NCBI RefSeq assembly: GCF_005222485.1
Contig: NZ_CP029078.1
Location: 3,841,501 to 3,905,500, forward strand
DNA length: 64,000 bases
Direction: 5' to 3'
Source of the DNA: Streptomyces griseoviridis
Lineage (GTDB): Bacteria; Actinomycetota; Actinomycetes; Streptomycetales; Streptomycetaceae
Shown: positions 1 to 64,000 of the stretch, in pieces
How positions within the stretch are numbered: position 1 is the stretch's first letter
Layout of the letters: each line of letters opens with the position of its first letter
Notes under the pieces: model-generated
Databases searched by the model: none
What the model saw: the letters and a program-made list of their open reading frames with translations, nothing else
What the model was told of the DNA's origin: nothing
Program-made: the position numbers and the translations under genes

Positions 1-279
1 CCCCCGGCCCGAGCCGACCTGTCGTCATGGCGGTTGCCCCCTGCGGCGTTCTGTACGGGCGGTGACGACCGTCCTCGGCCGCACTCCCGTATCGAGTGTT
101 CGACTGCCCTCGTCCGACGTGGTGTCCGAACTGTCTCGCCCGACGTCCCGTCCGGCAAAACCGTGCCCGACGGTCGCGCCCGGTCCCGGCACCCGGCCAC
201 CGCGCCGGACCACCGTGCCCGGCCACGGGCCGGACCACCAGGTCCGACCGCCGTGCCCGACTGCCGTGCCCGACCGCCG

Positions 280-330
280 GACCCGACTGCTGAACCCGAC
301 CGCCAGACCCGACTGCTGAACCCGACCGCC
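280..330. repeat. Two 25-bp direct repeats, period 26
   Basis: A 25-bp unit starting gacccgactgctgaaccc occurs at 280-304 and again, identically, at 306-330. More diverged copies of its sub-motifs lie on either side (about 240-280 and 330-360). No spacers are present, so this is not a CRISPR. It looks like local slippage expansion of a low-complexity tract. Confidence 0.7.
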
Positions 331-407
331 GGACCCGCATACCGGACCCGACTGCCGTGGGCCCGGCGTCCGCGTCCGACACCTACATCGGACACCGCGC
401 CCGAAAC

Positions 408-443
408 GTTCATCGGAACGTTCATCGGAACGCTGACCGGAAC
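408..443. repeat. 12-bp palindromic unit repeated about three times
   Basis: GTTCATCGGAAC occurs at 408-419 and 420-431, followed by a degenerate third copy GCTGACCGGAAC at 432-443. Each perfect unit is itself an inverted repeat (GTTC-N4-GAAC), and the junction creates a second palindrome GAACGTTC. Phased palindromic half-sites of this kind are typical of repressor binding sites. The array lies about 370 bp upstream of the deaminase gene, so a link to that gene is only a guess. Confidence 0.45.
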
Positions 444-814
444 CTTGACGTGACACCCGTCCGACACCTGTGCCGAATGTTGCGTCCGCCACGTTTCACC
501 GGATCACGCGTCCCGCTGCCCGATCCACCCGGACGACCGTTTCCAACCGGAAACGACCGGGTCCGAGCGGGACGGACCCGAACGGACCGTCTCCATGCGT
601 CAACCGCATGGATCGCGGTGCGGACAGCCTATGCCGTACGACCGCACGGGTCACCGGGCACCGGCCGACCACACCCGCACCACCGTGACCAGCGGTCACC
701 CCACCGTGACAGCCCGCCCAACCCCTGGCGTGTCGCACCGCCCCAGCTACCGCAGGAGGCGCGGGATTTGGCACTCTGTCTCCGCCGGGGGATGCTCGGG
801 AGGGGATGATGATC

Positions 815-1366
815 ATGAATGCGACGCAGACGGGTCCGCACGCGGAGGCCCGCCGCACCGGAACCCGCACGGGTGCCTCCGGCGACCCCCGGGTCGGCTG
901 GAGCAGCGCCGAGGCCCCCCACACCCCCGTCCTCCGGCACCGTCGCGACGGCATACTCCCCACCGTCGCCGCCGCCCTCTCCGTCCGCGGCGCCACCCTC
1001 ACCGGCACCGCCGCCCGCGGCGACCAGCCACCCGAACTCCACCCCCTCGTGCAGGACTTCCTGGACACCCTCACCAGCGCCCAGCGCGACCGCTACACCG
1101 GCCGCTGCGCCGAGACGATCCTGATCTCCCGGCACATCACCACCGCCGACGCCGGCCGCAGCAAGCGGGCCGCCCGCAAGCCCATGACCAACGGCGAGGC
1201 CCGCAAGGCCCTCAAGCACGCCAAGCTGACCGCCCGCCGCATCCGCGAGGACGGCGACCCGCTGCACGGCAGCTTCGCCGCGCCCTGCCGCGCCTGCGCC
1301 GCCCTCAGCGCCCACTTCGGCGTCCGGGTCGTCGAACCGGCCGTCCCCGCCGACCCGGCGGGCTGA
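815..1366 (+). CDS. YwqJ-type putative deaminase
   Basis: 183-residue protein resembling the YwqJ-related deaminase family, predicted zinc-dependent nucleic-acid or nucleotide deaminases found as toxin domains and as stand-alone Streptomyces proteins. The expected zinc/catalytic signatures are visible: a CAE motif at residues 98-100 (family form of [HC]AE) and a PCRAC motif at 157-161. No signal peptide or secretion leader is seen, so it should be cytosolic as encoded. I chose ATG 815 because GGGAGGGG at 798-805 is well spaced from it; ATGs at 806 and 809 are too close. The next gene, 64 bp downstream on the same strand, encodes a SUKH-3 protein, the type of partner that usually neutralises such toxins. 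Substrate is unknown, and toxicity is an inference from the family. Confidence 0.75.
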   Translation: MNATQTGPHAEARRTGTRTGASGDPRVGWSSAEAPHTPVLRHRRDGILPTVAAALSVRGATLTGTAARGDQPPELHPLVQDFLDTLTSAQRDRYTGRCAETILISRHITTADAGRSKRAARKPMTNGEARKALKHAKLTARRIREDGDPLHGSFAAPCRACAALSAHFGVRVVEPAVPADPAG

Positions 1367-1430
1367 CCGGCCCGCCCGCACCGCAGGCGCCACCGCCGCG
1401 CCACCCCATGACCTCGACGAACGAAGGCAG

Positions 1431-1925
1431 ATGCACGCCGACCGCACCTCGACCACCCGATTCGCCGTACCCGTCGACGCCGCGCTCCGCGACGCCGGCT
1501 GGCAGCCAGGACGCTGGGACATAAAACAAGCCGAGATCTGGGCCGACACCCTCCGCGAGCACGTCTCGCCCGCCGGCCACCGGCACGCCGTCTTCCCCGC
1601 CGCCGTCGAGGCGTGGGCGGAGTTCGGCGGACTGGACATCACACCGGGCGGCCCCGGCCGGCAGATCGCACCCGCCGCCTTCCACCTCGACCCGCTGCAC
1701 GGGCTGCACATGGCCCGCACCCTCGCCGACCTCGGCCGCGCCCTCGACGCCGAGGTCAGCCCCCTGGGCGCGGAGACCGACAGCCAGTCACTCCTCGCGA
1801 TCGACGACGAGGGCCGCGTCTACACCCTCGACCACACCGGCGACTGGTACCTCGGCCCGACCATCGACCGCGCCCTTGCCACCCTGATCTCGGGCCTGGC
1901 CCCGGCCCGCCTGACCGCGGGCTGA
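1431..1925 (+). CDS. SUKH-3 family protein (putative immunity partner)
   Basis: 164-residue protein matching the SUKH-3 family pattern: an early W-x2-GRW/D segment (residues 20-30), a helical A-x3-W-AEFGGL stretch near residues 60-68, and a G-x-DSQSLLAIDDEGRVY strand pair with a following W-Y in the C-terminal third. SUKH proteins are known as immunity proteins against polymorphic toxins, including deaminases. ATG 1431 has GAAGG just upstream. Together with the deaminase gene it forms a compact pair that may be a toxin-immunity or repurposed regulatory module. It converges with the sensor kinase gene that ends at 2039. Confidence 0.75.
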   Translation: MHADRTSTTRFAVPVDAALRDAGWQPGRWDIKQAEIWADTLREHVSPAGHRHAVFPAAVEAWAEFGGLDITPGGPGRQIAPAAFHLDPLHGLHMARTLADLGRALDAEVSPLGAETDSQSLLAIDDEGRVYTLDHTGDWYLGPTIDRALATLISGLAPARLTAG

Positions 1926-2038
1926 GCACCACCGGCGCCACCACCGGGACGACGGCACCGACCGCCCCGACCACGGCCCCGCCCCCAGCCCCCAAATCCC
2001 GCGGCACGGACGGCGCCCCGCACCGCCGGCGCCCACGC

Positions 2039-3346
2039 CTACGCCGCCGCCGGAATCACCGCCGACACCCGGAACCCGCCCGCGTCCGTCGGCCCGGACA
2101 CGAAGACGCCGCCCAGGGCGACCACCCGCTCCTTCATACCGAGCAGGCCGTTGCCACCGGACGGCAGCCGGGCCGAGGACGCCGAAGCCGCCTCGGGCGG
2201 CGGCTCGTTCTCCACCTGCATCGCGATCTCCGCACTCCGGTGCGCGAGCCTCACATGCGTCTTGGCGCCCGCCGCGTGCTTGTGCACATTGGTCAGCGCC
2301 TCCTGCACGACCCGGTACGCGGTCTGCTCGACCTGCGCCGGATAACCCCGCCCGTCCCCCTCGACCGACAGGTCGACGACCATCCCGGCGGCGGCCGACT
2401 GCCCGATCAGCTCGTCCAACTCCGACAGACAGGGCCCGTCGCCCTCCTCCACCGCCCGGGACGCGGCCGCCGCGGCGGCGACCCCCACCGCGGCCAGCGG
2501 CACCACCCGCTCGGCCCGCCGGGCACCGTCACCGCTGCGCAGCACACCGAGCATCTCGCGCAGCTCGGTGAGGGCCTGCCGGCCCATGTCCCCGACCAGC
2601 GCCGCGTTCTTCACGGCCTTCTCCGGGTCCTTCCGCGCCACCGCCTGGAGCGCGGCGGCGTGCACCACCATCAGACTGACCCGGTGGGCGACGACGTCGT
2701 GCATCTCCCGCGCGATCCTGGTCCGCTCCTCGTTGCGGGCCCACTCCGCGCGCTCCTCGGCCCGCTCGGCGAGCAGCTGCAACTCGCGCTCCAGGCTGTC
2801 CGCGCGCTCCCGCAGGCTCTCCATCAGCCGCCGCCGCGCGCCGACGTAGAGGCCGAGCAGCAGCGGCGGGGCGGTGACGCCGACGGCGGTCGTGATCGCG
2901 GCGAACGGCACGAACCAGTCACCGAGGTCGAGGGTGCCGCGCGCGATGTCCTGGCGGACCCGCACGAACATCACGATGAGCATCCCGACCAGGGACATGC
3001 CCGCGAGCGAGGCGATGATCCGGCGCGGCAGCTCGGAGGCGGCGAGCGTGTACAGGCCGACGACGCCCATCAGATAGCCCATCTGGGCCGGGGTGATCGC
3101 GATCGCCACCAGCACGACGGCTATCGGCCATTTCCTGCGCACCAGCAGCGCCGAACCGGCCAGCGCGCCGAAGACGACCCCGACGCCCGCCGGTATCCCG
3201 GCGTCCGTGGCGAACCTGATCCCCTCGAAGGCGCACTCCACCGCGGACAGCGACGCCAGGCCGACGTCGAGCAGCGCGCCGCGCCGCCTCTCCCACCACC
3301 AGGGCCCTGACCGGGCCGCGGCGTGGTCTTCCCCCGTCGTGGTCAT
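2039..3346 (-). CDS. NarL-type sensor histidine kinase, orphan
   Basis: 435-residue membrane sensor kinase of the HisKA_3/HATPase_c class, which autophosphorylates on histidine and passes the phosphate to a LuxR-type response regulator. Several hydrophobic segments occupy roughly residues 20-170, then a short coiled linker (175-205), the phospho-acceptor helix with AREMHDVVAHR (His about 216), an N-box QEALTNVHKHA, and a G-box GNGLLGM near the C-terminus. I start at ATG 3346 (MTTTGEDH); a longer frame upstream lacks kinase-like sequence. No response regulator gene is adjacent, which is unusual for this family, so the partner must be elsewhere. It is transcribed away from the HTH protein at 3508. 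Confidence 0.85.
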   Translation of the reverse strand: MTTTGEDHAAARSGPWWWERRRGALLDVGLASLSAVECAFEGIRFATDAGIPAGVGVVFGALAGSALLVRRKWPIAVVLVAIAITPAQMGYLMGVVGLYTLAASELPRRIIASLAGMSLVGMLIVMFVRVRQDIARGTLDLGDWFVPFAAITTAVGVTAPPLLLGLYVGARRRLMESLRERADSLERELQLLAERAEERAEWARNEERTRIAREMHDVVAHRVSLMVVHAAALQAVARKDPEKAVKNAALVGDMGRQALTELREMLGVLRSGDGARRAERVVPLAAVGVAAAAAASRAVEEGDGPCLSELDELIGQSAAAGMVVDLSVEGDGRGYPAQVEQTAYRVVQEALTNVHKHAAGAKTHVRLAHRSAEIAMQVENEPPPEAASASSARLPSGGNGLLGMKERVVALGGVFVSGPTDAGGFRVSAVIPAAA

Positions 3347-3507
3347 AGCCACCACCCTACGGGCGCCCCCACCCCGCGTTCCGTCGAGTTTCCGCGACCA
3401 CATCCCCCACACGCCATGATCGAACGACACCGGAACACCCCGACATCCCTCGAACTGCTGAACAACCCCGCATTCACCCCCGGACGCCCCCGTTCCGCCC
3501 GAACGGT

Positions 3508-4386
3508 ATGCCCATGGCACATTCACCCGACCACCACACCCCACCGGAATCCCTCAGGGAACGGGCGGTGGCGCTGCGGCGCGCGGGGCGCAGCCTGCGG
3601 CAGATCCGGGACGAACTGAAGATCTTCAACAACGACCTGCTGCGCCGGCTCGTCCAGGGCGAGCCCCTGCCGGAGCCCGCGGAACGCCCCAGGACCACGG
3701 ACGGCCTGCGGGCCCGCGCCCGCGAGCTGCGGCTCCAGGGGTGGACGTACGACCAGATCGAGCTGGAGCTGGGCTGCTCCAGGGGTTCGGTCTCGCACTG
3801 GGTCCGCGATCTGCCCCGGCCGGAGCGCCCGGCCGCGCAGGAGCAGGCGAGACTGGCGGCCCGCAAGCGCTGGGAGCACGAGCTGACGGTGCGGGACGAG
3901 GAGCGGCGGCGGACGAAGACGGCCGCCTCGGCGGAGGTCGGTCCGCTCTCGGACCGTGAGCTGTTCCTCGCGGGCGTCAGCCTCTACTGGGCCGAGGGCT
4001 CCAAGGACAAGCCGTACGCGCGCCGCGAGAGCGTCATCTTCGTCAACAGCGACCCCGGCGTCATCGAGGTCTACCTCGCCTGGCTGGGCCTGCTCGGCGT
4101 CGGGCCCGAGCGGCTCCGCTTCAGCGTCATGATCCACGAGAGCGCGGACGTGGAGGCCGCCGAGCGCTACTGGGCCGAGTTGGTGGGGGCGGACCGGTCC
4201 GCGTTCAACAAGACGACCTTGAAGAAGCACAACCCGAAGACCGTCCGCAAGAACGTCGGGGCGTCCTATCGCGGCTGTCTGGTCGTCAGGGTCCTGAAGG
4301 GCGCCGACCTGTACCGTCGCATCGAAGGCTGGTGGTGCGGCATAGTGGTGTCCGCACGCCGAACCGATCAACAGAATCGGACATAG
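3508..4386 (+). CDS. Two-HTH protein with LAGLIDADG-like C-terminal domain
   Basis: 292-residue protein of no assigned function that I recall as conserved in actinomycetes. Residues 15-50 and 66-100 look like two related helix-turn-helix segments (LR-x-RA-x2-LR-x-G pattern twice, the second with CSRGSVSHWV). After a charged linker (105-145), residues 150-280 carry a YWAEGSK segment, a FVNSDPGVIEVYLAWL segment and an MIHESADVEAAERYW segment. This order reminds me of single-chain homing-endonuclease-like folds that have lost intron or intein context. A nuclease activity is not shown. The gene ends 11 bp before tRNA-Gln, so read-through or co-transcription is possible. ATG 3514 is an equally possible start, and no strong ribosome site is visible. 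Confidence 0.6.
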   Translation: MPMAHSPDHHTPPESLRERAVALRRAGRSLRQIRDELKIFNNDLLRRLVQGEPLPEPAERPRTTDGLRARARELRLQGWTYDQIELELGCSRGSVSHWVRDLPRPERPAAQEQARLAARKRWEHELTVRDEERRRTKTAASAEVGPLSDRELFLAGVSLYWAEGSKDKPYARRESVIFVNSDPGVIEVYLAWLGLLGVGPERLRFSVMIHESADVEAAERYWAELVGADRSAFNKTTLKKHNPKTVRKNVGASYRGCLVVRVLKGADLYRRIEGWWCGIVVSARRTDQQNRT

Positions 4387-4397
4387 CGTGCGATCCT

Positions 4398-4471
4398 TCC
4401 CGGATCGTCTAAAGGTAGGACAAACGGTTTTGGTCCGTTGAATGAGGGTTCGAGTCCTTCTCCGGGAGCCA
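4398..4471 (+). tRNA. tRNA-Gln (UUG)
   Basis: Full cloverleaf of 74 nt including encoded CCA. The acceptor stem pairs TCCCGGA (4398-4404) with TCCGGGA (4461-4467), discriminator G, CCA at 4469-4471. The anticodon arm is AACGG-TTTTGGT-CCGTT with anticodon TTG. The T-arm contains GGTTCGAGTCC, a canonical TTCRA loop. No integrase or attachment duplication is seen beside it. Confidence 0.95.
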
Positions 4472-4485
4472 GCTCCACCCCCTCC

Positions 4486-4512
4486 GGGCCCTGACAGCCA
4501 CTGTCAGGGCCC
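4486..4512 (+). terminator. Stem-loop after tRNA-Gln
   Basis: Perfect 12-bp inverted repeat, GGGCCCTGACAG (4486-4497) and its complement (4501-4512), with a CCA loop. There is no T-tract, as is usual for Streptomyces terminators. It separates the tRNA from glmU. Confidence 0.8.
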
Positions 4513-4585
4513 GCTCTCATGTCCCTCACGAAACGCGCCGGTATCCTGCGGATGTCCCCATCGTCCACAGCCGAAGGGCAACCCC

Positions 4586-6034
4586 GTGAGCGTCCATCAC
4601 CCCGCAGCCGTCGTCGTTCTCGCAGCGGGTGAGGGCACCCGTATGAAGTCGGCCACACCCAAGGTCCTCCATCAGCTCTGCGGACGCTCCCTGGTGGGCC
4701 ATGTGCTCGCCGCCGCCCGCGAGTTGGAGCCGCAGCACCTCGTGGTCGTCGTCGGGCACGCGCGGGAGAAGGTCACCGACCACCTCACCGGGATCGATCC
4801 GGACGTGCGCACCGCCGTGCAGGCCGAGCAGAACGGCACCGGGCACGCCGTGCGGATGGGCCTGGAGGAGCTGGGCGGCGGCGTCGACGGCACGGTCGTC
4901 GTGGTCTGCGGCGACACCCCGCTGCTCACCGGCGCGACGCTGCGCGCCCTCGCCGCCACCCACTCCGGGGACGGCAACGCCGTCACGGTGCTGACCGCCG
5001 AGGTCCCGGACGCGACCGGCTACGGCCGGATCGTGCGGGACGACGCGACCGGCGCCGTCACCGGCATCGTCGAGCACAAGGACGCGACGGACGCGCAGCG
5101 GGCGATCCGGGAGATCAACTCCGGTGTCTTCGCGTTCGACGGGCAGTTGCTGGCGGACGCGCTGAAGAAGGTCCGTACGGACAACAGTCAGGGCGAGGAG
5201 TACCTGACGGACGTGCTGGGCATCCTGCGGGAGGCCGGGCACCGGGTCGGGGCGTCGGTGGCGGGGGACCACCGGGAGATCGCGGGGATCAACAACCGTG
5301 TGCAGCTGGCCGAGGCGCGGCGGATTCTCAACGACCGGCTGCTGGAGGCCGCGATGCTGGCGGGGGTGACGGTGGTCGATCCGGCGACGACGTGGGTCGA
5401 TGTGGCGGTGACGTTCGAGCAGGACGCGCTGGTGCACCCGGGCACGCAGTTGCTCGGCGCGACGCATCTCGGTGAGGGCGCGGAGGTCGGTCCGAACAGC
5501 CGGCTGAAGGACACCCGGGTGGGCGCGGGTGCCCGGGTGGACAACACGGTGGCGGACGGCGCGCAGGTGGGCGCGGGGGCGACGGTGGGTCCGTACGCGT
5601 ATCTGCGTCCCGGTACCCGGCTGGGCGCGCGGTCGAAGGTCGGTACGTACGTGGAGACGAAGAACGCCTCCGTGGGTGAGGGGACGAAGGTCCCGCATCT
5701 GTCGTACGTGGGGGACGCGACGATCGGTGAGTTCACGAACATCGGTGCGGCGAGTGTGTTCGTGAACTACGACGGGCAGGACAAGCACCACACGACGATC
5801 GGCTCTCACTGCCGCACCGGGTCGGACAATATGTTTGTGGCTCCTGTCACCATCGGGGACGGCGCGTACACCGCCGCCGGCTCCGTGATCACGAAGGACG
5901 TGCCGCCCGGCTCGCTGGCCGTGGCCCGTGGCCAGCAAAGGAATATCGAGGGTTGGGTGGCTCGCAAGCGTCCGGGGAGCGCCGCCGCGCAGGCGGCGGA
6001 GTCGGCCTCCCGGGCGGGTACGGGCGAGGACTGA
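4586..6034 (+). CDS. glmU: Bifunctional GlmU
   Basis: 482-residue cytosolic enzyme that acetylates glucosamine-1-phosphate and then transfers UMP to give UDP-N-acetylglucosamine, the first committed precursor of peptidoglycan. The N-terminal uridyltransferase domain (about 1-235) shows LAAGEGTRMKS near residues 11-21 and VCGDTPLL. The C-terminal left-handed beta-helix acetyltransferase (about 255-460) is visible as hexapeptide repeats (GAGATVGPYAYLRPG, GEFTNIGAASVFVNYDG). GTG 4586 is chosen because homology begins at once (VSVHHPAAVVVLAAGEG). The next gene, prs, is 79 bp downstream on the same strand. Confidence 0.97.
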   Translation: MSVHHPAAVVVLAAGEGTRMKSATPKVLHQLCGRSLVGHVLAAARELEPQHLVVVVGHAREKVTDHLTGIDPDVRTAVQAEQNGTGHAVRMGLEELGGGVDGTVVVVCGDTPLLTGATLRALAATHSGDGNAVTVLTAEVPDATGYGRIVRDDATGAVTGIVEHKDATDAQRAIREINSGVFAFDGQLLADALKKVRTDNSQGEEYLTDVLGILREAGHRVGASVAGDHREIAGINNRVQLAEARRILNDRLLEAAMLAGVTVVDPATTWVDVAVTFEQDALVHPGTQLLGATHLGEGAEVGPNSRLKDTRVGAGARVDNTVADGAQVGAGATVGPYAYLRPGTRLGARSKVGTYVETKNASVGEGTKVPHLSYVGDATIGEFTNIGAASVFVNYDGQDKHHTTIGSHCRTGSDNMFVAPVTIGDGAYTAAGSVITKDVPPGSLAVARGQQRNIEGWVARKRPGSAAAQAAESASRAGTGED

Positions 6035-6113
6035 CCTGAAATCGGTGCCCTGAACACCGCGTACCGTGATAAGTGCACGCCACCAGCTGAGACACCTCTG
6101 AGGAGACTGTGCT

Positions 6114-7088
6114 GTGACCGGGATCAAGACGACCGGCGAGAAGAAGATGATGTTCTTCTCCGGCCGCGCCCACCCCGAGCTTGCCGAGGAGGTCGCCCAC
6201 CAGCTGGGTGTGGAGGTCGTTCCGACCAAGGCCTTCGACTTCGCCAACGGTGAGATCTACGTCCGTTACCAGGAGTCGGCGCGCGGCGCCGACTGTTTCC
6301 TGATCCAGAGCCACACCGCTCCGATCAACAAGTGGATCATGGAGCAGTTGATCATGATCGACGCGTTGAAGCGCGCGTCGGCCCGCTCCATCACGGTGAT
6401 CGTGCCGTTCTACGGCTACGCCCGGCAGGACAAGAAGCACCGCGGCCGTGAGCCCATCTCGGCCCGGCTGATCGCGGACCTGATGAAGACGGCCGGTGCG
6501 CACCGGATCCTCACCGTGGATCTGCACACCGACCAGATCCAGGGCTTCTTCGACGGCCCGGTGGATCATCTCTTCGCGCTGCCGCTGCTCGCCGACTACG
6601 TGGGCGCGAAGGTGGACCGCAACAAGCTGACGGTGGTCTCGCCCGACGCGGGCCGGGTGCGGGTCGCGGACCGCTGGTGCGACCGGCTCGGGGCGCCGCT
6701 GGCGATCGTGCACAAGCGCCGGGACAAGGACATCGCCAACCAGGTCACCGTGCACGAGGTGGTCGGTGAGGTGAAGGGCCGGGTCTGTGTCCTGGTCGAC
6801 GACATGATCGACACCGGTGGCACCATCTGCGCGGCGGCGGACGCGCTGTTCGCGCACGGCGCCGAGGACGTCATCGTGACGGCGACGCACGGGGTGCTCT
6901 CCGGTCCCGCGGCGGACCGGCTGAAGAACTCGAAGGTCAGCGAGTTCGTGTTCACCAACAGCCTGCCGACCCCCGGCGAGCTGGATCTGGACAAGATCAC
7001 GGTGCTGTCCATCGCGCCGACGATCGCCAGCGCGGTCCGTGAGGTCTTCGAGGACGGTTCGGTGACGAGCCTCTTCGACGAGCAGTGA
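6114..7088 (+). CDS. prs: Ribose-phosphate pyrophosphokinase
   Basis: 324-residue enzyme making PRPP from ribose-5-phosphate and ATP, feeding purine, pyrimidine, histidine, tryptophan and NAD synthesis. The type I PRPP synthase landmarks are present: YGYARQDKKHRGREP in the ATP/flexible-loop region, TVDLHTDQIQGFF, and the PRPP-binding loop VLVDDMIDTGGTI. Length is close to the family norm. GTG 6114 is preceded by AGGAGAC at 6101-6107. It is probably co-transcribed with glmU, and the strong hairpin at 7129-7176 follows it. Confidence 0.97.
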   Translation: MTGIKTTGEKKMMFFSGRAHPELAEEVAHQLGVEVVPTKAFDFANGEIYVRYQESARGADCFLIQSHTAPINKWIMEQLIMIDALKRASARSITVIVPFYGYARQDKKHRGREPISARLIADLMKTAGAHRILTVDLHTDQIQGFFDGPVDHLFALPLLADYVGAKVDRNKLTVVSPDAGRVRVADRWCDRLGAPLAIVHKRRDKDIANQVTVHEVVGEVKGRVCVLVDDMIDTGGTICAAADALFAHGAEDVIVTATHGVLSGPAADRLKNSKVSEFVFTNSLPTPGELDLDKITVLSIAPTIASAVREVFEDGSVTSLFDEQ

Positions 7089-7128
7089 CCCTGGTGGCCA
7101 CCGGGTCCTGAGTGATCGATTTTCCCGC

Positions 7129-7176
7129 GGCCTCCCCCGCCGAGTAGACTGCCCGAGTTGCTCGGCGAGGGAGGCC
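7129..7176 (+). terminator. Strong hairpin between prs and rplY
   Basis: Arms at 7129-7144 and 7161-7176 are complementary over 16 bp with one mismatch, around a 16-nt loop. It lies 38 bp after the prs stop and 109 bp before rplY. It could terminate prs or act as an attenuator in the rplY leader. The loop contains TAGACT, which resembles a sigma-HrdB -10 box, so promoter use cannot be excluded. Confidence 0.65.
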
Positions 7177-7285
7177 GTTTCCCGTTTGACGGGGTACGGC
7201 GATCCGTTATCGACGCGCTCTTCGTAGCAGGCCGTTCGTGGCCGGGTGACCACGTCCGCCGCTATCTCTACGAGGAGTGATCATC

Positions 7286-7885
7286 ATGTCCGAGGTCAAG
7301 CTGGCCGCCGAGAGCCGCACCGAGTTCGGCAAGGGCGCCGCCCGCCGCATCCGTCGTGACAACAAGGTTCCGGTCGTCCTGTACGGGCACGGCACCGAGC
7401 CCAAGCACCTGACCCTCCCGGGTCACGACCTGCTGCTCGCGCTGCGTACGCCGAACGTCCTGATCGCGCTGGAGATCGAGGGCGCGAGCAGCGAGCTGGC
7501 GATCCCGAAGTCCGTGGTCCGCGACCCGATCAAGGGCTTCCTTGAGCACGTCGACCTGCTGCTGGTCAAGCGGGGCGAGAAGGTCACGGTCGAGATCCCG
7601 GTGCACGCCGAGGGCGAGCTGGCCCCCGGCGGCAACCTGCTGGAGCACGTCCTGAACGCGCTTCCGGTCGAGGCCGAGGCCACCCACATCCCGGAGTCGG
7701 TGACGGTCTCCGTCGAGGGTCTCGAGGCCGGTGCCGCGATCCTCGCGAAGGACATCACCCTGCCGAAGGGTTCCACCCTGGCCGTCGAGGACGACACCGT
7801 CGTCCTCCAGGTCCTGGCCGCGCAGGCCGAGGAGGAGTCCGCCGAGGACGAGGAGCCCGCCGGCGAAGAGGTCGCCGAGGCCTGA
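7286..7885 (+). CDS. rplY: Ribosomal protein L25, CTC/TL5 type
   Basis: 199-residue 5S-rRNA-binding protein of the large subunit in its long general-stress (CTC) form. The N-terminal L25 domain (about 1-95) has [21 protein letters not shown]. The C-terminal TL5 domain (about 100-180) contains [14 protein letters not shown] and [13 protein letters not shown], followed by an acidic tail ([10 protein letters not shown]) typical of actinobacterial versions. ATG 7286 is chosen over the GTG at 7277 because that GTG sits in the ribosome binding site CGAGGAG. The leader after the 7129-7176 hairpin is about 110 nt. pth follows 77 bp downstream. Confidence 0.95.
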
Positions 7886-7962
7886 TCCTCGCCCCGCCTT
7901 TCGACGGTTCGTCAGCCGCTGCTCCCTCCCGGGGGCGGCGGCTGGCGCGTATCCAAGGAGAC

Positions 7963-8565
7963 ATGGACGTGACCACCCCCGCCAATGGCCCCTGGCTCGT
8001 CGTGGGCCTCGGCAATCCCGGACCCGAGTACGCCATGAACCGGCACAACGTCGGGTTCATGGTGGCCGACCTGCTGGCCGAGCGGATCGGGGGGAGGTTC
8101 AAGCGGGCGGGCAAGGCGCAGGCGCAGGTCGTGGAGGGGCGGTTCGGGCCGCCCGGTCCTGCCGGTCGGCGGGTGGTGCTGGCCAAGCCGATGTCGTTCA
8201 TGAACCTGTCGGGCGGTCCGGTGAACGCGCTGCGCGACTTCTACAAGGTGCCGGTGGCGAACGTCGTCGCCGTCCATGACGAGTTGGACATCGACTACGG
8301 GACGCTGCGGGTGAAGCTGGGCGGCGGGGACAACGGGCACAACGGTCTGAAGTCGATGACGAAGGCGATGGGCGCGGAGTACCACCGGGTGCGGTTCGGG
8401 ATCGGCAGGCCGCCGGGGCGGATGCAGGTCGCCGACTTCGTGCTGAAGGACTTCTCGGCGGCGGAGCGCAAGGAGCTTGACTACTTCGTGGACCGGGCGG
8501 CGGACGCCGTCGAGTCGCTGGTGACCGAGGGGCTCGAACGGGCGCAAAGCACGTACAACTCGTGA
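7963..8565 (+). CDS. pth: Peptidyl-tRNA hydrolase
   Basis: 200-residue enzyme that releases stalled peptides from tRNA. Signature segments are present: [21 protein letters not shown] (catalytic His about 26-28), [13 protein letters not shown], and HDELDIDYG followed by [12 protein letters not shown]. The preceding AAGGAGAC is ideally spaced from ATG 7963. The rplY-pth order is common in bacteria, and co-expression is likely. Confidence 0.97.
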
Positions 8566-8618
8566 CTTGTCCCGGCCGGAGTTGACCGCACGCAGTGCCA
8601 TGGCCAATGATCCCGGCC

Positions 8619-9110
8619 ATGCCGGCCTCCTCCGCTCCGTCCCGCCGGATCGCGGGTTCCGTCCTGCGGTTCGGGCGGCTCGCGTCGATGGGCACGCTCA
8701 CCCTGCTCATCCTGGTCGCCGGGGTGTGGGCGTCCTGGGGCACCGCGCACCATGTGATGCTCACCAAGGGGCGTGAGCGGGGCACGGTCGTGGTGACGGC
8801 GTGCGGGGAGTCGACCTGTACGGGGCCTTTCACGCCGGTGACCGCCGGGTCGCAGCCGCGTGCCCGGGTGGTGATCGAGAAGTCGTACGCGGTCCGCGCG
8901 GGCCGTACCTACGACGTCGTCGTGAAGCCGGGCGGTGACGAGGTGGTGCGCTCGGGTCCGGCCGGCATCCTCTACGCCTGGGTGCCGCTGGCGGGGGCGC
9001 TGCTGCTGGCGTCGGTCGTGGTGGCGGGCGGTCTGGGGCTCGGCCGGCTGGGCAAGCTGCTGGCCGGGGCGGGGATCGCGCTGCTGACGGCCGCTTTCCT
9101 GACCGGGTAG
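8619..9110 (+). CDS. Small membrane protein, function unknown
   Basis: About 163 residues with an N-terminal hydrophobic helix (about 20-42, LTLLILVAGVWASW), an extracytoplasmic domain with two close cysteines (ACGESTCTGPF), and two C-terminal hydrophobic segments (about 115-160). No family is recognised; I recall similar proteins beside pth in streptomycetes. The start is uncertain: ATG 8595 lies in the same frame but gives an unnatural leader. It is probably the last gene of the glmU-to-pth series, since a bidirectional terminator follows. Confidence 0.65.
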   Translation: MPASSAPSRRIAGSVLRFGRLASMGTLTLLILVAGVWASWGTAHHVMLTKGRERGTVVVTACGESTCTGPFTPVTAGSQPRARVVIEKSYAVRAGRTYDVVVKPGGDEVVRSGPAGILYAWVPLAGALLLASVVVAGGLGLGRLGKLLAGAGIALLTAAFLTG

Positions 9111-9121
9111 CCGCGGGACGT

Positions 9122-9159
9122 GACACGAGGGGTGCCCCGGGCGGGGCACCCCTCGTGTC
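9122..9159. terminator. Bidirectional terminator
   Basis: Perfect 17-bp inverted repeat (arms 9122-9138 and 9143-9159, loop GGGC) between the membrane-protein gene and the convergent ppc gene. Its position serves both strands. Confidence 0.9.
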
Positions 9160-9180
9160 GTGTGCGGTGGCGCCTGGGCG

Positions 9181-11925
<2,745 letters not shown>

Positions 11926-12124
11926 AGGTGCGGCTCCTTGCAGTGTTGAAGCTCGTCCGAGTGGGGAACCCGGTGGGCCGAGCCGGGCGGCGGGCGCCGC
12001 TCGCGGCTCTGGCAACCGGGAAGAAAACAGAGCGGACCGCGCTGTCCGACCGACTCCAAGGATAGGTGGCCGGGCGGACGCGGAGAATCTCGGGCTCGTG
12101 CCGCGAGGCGGCGCACTGCCATAC

Positions 12125-12165
12125 TTACGTCGCCGTAGGTTACGGAACCGTAGGGACCGACGTAA
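12125..12165. promoter_or_regulatory. Nested TACG/CGTA inverted repeats (candidate TetR operator)
   Basis: Outer arms TTACGTCG (12125-12132) and CGACGTAA (12158-12165) enclose CCGTAGGTTACGG and TACGGAACCGTA, so five TACG-type half-sites fall within 41 bp. The element is in the 310-bp ppc/desaturase intergenic region, 71 bp before the desaturase ATG. The TetR gene in the desaturase operon is the obvious candidate ligand. Confidence 0.65.
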
Positions 12166-12235
12166 CGGAACCCGGGCACGGTGGCCGCGACCGCACCGGC
12201 ATCTGCCTCCATCCTCGACCCCACAGGGGACGCCC

Positions 12236-13249
12236 ATGACCTCAAGGTCCGATGTGATCGATGACGCCCGGCCGGGGGACGGCTATCCGTCCGCGCCCTC
12301 CGCGACCCTGGGTGGTGAAAAGAAGCGCTCGATCGAGCAGATCTCGCTGCTGGCCTTCATCATTGTCCCGTTCCTCGCGCTGGTCGCGGCGGTGCCCCTG
12401 GCGTGGGGGTTCGGCGGGGTGAGCTGGCTCGACCTGGGCCTGCTGGTGTTCTTCTACTACCTGGGCTGCCACGGCATCACGATCGGTTTCCACCGGTACT
12501 TCACGCACGGCGCCTTCAAGGCCAAGCGGCCCTTGCGGATCGCGTTGGCGGTCATGGGGTCGATGGCGGTGGAGGGGCCGCTGGTGCGCTGGGTGGCCGA
12601 TCACCGCAAGCACCACAAGTTCTCCGACGCGGACGGCGACCCGCACTCGCCGTGGCGGTTCGGGGAGAGCGTCCCGGCGCTGATGAAGGGCCTGTGGTGG
12701 GCGCACATCGCATGGATGTTCGACGAGGAGCAGACCTCGCAGGAGAAGTACGCGCCCGATCTGATCAAGGACCCGGCCATCCGGGCGATCTCCCGGCAGT
12801 TCGTGTACTGGACAGCGCTGTCGCTGGCGCTGCCGCCGCTGATCGGCGGTCTGGTGACGATGTCGTGGTGGGGTGCGTTCACCGCGTTCTTCTGGGGCTC
12901 ACTCGTTCGGGTGGCTCTGCTGCACCATGTGACCTGGTCGATCAACTCGATCTGTCACGCGGTGGGCAAGCGTCCCTTCAAGTCGCGGGACCGCTCGGGC
13001 AACGTGTGGTGGCTCGCGGTGCTGTCCTGCGGCGAGTCCTGGCACAACCTGCACCACGCCGACCCGACCTCCGCGCGGCACGGTGTGGAGCGCGGCCAGC
13101 TCGACTCGTCGGCCCGGCTGATCCGCTGGTGCGAGCAGCTCGGCTGGGCCTCGGACGTGCGCTGGCCGTCACGCTCGCGTATCGATTCCCGCCGCAACCC
13201 GGACCAGGGAGGATCCCGGCGCCGGAAGGAGACGGCCGAGGCGGCATGA
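12236..13249 (+). CDS. Acyl-CoA/acyl-lipid delta-9 desaturase
   Basis: 337-residue integral membrane di-iron desaturase of the fatty-acid desaturase type 1 group, introducing a cis double bond into saturated acyl chains. The three histidine boxes are intact: HRYFTH, HRKHH and HNLHH. Hydrophobic segments precede and follow the first two boxes, as expected. ATG 12236 has AGGGGACG upstream. The stop codon overlaps the start of the TetR gene (ATGA), so the two are translated as a coupled pair. This arrangement implies end-product control through a regulator that senses acyl-CoA composition; the operator candidate is at 12125-12165. Confidence 0.93.
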
Positions 13250-13923
13250 TTGACGCCGTGGCGACCGACTCCAGCAGCACCCCGAGCAACGACAAGCAGC
13301 GGCGGGTCCGCCGCACCCGGATGACCGGCGCCGAGCGCCGCCAGCAGTTGTTGGAGATCGGCCGCACCCTGTTCGCCGCGAAGGGGTTCGAGGGCACGTC
13401 GGTGGAGGAGATCGCCGCCAAGGCCGGGGTCTCCAAGCCGGTGGTGTACGAGCACTTCGGCGGCAAGGAGGGGCTGTACGCGGTGGTCGTGGACCGCGAG
13501 ATGCGGCGGCTGCTCGACATGGTCACCAGTTCGCTGACGGCGGGGCATCCGCGGGAGCTGTGCGAGCAGGCGGCGTTCGCGCTCCTCGACTACATCGAGG
13601 AGTACACGGACGGTTTCCGCATCCTGGTCCGCGACTCCCCCATCCCGCAGTCCACCGGGTCCTTCGCGTCCCTGATCTCGGACATCGCCACGCAGGTGGA
13701 GGACATCCTGGGCCGCGAGTTCCGCAACCGGGGCTTCGACTCCAAGCTGGCGCCGCTGTACGCGCAGGCCCTGGTGGGCATGGTGGCCCTGACCGGCCAG
13801 TGGTGGCTGGACGTGCGCCGCCCGAAGAAGGCGGAGGTCGCCGCCCATCTGGTGAATCTGGCCTGGCACGGGCTCGACGGCCTGGAGCAGAAGCCGCGGC
13901 TGATCGGCCACCGCAAGAACTGA
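13246..13923 (+). CDS. TetR regulator, desaturase operon
   Basis: 225-residue TetR-family repressor. The DNA-binding helix-turn-helix is at about residues 30-72 (RRQQLLEIGRTLFAAKGFEGTS then GVSKPVVYEHFGGKEGLY). The C-terminal ligand-binding domain is helical with a conserved-looking GQWWLD segment. ATG 13246 overlaps the desaturase stop; GTG 13258 is an alternative start. The coupling suggests it represses its own operon in response to an acyl ligand. The effector is not deducible from sequence. Confidence 0.9.
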   Translation: MIDAVATDSSSTPSNDKQRRVRRTRMTGAERRQQLLEIGRTLFAAKGFEGTSVEEIAAKAGVSKPVVYEHFGGKEGLYAVVVDREMRRLLDMVTSSLTAGHPRELCEQAAFALLDYIEEYTDGFRILVRDSPIPQSTGSFASLISDIATQVEDILGREFRNRGFDSKLAPLYAQALVGMVALTGQWWLDVRRPKKAEVAAHLVNLAWHGLDGLEQKPRLIGHRKN

Positions 13924-14026
13924 CCGACCGCGGGGGCGGCCACCGGTGGACGGGGCTGCGCCCGCTCCCCGGGTCCCGGCTCCGGGCACCCGGCGGGCCC
14001 CACCCGTCCCCGGCTCCGCGCACGCG

Positions 14027-14066
14027 ACGGCGGGCCCCCAGCCGTCCCAGGCTGGGGGCCCGCCGT
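14027..14066. terminator. Terminator after TetR gene
   Basis: Perfect inverted repeat with 17-bp arms (14027-14043 and 14050-14066) and a six-base loop GTCCCA. It lies between the desaturase operon and the convergent CsbD gene. Confidence 0.9.
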
Positions 14067-14120
14067 GTCTCCCCGGCGCCGCGGCGTCATCGGGCCGGGG
14101 TGGTCCGTGACGCGGGGGCG

Positions 14121-14294
14121 TCAGTGCTTGAAGACGTCCTTGGCCTTCTCCTTGGCCTGACGGGCGTCGCCCTTCATCTGGTCGGCACGGCCCTCGGCGG
14201 TCATCCGCTCGTTGCCGACGGCACGGCCCACGGTCTCCTTGGCCTTGCCCTTCATCTGCTCGACCTTGGCCTGGCCCTTCTGATCCTCAGCCAC
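14121..14294 (-). CDS. CsbD-family stress protein
   Basis: 57-residue, highly charged protein with the CsbD pattern: GQAKVEQMKGKAKETVG near the start, then RMTAEGRADQMKGDARQAKEKAKDVF. CsbD proteins are general-stress induced and probably bind or stabilise other molecules; the exact role is unknown. It starts at GTG 14294 with a GGGAAG-like site upstream and ends CKH-free with KDVFKH. The gene is monocistronic, between a terminator and the convergently placed end of the next minus-strand unit. A related small stress-type gene lies at 62366. Confidence 0.88.
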   Translation of the reverse strand: MAEDQKGQAKVEQMKGKAKETVGRAVGNERMTAEGRADQMKGDARQAKEKAKDVFKH

Positions 14295-14394
14295 CGCTCA
14301 TCACTTCCCTACTGGTACTGGTCGGACTCCGGTGCACAGTCCGGGTAACCGGCTTCTCCGGGCGCAAACCTCCCCTGTCCGCGCCGCCCCCGCG

Positions 14395-15216
14395 TCAGCC
14401 GTCCCTGCGGGCCACCGCGAAGATCCGGCGGAACGGGAACGGGGTGCCGTGCGCGGTCGCCGGGTAGGCCGATCGCAGGGCCGCGCGGTACTCGTCGACG
14501 AAGGCGTCCCGGGCCTCGGGGTCGTCGGCGAGGGCGGTCAGGACGGGCCGCAGTCCGGTGCCCTTGACCCAGTCGAGGACGGGGTCCTCGCCGGTCAGGA
14601 GGTGGAGGTAGGTGGTCTCCCAGACGTCGGCGGCGCAGCCGAGGCCGGTCAGCAGCGCCAGGTAGTGGCCGGGGGTGTGGACCGCGTCGCCGTGGCGCAG
14701 GACGCCGTCGAGGCGGTCGCGCCAGCGGGGGCCGGCGGCCAGGTCGCGCAGGGCGCGGTGGCTGGGGGCGTCGAAGTTGCCGGGGACCTGGAAGGCGAGG
14801 ACGCCGCCGGGGGCGAGGGCGTCGATCCAGTCGGGGAAGCGGTCGGTGTGGCCGGGGACCCACTGGAGGGTGGCGTTGCTGACGATGAGGTCGTGGGGGC
14901 CCTCGGGGGTCCAGGTGCGGGCGTCGGCGGGGGCGAAGGCGATGCTGCCGCCGCCGGTGGTGGGGCCCTCGTGCGCGGTGTGGGCCCGGTCGAGCATCTC
15001 GGGGGAGTTGTCGTAGCCGGTGATGCGGGCGGTGGGCCAGCGGTCGGCGAGCAGGGCGGTGACGTTGCCCGGACCGCAGCCGAGGTCGGCGATCCTGGGC
15101 GGGGTGCCGGGCAGCCCGGGGACGCGGGCGAGCAGGTCGGTGAAGGGGCGGGCCCGGTGGTCGGCGTGGCGGAGGTACTGGGCGGGGTCCCAGACGGGGG
15201 AGGTCATGTCCGTCAT
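14395..15216 (-). CDS. tam: Trans-aconitate 2-methyltransferase-like
   Basis: 273-residue SAM-dependent methyltransferase close to Tam, which methyl-esterifies trans-aconitate, an inhibitor of aconitase. Motif I is IADLGCGPGNVTALLA (about 43-58), followed by the acidic ITGYDNSPEML. The Tam-like segment VSNATLQWVPGH is also present. ATG 15216 is preferred because GGGGAG sits six bases upstream; in-frame starts at 15222 (GTG) and 15207 are alternatives. It is divergent from the MarR gene across an 80-bp region containing MarR-type palindromes, so repression by that MarR is likely. Confidence 0.85.
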   Translation of the reverse strand: MTDMTSPVWDPAQYLRHADHRARPFTDLLARVPGLPGTPPRIADLGCGPGNVTALLADRWPTARITGYDNSPEMLDRAHTAHEGPTTGGGSIAFAPADARTWTPEGPHDLIVSNATLQWVPGHTDRFPDWIDALAPGGVLAFQVPGNFDAPSHRALRDLAAGPRWRDRLDGVLRHGDAVHTPGHYLALLTGLGCAADVWETTYLHLLTGEDPVLDWVKGTGLRPVLTALADDPEARDAFVDEYRAALRSAYPATAHGTPFPFRRIFAVARRDG

Positions 15217-15240
15217 CCTCACTCCCCATTTCTCTCGATG

Positions 15241-15268
15241 TCAAGAAACTTGAGATCAAGAGACTTCA
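15241..15268. promoter_or_regulatory. MarR-type operator between tam and marR
   Basis: Overlapping palindromes fill the divergent promoter: TCAAG-AAA-CTTGA (15241-15253), CTTGA-GA-TCAAG (15249-15260) and the imperfect TCAAG-AGA-CTTCA (15256-15268). CTTGANNTCAAG is typical of MarR boxes. Binding here would block both divergent genes. Confidence 0.75.
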
Positions 15269-15283
15269 TGTCGACAGAACCAC

Positions 15284-15296
15284 TACACTGATCGTC
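15284..15296 (+). promoter_or_regulatory. -10 box for a leaderless marR transcript
   Basis: TACACT at 15284-15289 resembles a sigma-HrdB -10 element, and the MarR ATG lies seven bases after it at 15297. Transcription would then start at or next to the A of the ATG, giving a leaderless mRNA. No ribosome binding site precedes this ATG, consistent with that. Confidence 0.55.
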
Positions 15297-15794
15297 ATGG
15301 AGGACGAGGTCGATCGGCTGGTCGCTGCGTGGCGCCGGGAGCGCCCGGACCTCGACGTGGAACCGCTCGAGGTGCTCAGCCGCGTGAGCAGGCTGGCCCG
15401 GCACCTGGACCGGGCACGCCGACTGGCCTTCGCGGAGCACAGTCTCGAGCCGTGGGAGTTCGACGTGCTGACCGCGCTCAGGCGCGCCGGGACGCCCTAC
15501 CAGCTCTCGCCCGGACAACTGCTGACCCAGACCCTGGTCACCTCGGGCACCATGACCAACCGCATCGACAGGCTCGCCAAGAAGGGCCTGGTGGAGCGGC
15601 TGCCCGACCCCAGCGACCGGCGCGGGGTGCTGGTGCGGCTGACCGGCGAGGGCCAGGACCGCGCCGACCAGGCGCTGGCCGGACTGCTGGCCCAGGAACG
15701 CGCCATCCTGGCCGAGCTGTCCCGTGGGCAGCGCGGTGAACTGGCGTCCCTGCTACGCCAGTTGACCGCCCCGTTCGACAACATCCCCGGCTAG
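15297..15794 (+). CDS. MarR-family regulator
   Basis: 165-residue winged-helix repressor. The recognition region is visible as LLTQTLVTSGTMTNRIDRLAKKGLV, followed by the wing LPDPSDRRGVLVRLTGEG (about 78-122). Long flanking helices form the dimerisation part. It probably represses itself and the divergent tam gene through the palindromes at 15241-15268; the ligand is unknown. Its 3' end overlaps the convergent LuxR-type gene by 42 bp, an unusually long tail-to-tail overlap. Confidence 0.92.
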   Translation: MEDEVDRLVAAWRRERPDLDVEPLEVLSRVSRLARHLDRARRLAFAEHSLEPWEFDVLTALRRAGTPYQLSPGQLLTQTLVTSGTMTNRIDRLAKKGLVERLPDPSDRRGVLVRLTGEGQDRADQALAGLLAQERAILAELSRGQRGELASLLRQLTAPFDNIPG

Positions 15795-16520
15795 CTCGGC
15801 GGGGCCTACGCCGGCCCTGCGGGCGAGGGCCACGGCGGCGAGGGTGGAGTGCACGCCCAACTTGCCCAGCACGTTCTGCATATGGGTGCGGACGGTGTGC
15901 GGGGAGAGGTAGAGGCGCTCGGCGACGGCCTTGCGGCCCAGGCCCGCCACCATGCAGCGCAGCACCTCGCGTTCGCGCGGGGTGAGCGACTCCACCAGCC
16001 GCTCGCTCTCCGTGCGGTGCTTGCGGGCCGCCGTCAACTCCCGCAGGACGCCGGTGAGAAGGGCGGGCGGCAGATGCGTCTCGTCGCGCAGCACCCCGCG
16101 TATCACCGTCAGCAGCCGGGAGAGCGAGCAGTCCTTGGCCACCCATCCCGAGGCGCCGGCCTGGAGGGCGAGCGCCGCGCGGCGCGGGTCGTCCTTCTCG
16201 GCGAGGACCACGAACCGGACGTTCGGCTGCGCGGTGCGGACGCCGGTGACGAGGGAGATCCCGTCCACCGGGCCGTCGGCCGCGGCCTCCTGGAGCGGCG
16301 CGGCGGGCCGTACGCCCGGCGCGGCACCGCCCAGATCGGCGTCCACGAGCAGCACGTCGAACCTGCGGCCCTCGGCCGCGGCCCGGTCGAGGCTGCGCAG
16401 CGCGGCGGGACCGCTGCCCGCCGCGGTGACCTCGACGTCGGGCTCGGCGGCCAGCGCGGCCGCGAGCGACTCGGCGAAGATCCGGTGGTCGTCGACGACC
16501 AGGACTCGGATGCGAACCAC
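15753..16520 (-). CDS. NarL/LuxR-type response regulator
   Basis: 255-residue regulator with a receiver domain (1-135) and a LuxR HTH (about 185-245). The receiver keeps the acidic pair VVDDH, the phospho-acceptor in LLVDADLGG, and a lysine in WVAKDCS. The HTH reads LTPREREVLRCMVAGLGRKAVAERL and SPHTVRTHMQNVLGKLGV. The receiver is longer than usual between the phospho-site and the following strand (insert near GVRPAAPLQEAAADG). GTG 16520 follows AAGGGGG. No kinase gene is adjacent. It converges on and overlaps marR. Confidence 0.9.
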   Translation of the reverse strand: MVRIRVLVVDDHRIFAESLAAALAAEPDVEVTAAGSGPAALRSLDRAAAEGRRFDVLLVDADLGGAAPGVRPAAPLQEAAADGPVDGISLVTGVRTAQPNVRFVVLAEKDDPRRAALALQAGASGWVAKDCSLSRLLTVIRGVLRDETHLPPALLTGVLRELTAARKHRTESERLVESLTPREREVLRCMVAGLGRKAVAERLYLSPHTVRTHMQNVLGKLGVHSTLAAVALARRAGVGPAELAGDVVERGGQLA

Positions 16521-16796
16521 GAAACCCCCTTCCCCGCGCTCGCACGGAGCGGGGGATACCTCATCGTCGGGAGACGGCACGGGCGCGGGCACGACGCCCG
16601 ATGCGTGATGGCGGTGTTGCGCGGCACGGCCGCCGCCGTGCGGACCTGCTACCCCCCATGCGGACGTCGTACCCGCTTGTCTCGCCCCCTGATCAGCACC
16701 GGCCCCCACCGGTGCTGTTCATCAGAGTACGGGCGGCGGCGGACAGCGGAAGGCGAATCGCAGAACTGACGGTCCGGCGCGTTTATGGTGAGGCAC

Positions 16797-17261
16797 ATGT
16801 TTCGTCTGGAGACAGAAGTCGACAAATCCCGGCGCGATCTTCTCCGTTCGCGGCTCCTGGAGAGCAACACGGCGGCGTCACCGGTACTGAGAGCGCTGCG
16901 CGGAACCCCGGCCGAGCGCGAACGGCCGCTGCACGTTTGGGCGTTGGACGAGCGGGGGGCGATGGCGGGCGGCCTGGTCGGCCACACCTGGGCGTCCTGG
17001 CTGCACGTGACGTTCCTGTGGGTGGACGACCTGCACCGCGGCGCGGGCCTCGGCGGCCTGCTGCTGACGGAGGCGGAACGCCTCGCGACGACCGAGCGCG
17101 GCTGCACGGCGGCCCGACTGGAGACCTGGGACTTCCAGGCGCCGGACTTCTACCGCAAGAAGGGGTACGAGGTGGTGTGCGTGATCCCCGACTATCCGCC
17201 GGGCGTCACGGAGTACACGCTGACGAAGCGGCTGGGACCGCAGCCGGACGGTCGACGCTAG
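16797..17261 (+). CDS. GNAT acetyltransferase
   Basis: About 154 residues with a GNAT fold: a central strand LHVTFLWVDDLHRGAGLGGLLLTEAE holding the acetyl-CoA-binding R/Q-x-x-G-x-G/A pattern (HRGAGLGG), and the later FYRKKGYEVV segment. The substrate is unknown. ATG 16797 is preceded by GGTGAGG at close spacing; ATG 16785 is an alternative. Its stop overlaps the stop of the convergent ATP-binding gene by four bases (CTAG at 17258-17261). Confidence 0.85.
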   Translation: MFRLETEVDKSRRDLLRSRLLESNTAASPVLRALRGTPAERERPLHVWALDERGAMAGGLVGHTWASWLHVTFLWVDDLHRGAGLGGLLLTEAERLATTERGCTAARLETWDFQAPDFYRKKGYEVVCVIPDYPPGVTEYTLTKRLGPQPDGRR

Positions 17262-17965
17262 CGGGCCGCCCCGAGGAGACCCGGGACGAGGTCGAGTTCC
17301 GCCCAGACGGTCAGCCCGCGCCGGGTCAGCCGGGTGCCCCACCGATCGGCGAGCGCGTGGGTGATCAGCAGTCCCCGCCCCCGCTCCGCGCTGCCGCGGG
17401 CCGGCACGGGCCGGACCGGGGGCGCCTGCCCGCCCTCGTCGGTCACGCTGACGGAGGCCGTGGACACGGTGAAGGCGCAGCCCACCGCGATCGTGTGACT
17501 GACGGTGTGCTCCAGGGCGTTGGCGACGAGTTCGCCGGCGATCGACTCCAGGTCGTCCACCAGCGCCGGATCGAGCCCGCGCGCACGGGCCGCGTCCCTG
17601 ACATGCCGGCGGGCGGCGCGGGCGGAGGCGAGATCGGCACCGGACACGGCGAGCGCGTCACCGGCACGCGGGCCGGGGGCGGCGAGACGGTCGCCCCGGC
17701 AGCGGGCGATGACGAGGACGTCGGCGAGGGCGTCGCACAACTGCCCCACCCAGTGCAGCGGTTCATCACCCTCCTCCACCCGAGCCTTCTGGACCCTGCT
17801 CAGCAACCGCTGTGCCAGATCGAGTTGGACGGCCTCGATCTGGTCGGCCATGCGGGAGGCGGGGCCATCGGGGGTGTCCGACACGAGCAGGGCGGGGTGG
17901 CGGTGGGGGCCGGACGGGGGGAGGTGGCGGTTGAGGCGGGGATCTCCGGTGGCGTCGTTCTGCAC
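17258..17965 (-). CDS. ATP-binding regulatory protein (HATPase_c, RsbW-like)
   Basis: 235-residue soluble protein whose C-terminal half (about 115-225) is an anti-sigma-factor-type HATPase fold: N-box ELVANALEH, G1 box VTDEGGQAPP and G2 box GRGLLITHAL. The N-terminal half is variable and helical. Such proteins are regularly encoded beside a DUF5753 helix-turn-helix gene and a DUF397 gene in Streptomyces, as here, and are thought to be part of developmental or antibiotic regulatory circuits (whiJ- and abaA-like loci). GTG 17965 has AGGAG upstream. It is divergent from the HTH gene across a short operator-bearing region. Confidence 0.85.
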   Translation of the reverse strand: MQNDATGDPRLNRHLPPSGPHRHPALLVSDTPDGPASRMADQIEAVQLDLAQRLLSRVQKARVEEGDEPLHWVGQLCDALADVLVIARCRGDRLAAPGPRAGDALAVSGADLASARAARRHVRDAARARGLDPALVDDLESIAGELVANALEHTVSHTIAVGCAFTVSTASVSVTDEGGQAPPVRPVPARGSAERGRGLLITHALADRWGTRLTRRGLTVWAELDLVPGLLGAAR

Positions 17966-18021
17966 GGCAACTCCTGTGTCGGGGGATGAGAGTGAGGGTC
18001 ATCTCCCCCGCTAAGATTCCA

Positions 18022-18039
18022 GCGAGAAAATTGTCTCGC
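18022..18039. promoter_or_regulatory. Palindrome in the HATPase/HTH divergent promoter
   Basis: GCGAGA-AAATTG-TCTCGC is a perfect six-base inverted repeat in a locally A+T-rich patch between the divergent genes. It is the likely binding site of the DUF5753-type regulator encoded at 18129. Confidence 0.6.
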
Positions 18040-18128
18040 AAGGAAAGTCACTCAAAAGGATGTCCCCTGCGACATCAGCCGCCAGGGTGGCCGTCCATCG
18101 ATACGCTCCGCGCCAGGAGGTGGGAAAC

Positions 18129-18995
18129 ATGACCGACGCCCAACCCAACCTGCATCGAAGGCGCCTGGGCCTGGAGCTCCGCTCGCTGCGCAAGGCCACC
18201 GGGATGAATCTCGCCGAGGCGGCCGAGCGCCTGTGCCTGTCCGGCGCTTCGGCCCTGAGCAAGATCGAGAACGGCAAGCAACGGGTGCCCGGCATCGCCC
18301 TCGCGGGCTTCTTCGAGGTCTACGGCCTCCAGAAGAAGGACCGCGTCGAGAAGATCCGCAAGCTGGCGTCGCTGGCGAACTCGGGCAGGCGGGCGAACCT
18401 GTTCGATCAGTACCGGCAGTCCGTTCGCGACCCCTTCGCCGAGTACCTGCACCTGGAGGAACTGGCGTCCAAGTGCGAGACGTTCGCGTGGGTGATCCCC
18501 GGCCTGCTCCAGACCCCGGACTACGCCCGCGCGATCGTGGAACGCAGCCGTAAGTGGCACACCGGCCGGGAGATCGACAACTTCGTCGAACTACGCATGG
18601 CCAGACAGGAGGCCCTGCTGCGAGAGCAACCACTTCATCTGTGGTGCGTGCTCGACGAGTCGGCGCTCCTCCGGGAGGTCGGCGGAAGACAGGTGATGAA
18701 GGCCCAGCTTGAGCACCTGCTCCAGGTGTCGGAGGAGCACAAGCACGTGGCACTCCAGATACTGGCCTTCGCGCACGGGGCTCACGCCGGGATCGACGGC
18801 CCCTTCCACCTGCTGCACTTTCCCGTCGGACCGCCCGTGGTCGTGGTCGAGCCGATGACAACTTCGTTGTACCTGGAGGAAGATAGCGACATCGGGCGCT
18901 ACGAGACGGCGTTCAGCCACCTCCGCGGCGAAGCCCTCGACGCGGAAGCCTCTCGGCGCCACATCGACGACTTGATCAAGGACCGCTACGCATGA
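18129..18995 (+). CDS. XRE HTH regulator with DUF5753 domain (WhiJ-like)
   Basis: 288-residue regulator. The N-terminal XRE helix-turn-helix (about 12-65) contains LRSLRKATGMNLAEAAERL and LSKIENGKQRVPG. The C-terminal DUF5753 domain (about 95-280) shows the typical YLHLEELASKCETFAWVIPGLLQTPDYAR and RMARQEALLRE segments. AGGAGGTGGG precedes ATG 18129. Its stop overlaps the DUF397 gene start (ATGA), the standard arrangement for this regulator/partner pair. In whiJ-type loci the small partner modulates the repressor. The target here could be its own divergent promoter (palindrome 18022-18039). Confidence 0.92.
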   Translation: MTDAQPNLHRRRLGLELRSLRKATGMNLAEAAERLCLSGASALSKIENGKQRVPGIALAGFFEVYGLQKKDRVEKIRKLASLANSGRRANLFDQYRQSVRDPFAEYLHLEELASKCETFAWVIPGLLQTPDYARAIVERSRKWHTGREIDNFVELRMARQEALLREQPLHLWCVLDESALLREVGGRQVMKAQLEHLLQVSEEHKHVALQILAFAHGAHAGIDGPFHLLHFPVGPPVVVVEPMTTSLYLEEDSDIGRYETAFSHLRGEALDAEASRRHIDDLIKDRYA

Positions 18996-19216
18996 AGAAG
19001 AAGATCGACCTCACCGAGGCCATATGGGTCAAGAGCGACCTCAGCAACGGCGGGGACAACTGCCTCGAGGTCGCCTTCGTCGACGGTGTGGTCGCTCTCC
19101 GCGACTCGAACGACGTCGGCGACCCCGACGCCAAGATCCTGATCATCTCCGAGGACGACTACCGCGCGTTCACCGGCGGAGTCGCGAAGGGCCAGCGGGA
19201 TCTGCTCCTGCCGTGA
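18992..19216 (+). CDS. DUF397 protein
   Basis: 74-residue protein of the DUF397 family, with WVKSDLSNGGDNCLEVA, the VALRDSND segment, and a C-terminal ISEDDYRAFTGGV. These small acidic proteins are encoded next to DUF5753 regulators and are believed to act with them as an antagonist or co-regulator. The start overlaps the upstream stop codon, so translation is coupled. It is the last gene of the trio and is followed by a stem-loop. Confidence 0.93.
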   Translation: MKKKIDLTEAIWVKSDLSNGGDNCLEVAFVDGVVALRDSNDVGDPDAKILIISEDDYRAFTGGVAKGQRDLLLP

Positions 19217-19222
19217 CGAGCG

Positions 19223-19246
19223 GGGCTGAGGAAGGCGACTCAGCCC
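19223..19246 (+). terminator. Stem-loop after the DUF397 gene
   Basis: Eight-base inverted repeat GGGCTGAG (19223-19230) and CTCAGCCC (19239-19246) with an eight-base loop. It separates the regulatory trio from the RiPP island. Confidence 0.6.
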
Positions 19247-19332
19247 GCGCGGATCCGTTCCACAGGGTCGTCGACGCCGTCGGCTCCGGCGTGCTTCTTG
19301 AATGAGCGACCGCATCGCGGCGGAGGCGAAAC

Positions 19333-20841
19333 ATGAAGACGGTGCACGCGGGACTGGCGGCGTACGAGACGCGAGTGGGCGAGGCAGCTCGGACCCTGCT
19401 GCACAACCAGGGGTACGACGGTGGTTGGGGCCTCACCCTGACCTCGGTGTCCTCGATCGTCAACACCAGCGAGGTGCTGCCGATCCTGCGGGCCGCAGGC
19501 GTTGCCGGACAGCCGGTCCGGCAGGCGCTCGACTTCCTCACCGGCGCGATCCCTGAGCACTGCCGGCCCCGTCACAAGGGCGGACGTGGCGAACACACCC
19601 GGTTCATCGCCTTCGGTCTGGCCGGGCTGCTGTCCCACCCCCGGTTCTTTCACCACGCGGGCGTCGCGGAGGCCACAGCCTGGTGCGTCGACTGGCTGGA
19701 GGACCACCGGGTCGACCACGGATGGCCCGAGGTTCTCGGCCTCGACGACACCTCTCTGCACCAGACTGCCCTCGCGGTGCACGGGCTCGCCGAACTCAGG
19801 TGTGTACTGCACGACCTCGGCCCTGGGCTCCTCCTGCCCGGCGGGGTGGATACCAGCACCCTGCTGGAACGCGTCGAGCCGCTGATCGATCACGGCGTGC
19901 ACGGATTGCTCTACCATCGCCGCCCCAGCGGGGCCTGGGGCTGGCGGACCTACATCGACACCGACCCCAGCCCGAGCAAGACCTCGCTGTGCCTGCTCGC
20001 GCTGTCGGCCGTCGCCTCCGGTACCGGGCCCGGCGGCGAACCCGCCTACCGCGACGATCCGCGGGAGGTGGGCGGCGTGCACGGTCCGGTGCAACGCAGG
20101 CAGCTGTCCGAGGTGGTCGTCGAGGCCGGCAAGTGGCTACTGCACAATCACCACCGCTGGGAGACCTTCGTCGAAGACGACAAGGACGTGCAGGGCACGG
20201 CCTGGGAACACATGGCGTACGCACTGTGCTGCCAGGCCGCCGTCCGGGCCGGGGCCGGTCCACGTGACCCCCGGCTGGCCAAGGCGTGGCGGTTGATGAA
20301 CGAGCTGTGGGATCCAGAAGCCAGGCTCTGGAACGAGCCGGGCGCCTCAGGCCGGCGCGCCACCGTCCGGGCCGCGTACTACACGGTCTCGGCTTATGAG
20401 GAAGCGGCTCGGCACCTGGCTCGGACAAGCCTCACCGACAACGGCTCGGGAGACGTGCGTGAGCCGTCGGCCGACAGGGTCATCGAGCGGGTCGAACTCG
20501 GCCCCGGTCGCACGGTCCGCGTCAGCGCGACCGGCAGTGAGACCGCCGTGACCTGCGAGTTGACAGAGCGTCTGTTCGACCTGGTGAAGGTTGTCTTCGA
20601 CGCCTCCGCGGTCGGGCTGTCGACCGAGCGGATCGCGGCAGCCCTCTACGTCGCGCCGTCCTCGGTGCCGAAGTACGTGCAGCGGCTGAACCAGGCGGTA
20701 TCGGCAGCCCTTGGCGGCGCTCCGGCACGCCTGCTCCTGGCTGTGACGGTCGACGGGACCGGAGGGTATCGCCTTGCGGGACGAGGCCCTGCGGGGGACG
20801 CGGGACGGCTACGGCCAGGTGCGGGCAGACGAAGTCGATGA
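19333..20841 (+). CDS. Terpene-cyclase-like toroid fused to a winged helix
   Basis: 502-residue protein with an unusual architecture. Residues 10-385 resemble the alpha/alpha toroid of squalene/prenyl cyclases (DGGWG at 29-33, repeated W/G-rich turns such as GAWGWRTYID), with VLGLDDTS at 134-141 where class II cyclases have DxDDT; the first Asp is missing, so cyclase activity is doubtful. Residues 408-481 look like an OmpR-type winged helix (LSTERIAAALYVAPSSVPKY, ending GTGGYRL). It may be a sensor-regulator that binds a hydrophobic ligand rather than an enzyme. CGGAGG precedes ATG 19333. It opens the RiPP island and could act on the TGTCA sites at 21495-21548; both points are inference. Confidence 0.6.
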   Translation: MKTVHAGLAAYETRVGEAARTLLHNQGYDGGWGLTLTSVSSIVNTSEVLPILRAAGVAGQPVRQALDFLTGAIPEHCRPRHKGGRGEHTRFIAFGLAGLLSHPRFFHHAGVAEATAWCVDWLEDHRVDHGWPEVLGLDDTSLHQTALAVHGLAELRCVLHDLGPGLLLPGGVDTSTLLERVEPLIDHGVHGLLYHRRPSGAWGWRTYIDTDPSPSKTSLCLLALSAVASGTGPGGEPAYRDDPREVGGVHGPVQRRQLSEVVVEAGKWLLHNHHRWETFVEDDKDVQGTAWEHMAYALCCQAAVRAGAGPRDPRLAKAWRLMNELWDPEARLWNEPGASGRRATVRAAYYTVSAYEEAARHLARTSLTDNGSGDVREPSADRVIERVELGPGRTVRVSATGSETAVTCELTERLFDLVKVVFDASAVGLSTERIAAALYVAPSSVPKYVQRLNQAVSAALGGAPARLLLAVTVDGTGGYRLAGRGPAGDAGRLRPGAGRRSR

Positions 20842-20909
20842 CGGTGGCCGGCTGCCGCAATGGCGGCCCGCCGCATCGCGGGACGAGGCCGGCCCCGTGG
20901 CGCAGCGGG

Positions 20910-21440
20910 CTACGGCCGGGTGCGTTCCTCGGCCACCGGGTAGTTCAGCAGGGCGAATCGGGCCAGTGAGCGCACCTGGTCGAAGGTCTTGAGGCTGTCG
21001 AGGTCGTCGAGGCTGAACCAGTCCGCTCCGTGGACCTCCGCGCGTTCGGCCTCGACTGCCTGCTCGCGGGTGCCCGGCTGTCGCTTGACGTAGAAGAACT
21101 GGACCAGCGCCGGAGTGGGGAACCCCTCGCGCTCGATGTCCACATAGAACGGCACCGGCTCAGGGGTCGCGTTGTGGTCGGCGGGGTGGACGGGCGGCTG
21201 GCTGGAGATCGCCTCGACCACCAGCCCCGTCTCCTCCTTGAACTCGCGCACCGCGGTGCCGGCGAAGGACTCGCCGGGCTCGATGTGGCCACCGGGCGGG
21301 ACCCACTTGTCGAAGCGGTTGTGGTGCACGAGGAGGACTCTGCCGTCCTCGACGAGGTAGCCCGAGCAGCAGTACACCAGGCCGACGTCACGGGAGGTCC
21401 GGCCGTCGTGAATCAGAATCGAGCGAGGCACGCCCGTCAC
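20910..21440 (-). CDS. Nudix hydrolase
   Basis: 176-residue Nudix-fold protein with an intact Nudix box, GHIEPGESFAGTAVREFKEE followed by TGL (consensus GX5EX7REUXEEXGU). Such enzymes cleave nucleoside diphosphates linked to another moiety; the substrate cannot be read from the sequence. It starts at GTG 21440; a downstream GTG at 21431 is possible. It is divergent from the radical SAM gene and sits inside the RiPP island, so it may serve the pathway or be a passenger. Confidence 0.88.
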   Translation of the reverse strand: MTGVPRSILIHDGRTSRDVGLVYCCSGYLVEDGRVLLVHHNRFDKWVPPGGHIEPGESFAGTAVREFKEETGLVVEAISSQPPVHPADHNATPEPVPFYVDIEREGFPTPALVQFFYVKRQPGTREQAVEAERAEVHGADWFSLDDLDSLKTFDQVRSLARFALLNYPVAEERTRP

Positions 21441-21494
21441 GATAGCTCACGGGGGTGTGCCCGAACTCCGGTGCGGGGCACGCGCCTTCGGTGC

Positions 21495-21548
21495 GATGTC
21501 AGCGCCGCGAGAATGACATGTCAGCAGTGATGACAACGCGATGTCATC
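21495..21548. promoter_or_regulatory. Cluster of TGTCA/TGACA operator-like sites
   Basis: Within 54 bp there is GATGTCA (21495-21501), the perfect 10-bp palindrome TGACATGTCA (21514-21523), and the inverted repeat GATGACA-N6-TGTCATC (21529-21548). The cluster is in the Nudix/radical-SAM intergenic region, about 100 bp before the maturase ATG. It looks like the binding region of a pathway-specific regulator. Confidence 0.6.
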
Positions 21549-21645
21549 GCGTGCCGGGAGCAGCCGGACCCATGGTGGTGGCATCCCGAACCGCGGACCT
21601 CCGGCACGCGCCAGGGATTCCCTGTCCGACGTGGAGAGGACTCCG

Positions 21646-22797
21646 ATGCGCTCTCGCCCGTCCTCGTGGCGTGCCCGGTACCACCAACGGTTCGCGGCCC
21701 CGCAGACCGTGGTGGTGCAGCCCACCACCTGGTGCAATCTGGACTGCCGGTACTGCTACCTGCCCTTTCGCAGGCTCAGGCACCAGATGTCCCCGGAGGT
21801 GGCCGAGGCCCTCGCGCAGGCCGTGGGCCGGCTCGACGACAGTGGCCATCCGATCGGCATCGTCTGGCACGGCGGGGAGCCGCTCGCCGTCGGCCGGCAG
21901 CACTTCCGGTCCCTGCTGGCACCGTTCGAGACGCTGCGCCGCGCGGGCCGTGTCCACCACTACGTGCAGACCAACGCGACGTTGATCACCGACACGTGGT
22001 GCGAGCTACTGGCCAGCTATGACGTCCGCGTGGGGGTGAGCATCGACGGGCCGGCCGCGTTGAACGCCGAGCGTGTCGGCCTTCGCGGCAAGCCTGCCTT
22101 CGACCGCATCCTCCGCGGCATCACCACTCTGCGTGAGTGCGGCGTCCCGTTCTCGGTCATCTCGGTGGTCGGCACGCTCGGCATCTCCATGCCGGAGGAG
22201 CTGATGGAGTTCCTGGACTCCCTGGGCGCTCGCTCGGTGGGCTTCAACATCGAGGAGATCGAAGGGGTCAACACCGATCGGGAGCCGCCCAACGCGCTTC
22301 AGGCCCAGGACTTCTGGCTTGGTGTCCTGACCTGGTCCGGTCAACACCCCGACGCACCGCAGGTGGGCGCGGTGGCGCGCCTCGCCGAGTACCTCCGTCT
22401 GATCAGATCCGGGCAGGGCGCCGAGTGGTCCGGGCGCCTCCTGGACCCGATCCCGACCGTCTCGTGGAAGGGGGACGTGGTCCTGCTCTCCCCGGAACTC
22501 GCAGACACGGCGGCGCCCGAGTACGGCGACTTCTCGGCAGGCAACATCCTCGAGCAGCCACTGGTCGAGATCCTCCGCGACGCGCACCGGCTCCGCTACG
22601 TACGCGACTTCCTCACCGGCCTGGACCGCTGCGAGGCCGCGTGCGAGTTCTTCGGCTTCTGCCGTGGAGCGCAGGCCGCCAACCGCTACTTCGAGAACGG
22701 CAGCCTCAAGTCCACCGAGACCAACTACTGCCGGGTCTCCCGGCAAGCGCTGGTCAAGGCCCTGTCCACACTCGCAGAGAAGGAGTCGGCCGTATGA
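21646..22797 (+). CDS. Radical SAM/SPASM RiPP maturase
   Basis: 383-residue radical SAM enzyme. The [4Fe-4S] motif CNLDCRYC gives C30, C34 and C37, followed by the HGGEPL segment of SPASM peptide maturases and, at the C-terminus, four cysteines (about 329, 333, 339, 362) for auxiliary cluster(s). This class modifies ribosomal peptides by carbon-centred radical chemistry, often forging aromatic-to-side-chain crosslinks (cyclophanes). ATG 21646 follows GGAGAGGA. Its stop overlaps the start of the precursor peptide gene (ATGA), so enzyme and substrate are translationally coupled. From memory, actinobacterial families called amcB/amcA or triceptide maturases have a similar setting; the exact subfamily needs a profile search. 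Confidence 0.88.
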   Translation: MRSRPSSWRARYHQRFAAPQTVVVQPTTWCNLDCRYCYLPFRRLRHQMSPEVAEALAQAVGRLDDSGHPIGIVWHGGEPLAVGRQHFRSLLAPFETLRRAGRVHHYVQTNATLITDTWCELLASYDVRVGVSIDGPAALNAERVGLRGKPAFDRILRGITTLRECGVPFSVISVVGTLGISMPEELMEFLDSLGARSVGFNIEEIEGVNTDREPPNALQAQDFWLGVLTWSGQHPDAPQVGAVARLAEYLRLIRSGQGAEWSGRLLDPIPTVSWKGDVVLLSPELADTAAPEYGDFSAGNILEQPLVEILRDAHRLRYVRDFLTGLDRCEAACEFFGFCRGAQAANRYFENGSLKSTETNYCRVSRQALVKALSTLAEKESAV

Positions 22798-22982
22798 CGC
22801 TTCTGGAGGGTCTCGCCGCATCCGACGCCCCCGTCGTGATGAAGTTGGTGGGCACGCACGGCGCTCCGGCCCCGTCGATCGCTGGAACACCATGGGACAA
22901 CCGGCCCACGTGGGACAACTGGAACAAGAACCCGGCCCCCTTCGACAACCGTCCGACCTGGGACAACTGGAACAAGAGGTAG
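22794..22982 (+). CDS. Trp-rich RiPP precursor with two 12-residue modules
   Basis: 62-residue peptide, too short to be called easily. Residues 1-30 form a leader (MTLLEGLAASDAP...). The C-terminal core has two copies of a 12-residue module, WDNRPTWDNWNK (34-45) and FDNRPTWDNWNK (50-61), joined by NPAP and ending in Arg. Six aromatic-x-x motifs follow the three-residue cyclophane pattern: W34-D-N36, W40-D-N42, W43-N-K45, F50-D-N52, W56-D-N58, W59-N-K61. AGGAG (22781-22785) lies eight bases upstream and the ATG overlaps the maturase stop. The module repeat is also evident at DNA level with silent changes, which indicates selection on the peptide. The product could be a multi-cyclophane peptide; proteolytic cleavage points are unknown and no protease gene is seen nearby. 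Confidence 0.88.
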   Translation: MTLLEGLAASDAPVVMKLVGTHGAPAPSIAGTPWDNRPTWDNWNKNPAPFDNRPTWDNWNKR

Positions 22983-23021
22983 CCGCTCGGTGCTGCCGGC
23001 CCCGAGCGGAGCGGCAGCACC
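22983..23021 (+). promoter_or_regulatory. Overlapping hairpins / possible pseudoknot after the precursor gene
   Basis: Directly after the precursor stop, CCGCTCGG (22983-22990) can pair with CCGAGCGG (23002-23009), while GGTGCTGCC (22989-22997) can pair with GGCAGCACC (23013-23021). The two stems interlock as an H-type pseudoknot or exclude one another. A 3' structure of this kind would stabilise the precursor message or reduce read-through into the pentapeptide-repeat gene. Confidence 0.5.
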
Positions 23022-23053
23022 CGGCGTCGCGTCTCCGCGCTGAAAGGCTCTTG

Positions 23054-23743
23054 ATGGACACCCGCACGATCCGTCGGACCAGCGTCACCCTCCCCGCCCT
23101 GGACGAACCGGGCCTCTCCCTCTCCGACGTCACCTCGCTGGAGGGCGGACGAGGACGGCTCGCGGAGTTCCACTACGCCGACGGTGATCTGCGCGACCTC
23201 GATCTCGCCGACACGCACCTGCTCGACGGTCGGATCGCCGGCCTGAAGGCCCAGCGCACCCGCCTGGAGAGGCTCCGCGTCGATTCCGTGGAGTTCATCC
23301 GCTGCGACCTGGCCTCCCCGCAGTGGGCCGACAGCAGGATCTCCCGGTCGGTCTTCCGCGACTGCAAGCTCATGGGCGCCGCCTTCGAGGACGTCACGCT
23401 CGACAACGTGCTGTTCGAGAACTGCAAGCTCGACTACAGCGCCCTCACCCGTGTCCGGGCCACCGGACCCGTGATCTTCTCCGCATGCTCGCTGCGCGAG
23501 ACGACCTTCGCCGCCGCAGACCTGTCCAACACTCTGATCGACGACTGCGATCTACGGCTGACGGAGTTCGACGGCGGGAAGTACCGCGGCCTGGACCTGC
23601 GGGGCAACACCCTCTCCCAGCTCCGCGGCCTCTCCTCGCTCAGGCAGGTCGTCATCGACCGGGCCCAGACGCTCCAACTGGCCGAGGCCCTCGCCGCCGA
23701 GCTGGACATCACCTTCGGCGAAGACCTCGCCGTCCACGCGTAG
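23054..23743 (+). CDS. Pentapeptide-repeat protein
   Basis: 229-residue protein dominated by pentapeptide repeats (A(D/N)LXX type) from about residue 40 to 195, for example DLRDLDLADTHLLDG, FRDCKLMGAAFEDVTLDNVLF and CDLRLTEFDGG. Such repeats fold into a right-handed quadrilateral helix. In MfpA, Qnr, McbG and AlbG this shape mimics DNA and protects gyrase from inhibitors. Located 71 bp after the precursor gene, it is a candidate self-protection factor, which would hint at a nucleic-acid-enzyme target for the peptide. That role is inference; many pentapeptide proteins have other or unknown roles. ATG 23054 is preceded by GAAAGG. Confidence 0.88.
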   Translation: MDTRTIRRTSVTLPALDEPGLSLSDVTSLEGGRGRLAEFHYADGDLRDLDLADTHLLDGRIAGLKAQRTRLERLRVDSVEFIRCDLASPQWADSRISRSVFRDCKLMGAAFEDVTLDNVLFENCKLDYSALTRVRATGPVIFSACSLRETTFAAADLSNTLIDDCDLRLTEFDGGKYRGLDLRGNTLSQLRGLSSLRQVVIDRAQTLQLAEALAAELDITFGEDLAVHA

Positions 23744-23811
23744 GCAGCCCGGCTCGTCGCCCCGCGTTCGCGGCGTTCGTCACCGGTCTGCCTCCCGCGC
23801 GCGGCCGGGCC

Positions 23812-23837
23812 GGGGCGCCGCGGATGGGCGGCGCCCC
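23812..23837. terminator. Terminator between RiPP island and gal operon
   Basis: Perfect 10-bp inverted repeat GGGGCGCCGC (23812-23821) and GCGGCGCCCC (23828-23837) with loop GGATGG. It ends both the pentapeptide-repeat gene and the convergent galK gene. Confidence 0.85.
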
Positions 23838-23841
23838 CCTG

Positions 23842-24996
23842 TCAGGACACCCGCAGCGCCCCCGCCGAAGGCACCGCCTCGAAGACCCGTGGGGTGGTGA
23901 ACCCTGCGGTCGCGAAGGCCGATTCGATGGACTTGGTGAGTGTCTCGACGTCGGACGCCTCGGCCAGGACGATCGCCGAGCCGCCGAAGCCGCCGCCGGT
24001 CATCCGGGCGCCGAGCGCGCCGCCTGCCAGGGCGGTGTCGACGACCAGGTCCAACTCCGGGCAGGAGATGCGGAAGTCGTCGCGGAGCGAGGCGTGGCCC
24101 GCGGTGAGGACCTGGCCGATCGCGCGGGTCTCGCCCGACTCCAGCAGGGCGACGGCGTGTTCGACGCGCTGGTCCTCGGTGACGACGTGCCGCACCAGCC
24201 TGATCACCTCGTCGTCGTCGCCGAGGCGGGCCAGCGCCGCGTCGAGGCCGTCGTAGGGGATGTCGCGCAGCGCGTCCACGCCGAGGAGCGCGGCGCCCTT
24301 CTCGCAGCCGGCCCGGCGCTTGCCGTACTCGCCGTCGCTGTGGGCGTGTTTGACCTGGGTGTCGACGACCAGCAGCCGCATGCCCTCGGCGGCCAGGTCG
24401 AGCGGGATCTGCTTCTGGGAGAGGTCCCGGGTGTCGAGGAACAGGGCGTGGCCGCGCTCGCAGCAGGCGGACGCCGTCTGGTCCATGATGCCGGTGGGCG
24501 CCCCGACGTACACGTTCTCGGCGCGCTGGCACAGGCGGGCCAACTGCCAGCGCTTCAGGCCCAGTTCGAAGAGGTCGTCGAGGGCGAGGGCGATCACCAC
24601 CTCCAGGGCCGCCGACGAGGACAGGCCCGCGCCGGTGGGGACCGTGGACGCCAGGTGGATGTCGGCGCCGGTGACGGCGTGGCCCGCCTCGCGCAGCGCC
24701 CAGACGACGCCCGCCGGGTACGCGGTCCAGCTCCGGTCGGTCTGGGGGGCCAGCGCGTCCAGGCGCAGTTCGGCCACTCCCCCCTCGACGTCCGCCGAGT
24801 GCAGGCGCAGCACGCCGTCGTCGCGGCGGGAGACGGCGGCCGTCGCCACGTGCGGCAGGGCGAACGGCATCACGAAACCGTCGTTGTAGTCGGTGTGTTC
24901 ACCGATCAGGTTGACCCGGCCGGGCGCCGACCAGACCCCCTCGGGCTCGGCTCCGTACAAGTCGACGAAGCCCTGCCTGACCTGCTGTGCCCCCAC
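23842..24996 (-). CDS. galK: Galactokinase
   Basis: 384-residue GHMP kinase phosphorylating galactose in the Leloir pathway. The galactokinase signature GRVNLIGEHTDYN is at about residues 26-38, the GHMP ATP loop PTGAGLSSSAALE near 119-131, and the C-terminal TGGGFGGSAIVL near 340. GTG 24996 shares one base with the galE stop codon (TAGTG), so it is coupled to galE. It is the last gene of galTEK. Confidence 0.97.
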   Translation of the reverse strand: MGAQQVRQGFVDLYGAEPEGVWSAPGRVNLIGEHTDYNDGFVMPFALPHVATAAVSRRDDGVLRLHSADVEGGVAELRLDALAPQTDRSWTAYPAGVVWALREAGHAVTGADIHLASTVPTGAGLSSSAALEVVIALALDDLFELGLKRWQLARLCQRAENVYVGAPTGIMDQTASACCERGHALFLDTRDLSQKQIPLDLAAEGMRLLVVDTQVKHAHSDGEYGKRRAGCEKGAALLGVDALRDIPYDGLDAALARLGDDDEVIRLVRHVVTEDQRVEHAVALLESGETRAIGQVLTAGHASLRDDFRISCPELDLVVDTALAGGALGARMTGGGFGGSAIVLAEASDVETLTKSIESAFATAGFTTPRVFEAVPSAGALRVS

Positions 24997-25964
24997 TAGT
25001 GCTCCTTCGAGATGTGCTGCGCGAACTCCCAGGCGTCCGCGACGATACCCGCGAGGTCCGCGCGGGACGGCTGCCAGCCCAGCTTCTGGCGGGCGGCGTC
25101 GGCGGAGGCGACCAGGACGGCCGGGTCGCCGGCCCGGCGCGGGGCGCTCACCTCGGGGATCGGGTGGCCGGTGACCTGGCGGACCGTCTCGATGACCTCG
25201 CGGACCGAGAAGCCGTTGCCGTTGCCGAGGTTGCAGATCAGGTGCTCGCCGGGGGTGGCGGCCCGGACGGCGAGCAGATGGGCCTCGGCGAGGTCGGCGA
25301 CGTGGATGTAGTCGCGCACGCAGGTGCCGTCGGGCGTCGGGTAGTCGTCGCCGTAGACGGAGATGGCCTCGCGCCTGCCCTGGGCGACCTGGAGGACCAG
25401 CGGGATGAGGTGCGACTCGGGGTCGTGCCGCTCACCGCTGCCGCCGTAGGCGCCCGCCACGTTGAAGTAGCGCAGGGAGACCGCGGCCAGGCCGTGCGCG
25501 GCGGCCTCGCCGCTGATCATGTGGTCGACGGCGAGCTTGGAGGCGCCGTAGGGGTTGGTGGGCTTCGTCGGGGCGCTCTCCACGATCGGGACCTGCTCGG
25601 GCTCGCCGTAGGTGGCGGCCGTGGAGGAGAAGACCAGCCGGCGCACGCCCGCGTCGCGCATCGCGCCGAGCAGCGCCATGGTGCCGCCGACGTTGTTGTC
25701 CCAGTACTTCTCGGGCCGCACGACGGACTCGCCGACCTGGGAGAAGGCGGCGAAGTGCAGGACCGCGTCGTAGGAGGGGTCCAGCCACTTGGCGGCGTCG
25801 CGGATGTCGCCCTCGACGAAGGCGGCGCCCGCCGGTACGCCCTCGCGGAAGCCGGTCGACAGGTTGTCCAGGACGGTGACCTCGTGGCCCGCCTCCAGCA
25901 GATGCCGGGCGACCACGCTGCCCACGTATCCCGCGCCCCCGGTGACCAGGTACTTACCGCTCAT
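24996..25964 (-). CDS. galE: UDP-glucose 4-epimerase
   Basis: 322-residue short-chain-dehydrogenase-type epimerase interconverting UDP-galactose and UDP-glucose. The NAD-binding GGAGYVG is near the N-terminus (about 8-14), and the catalytic pair lies in [10 protein letters not shown] and [11 protein letters not shown] (Tyr-x3-Lys). [17 protein letters not shown] is typical of the family. ATG 25964 overlaps the galT stop (TGATG). It is the middle gene of the gal operon. Confidence 0.97.
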
Positions 25965-27028
25965 CAACTCGCTACCTCTCGCAGTCGCTCGGCCGCGCGC
26001 TCCGGCGGCACGTCGTTGATGAACACGTTCATGCCGGACTCGGAACCCGCGAGGAACTTCAGCTTGCCTGACGTACGGCGGATGGTGAAAAGCTCGAGGT
26101 GGAGCGCGAAGTCGTCCCGGTTGACGGCGGCGCTCCCGTCGAACGCCGCCGCGCCGAACGGGGCCTGGTGCCAGGCCGCGATGTACGGCGTCGGCGGCTC
26201 ACCCTCGCCGAAGATCCGGTCGAAGCGCCTCAAGAGTTCCAGATAGAGCTGGGGGAACTCTGTGCGCGCGCCCTCGTCGAGGGCGAGCAGGTCGGGCACC
26301 CGGCGCTTGGGGTAGAGGTGGACCTCGTAGGGCCAGTGCGCCGCGTACGGCACGAAGGCCACCCAGTGTTCACCCTCCAGGACGACCCGCTCACCGGCGC
26401 GCTCGCGCTCCAGGACGGCGTCGAAGAGGTTCTCCCCGCCGGTCGCCTCCTTGTGGGCCGCGAGTTGGCGCAGCATCAGGGCGGTGCGAGGGGTGGTGAA
26501 GGGGTAGGCGTAGATCTGGCCATGGGGGTGACCCAGGGTCACGCCGATCTCGGCGCCACGGTTCTCGAAGCAGAACACCTGCTCGACGGAGGGAAGATGC
26601 GACAGCTCCGACGTACGGTCCGTCCACGCGTCGAGGACCAGCGCCGCCTGTTCCTCGGTGAGGTCGGCGAAGGACGCCTGGTGGTCGGAGGTGAAGCAGA
26701 CGACCTCGCAGCGCCCGGAGTCCCCGGCCAGTGACGGGAAGCGGTTCTCGAAGACGACGACGTCGTACGCGGAGTCCGGGATCTCGCTCAGCCGCTCCCC
26801 GTTCGAGGGGCAGAGCGGGCACTCGTCGGCCGGGGGGTGGTAGATGCGGCCCTGGCGGTGCGAGGCGATGGCGACCGCGTCCCCGAGGAGCGGGTCGTGG
26901 CGGATCTCGGACGTGGTGACGGTGGGCTCCAGCGGGCGCCGGTCCACGGCGTCCCGCACGGTGTCGTCGCGCAGGTCGTAGTAGATCAGCTCGCGACCGT
27001 CGGCCAGCCGGGTCGAGGTCTTCTTCAC
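25964..27028 (-). CDS. galT: Galactose-1-phosphate uridylyltransferase
   Basis: 354-residue enzyme exchanging UMP between UDP-glucose and galactose-1-phosphate. The active-site HxH is in [14 protein letters not shown]; the zinc-type CPLCPS segment is near residue 70 and SSG-like contacts follow. GTG 27028 has AAGGAG eight bases upstream. It is the first gene of galTEK, transcribed from the A+T-rich region that it shares with the divergent symporter. Confidence 0.97.
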
Positions 27029-27040
27029 TGCGACTCCTTA

Positions 27041-27157
27041 TTCGAGTCACTCGAACAATCTTCAAACAGAACCGAACACATCGAAACACAAGGCATCACG
27101 AGCGTCAACATCACAATCAAACAAAGAGCATCAACAGAAGTGTTCAATAACTGAACA
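27041..27157. promoter_or_regulatory. A+T-rich gal/symporter control region with AACA-type repeats
   Basis: This patch is far richer in A+T than its surroundings. It contains two inverted repeats, TTCGAG-TCA-CTCGAA (27041-27055) and TGTTCA-ATAAC-TGAACA (27141-27157), and between them many same-direction (C/T)(G/A)AACA-type half-sites (27052, 27063, 27073, 27082, 27105, 27118, 27131). Arrays of this type fit a DeoR/LacI-class repressor controlling both directions. The Streptomyces galP1 promoter is known to have a complex repeat-type operator. Confidence 0.7.
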
Positions 27158-27209
27158 CCGAGGCGTAGGTTCCGCACTGGATCAGTTCACGCGACGAAGC
27201 GAGATCTTC

Positions 27210-28898
27210 ATGCAAACCCCCACACAACCCGCCTATCTGGCGGCCGAGCTGCGACTCCCCACGAACTGGCTCGACTACACGATCCTCGGTATCTACTTCG
27301 TGGTCGTGCTGGGAATCGGCTTCGCGGCCCGCCGCTCGGTCAAGACCAGCCTCGACTTCTTCCTGTCCGGACGTTCACTGCCCGCCTGGATCACCGGCCT
27401 GGCGTTCGTCTCGGCCAACCTGGCCGCCACCGAGATCCTCGGCATGGCCGCCAACAGCGCCCAGTACGGCGCCTACACCGTCCACTGGTACTGGATCGGC
27501 GCCATCCCGGCGATGGTCTTCCTCGGCCTGGTGATGATGCCGTTCTACTACGGCAGCAAGGTCCGCTCGGTCCCCGAGATGCTGCTGCTGCGCTTCGACA
27601 AGGCCGCCCACCAGTTGAGTTCGGTCCTGTTCGCCTTCGCCGCCATCCTGATCGCCGGGGTCAACCTCTACGCCCTCGCGATCGTCGTGGAGGCGCTGCT
27701 CGGCTGGCCGGAGTGGGTGGCGATCGTCGTCGCCGGCTTCTTCGTGCTGGCATACATCACCCTCGGCGGACTGTCGTCCGCGATCTACAACGAAGTCCTC
27801 CAGTTCTTCGTGATCCTGGCCGCCCTGATCCCCCTCACGATCCTCGGCCTGAAGAAGGTCGGCGGCTGGGACGGCCTGACCGACAAGCTCACCGCCTCGC
27901 ACGGGGACGACTTCGTCACCGCCTGGGGCGGCACCGGCATCGGCAGCACCAACCCGCTCGGCGCCAACTGGCTGACCATCGTGCTCGGCCTCGGCTTCGT
28001 GCTGTCCTTCGGCTACTGGACCACCAACTTCGCCGAGGTGCAGCGCGCGCTGTCCGCGAAGAACCTGAGCGCGGCGAAGCGGACGCCGCTGATCGCCGCC
28101 TTCCCGAAGATCTTCATCGTCTTCCTGGTGATGATCCCGGGTCTGGTCGCCGCCGTCCTGGTGCCCAGCATCGGCACCAAGGACTCCGGTCTCCAGTACA
28201 ACGACGCGATCCCCTACCTGATGCAGGAGTTGCTGCCCAACGGCGTCCTGGGCATCGCGGTGACCGGTCTGCTCGCGGCGTTCATGGCGGGCATGGCGGC
28301 CAACGTGTCGTCCTTCAACTCCGTGTTCACCAACGACATCTGGGCCAAGTACGTCGTCAAGGACCGTGAGGACGCGTACTACGTGCGCTTCGGCCGGCTG
28401 ATCACCGCGATCGGTGTGCTCGCCTCGGTCGGCACGGCGTTCCTCGCCTCCTCGTTCTCGAACATCATGAGCTACCTCCAGACGCTGTTCTCCTTCTTCA
28501 ACGTGCCGATGTTCGTGGTCTTCATCGTCGGCATGTTCTGGAAGCGCGCGTCCGCCAAGTCCGGCTTCTGGGGCCTGCTCGCGGGCACCGTCACCGCAAT
28601 GGTCAACTACTTCGTCCTCTACAAGCAGGGCGTCATCTCGATCCCCTCCGACCAGGGCGCCAACTTCGTCTCCGCCATCGCGGGGTTCGTGGCCGGCGCG
28701 GTCGTGATGGTCGTCGTCTCCCTGTTCACCAAGCCGAAGCCGGCCGCCGAACTCCAGGGCCTGGTCTACGGCACCCGCTCCCCGGGGCTCTCCGAGGCGC
28801 CCGCCGAGGGCGACGACGCCTGGTACCGCAAGCCCGCGCTGCTGGGCTGGGGCGCCGTGATCCTGGCCGCCGTCTGCTACATCCCGTTCTCGTTCTGA
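27210..28898 (+). CDS. Sodium:solute symporter (probable galactose/sugar)
   Basis: 562-residue SSS-family transporter with about 13-14 membrane helices. Family landmarks include the FFLSGRSLPAWITGLAFVSANLAATEILGMAANSAQYG segment after the first helix and a GLLAAFMAGMAANVSSFNSVFTNDIW segment late in the core. It is divergent from galTEK and shares its control region, so galactose or a related sugar is the probable substrate. A small membrane protein gene follows in the same direction. Confidence 0.9.
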   Translation: MQTPTQPAYLAAELRLPTNWLDYTILGIYFVVVLGIGFAARRSVKTSLDFFLSGRSLPAWITGLAFVSANLAATEILGMAANSAQYGAYTVHWYWIGAIPAMVFLGLVMMPFYYGSKVRSVPEMLLLRFDKAAHQLSSVLFAFAAILIAGVNLYALAIVVEALLGWPEWVAIVVAGFFVLAYITLGGLSSAIYNEVLQFFVILAALIPLTILGLKKVGGWDGLTDKLTASHGDDFVTAWGGTGIGSTNPLGANWLTIVLGLGFVLSFGYWTTNFAEVQRALSAKNLSAAKRTPLIAAFPKIFIVFLVMIPGLVAAVLVPSIGTKDSGLQYNDAIPYLMQELLPNGVLGIAVTGLLAAFMAGMAANVSSFNSVFTNDIWAKYVVKDREDAYYVRFGRLITAIGVLASVGTAFLASSFSNIMSYLQTLFSFFNVPMFVVFIVGMFWKRASAKSGFWGLLAGTVTAMVNYFVLYKQGVISIPSDQGANFVSAIAGFVAGAVVMVVVSLFTKPKPAAELQGLVYGTRSPGLSEAPAEGDDAWYRKPALLGWGAVILAAVCYIPFSF

Positions 28899-28935
28899 GC
28901 CGGCCCTGCGACCGGGGAGCCCCTGAGAGGAAACC

Positions 28936-29283
28936 ATGCCCGAACACCCCGACACCCCCGACAGCCGCGACAACGGCGGCTTCTCCGAACACGACGCCCA
29001 GCGCCAGGTGACCGAGTTGGAGGGCGAGTCGGCCACCGCGGCCCGCATCTTCGACCTCCGGCGCATCATCGGCGGCCTCTTCGTGGTCTACGGCGTCATC
29101 GTCACGATCGTCGGCATCACCGACGGCCAGGCCGCCATCGACAAGGCCCAGGGCGTCAACATCAACCTGTGGACCGGTCTGGCCATGCTGCTGCTCGGCC
29201 TGTTCTTCCTGGCCTGGCTGTGGCTGCGCCCGACCCCGCCGCCGGTCCCGGCGACCGCGCCGGACGACGACGCCACGACCTGA
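28936..29283 (+). CDS. Small two-helix membrane protein beside the symporter
   Basis: 115-residue protein with a polar N-terminus, two hydrophobic segments (about 45-65 and 78-100), and a Pro/Asp-rich cytoplasmic tail. AGAGGAAA precedes ATG 28936, 37 bp after the symporter stop, so it is probably in the same operon. No family name is recognised; a small auxiliary subunit is plausible from the context alone. Confidence 0.75.
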   Translation: MPEHPDTPDSRDNGGFSEHDAQRQVTELEGESATAARIFDLRRIIGGLFVVYGVIVTIVGITDGQAAIDKAQGVNINLWTGLAMLLLGLFFLAWLWLRPTPPPVPATAPDDDATT

Positions 29284-29298
29284 CCCGGACGCCGGCCC

Positions 29299-29997
29299 CT
29301 ACGGCAGCCGCGGGCCCGCTCCGCTGCGGTGGAGCGGGCCCGCGCGGTCGAGCAGTCCGGTGCGCGCGGCCAGGGCCGCCGCCTCCAGGCGGGAGCCGAC
29401 GCCCAGTTTCATCAGCACCCGCTGGACATGGGTGCGGGCGGTGGACGGCGCGATGCCCATGCCGGCCGCGATCAGCCGGGTGTCCTCGCCGTCGGCGACC
29501 CGCACCAGCACCTCGACCTCACGCGGGGTCAGCAGGTGCAGCAGCCGCTGGCCCTCGTCGTCGGGCTGGGCGGCCGGGTTGAGGAGTTCACCGAAGGCGC
29601 CCTGGAGGAGTTGCGGGGCGACGGCGGCCTCGCCCGCGCGGGCCTTCATGATGGCCCGCTCGACGCCCTCGATGCGCTCGTCGTGCCGGACGTAGCCGCA
29701 GGCGCCCGCGGCGAACGCGGCGGCGATGCCGCGCGGGCTCGGCACCGGGCCGAGCACCAGGACGGCGACCTGCGGACGCTCCTTCTTGATCCGCACCACC
29801 GGGTCGAACATGCCGGGCTCGGCCGGTGTCGCCGTCCCCAGCAGACAGACCTCGGGCGCTCTGGTGATCACCAGTTCCGCCGCTCCCGCGGCCGGCGCCG
29901 CGGCGGCCAGCACCCGGTGGCCGCGCAGTTTGAGCGCCGAGGCCAGCGCCTCGGCGAGCAGTCGGTGGTCGTCGACCACCATCAGCCGCACTCCCAT
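29299..29997 (-). CDS. LuxR-type regulator with degenerate receiver
   Basis: 232-residue protein with receiver-like domain (1-120) and LuxR HTH (about 150-215: LTPREVEVLVRVADGEDTRLIA, APSTARTHVQRVLMKLGV). The receiver begins normally (MVVDDH), but the strand that should carry the phospho-acceptor reads EVCLLGTATPAEPGM, with Gly in place of Asp, and the switch lysine region reads CGYVRHDERI. It is probably phosphorylation-independent, an atypical response regulator acting by another cue. It converges on the symporter unit (15 bp gap); no kinase is adjacent. Confidence 0.85.
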   Translation of the reverse strand: MGVRLMVVDDHRLLAEALASALKLRGHRVLAAAAPAAGAAELVITRAPEVCLLGTATPAEPGMFDPVVRIKKERPQVAVLVLGPVPSPRGIAAAFAAGACGYVRHDERIEGVERAIMKARAGEAAVAPQLLQGAFGELLNPAAQPDDEGQRLLHLLTPREVEVLVRVADGEDTRLIAAGMGIAPSTARTHVQRVLMKLGVGSRLEAAALAARTGLLDRAGPLHRSGAGPRLP

Positions 29998-30168
29998 CGG
30001 GCACCCCCCAGTCCCGGGCGGCAGCCCCCGCCCGGCTCCCCCCGCCCTTCATGCCCCCGGAAGCTACACGCTTGTTCGACGTTGCGCTCCCCCAACCGGT
30101 GAGATGTGCCCTGGATCGGCGGAAATTCTGGGTTTCCCCGCATTCGCGGGCGATGAGCGGTACGCGTA

Positions 30169-30198
30169 CGGCCCCGCCCCTGAGCTGGGGCGGGGCCG
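30169..30198 (-). terminator. Terminator after the PQQ-propeller genes
   Basis: Perfect 12-bp inverted repeat, CGGCCCCGCCCC (30169-30180) and its complement (30187-30198), loop TGAGCT, just beyond the stop codon of the minus-strand gene at 30216. Confidence 0.85.
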
Positions 30199-30215
30199 CG
30201 GGCCGCGGGCGGGGC

Positions 30216-32105
30216 TCAGCCGGTCGGGCCGAACGCCACCACCAGGTCCTTCTTCAGGGACGAGGTGCTCGCGAACACCCCGGACAGATACAGGTGGCCC
30301 TGGCTGTAGAGGGCCTCCGAGTAGGTGGGCAGCATGCCCGTCTCGGCCTCGCGGGCGGCCGGCGTCGACGGGTTCACCAGCAGCGTCGTCGCCTTGAAGG
30401 AGCCGCCGTCGAGGCTGACGACCTGGCCGCCCTTGTTGTACGGCGGACGCTTGTAGGCGATCAGGTCGGGGCCGTCCATGCGCAGCGGGGTGAGGGTGTA
30501 GCCGTCGCCCGCGTCGGCGCGCTGGCCGGTCTGCCTGCCGGTGCCGAGGTCGAAGGCGACGACCTCGTTGGTCTTGGTGTACTGCCCGGTGCCGTCGTGC
30601 GCCTCGGTCGGGATGTACAGCCGGTCGTTGCCGACGGCGAGGCCCGAGCAGTACTCCAGCTTCGAGATGCCGTCGCAGCGGGCCGCGTAGTCCTTGCCCG
30701 GCGCGGAGATGCGGGTGCGCAGCTTGCCGGTCTTGTTGTCGATGGAGAAGAAGTCCGAGATGCCGCTGCCGTCGCCCGCGCTGTCGCCGACGTCGGCGGC
30801 GACCACCAGCGGGTCGGTGGAGACGACGGCCGCGTACGAGATGCCGGGGGACATCTTGTACTCGGAGTTCACCTTCCCGGTCTTCGGGTCGATGGTCTGG
30901 ATGTGCAGCTGGCGCTCGTCGTAGGAGCCGCACCTGCGGACCGCGACGAGCTTGGCGCCGCCGCCGTACCCGGCGTCGTAGCAGGTGTCGGTGGGCTTCG
31001 GGGCCCAGAGCGGCTTGGCGGTGGAGACGTCGAAGGCGGCGCCGCCGCTGGTGCCGCCGACGGCGACGGTCCGCCCGCTGACGGTGACGTTGTCGAGGCG
31101 GACCTCCTGGTCGGCGTTCTTGACCGTCCTCGTCCACAGCTTCTTGCCTGCGTCGAGGTCGAGGGCGGCGACCTGGGTGCAGCCGTGGGTGGGCTTGGCC
31201 TTGGTCGGCATCGCGGGCTCGTAGACGATCGCGGTCAGGTCGTCGTCGGTCGTGTGCCTGCTGGCGGTGCAGACCGGGCCCGGCAGCTTGATCGACCACA
31301 GCTTGGTTCCGCGGTCGGGGTCGTAGCCGTCGACCGCGGCGACGCCGGTCTTCACGTACGCCTTGTCGGTGAGCCAGGAGCCGTACACCGTGACGGTGGT
31401 GGTGTCCGAGACCTTGGGCGACGGGACCCGGAAGAGGATCTTCCCGGCGGTGTCGGCGGGCACCTTCTCGGTGCCGCCGCCCGCGGTGTCCCCGCCGCCG
31501 TCCTTGTCGTCCTTGCCGCCGGTGCCCGCGGTGGAGCCCGCGGTGTCGTCCTTCTTGCCGTCGCCCCCGCCGGAGGAGGAGTACCAGACGCCGGCGCCGA
31601 CGATCAGGGCGATCGCCGCGACGGCCGCCACGATGATGGCCACCTGCGCGTTGCCCTTCCGCTTGCCGCCGGGCACCCCGCCCGGCGGGGGCGGCGGCCC
31701 GGGGTAGCCGTAGCCGGGCTGCGAGCCGTAGGCGGTGGGCTGCCCGTGGACGGGCGGCTGGCCGTACGGGTTCGGCTGACCGTACGGGTTCGGCTGACCG
31801 TAGGCGGTGGGCTGCCCGTGGACGGGCGGCTGGGCGTACGGGTTCGGCTGCCCGCCGGGGTAGCCGTAGCCGGCCGGCGGCTGCGGCGGCTGCCCGGCCG
31901 GGGGTGCCTGCGGGTAGCCGTAGCCGGGCGGCTGCGGGGGCGGGGTCGGCTGCGGATGGCCGTAGCCGGGCTGCTGGGGCTGCGGCGGCTGCGTGCCGTG
32001 GCCCGGCTGCTGCGGCTGGTCCTGTGGCTGCTGCGGGGGCTCCGGGGGGCCGAATCCGCCCGGCTGCGAGGGCTGGTGGGGCGGTGGGGGTGGCGGCTGG
32101 CTCAT
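30216..32105 (-). CDS. Pro/Gln/Tyr-rich membrane protein with PQQ-like beta-propeller (A)
   Basis: 629-residue protein: a cytoplasmic Pro/Gln/Gly/Tyr-rich N-terminus (about 1-145) with repeats such as NPYGQ and GQPTAYG, one membrane helix (about 152-174, VAIIVAAVAAIALIVGAGVW), a Gly/Asp/Lys linker, and an extracytoplasmic domain (about 200-629) with PQQ-propeller blades (LDAGKKLWT, FDVSTAKPLWAP, IDPKTGKV). Several cysteine pairs suggest disulfides. Function is unknown; propellers of this kind bind ligands or partners in Streptomyces sensor proteins. It is a paralogue of the gene immediately upstream, with 73 bp between them, and they are probably co-transcribed. Confidence 0.85.
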   Translation of the reverse strand: MSQPPPPPPHQPSQPGGFGPPEPPQQPQDQPQQPGHGTQPPQPQQPGYGHPQPTPPPQPPGYGYPQAPPAGQPPQPPAGYGYPGGQPNPYAQPPVHGQPTAYGQPNPYGQPNPYGQPPVHGQPTAYGSQPGYGYPGPPPPPGGVPGGKRKGNAQVAIIVAAVAAIALIVGAGVWYSSSGGGDGKKDDTAGSTAGTGGKDDKDGGGDTAGGGTEKVPADTAGKILFRVPSPKVSDTTTVTVYGSWLTDKAYVKTGVAAVDGYDPDRGTKLWSIKLPGPVCTASRHTTDDDLTAIVYEPAMPTKAKPTHGCTQVAALDLDAGKKLWTRTVKNADQEVRLDNVTVSGRTVAVGGTSGGAAFDVSTAKPLWAPKPTDTCYDAGYGGGAKLVAVRRCGSYDERQLHIQTIDPKTGKVNSEYKMSPGISYAAVVSTDPLVVAADVGDSAGDGSGISDFFSIDNKTGKLRTRISAPGKDYAARCDGISKLEYCSGLAVGNDRLYIPTEAHDGTGQYTKTNEVVAFDLGTGRQTGQRADAGDGYTLTPLRMDGPDLIAYKRPPYNKGGQVVSLDGGSFKATTLLVNPSTPAAREAETGMLPTYSEALYSQGHLYLSGVFASTSSLKKDLVVAFGPTG

Positions 32106-32178
32106 GGGGAGGACGCTCCAGGGACGCTCTGCGGGGACGACGGAAACGACGGGCGGGGGCGGGACAGCGCGGGCCTGG

Positions 32179-34062
32179 TCACTTGCCGTAGGCGAGCATC
32201 AGCTTCCCCTTCCCGGCGGCGCCGCCGGTCAGGCGGGTGGTGGAGAGGTAGAAGCGGCCGTCGACCCAGTCGAAGTCCTTGGAGAAGAAGCCGTTCTCGA
32301 CGCGGGCGGCGGACATCGGGTTCTGGAGCAGCTTCACCGGCGTGTGCGCGGCGGCGCCGGTCGCGATCGACACGACCCGGCCCGCGGAGTCGTACGACGG
32401 CTCGACGTAGGCGATCAGCTTGCCGCCCTCGGCCCTGACCGGCAGCATCGACTCGTCCGCGGGGGACTTGACCCGCCACTTCTCCTTGCCGCTCGCCAGG
32501 CTGACCGCCACGATCTCGTTGGGCCCCGTGGTCGCCCGGGTCGGCAGGTAGAGGGTGTCCGCGTCGGCGGCCACGCCCTTGCAGCCCTGGAGGTCGCGGT
32601 TGAGGATCGCGAGGCCGCACAGCGGGGCGAAGTCCTCCTGGACGGAGACCTGGGAGCGGATGGCGCCGCCGGAGCCGAAGGTGGAGATGTTCCAGGTCTT
32701 CTTGTCCCGGTTGGTGCTGTAGACGACCAGCGGGTCGACCGAGTAGACCCGTGCGACCGTCCACCCCTTGTCGATCCTGTGGGTCCAACGGGCCTTGCCC
32801 GACGCCGGGTCCAGCTCCTGGAGCTCGTCGTGGGCGTTCGACCCGCCGGCGCCGCAGGAGGCGACCGACAGCAGCTTGCCGCCGCCCGCGAACGCGGTCG
32901 GGAAGCAGGCTTCGCCGTACTTGGTCTTGTCGAACAGCTTGGCGCCGCTGTCCACGTCGTAGGCGACCCCGGACTGCGAACGCCCCACCATGAGCGTCCT
33001 GCCCGTGACGGAGAGGCCGACGGTGAGGGTGCTGTCGAACAGCGCGCCCTCGGGGAGCTGGGTCTTCCAGCCCTTCTTGCCGGTGGCGAGGTCGATCTGC
33101 TGGAGCTGGTTGCACTTGGCGCGGTCGCTCGTGCCGCTCTCGTAGGCGACAACGATCTTGCCGTCCGTGGAGGCGTCGGGGGTGGCCGCGCAGATCTTCT
33201 GCGGGAGCGTGATGGTGGCCCAGGCGGGCTCGCCGTCGGCGGTGCCGTAGCCGAAGACCTGCTTGTAGGCCGCCTTCACCGCCGTCTTCCCGGAGATCCA
33301 CATGCCGGGTGCGTCGGCGCCCGAACCGGGCACGGCCGGGGCCTCCTTGTACCAGAGGACCTTCGACTCGCCCGCCCGGCGGCCGGAGTTGAGGTCCTCG
33401 GCGCCGGAACCGCCTTCGCCGTCACGGGAGTCGGCCGACGCCGAGGCGGACGCCGAAGGCGACGCCTTCGCGTCGTCGCTCCGCGCGACGGCCGGCTTCC
33501 CGCCGTCGTCGTCACCGCCGCGGGTCACCGCGAACACACCGGCGCCGATCACGGCGAGCGCGGCCACCACGGCGCCGGCCACGAGCGCGGGCCTGCCCTT
33601 GAAGGGGGTGCGGAAGCCGCCCTGCGGGGCGCCCGGCGCACCCGGGTACGGGGGCTGCTGCGGATACCCGTGGCCGGTCGGGGCGTAGGGCCCCGGCTGC
33701 TGCGGCGCACCGTACGGCCCCGGCTGCTGCGGCCCGTAGCCGCCGCCCGGCTGCCCGTAGGGACCGGGCTGGGCGTACGGACCCGGCTGCGCGTAGGGGC
33801 CGGGCTGGGCGTAAGGGCCCGGCTGGTGGGGCGGCGGGGGTGCCTGGGGGTAGCCGTAGCCGGGCTGCCCCGCGGGCGGGCCCTGCGGGGGCGGCGGAGT
33901 GCCCGGCGGGGACGGCGGCTGCGGCGGCGCCTGGGGCGGCTGGGGTGGTTGCTGCGGTGGCGGCGGCTGCTGCTGCGGTGATTGCTGCGACGGCTGCTGT
34001 GGCGGCTGCTGCGGTGACCGCTCCTGTGGCGCTCCGAAGCCTTCCTGCGGCGGCTGAGTCAT
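32179..34062 (-). CDS. Pro/Gln/Tyr-rich membrane protein with PQQ-like beta-propeller (B)
   Basis: 627-residue paralogue of the neighbouring gene with the same architecture: a Pro/Gln-rich N-terminus (1-155) containing tandem QPGPYA units, a membrane helix near 163-185, an Asp/Ser/Ala-rich linker and a C-terminal propeller (IDLATGKKGWKT, DVDSGAKLFDK, LDPASGKARWTH, VSLASGKEKWRV). Sequence outside the framework motifs is well diverged, so the duplication is old. The repeat tract is encoded by near-identical DNA units at about 33720-33850. ATG 34062 is the only sensible start. Confidence 0.85.
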   Translation of the reverse strand: MTQPPQEGFGAPQERSPQQPPQQPSQQSPQQQPPPPQQPPQPPQAPPQPPSPPGTPPPPQGPPAGQPGYGYPQAPPPPHQPGPYAQPGPYAQPGPYAQPGPYGQPGGGYGPQQPGPYGAPQQPGPYAPTGHGYPQQPPYPGAPGAPQGGFRTPFKGRPALVAGAVVAALAVIGAGVFAVTRGGDDDGGKPAVARSDDAKASPSASASASADSRDGEGGSGAEDLNSGRRAGESKVLWYKEAPAVPGSGADAPGMWISGKTAVKAAYKQVFGYGTADGEPAWATITLPQKICAATPDASTDGKIVVAYESGTSDRAKCNQLQQIDLATGKKGWKTQLPEGALFDSTLTVGLSVTGRTLMVGRSQSGVAYDVDSGAKLFDKTKYGEACFPTAFAGGGKLLSVASCGAGGSNAHDELQELDPASGKARWTHRIDKGWTVARVYSVDPLVVYSTNRDKKTWNISTFGSGGAIRSQVSVQEDFAPLCGLAILNRDLQGCKGVAADADTLYLPTRATTGPNEIVAVSLASGKEKWRVKSPADESMLPVRAEGGKLIAYVEPSYDSAGRVVSIATGAAAHTPVKLLQNPMSAARVENGFFSKDFDWVDGRFYLSTTRLTGGAAGKGKLMLAYGK

Positions 34063-34176
34063 CAGCGCCTCCCCCGTTCCACTGATTTTTGGCCACGCGC
34101 CGGGCCGTCCAGGGCCTCGGGCAGGCTCAGAAAGTTCTCAGACGGCCCTTTCTATCACTCACCACCGACAACGGAC

Positions 34177-34217
34177 CGGGCCGGTTCATCCCCTGTTCCC
34201 AAGGGAGAACCGGCCCG
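34177..34217. terminator. Stem-loop between ABC-F gene and propeller gene B
   Basis: Perfect 11-bp arms CGGGCCGGTTC (34177-34187) and GAACCGGCCCG (34207-34217) around a 19-base loop. It lies downstream of the minus-strand ABC-F gene, which it probably terminates, and upstream of propeller gene B. Confidence 0.7.
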
Positions 34218-34249
34218 TGATGCCTCCGTTACGCGCCTTCACGCGCCGT

Positions 34250-36064
<1,815 letters not shown>

Positions 36065-36135
36065 TTCACTCCTGCTCGGGGGGACGGGTCAGCCTCCCAG
36101 GGTAGTGCGCGCCGGGAAGCCGACCCGCCGCGCTG

Positions 36136-36393
36136 TTACCCGGCCGCCCCGGTGCGGACCTCGGCGAGCAGTTCGTGTGCCGTGGTGTCGAGGCCCTTGA
36201 GCCGGGCGATCACCTTGATCAGCTCGACCAGGGAGGCGCGGGCCGCGTCGGTGGGGCCCTGGTCGACGAGGGTGCCGATCAGCGTGATGCCGAGGTTGCC
36301 CGAGTCGAAGCCGCCGGTGTGGAAGGCGGTGACGAGGTTGCCGTCGGCGTCGAAGGCGGGGACGGCGCCGTCGCCCGAGTAGCGGCCCTCGCA
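36136..36393 (-). pseudogene. Remnant of a peptidoglycan-recognition amidase domain
   Basis: An 85-codon minus-strand frame encodes CEGRYSGDGAVPAFDADG followed by NLVTAFHTGGFDSGNLGI and TLIGTLVDQGPTDAARASL. I recognise this as the middle of the actinobacterial PGRP/amidase-2 domain (usual form YEGRYSG...FNSGNLGIA). The N-terminal zinc ligand region and the GHRD-type C-terminal ligand region are missing; homology begins at about 36390 and fades before the stop at 36136. The fragment ends within about 20 bp of the ispE stop, so a deletion removed the rest. It is probably non-functional. Confidence 0.65.
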
Positions 36394-36413
36394 GGGCCTG
36401 GCGCGGGTCCGGT

Positions 36414-37313
36414 TCAGGCGGTGAGGACCGTGGCGCCCGGCGCGGGGGCCGCCGCGGTGCGGACCGTACGGCAGGTGCCCGAGGCGCGCAGCGAGCGCGC
36501 CACCGTCTCGGCCGACGCGGCGTCCCTGACCAGGAACGCCGTGGTCGGTCCCGAACCGGAGACCAGCGCGGTCAGGGCGCCCGCCGCCAGGCCGGCCGCG
36601 AGGGTGTCGGCCAGCTCGGGGTAGAGGGAGAGCGCGGCGGCCTGGAGGTCGTTGGAGACGGTCGCGGCGAGCGCGTCCGGGTCGCCCTTGGCGAGCGCGG
36701 CGATCAGCTCGGCCGAGGCGACCGGCTCCGGGATGTCCGCGCCGGCGCCGAGCCGGTCGAACTCCCGGAAGACGGCGGGCGTCGACAGGCCGCGCCCGGC
36801 CATCGCGAAGACCCAGCGGAAGGTGCCGCCGACGTCGAGGGCGGTCAGTCGCTCGCCCCGCCCGGTGCCCAGCGCCGCGCCGCCCACCAGGGAGAACGGC
36901 ACGTCGCTGCCCAACTCGGCGCAGATGTCGAGGAGTTCGGCGCGGGAGGCGCCGGTGCCCCAGAGCGCGTCGCAGGCCAGCAGGGCACCCGCGCCGTCCG
37001 CGCTGCCGCCCGCCATGCCGCCGGCCACCGGGATGTCCTTGGCGATGTGGAGGTGCACGGCGGGGCTGCGGCCGTACCGGGCGGCGAGCGCCTCGGCCGC
37101 GCGGGCCGCCAGGTTCGTCCGGTCCAGGGGCACGTGGGCGGCGTCGGGACCCTCGCAGGTGACCCGCAGGGTGTCGGCGGGGGCCACGGTGACCTCGTCG
37201 TACAGGCCGACGGCGAGGAAGACGTTGGCCAGGTCGTGGAAGCCGTCGGGGCGGGCCGCCCCCACCGAGAGCTGGACGTTGACCTTGGCGGGGACGCGGA
37301 CGGTGACACTCAC
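36414..37313 (-). CDS. ispE: 4-diphosphocytidyl-2-C-methyl-D-erythritol kinase
   Basis: 299-residue GHMP kinase of the MEP isoprenoid pathway, phosphorylating CDP-ME. The N-terminal VRVPAKVNVQLSVG and the ATP loop PVAGGMAGGSADGAG (about 97-111) are diagnostic, with the C-terminal ALVSGSGPTTAFLV. GTG 37313 is chosen because homology starts there, with AGGAG nine bases upstream. It lies downstream of rsmA in the usual actinobacterial order rpfB-rsmA-ispE. Confidence 0.96.
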   Translation of the reverse strand: MSVTVRVPAKVNVQLSVGAARPDGFHDLANVFLAVGLYDEVTVAPADTLRVTCEGPDAAHVPLDRTNLAARAAEALAARYGRSPAVHLHIAKDIPVAGGMAGGSADGAGALLACDALWGTGASRAELLDICAELGSDVPFSLVGGAALGTGRGERLTALDVGGTFRWVFAMAGRGLSTPAVFREFDRLGAGADIPEPVASAELIAALAKGDPDALAATVSNDLQAAALSLYPELADTLAAGLAAGALTALVSGSGPTTAFLVRDAASAETVARSLRASGTCRTVRTAAAPAPGATVLTA

Positions 37314-37448
37314 GGGCGGGAACTCCTGGGTCTCGACGGGGCCGACGGGGCTCGGCGCCCGCGCGGTTCGGTGCCGGCCGAAGGCGACGCGGCGGACGAC
37401 GGCACGGCAAGCGGCCGGGCCCGCCGCCGCCACCCGCCCCGCCGCGCG

Positions 37449-38312
37449 CTACCGGGGCTTGTTCTCGGCGATGCGGGCGAACTCCTCGACGGTGAGCGCC
37501 TCGCCCCGCGCCTGGGGCGACACCCCCGCGGCCACCAGCGCGGCCTCCGCCCCGGCCGCCGATCCGGCCCAGCCGGAGAGGGCGGCCCGCAGCGTCTTGC
37601 GGCGCTGGGCGAAGGCGGCGTCGACGACCGCGAACACCTCGCGCTTCTCCGCCGTCGTCCTGACCGGCTCGGCCCTGCGGGTCAGCGCGACGAGGCCGCT
37701 GTCGACGTTCGGGGCGGGCCAGAACACCGTGCGGCCGATCGATCCGGCCCGCTTGACGTCGGCGTACCAGTTGGCCTTGACGGAGGGGACGCCGTACACC
37801 TTCGAGCCGGGGGCGGCGGCGAGCCGGTCGGCGACCTCGGCCTGGACCATGACCAGGGTGCGTTCGATGGTCGGGAAGGTGGCGAGCATGTGCAGCAGGA
37901 CGGGCACGGCGACGTTGTAGGGCAGGTTCGCGACCAGCGCGGTCGGGGCGGGGCCCGGCAGCTCGGTGATCTGCATGGCGTCGGAGTGGACGAGCGCGAA
38001 CCGGTCGGCGCGCTCCGGCATCCGGGCCGCGATCGTGGCGGGCAGCGCGCCGGCCAGGACGTCGTCGATCTCGACGGCGGTGACCCGGTCGGCGACCTCG
38101 AGGAGGGCCAGGGTGAGCGAGCCGAGCCCCGGTCCGATCTCGACGACCGTGTCGTCGGGGCGGACCTCGGCGGTGCGCACGATCCGGCGGACGGTGTTCG
38201 CGTCGATCACGAAGTTCTGGCCGCGCTGCTTGGTGGGGCGCACGCCGAGCGCCGCCGCCAGTTCGCGGATGTCGGCGGGGCCCAGCAGGGCGTCGTGGGT
38301 GGGGCTGGTCAC
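37449..38312 (-). CDS. rsmA: 16S rRNA dimethyladenosine transferase
   Basis: 287-residue KsgA/RsmA enzyme dimethylating two adjacent adenosines near the 3' end of 16S rRNA. It shows [17 protein letters not shown], the SAM motif [15 protein letters not shown], the acidic AVEIDD, and the catalytic [14 protein letters not shown] 38312 gives the standard N-terminus. It sits between rpfB and ispE on the same strand. Confidence 0.96.
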
Positions 38313-38370
38313 CCGACCAGGGTACGGGGCCGGGCGGGCGCCCCGGCCGCCCGGCACCGCGGACCGCCGC

Positions 38371-39759
38371 TCAGCCGTGCAGCCGGGTCCCGCAGTGCGG
38401 CCAGGGGCTCGCCCCGCGCCGCACGTAGAGGGTCTTCGCGCGGAGGGTCTGTTCGGCGGCCGGTGCGTCCTGCGGGCGTCCGCTGCCGCCGAGCGCCTGC
38501 CAGGTGCGGGTGTCGAACTGGTAGAGCCCGCCGTAGGTGCCGGACGCGTCGACCGCGTCGGGCCTGCCGCCGGACTCGCAGACGGCGAGGGAGTGCCAGT
38601 CGAGTCCGTCGGCGCCGGCCACGGAGGCGGGCAGCGCCCTCGTCCCGTACCGCACCAGTTGGGTGCGCGGGGCGCGCGCGACCTCGGCGCGGACCAGGCG
38701 GGGCCGCTCCCTGACGCCGTTGACGGTGCGCAGCGCGTAGGTGACCCGGCGCAGCCCTGGCTGTCCGGTCCGTTCGACGACCTCGGTGCCACGGAACAGC
38801 GAGGGGTCGGCGGCGCGCTCGGTGGCGAACGGGATGGGTTCCTCGCGCACTTCCTCGCTGCCGGTGACGCGCAGCACGGTGACGGTCTGTCCGTCGCGCG
38901 GGAAGCTGTCGCCGGCCACGGAGGTGCTGTCCTGGCCGTGCAGGGTGACGCCGGCCTGCTGGACGACCTCGCGGACGGTCGCCGCGTTGGTGCGGACGGT
39001 GCGGGCGCGGCCGTCGGCGAGGACGGTGACGGCGCGTTCGGTGCGGACGTCGAGGGTGAGTCCCGCGCGGCCGATGGGGGTGGAGCGCGGGGCGGACAGA
39101 TAGGCGCCCGCGGCGCGCACGCCGAGCTGTTCGAGCGCCTCGTGGACGGTGTGCGCGGTCGTCCACACCTCCTGGCGCCGGCCGTCGAGGGTGAGTCCGA
39201 CCGGTCGGCCGTAGCGCACGGAGACCTCGTCGCCGCTGGTGAGGGCGGTGCCGGGGGCGGGGGCCACGACGTCGTGGGCGCCGATGCCGACGCCTTCGCG
39301 GGCGAGGAGTCCGGTGACGTCGTCGGCGAAGGTGTGCAGGGTGCGCGCCTCGCCGTCGACGTTCAGCTCGATGGCCTTGTCCTGGGCGACGAAGGCGGTG
39401 GTGCCGCCGGCCAGGAAGGCGACGACGAGCGCCTGCGGCAGCAGCCGGCGCACGGCCCGGTCGGGCCGTGGGGCGGAGCGGACCGGGCGCCGGTGTCCGG
39501 CCCGCCCGGCCGGGTCGTCGGCGCCGGCCGCGGCGCCGGCGCGGTCGGGGCCGTCCGCCGGGCGGGGCAGGCCGGACGGCGAGGAGGGCGCGACCCCGGA
39601 CCCGTACGGGCCGTAGGAGTCGCCCGACGGGCCGTAGGAGTCGCCCGACGGGCCGTAGGACTCGCACGGCGGGCCGTAGGACCCGTACGGGCCGTGGGGC
39701 TCGTTTCTCTCGTTCGGAACGGCCGGTGTCCCGAGGGTCCGGTACGGGGAGTTGCTCAC
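38371..39759 (-). CDS. rpfB: Resuscitation-promoting factor RpfB
   Basis: 462-residue secreted/membrane-anchored lytic transglycosylase that cleaves peptidoglycan during germination and growth. Order of parts: a Gly/Ser/Tyr-rich cytoplasmic N-terminus with tandem SYGPSGD units (about 25-52), a hydrophobic anchor (about 108-125, [15 protein letters not shown]), three DUF348 repeats (about 130-290), a G5 domain (about 295-370), and the C-terminal Rpf domain (about 382-462) with the catalytic Glu in [11 protein letters not shown] and [11 protein letters not shown] 39759 is the only start upstream of the repeats. It is followed by rsmA 58 bp downstream. Confidence 0.93.
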
Positions 39760-39878
39760 GCCGACACGCTCCAGTGGGCCAGAGGGGTCCGATCGGGCCC
39801 ACAGAACCTAGCGGAGCGGCGGTCACTCTCCAAAGCGGCGCGACCACGCAGGGTGGCGGTCGCGGGGCGCGCTCGGCC

Positions 39879-40757
39879 TCAGTAGGCGAAGGCGCGTGCG
39901 GTGTTGGCGGCGAGCGCGGTCGCCAGGGTGTCCTCGTCGACGCCCCGGACGGCGGCCATCGCGCGGACCGTGACCGGGATGAGGTAGGGGGCGTTGGGCC
40001 GCCCGCGGTAGGGCGCGGGCGTCAGGAACGGCGCGTCCGTCTCCACCAGGAGCAGTTCCGGCGGGGCGACGGCGACGGCGTCCCGCAGGTTCTGCGCGTT
40101 CTTGAAGGTGACGGTCCCGGCGAAGGACATGAAGTACCCGGCGCGGGCGCAGATCTCCGCCATCTCGGCGTCGCCCGAGTAGCAGTGGAAGACGGTCCGT
40201 TCGGGGGCGCCCTCCTCCTTGAGGACGCGCAGCACGTCGGCGTGGGCGTCCCGGTCGTGGATGACGAGGGCCTTGCCGTGCCGCTTGGCGATCTCGATGT
40301 GGGCGCGGAAGGAGGCTTCCTGGGCGTCCTTGCCCTCGGGCCCGGTGCGGAAGTGGTCGAGGCCGGTCTCGCCGACGCCCCTGACCTGCTCGAGTGCGGC
40401 CAGCCGGTCGATCTCGGCGAGCGCCTCGTCCAGCGCGGCGGTGCCGCCCGGTCGCCGCGCGCCCTGCCGCGACCAGCCGTCGGGGTCGCCGTGCACGATG
40501 CGGGGCGCCTCGTTGGGGTGCAGGGCGACGGTCGCGTGGACGGCGTCGTGGCGGGCCGCGGTCTCGGCGGCCCAGCGCGACCCGGCGAGGTCGCAGCCCA
40601 CCTGGACGAGGGTGGTGACGCCGACCGACGCGGCCGTCGCGAGCGCTTCCTCCACCGTGCCCGACTGCATGTCGAGGTGGGTGTGCGAGTCGGCGACGGG
40701 CACCCGGAGGGGCTCAGGGGGCGGCGGCGCGCTGTTCTTGTCGGACGAGGCAGGCAT
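39879..40757 (-). CDS. tatD: TatD-family metal-dependent hydrolase
   Basis: 292-residue TIM-barrel nuclease of the TatD family. Metal ligands are visible in DSHTHLDM near residue 23, the GVGETGLDHF segment, the VIHDRDAH segment and FHCYSGD, with the C-terminal LLVETDAPFLTP. TatD proteins are 3'-5' DNA exonucleases in some bacteria; the name TatD is historical, and export is not implied. It starts at ATG 40757 and precedes rpfB in the same direction. Confidence 0.93.
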   Translation of the reverse strand: MPASSDKNSAPPPPEPLRVPVADSHTHLDMQSGTVEEALATAASVGVTTLVQVGCDLAGSRWAAETAARHDAVHATVALHPNEAPRIVHGDPDGWSRQGARRPGGTAALDEALAEIDRLAALEQVRGVGETGLDHFRTGPEGKDAQEASFRAHIEIAKRHGKALVIHDRDAHADVLRVLKEEGAPERTVFHCYSGDAEMAEICARAGYFMSFAGTVTFKNAQNLRDAVAVAPPELLLVETDAPFLTPAPYRGRPNAPYLIPVTVRAMAAVRGVDEDTLATALAANTARAFAY

Positions 40758-40799
40758 GTCCCGATCCTACGAAAGGGACACCCCGCCCGGCGTCACGCG

Positions 40800-41207
40800 T
40801 CAGCCCGCCCTGTGCTGGAAGGGGTGCAGGAGGTCGGAGAGGTGCCAGTGGTGGTGGCCTCCGGCGGGCACGGCGGGGACGTCCGTCTCCTGGGCGGCCG
40901 CGGCCGGCGGGGTGCGCCGCTCCTGGTGGTGGGCGGCACCCTGGACCGACGAGACCTGTCCGGGCCGCATGATCCGCACGACGTGGCTGTCGCAGTTGTG
41001 GCAGCTCGGGCGGCTCAGCGGGGACGGGACGACCCCGCCGTCCGCGACGTAGACCACGAACGGGTGGCCGTCGGTGCCCGTGTGGTGCTCTATCTCGTAG
41101 GACTGTTCCCAACCGTGCCCGCACCGCATGCAGGCGAAGGAATACGACTCGTGCACGACCGCGGTCGCCGGGCCCCGAAGGCCGGTTCGCCCTGCTGTCT
41201 CGCTCAT
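40800..41207 (-). CDS. Zinc-ribbon-like small protein, His-rich tail
   Basis: 135-residue protein with two CxxC knuckles, CMRCGHGW (about 25-32) and CHNCDSHVV (about 68-76), and a C-terminal His-rich segment GGHHHWHLSDLLHPFQHR. The spacing suggests a zinc ribbon, and the tail could bind metal. I recall similar proteins between tatD and rsmI in streptomycetes; no function is known. GAGGAG precedes ATG 41207. It is 42 bp upstream of tatD on the same strand. Confidence 0.8.
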   Translation of the reverse strand: MSETAGRTGLRGPATAVVHESYSFACMRCGHGWEQSYEIEHHTGTDGHPFVVYVADGGVVPSPLSRPSCHNCDSHVVRIMRPGQVSSVQGAAHHQERRTPPAAAAQETDVPAVPAGGHHHWHLSDLLHPFQHRAG

Positions 41208-41443
41208 GCCAGCTCCTCTTTTTCCGCTGGACACAGGGACGGGTACGTCCCCACGACCCAGTGGACGCCTCCCCTCGCGGGAAAGCACCAGGCGCTGTCA
41301 TGTGTTGAGGGCGATTTGGACTTTCCTTGCCGAAGGGGCCTCGGGCCAGGGTCTGGGCTTTGCCTTCGAGTACGGTCCTTTGCCCGGCCGTGGGGCGCCC
41401 GCTCAGAGGAGATGCGCCCTGCTCAGAGTGGGTATGACCCAAC

Positions 41444-42316
41444 TCACGCGTCGCCGCGCGCCCCCCGTTCAGGTGAGGCGTTCTTCGCGGCCACAACGGC
41501 GTCGAAGACCTCGCGTTTGGGCAGTCCCGCCTCCGCCGCGACGGCCGCGATGGCCTCCTTGCGCCGCTCCCCCGCCTCCTCGCGCACCCGCACCCGGCGC
41601 ACCAGTTCGGCGCCGTCGAGTTCCTCGGGCCCCTTCTCGGGCGCCCCCTCGACGACGACGGTGATCTCGCCGCGCACCCCGTCGGCGGCCCACGCGGCGA
41701 GCGCGCCGAGCCCGCCCCGCTTGATCTCCTCGTACGTCTTGGTCAGCTCCCGGCAGACGGCGGCCCTGCGGTCGGCGCCGAACACCTCGGCCATGGCGGC
41801 GAGGGTGTCGTCGAGGCGGTGCGGGGCCTCGAAGTAGACGAGGGTGCGGCGTTCGGCCGCGACCTCGCGCAGCCGGGTGAGGCGTTCGCCCGCCTTGCGC
41901 GGCAGGAACCCCTCGAAGCAGAACCGGTCGACGGGCAGCCCGGAGAGGGCGAGCGCGGTGAGCACGGCGGAGGGTCCGGGCACCGCGGTGACCCGGACGT
42001 CCTTCTCGACGGCGGCGGCGACCAGCCGGTAGCCGGGGTCGGAGACGGAGGGCATGCCGGCGTCGGTGACGAGCAGCACGCGCGCGCCGCCCACGAGTTC
42101 CTCGACCAGTTCGGGGGTGCGGGCGGCCTCGTTGCCCTCGAAGTAGGAGACGATCCGGCCGCCGGGTGTCACGCCGAGGGCCTGAGTGAGGCGGCGCAGC
42201 CGCCGGGTGTCCTCGGCGGCGACGACGTCGGCGCCCGCCAGTTCCTGGGCGAGCCGGGGCGGGGCGTCCGCGATGTCGCCGATGGGGGTGCCTGCGAGGA
42301 CGAGGGTTCCAGTCAC
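41444..42316 (-). CDS. rsmI: 16S rRNA 2'-O-methyltransferase RsmI
   Basis: 290-residue SAM-dependent enzyme methylating the ribose of C1402 of 16S rRNA. Signature segments: TLVLAGTPIGDIADAPPRL at the N-terminus, VAAEDTRRLRRL, VTDAGMPSVSDPG and CFEGFLPRKAGER. GTG 42316 is preferred with GGGAGG nine bases upstream; ATG 42325 would add three residues. It is divergent from the mannosyltransferase gene, the widespread actinobacterial arrangement. Confidence 0.95.
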   Translation of the reverse strand: MTGTLVLAGTPIGDIADAPPRLAQELAGADVVAAEDTRRLRRLTQALGVTPGGRIVSYFEGNEAARTPELVEELVGGARVLLVTDAGMPSVSDPGYRLVAAAVEKDVRVTAVPGPSAVLTALALSGLPVDRFCFEGFLPRKAGERLTRLREVAAERRTLVYFEAPHRLDDTLAAMAEVFGADRRAAVCRELTKTYEEIKRGGLGALAAWAADGVRGEITVVVEGAPEKGPEELDGAELVRRVRVREEAGERRKEAIAAVAAEAGLPKREVFDAVVAAKNASPERGARGDA

Positions 42317-42402
42317 GCCCTCCATCCTCCCAGCCGCGCTCCGCGGTGGACGCATCCACCCATGCACGGGACTCACACAGCGCTGTTCCCTACGATGGCG
42401 CG

Positions 42403-44145
42403 GTGACCAGTACCGCGTCCTCCACGGACACCCGGCAGGGCCAGACCTCGCACGACCAGCGGCCTCCCTGGCAGCAGCGGCTGCGCCGTTTCGGCCACTC
42501 GGCGCGGGCCGGGTCAGACGTCCGCGCGCGTCTGGTGCCGCCGTACGCGGCGCCGAGTCCGCGGCTGTGGCAGGTGCTCGGGGTGGGTCCGGTGCTCGCC
42601 GAGCGCCTCGGGCGCTGGTCGGGCTGGGGCGGTCCGCTGCTCGTGACGCTGGTGGCGGGCGTGATGCGGTTCTGGAACCTGGGCAGCCCGAAGGCGGTGA
42701 TATTCGACGAGACGTACTACGCGAAGGACGCGTGGGCGCTCGTCCACCGCGGTTTCGAGGTCGACTGGGCGAAGAACGCCAACGATCTGATCCTGGCGAA
42801 GAACGGCCAGGTGCCGATCCCGACGGACGCCGCGTACGTGGTGCATCCGCCGGTCGGCAAGTACGTGATCGGGCTCGGCGAGCTGATGTTCGGGTTCGAT
42901 CCGTTCGGCTGGCGGTTCATGACGGCGCTGCTCGGCACCCTGTCGGTGCTGATGCTGTGCCGGATCGGGCGCCGGCTGTTCCGTTCGACGTTCCTCGGGT
43001 GCCTGGCGGGCGCGCTGATGGCCGTCGACGGGCTGCACTTCGTGATGAGCCGCACGGCGCTGCTCGACGGGGTGCTGATGTTCTTCGTGCTGGCCGCGTT
43101 CGGCGCGCTCCTTGTGGACCGGGACCGGGCGAGGGAGCGGCTCGCCGCGGCGCTGCCCACCGATGAGGACGGCGGGGCCAGGCCGGACGCGGCGGTGGCG
43201 GAGGGCACCCGGCTGGGGTGGCGGCCGTGGCGGTGGACGGCGGGACTGCTGCTCGGCCTCGCGCTGGGCACCAAGTGGAACGGCCTGTACTTCCTGGCCG
43301 TGTTCGGTCTGATGGCGGTGGCGTGGGACGTCGCGGGGCGCCGGGTCGCGGGGGCGGGGCGCCCGTACCTGGCGGTCCTCAAGCGCGACCTGGGGCTCGC
43401 GTTCCTGTCGACGGTGCCGGTCGCCATCGTCACCTATCTCGTGTCGTGGACCGGCTGGATCCTGTCGTCCACCGACGGCAGCGGCGGCTACTTCCGCAAC
43501 TGGGCGGCGACCGACGGCAGGGGAGGCAGTTGGACCTGGCTGTTCCCCGACTGGCTGCGCAGCCTGTGGCACTACGAGCACGAGGTGTACGAGTTCCATG
43601 TGGGGCTCTCCTCGCCGCACACGTACATGTCGAACCCGTGGAGCTGGATCGTCGACGGCCGTCCGGTCTCGTACTTCTACGAGTCGCCGTCGCCCGGCGC
43701 GGACGGCTGCCCGGCCGACGCGGGTGAGAAGTGCGCCCGTGAGGTCCTCGCGATCGGCACGCCGCTGCTGTGGTGGGTGGCCGGGTTCGCGGTGCTGTAC
43801 GTGCTGTGGCGCTGGCTGCTGCGGCGGGACTGGCGGGCGGGCGCGATCGTCTGCGCGGTGGCGGCCGGGTATCTGCCCTGGTTCCTCTACCAGGAGCGGA
43901 CGATCTTCTTCTTCTACGCGGTGGTCTTCCTGCCGTTCCTGTGCCTGGCGGTGGCGATGCTGCTGGGCGCGATCGTCGGGCCGCCGGGTTCGAGCGACAC
44001 CCGCCGGGTGGCGGGCGCGACGGGCGCGGGCGTCCTGGTGCTGCTGATCGCGTGGAACTTCATCTACTTCTGGCCCCTCTACACGGGTACGGCGATCCCG
44101 ATCGACCAGTGGCGCTCGCGGATGTGGCTGGACACCTGGGTGTAG
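42403..44145 (+). CDS. pmt: Protein O-mannosyltransferase
   Basis: 580-residue polytopic membrane enzyme of family GT39 that transfers mannose from polyprenyl-phosphate-mannose to exported proteins. The conserved first loop contains FDETYYAKDAW (catalytic Asp-Glu) and HPPVGKYVIGLGE. About ten or more membrane helices follow, and a large loop lies near residues 370-450. In S. coelicolor, Pmt glycosylates lipoproteins and is needed for phage phiC31 infection. GTG 42403 lies seven bases after TACGAT (42391-42396), which fits a leaderless transcript. Divergent from rsmI. Confidence 0.94.
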   Translation: MTSTASSTDTRQGQTSHDQRPPWQQRLRRFGHSARAGSDVRARLVPPYAAPSPRLWQVLGVGPVLAERLGRWSGWGGPLLVTLVAGVMRFWNLGSPKAVIFDETYYAKDAWALVHRGFEVDWAKNANDLILAKNGQVPIPTDAAYVVHPPVGKYVIGLGELMFGFDPFGWRFMTALLGTLSVLMLCRIGRRLFRSTFLGCLAGALMAVDGLHFVMSRTALLDGVLMFFVLAAFGALLVDRDRARERLAAALPTDEDGGARPDAAVAEGTRLGWRPWRWTAGLLLGLALGTKWNGLYFLAVFGLMAVAWDVAGRRVAGAGRPYLAVLKRDLGLAFLSTVPVAIVTYLVSWTGWILSSTDGSGGYFRNWAATDGRGGSWTWLFPDWLRSLWHYEHEVYEFHVGLSSPHTYMSNPWSWIVDGRPVSYFYESPSPGADGCPADAGEKCAREVLAIGTPLLWWVAGFAVLYVLWRWLLRRDWRAGAIVCAVAAGYLPWFLYQERTIFFFYAVVFLPFLCLAVAMLLGAIVGPPGSSDTRRVAGATGAGVLVLLIAWNFIYFWPLYTGTAIPIDQWRSRMWLDTWV

Positions 44146-44202
44146 CCCCTAACGATCGTGAAACTCCTCTCGCCCCGGCCGTGGGCACCCCGTACTGTGC
44201 AG

Positions 44203-44246
44203 GGTGCGGAGGGTTTTCTGAACGTGTTCAGAAAACCCTCCGCACC
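44203..44246. terminator. 44-bp near-perfect palindrome before the PBP gene
   Basis: Two perfectly complementary 21-base arms (44203-44223 and 44226-44246) flank GT, with the centre GAACGTGTTC. It lies 57 bp after the pmt stop and 29 bp before the PBP start. It could terminate pmt, but its tight centre and closeness to the next start also suit an operator or a repressive mRNA hairpin. Confidence 0.65.
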
Positions 44247-44275
44247 ACGGTGGACGGGACAACGGGGAGGTCCTG

Positions 44276-45898
44276 ATGGGCAGGAAGGTCAGAACCGCCG
44301 TCATAGGCGGCGTGTTCGCGGTGATGGTGGGCGGCGCCGGGTACGGCGCGTACAACGTCCTCTCCGCGGTGACCGACGACGGCGGCTCGGGCGGCTCGGA
44401 CCGGGTGCGCTCGGGACCGCCGGTCGGCTCGGAGATCGAGGAGACGTCGACGGCGTTCCTCACGGCGTGGCAGGAAGGACGCAGCGGCCCGGCCGCCGCG
44501 CTCACCGACAACGCGGCGGGCGCGGAACCGGTGCTGACGTCGTTCGGCACCACCGCGCACCTCAAGGACGTGCGGATCACGCCGAGCAGGGCCACCGGGG
44601 CGACCGTGCCGTTCACCGTGAAGGCGACGGTGTCCTTCGGCGGGAAGTCCCGGCCGCTCTCCTACCGCAGCGAGTTGACCGTGGTGCGCGGCAGGACCAC
44701 CGGGCGGGCCCTGGTCGACTGGCGGCCCTCCGTGGTCCATCCGCGGCTGGTGGCCGGCGACACCCTGATCACCGGCGAGGCCGCGAGCCCGCCGATCGAG
44801 GCCGTCGACCGCGACGGCACCGTCCTGACCGAGGACAGGTACCCCTCGCTCGGCCCGATCCTGGACGAGCTGCGGGCCAAGTACGGTGCGGCGGCGGGCG
44901 GTTCACCCGGGATCGAGCTGGCGGTCAAGCACCGGGCCGAGGGGTCCGCCGACACCACGCTGCTGACGCTGGCCGAGGGCAGAAAGGCCACGCTGCGCAC
45001 GACGCTCAGCGCGCGGGTCCAGGCGGCGGCCGAGAAGGCGGTGGCCGGGTACGACGAGTCGTCCGTGGTGGCCGTCAAGCCGAGCACCGGTGAGGTCCTC
45101 GCGGTCGCCAACCACCGCGCGGACGGCTTCAACGCGGCCTTCCTCGGCACGATGGCGCCCGGCTCCACGATGAAGATCATCAGTGCCGCCGCGCTCATCG
45201 ACGCGGGGCTCACCACCGCCGACGGCCCGGCCACCTGCCCGCCTGAGGCGGTGTGGCAGAGCCAGACCTTCCACAACCTGAAGGGCATGGCGCCGAACCT
45301 GGACGCGACGCTCTCCGAGAGCTTCGCCCGCTCCTGCAACACGGCCTTCGTGAAGTTCGCCGACGACGTGCGTCCCGACACCCTCACCAAGGAGGCGCAG
45401 GACCGCTTCGGGCTCGGCCGGGACAACTGGAAGACCGGCATCCCGTCCTTCGACGGCTCGGTGCCCGCGTCCGGCGGCCCGGACACCGCGGCCAACCTGA
45501 TCGGCCAGGGCCAGGTGCAGCTGAACCCGCTGAACATGGCGTCGGTGACGGCGACCGCGATGACCGGCAGGTTCCGGCAGCCGGTGCTGGTCTCCCCGAA
45601 GCTCGACGACCGCGAGCTGGCGACCGCCCGGGGCCTGCCGGGGGCCACGGTGAGCCAGTTGCGCGCCATGATGAACCGCACCGCGACCAGCGGCACGGCG
45701 GCCCAGGTGATGGCGGGGCTCGGCGGCAGCGTCGGCGCGAAGACCGGCTCAGCCGAGGTCGACGGCCGGTCGAGGTCCGACAGCTGGTTCACCGGCTACC
45801 GCGACGACGTCGCCGCCGCCGCGATGACCCAGGACGGCGGGCACGGCGTCGACGCGGCCGGTCCGATTGTCGCAACCGTGCTACGAGCGGGCGGCTGA
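44276..45898 (+). CDS. Penicillin-binding protein with MecA-N-like domain (1)
   Basis: 540-residue extracytoplasmic DD-transpeptidase. An N-terminal signal anchor (about 5-28) is followed by an NTF2-like MecA_N region (about 55-145) and a class B transpeptidase domain (about 245-535). The active-site motifs are intact: APGSTMK (S-x-x-K, about 296-302), RSCNTAF (S-x-N) and AKTGSAEVD (K-T-G). It crosslinks peptidoglycan, possibly in sporulation or stress given the ssgE neighbour. ATG 44276 has GGGAGG upstream. A paralogue follows directly. Confidence 0.93.
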   Translation: MGRKVRTAVIGGVFAVMVGGAGYGAYNVLSAVTDDGGSGGSDRVRSGPPVGSEIEETSTAFLTAWQEGRSGPAAALTDNAAGAEPVLTSFGTTAHLKDVRITPSRATGATVPFTVKATVSFGGKSRPLSYRSELTVVRGRTTGRALVDWRPSVVHPRLVAGDTLITGEAASPPIEAVDRDGTVLTEDRYPSLGPILDELRAKYGAAAGGSPGIELAVKHRAEGSADTTLLTLAEGRKATLRTTLSARVQAAAEKAVAGYDESSVVAVKPSTGEVLAVANHRADGFNAAFLGTMAPGSTMKIISAAALIDAGLTTADGPATCPPEAVWQSQTFHNLKGMAPNLDATLSESFARSCNTAFVKFADDVRPDTLTKEAQDRFGLGRDNWKTGIPSFDGSVPASGGPDTAANLIGQGQVQLNPLNMASVTATAMTGRFRQPVLVSPKLDDRELATARGLPGATVSQLRAMMNRTATSGTAAQVMAGLGGSVGAKTGSAEVDGRSRSDSWFTGYRDDVAAAAMTQDGGHGVDAAGPIVATVLRAGG

Positions 45899-46012
45899 GG
45901 CCGTCCGAGCGGCAGGGGACTTTAGGCTGGTGGTCGTCGTTGGGGTCGTGCGGGCTGAGGACAACACGGCGTGGCGGGGACCCTGGGGATTGTGGCGGAG
46001 GATGCGGTAACT

Positions 46013-47677
46013 GTGGGCAAGAGACGACGAGTCGCCGAGCGACGCAGGACCCGGCCGGCCGTGGTGGGCGGGATGATCGCCGTGGTCGTCGGCGGCGCGG
46101 GCCTCGGCGGCTGGGCGCTGTTCGGCGGCGGGGCCGCGGCCGACGACGGTCCGGTGGACGCCCGCCACAAGCCGGCGAAGACGGGACCGCTGACGACGGC
46201 CGAAGTCACCGCCACCGCCCAGCGGTTCCTCACCGCCTGGCAGCAGGGCCGGGTGCCGAAGGCCGCCGCCGCCACCGACGACAGCGCGGCGGCCACCGCC
46301 CTGCTCACCGGCTGGACCAAGGACGCCCGCATCGGGGAGGTCACCCTCACCGCGGGCACCCGCACCGGCGGCACGGTGCCGTTCGACGTGAAGGGCATGG
46401 TCTCCTACAAGGGCGTCAGCAAGCCACTGGCGTACACGAGTTCACTGACCGTGGTGCGGCGGGCCGAGGACGGCGAGCCGATCGTCTCGTGGCGGCCCTC
46501 GGTCGTCCACCCGGACCTCAAGGACGGCGACACCCTGGTGACGGGCGCGTCCGGGACCCCGCCGGTGAAGGCGTTCGACCGCGACGGCGGCGAGCTGACC
46601 ACCGCCGCGTACCCGTCCCTCGGGCCGGTGCTCGACGGTCTGCGGGAGAAGTACGGCAAGACCGCGGGCGGCACGGCGGGCGTGGAGCTGCGCGTGGTGC
46701 GCGGCGCGGCGTCCGAGAAGGCGAAGCTGTCGGACAAGACGGTGCTGGAGCTGAGCAAGGGCACCCCCGGCTCGGTGCGCACCACGCTCAGCGCGAAGCT
46801 CCAGGCCGCCGCCGAGAAGAAGGTCGCCGAGCGCTCGTCGGCGTCGGTGGTGGTGATGCGGCCGTCGACCGGTGAGATCCTCGCCGCCGCGAACTCCTCG
46901 AAGGGGTTCAACGTCGCCTTCCAGGGCTCCCTCGCGCCCGGCTCCACGATGAAGGTCGTCACCTCGTCGCTGCTGATCGAGAAGGGTCTCGCCGGCGCGG
47001 AGAAGAAGCATCCGTGCCCCAAGACGTTCACGTACGGCGGCTGGAAGTTCCACAACGACGACGACTTCGAGATCAAGGGCGGCACCTTCAAGGCCAGCTT
47101 CGCCCGCTCCTGCAACACCGCCTTCATCAGCCAGGCGAAGAAGCTCTCCGACAGCGACCTCACCCGGCAGGCCCAGGAGGTCTTCGGCCTCTCCCGCAAC
47201 GACTGGGCGATCGGGGTGCCGACCTTCGACGGCTCGGTGCCCGTGCAGTCGGCGGCCCAGATGGCAGCCTCGCTGATCGGGCAGGGCGGGGTCAGGATGA
47301 ACCCGCTGAACATGGCGTCGGTGGCGGCGACCGTGAAGTCGGGCTCCTTCCACCAGCCGTACCTGGTCGCGCCGAGCGTCGACGGCCGCACCCTGGCGAA
47401 GGCGTCCCGGACGATGTCGGCGGACACGCTGTCGCAGCTGCGCGAGCTGATGCGGTACACGGCCGCGTACGGCACGGCCGCCGAGGCGATGTCGGGGCTC
47501 GGTCCCGACTACGGCGCGAAGACGGGCTCGGCCGAGGTCGACAACCAGAAGAAGCCGAACGGCTGGTTCACCGCCTACCGCGGCGATCTGGCGGCGGCCG
47601 GTGTGGTGCAGGCGGGCGGCCACGGCGGTGACACCGCGGGCCCGATCGTCGCCGCGCTGCTCGGCATGGGCGGCTGA
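46013..47677 (+). CDS. Penicillin-binding protein with MecA-N-like domain (2)
   Basis: 554-residue paralogue of the preceding gene with the same layout: signal anchor (about 15-40), NTF2-like MecA_N region, and transpeptidase domain with APGSTMK, RSCNTAF and AKTGSAEVD all intact. GTG 46013 is chosen because VGKRRRVAERR gives a start matching the paralogue (MGRKVRTA), with GGAGGA about ten bases upstream; the frame extends to 45971. The two genes lie in tandem 114 bp apart. The C-terminus ends 25 bp before the convergent ssgE gene. Confidence 0.92.
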   Translation: MGKRRRVAERRRTRPAVVGGMIAVVVGGAGLGGWALFGGGAAADDGPVDARHKPAKTGPLTTAEVTATAQRFLTAWQQGRVPKAAAATDDSAAATALLTGWTKDARIGEVTLTAGTRTGGTVPFDVKGMVSYKGVSKPLAYTSSLTVVRRAEDGEPIVSWRPSVVHPDLKDGDTLVTGASGTPPVKAFDRDGGELTTAAYPSLGPVLDGLREKYGKTAGGTAGVELRVVRGAASEKAKLSDKTVLELSKGTPGSVRTTLSAKLQAAAEKKVAERSSASVVVMRPSTGEILAAANSSKGFNVAFQGSLAPGSTMKVVTSSLLIEKGLAGAEKKHPCPKTFTYGGWKFHNDDDFEIKGGTFKASFARSCNTAFISQAKKLSDSDLTRQAQEVFGLSRNDWAIGVPTFDGSVPVQSAAQMAASLIGQGGVRMNPLNMASVAATVKSGSFHQPYLVAPSVDGRTLAKASRTMSADTLSQLRELMRYTAAYGTAAEAMSGLGPDYGAKTGSAEVDNQKKPNGWFTAYRGDLAAAGVVQAGGHGGDTAGPIVAALLGMGG

Positions 47678-47702
47678 CGGCCCGACCGGCGGCGGACCCG
47701 GT

Positions 47703-48059
47703 TCAGCCCGTGACCGCGGGCGTGACCGTGTAGGTGCGGCGCAGGAAGCGGGTGAGGGTCTTGGTCTCGAACTGGACGACCGCGACCTCGCGCGCGGAGT
47801 GGAACTCCACCACCGCCTGCACCCGCCCGCACGGCCACACCCGCACCGCGCCCTCGCCGGCCGGTGCCCGCAGGCCCCGCTCCAGCAGGGACCTGGCGAA
47901 CGTCCACTCGTGCGGGCCCGGCAGCCGAACATGGATCGCGCCCGGGTCGGCCTGCGGGTCGTAGCGCAGGACGACGGGGACCGCGACCGCGCCGGCCTGG
48001 ACCGCCTCGTCGGCGCCGGTGACGATATGGGCTCTGGCGTACTGCTCGATCACCGACAT
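47703..48059 (-). CDS. ssgE: SsgA-like sporulation/cell-division protein
   Basis: 118-residue SALP-family protein, unique to sporulating actinomycetes, which control septum placement and peptidoglycan remodelling. It shows the family core LRYDPQADPGAIHVRLP, the WTFARSLLERGL segment and the VWPCG segment. The symbol ssgE is assigned from its position after the PBP pair, as I recall for SCO3158; sequence alone does not separate SALP paralogues well. GAAGGGG precedes ATG 48059. It is divergent from the metal transporter operon. Confidence 0.88.
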   Translation of the reverse strand: MSVIEQYARAHIVTGADEAVQAGAVAVPVVLRYDPQADPGAIHVRLPGPHEWTFARSLLERGLRAPAGEGAVRVWPCGRVQAVVEFHSAREVAVVQFETKTLTRFLRRTYTVTPAVTG

Positions 48060-48198
48060 CGGAGGGCCCCTTCACCCTGCGTGACCTGTGCGGAAGTTGC
48101 GCGTCCGCCTTCCCTCCAATGTCGCACATTTTGCCGATTTCGCCCTCCGCTGCCGGAGAACGTCCACGGCGCCGCGCGGATTCGGGACCGTCTCGCTC

Positions 48199-48229
48199 TT
48201 GCAAAGGGTTCGCAAGAACTCACTATCAT
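48199..48229 (+). promoter_or_regulatory. Nur box overlapping the cbiM promoter
   Basis: TTGCAA-AGGGT-TCGCAA (48199-48215) matches the Streptomyces Nur consensus tTGCaa-N5-ttGCAA at all capital positions. The first half doubles as a -35 box, 19 bases before TATCAT (48224-48229), and the GTG of cbiM follows at 48236. Nickel-loaded Nur would repress the transporter, and transcription would be leaderless. Confidence 0.8.
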
Positions 48230-48235
48230 CAGACG

Positions 48236-49327
48236 GTGCATGTCCCTGACGGATTCATCAACGCCCCTGTCTCCGCCGCGACCGGAGTCGTCGCCGCCTG
48301 TGCCATCGCCGTGAGCCTGCGCGGCGCGCGCCGCGAACTGGCGGGCACCGCCCTGGCCGGCGACGGCGAGCCGGGAGGCGAACGCACCGCGCCGCTCGCG
48401 GGGCTCGTCGCCGCCTTCATCTTCGCCGTCCAGATGCTCAACTTCCCGGTCGCCGCCGGGACCAGCGGCCATCTGCTGGGCGGCGCGCTCGCCGCGATCC
48501 TGGTCGGCCCCTGCACCGGCGTCCTCTGCGTCTCGGTGGTCCTGCTGATGCAGGGCATCCTCTTCGCCGACGGCGGGCTGACCGCGCTCGGCGTGAACAT
48601 CACCGACATGGCGATCGTCACCACGGTCGTCGCCTACGGCGTCTTCCGCGGGCTGCTGAAGGTGCTGCCGCGCGGCCGCCGCTCGATCACCGGCGCGGCC
48701 TTCGTCGCCGCGCTGCTCTCGGTGCCGGCCGCCGCCGTCGCCTTCACCCTGCTGTACGCGATCGGCGGCACCACCGACGTCTCGCTCGGCAAGGTCGCCA
48801 CCGCCATGATCGGCGTGCACCTGCTGATCGGGATCGGCGAGGCGGTGATCACCGCGCTCACCGTGGGCGCCGTCATCGCCGTCCGCCCCGACCTCGTGTA
48901 CGGCGCGCGCGGGCTGACCAGGCAGCGGCTGCGGCTGCGGGTCGACGGCGAACTCGTCGACCTTCCCGCCGCTCCCGACGCTCCCGCCGCCGACCCCGAG
49001 CCGGTGGCCGCCGCGCCCCGCACCTCCCGCCGGGCGCTGTGGATCACCGGCCTGGTGACCTCCCTCGTGCTGGCGGGCTTCGTCAGCTTCTACGCCTCGG
49101 CGAACCCCGACGGCCTGGAGAAGGTGGCCGCCGACCACGGCATCGACAGGACCGTCGAGGAGCACGCGTCGGCCGACTCCCCGCTCGCCGACTACGGCGT
49201 CAAGGACGTCGGCGACGCCCGGCTCTCCGGTGGCCTGGCCGGGGTGATCGGCGTCGGCGCGACCGTCGTCGCGGGCAGCGCGGTGTTCTGGGCCGTGCGG
49301 CGCAGGCGCGCGCCCGAGGCGTCCTGA
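48236..49327 (+). CDS. nikM: ECF metal transporter substrate subunit, CbiM/NikM with PDGLE domain
   Basis: 363-residue membrane protein combining the CbiM/NikM core (about 1-225) and a CbiN/PDGLE-type C-terminal part (about 255-360, SANPDGLEKVAADHG). The mature N-terminus begins V/M-H-V-P-D-G-F; His2 and the later N-terminal His form the metal site in NikM, so the leaderless GTG 48236 fits exactly. It selects Ni(II) or Co(II). The Nur box in the promoter and the lack of any cobalamin riboswitch favour nickel. It is the first gene of a three-gene operon with cbiQ- and cbiO-type genes. Confidence 0.88.
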   Translation: MHVPDGFINAPVSAATGVVAACAIAVSLRGARRELAGTALAGDGEPGGERTAPLAGLVAAFIFAVQMLNFPVAAGTSGHLLGGALAAILVGPCTGVLCVSVVLLMQGILFADGGLTALGVNITDMAIVTTVVAYGVFRGLLKVLPRGRRSITGAAFVAALLSVPAAAVAFTLLYAIGGTTDVSLGKVATAMIGVHLLIGIGEAVITALTVGAVIAVRPDLVYGARGLTRQRLRLRVDGELVDLPAAPDAPAADPEPVAAAPRTSRRALWITGLVTSLVLAGFVSFYASANPDGLEKVAADHGIDRTVEEHASADSPLADYGVKDVGDARLSGGLAGVIGVGATVVAGSAVFWAVRRRRAPEAS

Positions 49328-49328
49328 G

Positions 49329-50090
49329 ATGGGGGCGGGCCACGCGCACCGGCTGCACCGGCCGGGTGACTCCCGTGTGCACGCGCTGGCGCCGCACATC
49401 AAGCTGGCCGCGACGTTCGCCTTCGTGGTCGTCGTGGTGTCGACCCCGCGTGAGGCGATGTGGGCGTTCGGGGCGTACGCCGTGCTGCTCGCCGCCGTCG
49501 CGGTCGCCGCGCGGGTGCCCGCCGGGTTCCTGCTGAAGCGGCTGCTGATCGAGGTGCCGTTCGTGGCGTTCGCGGTGCTGATGCCGTTCGTGGCGAACGG
49601 CGAGCGGGTCGACGTCCTCGGCCTGTCGCTCAGCGTGAACGGCCTGTGGGGCGCCTGGAACGTCCTCGCCAAGGGCACCCTGGGCGTCGCCGCGTCGGTC
49701 CTGCTGGCCTCGACGACCGAACTGCGCGCCCTCCTGCTGGGCCTGCAACGGCTGCGGCTGCCGCCGCTGCTGGTGCAGATCGCGTCCTTCATGATCCGCT
49801 ACGGCGACGTCATCACCGACGAGATGCGGCGGATGCGGATCGCGCGCGAGTCCCGCGGCTTCGAGGCGCGCGGGATGCGGCACTGGGGCGTGCTCGCGAA
49901 GTCGGCGGGCGCGCTGTTCATCCGCTCCTACGAACGCGGCGAGCGGGTGCACCTGGCGATGGTCAGCCGCGGGTACGCCGGGTCGATGCCGGTGATCGAC
50001 GAGGTGCGCGCGGACCGGGCGCAGTGGTCGTACGCGCTGGCCCTCCCGGGTGCCGCCCTCCTCATCTGTCTGCTGGGATGGACCCTGTGA
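49329..50090 (+). CDS. cbiQ: ECF transporter T component (CbiQ/NikQ)
   Basis: 253-residue membrane protein of the EcfT/CbiQ family, coupling the ATPase to the substrate subunit. It shows HALAPHIKLAATFAFVV at the start, several membrane helices, and the cytoplasmic coupling helices with the EcfT Ala-Arg-Gly-type motifs (ARESRGFEARGM and MVSRGYAGSM). ATG 49329 starts one base after the cbiM stop, so it is tightly coupled. Confidence 0.92.
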   Translation: MGAGHAHRLHRPGDSRVHALAPHIKLAATFAFVVVVVSTPREAMWAFGAYAVLLAAVAVAARVPAGFLLKRLLIEVPFVAFAVLMPFVANGERVDVLGLSLSVNGLWGAWNVLAKGTLGVAASVLLASTTELRALLLGLQRLRLPPLLVQIASFMIRYGDVITDEMRRMRIARESRGFEARGMRHWGVLAKSAGALFIRSYERGERVHLAMVSRGYAGSMPVIDEVRADRAQWSYALALPGAALLICLLGWTL

Positions 50091-50932
50091 CCGACCCCGT
50101 GAACGACCTGGCGACCGACCCCGCGAACGATGCCGTGCCCGACGCGGCGCCCGGTGCGGCGAACCGCCCCGCGCCCGACCCGGCCGCCCCCGCGTCCCTG
50201 GAGGTCGCGGGGCTCGCCTTCGCCTACCCGGACGGCCATCAGGCCCTGTTCGGCGTCGACTTCCGGGTGGCGCGCGGCGAACGGGTCGCCCTGCTCGGCC
50301 CGAACGGCGCGGGCAAGACGACCCTCGTCCTGCACCTCAACGGCATCCTCACCGGCGGCGCCGGCACCGTGACGGTCGCCGGACTGCCCGTCGGCAGGCG
50401 GCACATGGCGGAGATCAGGCGCCGGGTCGGCATCGTCTTCCAGGACCCCGACGACCAGTTGTTCATGCCGACGGTCCGCGAGGACGTGGCGTTCGGCCCG
50501 GCGGCGGCCGGGCTGCGCGGCCCGGAGCTCGAGGAGCGGGTGGACCGGGCGCTGGCGCTGGTCGGCATGGGCGGGTTCAAGGACCGGCCGCCGCACCACC
50601 TGTCGTTCGGGCAGCGGCGCCGGGTGGCCGTGGCGACCGTGCTCGCGATGGAGCCGGAGATCCTCGTCCTGGACGAGCCGTCCTCCAACCTCGACCCGGC
50701 CTCCCGCCGCGAACTCGCCGACATCCTGCGCGCGTTGGACGTGACGGTGCTGATGGTCACGCACGATCTGCCGTACGCCCTCGAACTGTGCCCGCGGTCG
50801 CTGATCCTGAGCGAGGGCGTGATCGCGGCGGACGGGGCGACGGCGGAGGTGCTGGCGGACGACGCGCTGATGCGCGCGCACCGCCTGGAGCTGCCGTTCG
50901 GCTTCGACCCCCGCACGGCGGGCCGCCGCTGA
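50087..50932 (+). CDS. cbiO: ECF transporter ATPase (CbiO/NikO)
   Basis: 281-residue ABC ATPase energising metal uptake. Walker A is GPNGAGKTT, the Q-loop FQDPDDQLF is diagnostic for CbiO/EcfA, the signature reads LSFGQRRRVA and Walker B ILVLDEPSSNLD. The N-terminal 35 residues are an Ala/Pro/Asp-rich extension. GTG 50087 overlaps the cbiQ stop (GTGA); ATG 50078 in the same frame is an alternative. A terminator follows at 50939-50972. Confidence 0.93.
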   Translation: MTDPVNDLATDPANDAVPDAAPGAANRPAPDPAAPASLEVAGLAFAYPDGHQALFGVDFRVARGERVALLGPNGAGKTTLVLHLNGILTGGAGTVTVAGLPVGRRHMAEIRRRVGIVFQDPDDQLFMPTVREDVAFGPAAAGLRGPELEERVDRALALVGMGGFKDRPPHHLSFGQRRRVAVATVLAMEPEILVLDEPSSNLDPASRRELADILRALDVTVLMVTHDLPYALELCPRSLILSEGVIAADGATAEVLADDALMRAHRLELPFGFDPRTAGRR

Positions 50933-50938
50933 CAAGCG

Positions 50939-50972
50939 TGAAGCCCGCCCCGCGCGAGCGGGACGGGCTTCA
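50939..50972. terminator. Bidirectional terminator between cbiO and tRNA-Gly
   Basis: Arms 50939-50953 and 50958-50972 pair over 15 bp with one mismatch, loop GCGA. It follows cbiO by six bases and lies three bases beyond the 3' end of the minus-strand tRNA, so it can stop transcription from both sides. Confidence 0.85.
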
Positions 50973-50975
50973 TCG

Positions 50976-51048
50976 TGGAGCGCCGGGCAGGCCTTGCACC
51001 TGCATTTCCCCGCAGGAAGCGGGGCGTCTTTCCTTGGACCACCAACGC
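50976..51048 (-). tRNA. Atypical tRNA-Gly (UCC) with GUGC T-arm
   Basis: On the minus strand a full cloverleaf of 73 nt folds with encoded CCA. The acceptor GCGTTGG pairs with CCGGCGC (two G-U pairs at 4-69 and 5-68), discriminator U, then CCA. The D-arm GTC-N8-GAC has a three-pair stem and keeps G18G19. The anticodon arm CCCCG-CTTCCTG-CGGGG has U33 and anticodon UCC. The T-stem GCAGG/CCTGC is perfect, but its loop is TGCAAGG instead of TTCRANN, so the arm reads G-U-G-C rather than G-T-psi-C. That replacement is known from staphylococcal glycine tRNAs dedicated to peptidoglycan synthesis. A translational role, a cell-wall role, or a decaying gene are all open. Confidence 0.75.
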
Positions 51049-51145
51049 ACAACCAGTTACCGCGAGTTGTGGTGACCGGCTCAAGATCAATCATAGCCCA
51101 TGCCGGTCGGTGCGGAACACCTCGCTGCGGGGCAGTCTTCCTCCC

Positions 51146-52096
51146 ATGCGCCCCTCCTCCGCGTTCGTCCCGCCCCCCGGATACCGCGCCCGCCCGGCGG
51201 CGCCCGCCGACGCCGACGCGATCCACCACCTGGTGGCCGCCTGCGAGCGCACGGCGCACGGCGGCTCCCCGGCCGCGCCCGACGGCGTCGCCGCCCGGCT
51301 CGCCCTGCCCGGCGTCGATCCGGCGACGGACACGGTGCTCGTGCACGGGCCCGACGGCGCGCCCGCGGCCTGGGTCTGGGTGCGCGGGCGGCGGTGCGCG
51401 ATCGACGTCCACCCGGACCACCGGGGGCGCGGGCTCGGCGGCGCGCTGCTCGCGTGGGCGGAGGCGCGGGCCAGGCGGGCGGGCGACGACCGGCTGGCGC
51501 AGACCGTCGCGGACGGCGACCCGGCGGCCGGGGCGCTGCTGCGGTCCGCCGGGTACGCCCCGCTGGCCACCGAATGGCTGCTGGAGATCGCGCTGCCGGT
51601 GCCCGGCGGGGTGCCGAGGCCGCCCGAGGGCGTCACGGTGCGGCCGTTCTCCGCGGGCGACGAGCGGGCGGCCCACCGGCTGACCGAGGACGCGTTCGAC
51701 GAGTGGCAGCAGCGCAGGAAGCCCTACGCGGAGTGGGCCAAGCACTGCGTGGAGCGGCCGTCGTTCACGCCGTCGGCGTCGCCGCTGGCCTTCGACGGCG
51801 GCCGACTGGTGGGCGTGCTGCTGTCGTTGGACGATCCGGGGAGCGGGGAGGGGTATGTGGAGCGGCTCGCGGTGCGCCGGGACCAGCGGGGCCGCGGGCT
51901 GGCCCGGCTGCTGCTGATGACGGCGTTCCACGCCTTCGCGCTGCGGGGCAGGCGGGCCTGCACGCTCGGCACGCACACGGACACCGGCGCGCTGTCGCTG
52001 TACGAGCACCTCGGCATGACGGTCCGGCACAGCGCGACGGTCTACGGCAGGCCGTTGGCCGAGCGCGCGGACCCGGCGCAGGCAACGCGGGCGTAA
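51146..52096 (+). CDS. Tandem GNAT acetyltransferase (MshD-like layout)
   Basis: 316-residue protein with two GNAT domains. Domain 1 (about 10-155) has IDVHPDHRGRGLGGALL; domain 2 (about 165-305) has RLAVRRDQRGRGLARLLL and ends with ALSLYEHLGM. The double-GNAT layout is that of mycothiol synthase, but the length and motif details do not prove that function. It may acetylate an amine or aminoglycoside-type substrate. ATG 51146 is chosen; a weak TTCCTCCC-type purine-poor leader precedes it, so the start is uncertain. Confidence 0.85.
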   Translation: MRPSSAFVPPPGYRARPAAPADADAIHHLVAACERTAHGGSPAAPDGVAARLALPGVDPATDTVLVHGPDGAPAAWVWVRGRRCAIDVHPDHRGRGLGGALLAWAEARARRAGDDRLAQTVADGDPAAGALLRSAGYAPLATEWLLEIALPVPGGVPRPPEGVTVRPFSAGDERAAHRLTEDAFDEWQQRRKPYAEWAKHCVERPSFTPSASPLAFDGGRLVGVLLSLDDPGSGEGYVERLAVRRDQRGRGLARLLLMTAFHAFALRGRRACTLGTHTDTGALSLYEHLGMTVRHSATVYGRPLAERADPAQATRA

Positions 52097-52187
52097 CGAT
52101 CCCGTGGGCGCGCGGACACCCGGGAATCGCGGCATGCCGGGGGGTGTTGCGCCAGAGGCGGTGGACGAGTGGGAGGGACGTGGGGGC

Positions 52188-53387
52188 GTGGACGTGAACG
52201 GTGTGGTGGCCGGTGGTTTCGAGCCGGTCAGGGACGCGTTCGCGCGGAACTTCACGGCGCTCGGGGACCGGGGCGCGGCCGTCGCCGTCTACCGGGACGG
52301 GCACCGGGTCGTCGATCTGTGGGCCGGTACCAAGGACGTCGACGGGACGGCGCCCTGGGAGCACGGCACCGCGCAGATCGTGCGGTCGGCGACGAAGGGC
52401 GTGGCCGCGGCCGTCGTGCTGCTGCTGTCCCAGCGCGGGGAACTCGACCTGGACGCGCCGGTCGGCGTGTACTGGCCGGAGTTCAAGGCGGCGGGCAAGG
52501 AGCGGACGCGGGTGTGGCACCTGCTCGCGCACCGGGCCGGGGTGCCCGTCCTCGACCGGCCGCTGACCCTGGCCGAGGCGGCGGACCCGGCGCTCGGCGC
52601 GGAGGCGGTCGCGGCCCAGGCGCCCGCCTGGGAGCCCGGCACGGACCACGGCTACCACGCGCAGACCTTCAGCTGGCTGACCGGTGAGCTGGTGCGGCGC
52701 GTCACCGGCGGGCGGACGGTCGGTGAGCTGATCGCCGAGGAGATCGCGGGGCCGCTCGGCGCCGAACTGTGGCTGGGGCTGCCTGAGTCGCAGACGGCGC
52801 GGGTCGGCAGGGTGGGCCGGGTCGAGGCGCCCGAGCAGCCGGGCGGGCTGCGCACCCGCCCCAAGCGCGCGGTCTCGGAGGCGTACGCGGACCCGGCGTC
52901 CCTGACCCGGCGGGCGTTCGCCGCGATCACCCCGCTGCCCGACGAGAACGACCCCGGCTACCGGGCCGCCGCGCTGCCCGCGTCGAGCGGCATCGCCACG
53001 GCCGACGGGCTGGCGCGTTTCTACGCGTCGCTGATCGGTGAAGTGGACGGCGGGAGGCGGCTGTTCACACCGGAGACGGTGGCGGCGGCCCGTACCGAGC
53101 GCAGCGCGGGCCCGGACCGGGTCCTGGTGGTGGGCACCCGCTTCGGCCTCGGCTCCATGCTGCACTCACCGGCGTCCCCGCTGCTGTCCGCGGGCTCCTT
53201 CGGCCACCCGGGCAGGGGCGGCTCCCTGGGCTTCGCCGACCCGGAGTCGGGCATCGCCTTCGGCTATGTGACCAACGGCTTCCGCACGGGCGTGACGGCG
53301 GACCCGAGGGCGCAGGCGCTGGTACGGGCGCTGCGGCGGTCGCTGGAGGAGAACGGCCGGCCGGTCCCGCCGGCTATCCGGCTCTGA
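52188..53387 (+). CDS. Beta-lactamase-fold serine hydrolase (esterase-like)
   Basis: 399-residue class C beta-lactamase/EstB-type hydrolase without a signal peptide, hence probably cytosolic and an esterase or peptidase. The S-x-x-K motif is RSATKG (about 64-69), the Tyr motif lies in DHGYHAQTFSWL, and the third box is represented by FGHPGRGGS near the C-terminus. GTG 52188 follows GGGAGGG; GTG 52194 is an alternative. It converges on the DMT exporter gene, overlapping by 14 bp at the 3' ends. Confidence 0.88.
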   Translation: MDVNGVVAGGFEPVRDAFARNFTALGDRGAAVAVYRDGHRVVDLWAGTKDVDGTAPWEHGTAQIVRSATKGVAAAVVLLLSQRGELDLDAPVGVYWPEFKAAGKERTRVWHLLAHRAGVPVLDRPLTLAEAADPALGAEAVAAQAPAWEPGTDHGYHAQTFSWLTGELVRRVTGGRTVGELIAEEIAGPLGAELWLGLPESQTARVGRVGRVEAPEQPGGLRTRPKRAVSEAYADPASLTRRAFAAITPLPDENDPGYRAAALPASSGIATADGLARFYASLIGEVDGGRRLFTPETVAAARTERSAGPDRVLVVGTRFGLGSMLHSPASPLLSAGSFGHPGRGGSLGFADPESGIAFGYVTNGFRTGVTADPRAQALVRALRRSLEENGRPVPPAIRL

Positions 53388-54219
53388 GCATCAGCCCTAT
53401 CCCCGCCACCAGCAGCACGGCGGCGGCTATCCGCGGGGCGCCGAAGCGCTCCTTGAAGAAGATCGCGCCGATCGCGGCGCCGACGATGATCGAGGACTCG
53501 CGCAGCGCGGAGACGGGGGCGAGGTCGGCCCTGGTCTGGGCCCACAGGACCAGGCCATAGGCGAGCACCGAGAGGGCGGCGCCGAGCAGCCCGAGCCCCG
53601 CGTGGGGGCGCAGCACGGTGAGGATCTCGCCGCGCCATCTGAGGTAGGCGTAGACGGGGATGACGAGCCCTTCCAGGGCCATCAGCCAGGCGATGTAGCC
53701 GAGGGCGGTTCCGGAGGCGCGGACGCCGAGCCCGTCGACGACGGTGTACGCGGCGATGGTGACGCCGGTCGCCAACGCGGCGCCGATGGCCGCCCAGTTG
53801 GGCCGTGCGCCGCGCATGCCCCACATCGCGACGCCGGTCAGTCCGGCGCAGGACAGCGCGATCCCGGCCGCCGCCCAGCCGTCCGGCACCTCGTGCGCGA
53901 AGGCGGCGGCCAGCGCGGTGACGACCAGGGGCGCGGTGCCGCGCGCGATCGGGTAGGCCTGCCCGAAGTCACCGAGCTTGAACGACCGCATGAGCAGCAG
54001 GTAGTAGGCGACGTGGATGAGCCCGGAGACGATCAGGTACGGCCACGCGGCGGCCGCGGGGAACCCGGCGAACGGCGCCAACGCCAGACCGATCAGCAGC
54101 CCGCCGCCGGATATCAGGGTGAAGCCGACCACCTTGTCGGTGATCTGGTGGGCGATGGCGTTCCAGCTGGCGTGGGTGACGGCGGCCAGCAGTACGGCGG
54201 CGGCGACCAGCGGCGTCAC
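53374..54219 (-). CDS. DMT-family (EamA) transporter
   Basis: 281-residue inner-membrane protein with ten predicted helices in two EamA repeats. VTHASWNAIAHQ at the start and the ALRESSIIVGAAIGAIFFKERFG segment near the end are typical. Substrates of this family are metabolites such as amino acids; none can be assigned. GTG 54219 overlaps the stop of the YbaK gene (GTGA), so the two are co-translated. Confidence 0.9.
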   Translation of the reverse strand: MTPLVAAAVLLAAVTHASWNAIAHQITDKVVGFTLISGGGLLIGLALAPFAGFPAAAAWPYLIVSGLIHVAYYLLLMRSFKLGDFGQAYPIARGTAPLVVTALAAAFAHEVPDGWAAAGIALSCAGLTGVAMWGMRGARPNWAAIGAALATGVTIAAYTVVDGLGVRASGTALGYIAWLMALEGLVIPVYAYLRWRGEILTVLRPHAGLGLLGAALSVLAYGLVLWAQTRADLAPVSALRESSIIVGAAIGAIFFKERFGAPRIAAAVLLVAGIGLMLRAG

Positions 54220-54710
54220 GAGGTGCGCTCGCGCACGTCCACCAGTACGCCGCCGGCCTGCGCGATCAGTTCCTTCGGCTCGATCGGGAAGACGCTGTGG
54301 GGGGTGCCGGCGGCGGCCCACACCACGTCGTGCTCCAGGAGCGACCGGTCGGCGAGCACCCGGGTCCTGGTGGCGTGCCCGAAGGGCGGCACCCCGCCGA
54401 TGGCGTACCCGGTGGCCTCCCGGACGACGTCGGCCTTGGGCCGGGTCACCTTCGCGGCGCCCAACTCGGCCCGCACCCGCTCGACGTCGACGCGGGAGGC
54501 GCCGTCCATGAGCACCAGTACGGGCACGCCGTCGGCGGCGAAGATCAGGGACTTGCAGATCTGGCTCAGCTCGCACCCGACGGCGGCGGCGGCCTCGGCG
54601 GCGGTCCTGGTGGCCTCGGGGAACCGCCGGACCCGCCCGATCAGCAGGTCGAGCCCCCGCTCCCGCAGGGCGTCGGCGAACCGGGGGTGAGCGTCATCGG
54701 AGGAGGTCAT
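54216..54710 (-). CDS. YbaK/aminoacyl-tRNA deacylase domain protein
   Basis: 164-residue stand-alone editing-type protein (YbaK/ProX superfamily) that hydrolyses mischarged aminoacyl-tRNA. It shows GCELSQICKSLIF with the conserved Lys, the YAIGGVPPFGHA segment and the C-terminal TPHSVFPIEPKELI. ATG 54710 is preceded by GAACGCG-type sequence without a clear ribosome site. It is co-translated with the DMT exporter downstream. Confidence 0.9.
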   Translation of the reverse strand: MTSSDDAHPRFADALRERGLDLLIGRVRRFPEATRTAAEAAAAVGCELSQICKSLIFAADGVPVLVLMDGASRVDVERVRAELGAAKVTRPKADVVREATGYAIGGVPPFGHATRTRVLADRSLLEHDVVWAAAGTPHSVFPIEPKELIAQAGGVLVDVRERTS

Positions 54711-54921
54711 GAGCAGCACGCTAGCGCCGCCCGAGCCCGGAACGCGAGCAGGTTCGCGGCCACGGACAAGCCGCTGCCGCCGCGGCGGCTCCCGCGCCGG
54801 CGGGGTCCCGTCGGTCACCGCGGACGGCCGGGGCAGATCACCGGACCTGAGTGCGCGCGCCCGCCAGGCAGCCGCCAAAAGCGTTGGACAACCCCCTTCC
54901 CCGACCGCCACCCTTCCGCTC

Positions 54922-55692
54922 ATGGACGTGACGCAGCAGCAGCTCTGGGATGTCGATGCCGCTCGTTCCTACGACACCCCGGGTACCGGCATGTTCGCGC
55001 CCGACGTGCTCGGGCCGACCGTCGAGCGGCTTGCCGAACTCGCGGCGGGCAAGGCCGCGTTGGAGTTCGCGATCGGGACCGGGCGGGTCGGGATTCCGCT
55101 GGCCGGGCGGGGGGTGCCGGTCACCGGGATCGAGCTGTCCGAGGCGATGGTGGCGCGGCTGCGCGAGAAGGCCGACGAGACGGCGCTGCCCGTGGTCATC
55201 GGGGACATGGCGACGACCGTCGTGCCGGGCACGTTCGGTCTCGTCTACCTCGTCTTCAACACCATCTCCAATCTGCAAACCCAGGACGAGCAGGTGGAGT
55301 GCTTCCGCAACGCGGCCCGGCATCTGGGGCCCGGCGGGCGGTTCGTGGTCGAGCTGTGGGTGCCCGAGCTGCGGAGGCTGCCGCCGGGGCAGTCGGCCAC
55401 CGTCTGGCGGTCGGAGTCCGGTTACGTCGGGATGGACGTGTACGACGTCCTCGAACAGCGGGCCGTCTCCCACCACTCCCACTTCGACGCGGAGGAGGCG
55501 CACCGCACCGGCAGGACGGACGCCGTGCGGCTCGGGCTCAGTCCGCACCGCTACATCTGGCCGTCCGAGCTGGACCTCATGGGCAGGCTCGGGGGATTCG
55601 AGCTGGAGAGCAGGCACGCGGACTGGTCGGGTGCCCCCTTCACCGCCGACTCCCGTTCGCACGTCTCGGTCTACCGGCTTCCTCCCAGCTGA
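54922..55692 (+). CDS. SAM-dependent class I methyltransferase
   Basis: 256-residue methyltransferase. Motif I is LEFAIGTGRVGIPLA (about 48-62), with the acidic IELSEAMVARL next and the DMATTVVPG and LVYLVFNTISNLQTQDEQ segments typical of a group of actinobacterial small-molecule methyltransferases. The C-terminal half carries a SPHRYIWPSELDLM segment. The substrate is unknown. It is transcribed away from the YbaK gene across about 210 bp without other features. Confidence 0.88.
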   Translation: MDVTQQQLWDVDAARSYDTPGTGMFAPDVLGPTVERLAELAAGKAALEFAIGTGRVGIPLAGRGVPVTGIELSEAMVARLREKADETALPVVIGDMATTVVPGTFGLVYLVFNTISNLQTQDEQVECFRNAARHLGPGGRFVVELWVPELRRLPPGQSATVWRSESGYVGMDVYDVLEQRAVSHHSHFDAEEAHRTGRTDAVRLGLSPHRYIWPSELDLMGRLGGFELESRHADWSGAPFTADSRSHVSVYRLPPS

Positions 55693-55782
55693 CCCCGGCC
55701 GGCCCGCGGCTGCCCGGCCGCGCCGCGCCGCCGTCGCCCCGTGACGAGTCCGTCCGCCGTGCCCGGTGCACCACGAGGAAGC

Positions 55783-55836
55783 GGCCTCCCGGGCCGGGGG
55801 TGCGGTGTGCTCCACCACGCCCCGGTCCGGGAGGCC
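55783..55836. terminator. Bidirectional terminator
   Basis: Seventeen-base arms (55783-55799 and 55820-55836) pair with a single G-U, around a 20-base loop that can itself pair. It separates the plus-strand methyltransferase and the minus-strand MMPL gene. Confidence 0.85.
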
Positions 55837-55866
55837 GCCGTCGGGTGCTCTCCCCCGTGCGGGCCG

Positions 55867-58086
55867 TTACGCCCGTGCGAGTTCCCGGTCGTCGTCCGTG
55901 CCGTTGCCGTCGCCGAGCGTCTTCAGGCCCTCGCCCTCGACGTCCACGTTGGGCAGCAGGCGGTCGAGCCACTTCGGGAGCCACCAGGCCCGCTTGCCGA
56001 GCAGGGCGAGGACGGCGGGGACGATCGCCATGCGGACCACGAACGCGTCGAAGAAGACGGCGATCGCGAGGCCGAAGCCGATCATCTTGATCATGGATTC
56101 GCTGGAGCCGATGAAGCCGGCGAAGACGGCCATCATGATGACGGCGGCGGCCGTGACCACCCGCGCGCCGTGCCGGAAGCCGGTGACGACGGCCTGGGCC
56201 GGCTTCTCGCCGTGGACGTACGCCTCGCGCATCCGGGTCACGAGGAACACCTCGTAGTCCATCGCGAGCCCGAAGACCACGCCGACCATGAAGATCGGCA
56301 TCATCGACATGACGGGCCCGGTCTCCTCGACGCCCATCAGGCCGGACAGCCAGCCCCACTGGAAGACCGCGACCACCGCGCCGAGCGCCGCCATCACGGA
56401 GAGCAGGAAGCCGAGGGCCGCCTTCAGCGGGACCAGGATCGAGCGGAACACCACGATCAGCAGCAGGAAGGCGAGCCCGACGACGAGGATCAGATACGGG
56501 ATCAGCGCGTCGTTCAGCTTCTGCGAGACGTCGATGTTCATCGCCGTCGAGCCGGTGACCAGCACCTTCGCGTCGGTCTCCGCGGTGATGGAGGCGCCCT
56601 TGTCGCGGATCGCGTGCACCAGGTTCTCGGTGGAGTGCGAGGACGGCTTGGAGTCGGGGACGACGGTGATCGTCGCGGTGTCGCCCGCCTTGTTGGCGGC
56701 GGCAGGGGTGACCGTGACGACGTCCTTCAGGCCCTTGATCTCGTCGCCGACCTTGGTGAAGGCGGCCTTGGGCGAGTCGCTGCCCTTGGCGTCGACGACG
56801 ACGACCAGCGGCCCGTTGAATCCGGCGCCGAAGCCCTCGGAGAGCAGGTCGTAGGCGCGGCGCTGGGTGGTGGAGGTGGGCTGGGAGCCGTCGTCGGGCA
56901 GCCCCAGTTCGAGGGAGGTGGCGGGGACGGCGGCGGCGCCGAGGCCGACGACGCCGAGGAGCAGCACGGCGACCGGTCGGCGCACCACGAAGCGGGCCCA
57001 GCGGGTGCCCATGTTGGGCTTGCCCGACTCCCGGACCGCCGTGGCGCGTCGGCCGCCGAGGAACCTGCTCCGGTGCCCGGTCGGGCCGATCCTGCGGCCG
57101 GCGTAGCCGAGCAGCGCCGGGATCATGGTGAGGGCGATGAGGACGGCGATGGCGACGGTGCCCGCGGCGGCCACGCCCATCTTCGTCAGCATCGGGATGT
57201 TGACGACGGAGAGGCCGACCAGCGCGATCACGACGGTGAGTCCGGCGAAGACGACGGCGGAGCCCGCCGTGCCGACGGCGCGTCCGGCCGCTTCCTCGCG
57301 TCCGCGGCCCTCGGCGAGTTCGGCGCGGTAGCGGGAGACGATGAAGAGGGCGTAGTCGATGCCGACGGCGAGGCCGATCATCGTGGCGAGGGTGGAGGTG
57401 GTGGAGCCGAGGTCGAGGGCGCTGGCCAGCGCGGTGATCGACGCGACGCCGATGCCGACGCCGATGATCGCGGTGAGCAGCGGGAGCCCGGCGGCTATCA
57501 GGGAGCCGAAGGTGACGACGAGGACGACGGCGGCGATGGCGATGCCGATGACCTCGGTGGCGCCGGTCTCGGGGGTGGTCTGGAGGGCGTCACCGCCGAT
57601 CTCCACGGTCAGGCCGGCGTCGCGGGCGTCCTGCGCGGCCGTTTCGAGGGCCTCGCGGGAGGAGTCGGACAGTTCCATGCCGGAGACGTCGTAGCGCACC
57701 GACGCGTAGGCGATGGTGCCGTCCTTGCTGACGGCGCCCGCCGTGAAGGGGTCGGCGACCGAGGAGACCTCGGAGCCGTCGGAGAGGTCGGTGACGGTCT
57801 TCTCGACGGTGTCCTTGTGGGCGGCGGCGGAGATCTTCTCGCCGTCGGGCGCCTTGAAGACGACCCGGGCGGTGGCGCCGTCGGCGCTGGTGCCGGGGAA
57901 GCGCTCGTCGAGGACGTCGAAGGCCTTCTGCGCCTCGGTGCCCGGGATGGAGAAGGAGGTGGAGCCCGCGGTGGGGGCGCTGGCCGCGCCGACGCCCGCG
58001 AGCGTCAGCAGGGCCACCCACAGGAGGGCGACGAAGTGCCGTCGCCTGAAGGCGAGACGGCCGAGTTTGTAGAGGAATGTGGCCAC
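55867..58086 (-). CDS. MMPL-family RND exporter
   Basis: 739-residue membrane transporter of the MMPL/RND type, with one N-terminal helix, an extracytoplasmic domain (about 45-160), six helices (about 170-360), a second loop domain (about 385-520) and six more helices. The GLAVGIDYALFIVSRYR and FGLAMDYEVFLVTRMREAY segments in the two halves are the family proton-relay signatures. It may export a lipid or drug. GTG 58086 lies 121 bp after the TetR gene on the same strand, and TetR-MMPL co-transcription is likely. Confidence 0.94.
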   Translation of the reverse strand: MATFLYKLGRLAFRRRHFVALLWVALLTLAGVGAASAPTAGSTSFSIPGTEAQKAFDVLDERFPGTSADGATARVVFKAPDGEKISAAAHKDTVEKTVTDLSDGSEVSSVADPFTAGAVSKDGTIAYASVRYDVSGMELSDSSREALETAAQDARDAGLTVEIGGDALQTTPETGATEVIGIAIAAVVLVVTFGSLIAAGLPLLTAIIGVGIGVASITALASALDLGSTTSTLATMIGLAVGIDYALFIVSRYRAELAEGRGREEAAGRAVGTAGSAVVFAGLTVVIALVGLSVVNIPMLTKMGVAAAGTVAIAVLIALTMIPALLGYAGRRIGPTGHRSRFLGGRRATAVRESGKPNMGTRWARFVVRRPVAVLLLGVVGLGAAAVPATSLELGLPDDGSQPTSTTQRRAYDLLSEGFGAGFNGPLVVVVDAKGSDSPKAAFTKVGDEIKGLKDVVTVTPAAANKAGDTATITVVPDSKPSSHSTENLVHAIRDKGASITAETDAKVLVTGSTAMNIDVSQKLNDALIPYLILVVGLAFLLLIVVFRSILVPLKAALGFLLSVMAALGAVVAVFQWGWLSGLMGVEETGPVMSMMPIFMVGVVFGLAMDYEVFLVTRMREAYVHGEKPAQAVVTGFRHGARVVTAAAVIMMAVFAGFIGSSESMIKMIGFGLAIAVFFDAFVVRMAIVPAVLALLGKRAWWLPKWLDRLLPNVDVEGEGLKTLGDGNGTDDDRELARA

Positions 58087-58207
58087 GCGGGCGTACTCCC
58101 GGTCAGGTCGTTGGTGGTGCGGGCAGGGGTGAGCGGCTCTGCGGGGAGGCAGGGCTGATCGTCCCGACGACGTGAGCGGAGACGTCAGGTGGTGAGGTGG
58201 GGATCGG

Positions 58208-58807
58208 TCAGGTGGTGGACGCGCCGAGGGCGGGGAGGACCACGGCGTCGATGTACGACAGCAGGAAGGCCTGTGTCGGGGGCATCTCGTCGATCAGGGT
58301 GCGGGCCGCGAAGCCGCCGATCATCATGTGGATCACGTAGTCGAGTGCCGGGTTGTCGGCACGGACCTCGCCGCGGTCGATGGCGCGGGCCAGGATTCTC
58401 CGGAACTCGTCGAGCTCCGGTTCGACGAGGTGGTCGCGGAACGCCCTGAGCAGGTCGGGGTTGCCGTGCACGGCCATGGCGAGACCCCGCATCAGCGCGG
58501 AGTTCTGCTCCATCTGGCAGTCGTCGGAGCGCAGGGTCAGGGCGTGCAGGTCGCCCTTGAGGGTGCCGGTGTCGATGTCGGAGAGGGCGCCCGGTTTGCT
58601 GTGCCTGACGGCCTTGACGACCAGCTCGGCCTTGCCGCCCCACTGGCGGTAGAGGGTGGCTTTGCTGGACCGGGTGCGGGCGGCGACGGCGTCCATGGTG
58701 AGGGCGTCGTAGCCGACCTCCCGAAGCAGGTCGAGCACGGCCTCGTACAGCTCGGCCTCGCGCTCGGGCGTGATTCGACTGCGACGCGCCGTTGCGACCT
58801 CAGTCAT
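58208..58807 (-). CDS. TetR regulator of the MMPL exporter
   Basis: 199-residue TetR-family repressor. HTH region: AVLDLLREVGYDALTMDAVAARTRSSKATLYRQWGGK (about 25-60). The C-terminal domain has PALDYVIHMMIGGFAARTLIDE. ATG 58807 is favoured since AGAAGG lies ten bases upstream; GTG 58816 is also possible. The palindrome at 58881-58895 in its promoter is the likely operator, giving autoregulation and drug- or lipid-induced release of the MMPL gene. Confidence 0.92.
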   Translation of the reverse strand: MTEVATARRSRITPEREAELYEAVLDLLREVGYDALTMDAVAARTRSSKATLYRQWGGKAELVVKAVRHSKPGALSDIDTGTLKGDLHALTLRSDDCQMEQNSALMRGLAMAVHGNPDLLRAFRDHLVEPELDEFRRILARAIDRGEVRADNPALDYVIHMMIGGFAARTLIDEMPPTQAFLLSYIDAVVLPALGASTT

Positions 58808-58880
58808 GCGACTCACCCTTCTCTCTCCTGCTCCGTACCGCCGTGTCGTACGTCATGAATGTAGCGCAGTGCCTATAGAA

Positions 58881-58895
58881 ACGAAACCGTTTCGT
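58881..58895. promoter_or_regulatory. TetR operator palindrome
   Basis: ACGAAAC-C-GTTTCGT is a perfect seven-base inverted repeat with a one-base centre, 74 bp upstream of the TetR ATG, beside TATAGG (minus strand) that can serve as a -10 box. It also lies about 100 bp before the plus-strand protease gene. Confidence 0.7.
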
Positions 58896-58990
58896 ACGTG
58901 TGCTGGGTCACGCGTGTCAGCGAGGCATAAGCGCCGGGCCCCGCCCGTCCACGACTTGCTGGGCCAGTCGCGCGGGAAAAACATGGGGAG

Positions 58991-61900
58991 GTGAGCTACC
59001 TGCGCCTTCCCCACCTCAGCGGCGACCTGCTGTGCTTCGTGGCCGAGGACGACCTCTGGCTGACCTCCCTCGACGACCCGCGCCGCGCCTGGCGGCTCAC
59101 CGTCGACCGCACGAAGACCGGCGACCCCCGCCTCTCCCCCGACGGCCGCCACCTCGCCTACACGAGCTGGCGCAGCCTGGTGCCGGAGATCCACGTGATG
59201 CCGGTGGACGGCGGACCAGGACGCCAGCTCACCCACTGGGGATCGGCCGACACCCGGGTGTGCGGCTGGACCCCGGAGGGCGCGGTCCTCGCCGTCGCCT
59301 CGCACGGCGAGCCCTTCTCCTACTTCACCTGGGCCCACAAGGTCTGCCTCGACGGCGGCCCCGGCGGCCGGCTGCCCTGGGGCCCGGTCTCCGACATCCA
59401 GGTCGCCGACCTCGCGGGCGAGCGCCGCACCCTGCTGCTCACCGGCACCCCGCCGCACGAACCGGCCGCCTGGAAGCGCTACCGGGGCGGCGCCACCGGC
59501 CGCCTGTGGCTGCACGGCGAACGGCTGCTGCCCGACCTCGCCGGCCATCTGCACTCCCCGATGTTCGTCGGCGGCCGGATCGCGTTCCTCTCCGACCACG
59601 AGGGCGTCGGCAACCTCTACTCCTGCGCCCACGACGGCTCCGACCTGCGCCGCCACACCGACCACGACGCCTTCTACGCCCGGCACGCGGCGAGCGACGG
59701 CACCCGGGTGGTCTACCAGTGCGCGGGCGACCTCTGGCTGGTCGACGACCTGTCCGCCGGCGCACGGCCGCACCGGATCGACGTACGGCTGAGCGGCCCG
59801 CGGGCAGGCCGCCGCCCCTACCAGGTGCCGGCCGCGCAGCACGTGGACGGCATCTCGGTCGACGAGACCGGCCGGGCCAGCGCCGTCGTCGTCCGCGGCA
59901 GCCTGTACTGGCTCACCCACCGGGACGGCCCGGCCCGCACCATCAGCGACACCCCCGGCGTCCGGGTCAGGCTCCCGGCGATGCTCGGCCCGGTCGGCCA
60001 GATCGCCTATGTGACGGACGCGGAGGGCGAGGACGCCGTCGAGATCGCCCATCTGCCGCGCGCCTCGGGCGACCGGCCGCCGCGCCGGCTGGCCTCGGGC
60101 GAGCTGGGCCGGGTCCTGGAGATGGTCGCCGACCCGCTCGGCGAACGCCTCGCCGTCGCCGCGCACGACGGCAGGCTGCTGCTCCTCGACACCACCGAGA
60201 ACCCCGAGGACCCGGCGGGCGGGCGGGTCACCGAGCTGATCCGCTCCGTCAACGGCCCGGTCCGCGACCTCGCCTTCTCCCCCGACGGCGGCTGGCTGAC
60301 CTGGTCGCACCCGGGCATCGGCCGCTCCCTGCGCCAGATCAAGATGGCCCGGGTGCCGGGCCCCGGGCAGGCCGAGCGGCTGATCGTCGACGTCACCAAC
60401 GGCCGCTTCGAGGACGAGAACCCGGTCTTCACCCGCGACGGCCGCTATCTCGCGTTCCTGTCCTGGCGCGGCTTCGACCCGGTCTACGACGTCCACACCG
60501 GCGACCTGTCGTTCCCGCTCGGCTGCCGCCCCTACCTGGTGCCGCTGTCGTCGGCGACCCCGTCGCCCTTCGCGCTCAGCCCGGAGGGCAGGCCGGCCGC
60601 GGGCGGCCTCGACCCGGTGGCGGACGACCCGGGCGCCGACGGCTCGGTGATCGTCGAGGTGGAGGGCCTGGAGAGCCGGGTCACCCCGTTCCCGGTCACC
60701 GCCTCCAAGTACTCGGCGCTCTGCCCGGTCGCGGGCGGCGGCCTGGTCTGGCTGCGCTGGCCGATCTCGGGCGCGCTCGGCGAGACGTTCGCCAACCCCG
60801 CCGACACCAGCGGCCGGCCCACCCTCGAACACTTCAGCATCAGCAAGGCGAAGAAGGCCGAACTCGTCGCCCACCTCGACTGGTTCGAGATCAGCGGCGA
60901 CGGCAGCAGGCTCGTCGTGGTCGACGACGACGAACCGCGCGCCGTGCCCGCCACCGACATCGGCGACAGCGACACCACCGTCTGGATCGACCTGCGCCGC
61001 ATCCTGCACCACGTCGACCCGCCCGCCGAGTGGCGCCAGTCCTACGAGGAGGCCGGGCGGATCATCCGCGCCTACTTCTGGGACCCCGGGATGTGCGGGA
61101 TCGACTGGGACGCCGTCCTCGACCAGTACCGTCCGCTGGTCGAACGGGTCGCGTCGCCCGACGAGTTCGCCGACCTGCTGCGCGAGGTCCTCGGCGAACT
61201 CGGCACCTCGCACGCCTATGTCACCCCGGCCCGCCGCAACGAGGGCCCGCCGCACTACCAGCGCGCCCAGGGCCTGCTCGGCGCCGACTTCGTTCGCAGG
61301 GACGACGGCTGGGCTCTCGCGCGGATCCTGCCGGGCGAGTCCTCCGACTCCAAGGCGCGCTCCCCGCTGGCCGGCACCGGCATCCGGGAGGGCGCCGTCC
61401 TCACCCATGTCGACGGACGGCCGGTGGACCCGCTGACCGGACCCTTCCCGCTGCTGGCCGGCGCGGGCGCCACCACGGTGGAGCTGACGTTCGTCCCCGC
61501 CGAGGGCGGGACCCGGCTCGCCCGGCGGGTCGCGGTCGTCCCGCTGGTCGACGAACGGCCGCTGCGCTACCAGGACTGGGTGGCCAAACGCCGCGCGGTG
61601 GTACGGGAGTTGAGCGGCGGCCGGTGCGGCTATCTGCACATCCCCGACATGGGCGGCTCGGGCTGGGCGCAGTTCAACCGCGACCTGCGGATGGAGGTGT
61701 CGAGGCCCGCGCTGATCGTGGACGTGCGGGGCAACGCGGGCGGCCACATCAGCGAACTGGTCGTGGAGAAGCTGACCCGCACCATCCTGGGCTGGGACCT
61801 GACCCGCGACGCCCAGCCGGTCTCCTACGCCTCCAACGCGCCCCGGGGCCCGGTGGTGGCGCTCGCCGACGAGGCGACCTCCTCCGACGGCGACATGATC

Positions 61901-62254
61901 ACGGCCGCCTTCAAGCTGCTGCAACTCGGCCCGGTGGTCGGTCAGCGCACCTGGGGCGGGGTGGTCGGCATGACCGGCAGACACCGGCTCGGCGACGGCT
62001 CCGTCATCACCGTCCCGATGAACGCGGCCTGGTTCGACGCCTACGGATGGGGCGTCGAGAACCACGGCGTCGCCCCCGACCTGGAGGCCCTGCGCACCCC
62101 GCTCGACTGGGCGGAGGGCCGGCACGCCCAGCTCGACGACGCGGTCGAACTGGCCCTGCGCCTGCTGGAGTTGTCCCCGCCCGCCACCCCGCCCGACCAC
62201 TCGGCCACCCCGGACCGCTCCCGCCCCCCGCTCCCCCCACGCACGACGACCTGA
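58991..62254 (+). CDS. Tricorn-like S41 protease
   Basis: 1087-residue homologue of tricorn protease, a large cytosolic serine peptidase that trims oligopeptides. A TolB-like propeller (about 1-300) and a second seven-bladed propeller (about 320-640) precede the C1 (about 680-760), PDZ (about 765-860) and C2 S41 domains (about 865-1060). The catalytic His is in LGTSHAYV, and the Ser in DEATSSDGDM. A Pro-rich tail ends the protein. GTG 58991 directly follows GGGGAG, an unusually short spacing, but earlier in-frame starts are lacking. Divergent from the TetR gene. Confidence 0.92.
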   Translation: MSYLRLPHLSGDLLCFVAEDDLWLTSLDDPRRAWRLTVDRTKTGDPRLSPDGRHLAYTSWRSLVPEIHVMPVDGGPGRQLTHWGSADTRVCGWTPEGAVLAVASHGEPFSYFTWAHKVCLDGGPGGRLPWGPVSDIQVADLAGERRTLLLTGTPPHEPAAWKRYRGGATGRLWLHGERLLPDLAGHLHSPMFVGGRIAFLSDHEGVGNLYSCAHDGSDLRRHTDHDAFYARHAASDGTRVVYQCAGDLWLVDDLSAGARPHRIDVRLSGPRAGRRPYQVPAAQHVDGISVDETGRASAVVVRGSLYWLTHRDGPARTISDTPGVRVRLPAMLGPVGQIAYVTDAEGEDAVEIAHLPRASGDRPPRRLASGELGRVLEMVADPLGERLAVAAHDGRLLLLDTTENPEDPAGGRVTELIRSVNGPVRDLAFSPDGGWLTWSHPGIGRSLRQIKMARVPGPGQAERLIVDVTNGRFEDENPVFTRDGRYLAFLSWRGFDPVYDVHTGDLSFPLGCRPYLVPLSSATPSPFALSPEGRPAAGGLDPVADDPGADGSVIVEVEGLESRVTPFPVTASKYSALCPVAGGGLVWLRWPISGALGETFANPADTSGRPTLEHFSISKAKKAELVAHLDWFEISGDGSRLVVVDDDEPRAVPATDIGDSDTTVWIDLRRILHHVDPPAEWRQSYEEAGRIIRAYFWDPGMCGIDWDAVLDQYRPLVERVASPDEFADLLREVLGELGTSHAYVTPARRNEGPPHYQRAQGLLGADFVRRDDGWALARILPGESSDSKARSPLAGTGIREGAVLTHVDGRPVDPLTGPFPLLAGAGATTVELTFVPAEGGTRLARRVAVVPLVDERPLRYQDWVAKRRAVVRELSGGRCGYLHIPDMGGSGWAQFNRDLRMEVSRPALIVDVRGNAGGHISELVVEKLTRTILGWDLTRDAQPVSYASNAPRGPVVALADEATSSDGDMITAAFKLLQLGPVVGQRTWGGVVGMTGRHRLGDGSVITVPMNAAWFDAYGWGVENHGVAPDLEALRTPLDWAEGRHAQLDDAVELALRLLELSPPATPPDHSATPDRSRPPLPPRTTT

Positions 62255-62312
62255 GCGACGACCGGGACGGCCGTCGCCCTGCCGCTCGCCGGCGCCGGCC
62301 CCTGCGGGCACG

Positions 62313-62350
62313 GCGCGAGGGGCGCCCCTCGTCAGGGGCGCCCCTCGCGC
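62313..62350. terminator. Bidirectional terminator
   Basis: Perfect 16-bp arms GCGCGAGGGGCGCCCC (62313-62328) and complement (62335-62350), loop TCGTCA, between the protease gene and the convergent small-protein gene. Confidence 0.9.
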
Positions 62351-62365
62351 TTCAGGACGGCGCCG

Positions 62366-62629
62366 TCAGGCGCCTGCGGCCCGCTCGGGCCGGCGGTCGC
62401 GGATCTGCTGCCCGTCGTCCTCGCGGTGCGGACGGCCGGACTCCCGGGCGTCCTGCCCCTGCCGCTGAGCCTGGCCCTGGCCCTGAGCCTGCCCCTGGCG
62501 CTGGGCCTGGCCCTGGCCCTGCTCCTGGTGCCGGGCGCGCTCCTGCGCCTCGTCCCCGCGCTGTCCGGTGCGCTCGGCCCGGTCCTTGAGCTCGTCGGCC
62601 TTCTGCTGGAACTGGTCCTTCATACCCAT
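62366..62629 (-). CDS. Small charged Gln/Gly-repeat stress-type protein
   Basis: 87-residue hydrophilic protein: MKDQFQQKADELKDRAERTG resembles CsbD-like or small stress proteins, then a repeat tract built from QGQ and QAQRQG units (about 37-60), and a charged tail DARESGRPHREDDGQQ. No membrane segment. ATG 62629 (GGGAG upstream) or 62623 may be the start. Function is unknown; comparison with the CsbD protein at 14121 is only in general character. The repeat coding DNA shows tandem CTGGCCCTG-type units, prone to length change. Confidence 0.75.
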   Translation of the reverse strand: MGMKDQFQQKADELKDRAERTGQRGDEAQERARHQEQGQGQAQRQGQAQGQGQAQRQGQDARESGRPHREDDGQQIRDRRPERAAGA

Positions 62630-62721
62630 GTGGGTTCACTCCCGTGGTGAGGGGGGTCCGTGGCCCTCGGTGGGGCCTCGACCAGATTCACACGACCGCT
62701 CACCCTCCGCATCTCGACCCC

Positions 62722-63600
62722 TCACGGTGCGTGACGCGCCTCCTCGTCGGCCGCGCCGCCCGCGCCCACGAGCCCGACCCGCATCCCGTCGAGCCGCGCC
62801 CCGAACCGCCGCATCTCGCGCTGCCCGACGGTCCCGATGAGGCCGGGCAGGGCGCCGCGCACCCCCTGCATCCCGCGCAGCCACCACTGCCCGTAGACAT
62901 GTGCGGCCCGCCGCTCGATGCCGTCCACCAGCCGGTCCACCGCGGGCCCCAGCGGGTACGTCTTGTTCGACGGCCACGGCAGCCGCTGCCTCAACTCCCG
63001 CATCACGTCGTCCTGGTCGGCGCCGCGCACCATGTCGGTGTCGGTCCACGACAGGTAACCGACGCCGACCCGCACGCCCTTGTGGCCGACCTCGGCGCGC
63101 AGGCTGTGCGCGTACGCCTCCACACCCGACTTGGAGGCGCAGTACGCGCTCATCATCGGGGCCGGGGTGAGCGCGGCGAGGGAGGCGATCTGGAGCAAGT
63201 AGCCGCGGCTCGCGACGAGATGCGGCAGGAAGGCGCGGCCGGTCACGGCCGAGCCGATGAGGTTGACCTCGATCACCCGGCGCCAGGCGTCCGGATCGGA
63301 GTCGACGAACGGACCGCCGGTCGCCACCCCGGCGTTGGCGACCACGAGGTCGATCTTCCCGAACCGCTCCTTGACCTCGCGGGCCACCCGCGTCATCGCC
63401 TCCTGGTCGGTGACGTCGGCGTACCAGTGGCCGCTGTCGCCGTGCAGCCGCCCGGCGACCTCCTTGAGGGCGTCCGGCTCGAGGCCGACCAGCGCCACCT
63501 TCGCGCCGCGCGCCGACAGCTTGCGGGCGAGCAGCTCACCGACCCCGCGCGCCGCGCCGGTGACCACGGCCACCTGTCCTTCGAGTCCGACCCTGCTCAT
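62722..63600 (-). CDS. Short-chain dehydrogenase/reductase
   Basis: 292-residue SDR enzyme with the NAD(P)-binding TGAARGVG (about 15-22), NAG in VVANAGVA, the catalytic Ser before YCASK (Tyr-x3-Lys), and a C-terminal extension that is partly hydrophobic. The C-terminal third beyond the fold (about 225-292) contains GMQGVRGALPGLIG, possibly membrane-associated. ATG 63600 overlaps the stop of the upstream hydrolase gene (ATGA), so the pair is an operon. The substrate is unknown. Confidence 0.9.
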   Translation of the reverse strand: MSRVGLEGQVAVVTGAARGVGELLARKLSARGAKVALVGLEPDALKEVAGRLHGDSGHWYADVTDQEAMTRVAREVKERFGKIDLVVANAGVATGGPFVDSDPDAWRRVIEVNLIGSAVTGRAFLPHLVASRGYLLQIASLAALTPAPMMSAYCASKSGVEAYAHSLRAEVGHKGVRVGVGYLSWTDTDMVRGADQDDVMRELRQRLPWPSNKTYPLGPAVDRLVDGIERRAAHVYGQWWLRGMQGVRGALPGLIGTVGQREMRRFGARLDGMRVGLVGAGGAADEEARHAP

Positions 63601-64000
63601 GCGCCCTCCTTGATCGTCACGTCCGTGGAGCCTGTCGTGCGCGTGCCGTACCCGGTGACGAGTTCCCTGATCCGCGCGGTGACCACCTCGGGCGCCTCCA
63701 CCGGGGTCATGTGGCCGACGCCGGTCAGCTCGGTGCCGCCCACGCAGACGGGCAGCGCGGCGATGAGCGAGCGGGCGTGCACCGGTGGGGTGAGCCGGTC
63801 GGCGGTGCCCACGACGACCGCCGTCGGCACCCGCAACTCGCCTATGTTGTGGTCGAGTTCGAGGGTGTCGAGCACCTTCGACCAGGCGTGCCGCACCCGG
63901 GTGGGGCAGCCGTGCACGATCCGTGCGCACGCCTCGACCATGTGCGGCGCGGCGCCCGGTCCCATCGTCCCGTAGCGCAGTATCCGGCGGGCCACCGGAG
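63597..64000 (-). CDS. Alpha/beta hydrolase, 5' end outside the window
   Basis: C-terminal part only. The last 130 residues show PTAVVVGTADRLTPP, with the catalytic Asp region, and TGVGHMTPVEAPE carrying the catalytic His, both typical of alpha/beta-hydrolase-fold proteins. The nucleophile elbow lies beyond the window edge. It is translationally coupled to the SDR gene downstream; together they may process an alcohol/ester or lipid substrate. Confidence 0.85.
   Translation of the reverse strand, partial: PVARRILRYGTMGPGAAPHMVEACARIVHGCPTRVRHAWSKVLDTLELDHNIGELRVPTAVVVGTADRLTPPVHARSLIAALPVCVGGTELTGVGHMTPVEAPEVVTARIRELVTGYGTRTTGSTDVTIKEGA

Follow-up and report, generated by a model that had tools for sequence, protein, structure and literature searches.

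Locus and cassette

We analysed a window of 64,000 nucleotides, the whole stretch of Streptomyces griseoviridis DNA considered here, and found that it carries a maturase gene (amcB), a short precursor gene (amcA) and a gene for a pentapeptide-repeat protein (PRP), with accessory genes and a candidate operator upstream (Table 1). The ORF coordinates, read directly, show that the amcB stop TGA (22795-22797) overlaps the amcA start ATG at 22794 as ATGA. This agrees with a sequence-only reading of this DNA, which had described a radical SAM gene overlapping a 62-residue peptide gene in the same manner. Elsewhere in the window, two large neighbouring ORFs on the - strand (30216-32105 and 32179-34062) are similar and have long Pro/Gln/Tyr/Gly-rich N-terminal stretches; judged by eye, they are apparently tandem paralogues.

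Table 1. Features of the amc locus (positions in the window)
Feature	Position	Strand	Evidence
502-aa protein, possible regulator, cassette-associated	19333..20841	+	17/30 neighbourhoods
Nudix hydrolase, divergent from amcB, close clade	20910..21440	-	Pfam NUDIX; 17/30 neighbourhoods
GATGACA/TGTCATC half-site cluster, proposed operator	21493..21550	.	Inverted repeats, between nudix and amcB
amcB, cyclophane-forming radical SAM peptide maturase, 383 aa	21646..22797	+	NF041718, Pfam Radical_SAM, cysteines
amcA, 62-aa precursor; leader ~1-33, core 34-62	22794..22982	+	NF041721, core constraint
PRP, 229 aa, proposed self-protection factor	23054..23743	+	Pfam PF13599, adjacency, AF2 model

AmcB scored 492.3 bits over positions 18-375 against the NCBIfam model NF041718 (curated cut-off 425) and is a member of that family. 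A profile search of the peptide, which the sequence-only reading had suggested, placed AmcA in NF041721 with 73.3 bits over 7-61 (curated cut-off 40). With both proteins above curated cut-offs, the proposal of a RiPP cassette of the triceptide type, made up of a radical SAM maturase and a precursor with six motifs, was borne out. Since these NCBIfam models already name and cover both the maturase and the peptide, a new RiPP family was ruled out. The second-best family of AmcB, GrrM/OscB (TIGR04261), is similar but differs in that AmcB falls below its cut-off and outside the family (254.1 bits, cut-off 310).

Pfam Radical_SAM matched AmcB, and the translated ORF contains a CxxxCxxC motif (Cys30/34/37) and C-terminal cysteines at positions 329/333/339/362. 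The Pfam SPASM model gave no score on AmcB; the putative SPASM label rests on the similarity to GrrM/OscB and on the cysteine positions. The closest solved chain was the radical SAM domain of ChlB (E 1.6e-15). The locus has the triceptide arrangement, in which a CxxxCxxC radical SAM maturase adjoins its precursor through the ATGA overlap. For OscB, bonds from Trp C7 to the Asn/Asp beta carbon and from Phe C4 to the Asn beta carbon are reported (PMC11002830). By analogy, we infer that AmcB makes the same kind of bond.

The position of the precursor 3' of its maturase, pointed out in the sequence-only reading, recurred in 41/41 compared loci, where the two genes follow in this order on one strand. 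No protease or transporter cluster appeared in at least 5 of 30 neighbourhoods in the filtered ORF set, in keeping with that reading's failure to see a dedicated protease or transporter. No structured RNA was found at gathering score in 17000-26000, and no sigma-70-type promoter in 21400-23900 (Streptomyces promoters may differ).

The precursor AmcA

The AmcA sequence is MTLLEGLAASDAPVVMKLVGTHGAPAPSIAGTPWDNRPTWDNWNKNPAPFDNRPTWDNWNKR. The translation confirmed that its core consists of two 12-residue modules with NPAP between them and that it holds six aromatic-x-Asn/Lys motifs (in order WDN, WDN, WNK, FDN, WDN and WNK), as the sequence-only reading had it. Judged from the residues, these are aromatic-x-x triads of the kind that triceptide crosslinking from i to i+2 would need.

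We compared 13 close orthologues, and found strong constraint on the core (pN/pS ~0.15, 0.040/0.272) and far weaker constraint on the leader (~0.77, 0.194/0.251). The protein search returned 219 relatives at E 0.001 or better. The constraint on the core, together with the many homologues, ruled out AmcA as a chance ORF. Triads of the form aromatic-x-N/K/R/D/S were counted in the last 40 residues of the 120 relatives listed out of these 219: 83 carry exactly six, 23 carry five, 9 carry seven and 5 some other number. In relatives, module 1 often has a different W-x-K (mostly WAK) as its third motif or lacks that motif, so six motifs are common and not universal. Compared with the known AmcA/AmcB systems, the locus is alike in passing the cut-offs, in gene order and in the two-module core. 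Nothing essential differs; module 1 has WNK here at the place where its relatives most commonly have WAK.

Broken or unconserved precursor frames in homologous clusters had been named in the sequence-only reading as evidence against its proposal. What we found was mostly the opposite, a conserved core, yet some broken copies exist. L137, L139 and L147 have a broken amcA together with a broken or lost amcB, and in L019 a full amcB stands beside an amcA whose start is out of frame. Taken together, the observation made in that reading is confirmed, and its interpretation is partly supported.

The pentapeptide-repeat protein

The stretch marked in the sequence-only reading extends to 23743 and includes the PRP gene, which was not discussed there. 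This gene is the more informative part of the stretch. It lies 71 bases beyond the end of amcA in the same direction, and its product scored 69.9 bits against PF13599 (gathering score 38). The AF2 model (pLDDT 90.8) has a C-terminal helix at 203-216 in the monomer. Both the PF13599 match and the fold list of the model, which is topped by PRP chains, place the protein in the pentapeptide-repeat superfamily with its quadrilateral beta-helix.

The nearest solved chains are EfsQnr and MfpA by sequence, and the C. botulinum PRP 6fls and EfsQnr by fold. Among PRPs with known function, the nearest are EfsQnr, MfpA and AlbG, all of which are linked to gyrase. The PRP resembles EfsQnr, MfpA, AlbG and McbG in its full-length fold and C-terminal helix, as modelled, and in its acidic character; McbG had no solved chain among the fold and sequence results. 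AlbG and McbG are, like the PRP here, encoded beside peptide biosynthesis genes. However, the PRP differs from the gyrase-protecting proteins in its low identity (at most 26% among the listed fold alignments) and in falling far below the cut-offs of Qnr (NF033086, 35.7 bits, cut-off 240) and MfpA (NF000349, 29.6 bits, cut-off 360), and it belongs to neither family.

Accessory genes and a candidate operator

The nudix gene and the gene for the 502-aa protein lie upstream of amcB in 17/30 neighbourhoods, which form the close clade. The latter was found in 7/392 Streptomyces genomes, all carrying amcAB. Its product was modelled at low confidence (pLDDT 67) with a helical, toroid-like N-terminal part and a possible C-terminal winged helix. 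Foldseek gave weak likeness to squalene-hopene cyclase and, at the end of the protein, to PhoB-type winged helices, with nothing at E 0.001. The protein is possibly a regulator. The half-site cluster aligns across loci that also bear this gene and nudix, and is absent from L012, L016 and L017, where the two genes were likewise not found. The composite half-site pattern occurs once in the single-contig genome of 8.96 Mb.

These upstream features bear on the possibility that the peptide has a signalling or regulatory role and that the PRP tunes its receptor. HetL is reported to act so on HetR and PatS in heterocyst patterning. We regard such a role as unlikely here: EfsQnr and AlbG outscore HetL against the PRP by both sequence and fold, the possible regulator gene accompanies the cassette in little more than half of the neighbourhoods, and the candidate operator is missing from the three loci above.

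Many relatives carry a further gene of ~241 residues 3' of the PRP gene (e.g. L001:12128-12850), which matched in 35/63 scanned stretches with certain loci counted twice. Its product had no Pfam or NCBIfam match; the family profile matches the alpha-ketoglutarate oxygenase MicC in the C-terminal half (E 4.7e-12). We predict that this oxygenase is an extra tailoring enzyme, which perhaps hydroxylates the peptide. Unlike those relatives, the locus described here is missing the gene: a search without a positive control gave no match in the S. griseoviridis genome, and there is no space for it between the PRP gene and the next gene in the window.

Linkage of the PRP to AmcB-AmcA loci

We read the neighbourhoods of 52 loci and then scored loci with AmcB, AmcA and PRP profiles. 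Forty-one distinct loci combined an AmcA match with an AmcB match longer than 300 of 383 positions, and the PRP gene was beside amcA in every one of them (41/41), 43-114 bases beyond it and on the same strand in 40. These loci include L013 (AmcB starting at profile position 32), L019 (AmcA readable in one frame only at its end), L163 (AmcB split over two frames), L157 (AmcA matched weakly, at 23 bits), and L158-L160 and L164 (PRP matched over only ~150/228 positions). The class survey gave a match at 1e-60 in 11/394 genomes. From it come L164 and L166, both of one other family, in which the PRP gene adjoins amcA but is read from the other strand; L166, whose AmcB is broken, is not among the 41 loci.

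The PRP was absent (0/16) from actinobacterial AmcB loci without a recognised AmcA. These comprise 13 loci found among the stronger AmcB-like matches in the genus and 3 loci of the class survey; 12/16 score over the AmcB cut-off, and the flank covered ~1.5 kb only for seven. The family is already known, and this tight, mostly one-sided link to the PRP is the part worth following. It would also be expected if the PRP were a biosynthetic scaffold that binds AmcA or AmcB and orders the many crosslinks, a reading to which we return below with the solitary copies.

A second AmcB clade, 40-43% identical to the AmcB described here (L051, L054, L056, L059 and L061-L065), passes the NF041718 cut-off (e.g. 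L051, 509.6 bits) but is without AmcA and PRP, and no other precursor was recognised for it. L161 (520.2 bits) and L162, from another family, are likewise without AmcA and PRP. Because the second clade passes the cut-off without AmcA, PRP or a recognised substrate, the AmcB label may be too broad.

Distribution and history of solitary PRPs

The same 392 Streptomyces genomes were used in the AmcB, AmcA and PRP searches, with a PRP threshold of E 1e-20. AmcB was found over cut-off in 27/392 genomes, AmcA in 25 (24 over cut-off) and PRP in 34, which include all 25 AmcA genomes. All three genes, with amcB over cut-off, occur together in 19 of the 392; another eight have such an amcB but neither amcA nor PRP, and no genome (0/392) pairs such an amcB with amcA while lacking PRP.

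The PRP genomes outside this complete set number 15. The PRP frame is full length in nine of them, without intact amcB (G025, G038, G062, G156, G202, G231, G276, G332 and G390), and damaged in six (G028, G045, G186, G258, G340 and G388). An AmcA match remains in 6/15 (G025, G028, G038, G045, G340 and G390), three of which pair it with a full-length PRP (G025, G038 and G390). G332 (L141) retains pieces of the oxygenase gene; the other five full-length solitary PRPs stand without any recognised trace of the cassette. Assuming that breaks are spread by gene length only (amcB and amcA 1,341 bases, PRP 690; hand calculation), nine breaks would all spare PRP with a chance of ~0.024, with relatedness ignored. 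The asymmetry, with the PRP outlasting broken biosynthetic genes, is thus suggestive and not overwhelming. Among the named genomes, L020 has a truncated amcB next to amcA and PRP matched in full; L021, with a partial amcB and no PRP, counts against the pattern.

In a PRP tree of 51 rows, whose bootstrap is still short of settling, the ten solitary copies require 8 label changes, at least 4 of them forced by supported branches, so the solitary PRPs are not one separate clade. The solitary label was not clearly clustered (61/500 shuffles as low), and this weak clustering fits repeated loss. We found dN/dS values of 0.25 to 0.57 for solitary-linked pairs, 0.16 to 0.55 for linked pairs and 0.34 for the sister solitary pair L143/L144. 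Genome G121 has three PRP copies (L084, L148 and L149), one linked and two solitary; between L148 and L149, two extra copies in one genome, dN/dS was 0.73. At L137 and L139, 60 and 72 of 246 positions are left of the decayed downstream oxygenase beside a full-length PRP, and L153 (G258) shows the reverse case, a full-length oxygenase next to a PRP fragment.

These results bear on two alternatives. A scaffold would account for the tight link to AmcA-type precursors and for the absence of the PRP from the 16 loci without AmcA. However, full-length solitary PRPs at several places in the tree, in genomes without intact amcB, are unexplained by a pure helper, and the truncated oxygenases at L137 and L139 with an intact PRP argue in the same direction, L153 excepted. 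We therefore consider a scaffold rather unlikely. Solitary PRPs would instead suit an antidote, if the peptide were an intracellular toxin for addiction or phage defence that is never exported; the patchy spread of the complete set and the lack of a recognised transporter or protease are in line with this. We hold this to be quite improbable, given that PADLOC returned no match besides a resemblance of the radical SAM protein to viperins (best E 4.5e-11), on which ground a defence system was also rejected as an assignment.

Proposed function

We favour, with somewhat better than even confidence, the view that the product of the cassette harms its maker and that the PRP, a protein of the DNA-mimic type, provides self-protection. 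Following the chemistry of the family, AmcB would act on each W/F-x-N or W-x-K triad of AmcA and join its aromatic side chain to the third residue at the beta carbon; the product would have two rigid modules with as many as six small cyclophanes in all. The leader would be removed by an unlinked host protease, and the product would exit, or act, without a dedicated exporter. It would be toxic to the maker, and the downstream PRP would shield the target.

Judging by McbG, AlbG and the speirobactin PRP, we tentatively propose that a type II topoisomerase, for instance DNA gyrase, is the most likely target. The speirobactin PRP is similarly encoded next to peptide biosynthesis genes, and differs in that speirobactin is a nonribosomal peptide of Photorhabdus. 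That PRP was read as self-resistance, and resistance mutations then pointed to GyrA (PMC12406682). As an equally tentative proposal, AMC triceptides might be ribosomal multi-cyclophane inhibitors of type II topoisomerases, with the PRP as a dedicated immunity protein that is orphaned after production is lost.

A search of the accessible literature found no paper with both 'cyclophane' and 'pentapeptide repeat', while four papers mention both triceptides and gyrase; the 2022 triceptide survey lay outside its reach. AMC triceptides joined to a PRP were absent from the titles and abstract openings among the matches listed, and no activity or target of the AMC peptide family was found in the searchable literature.

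The tight link to the PRP turns the question of peptide function into a few testable options. If the proposal is true, a peptide class so far known, in the searchable literature, by its chemistry would gain both a function and a target, and a compact, genetically simple scaffold would join the topoisomerase inhibitors. Microcin B17 is a gyrase-directed RiPP, and the AMC triceptides would be one more alongside it. The PRP would then serve as a marker for both producers and insensitive strains.
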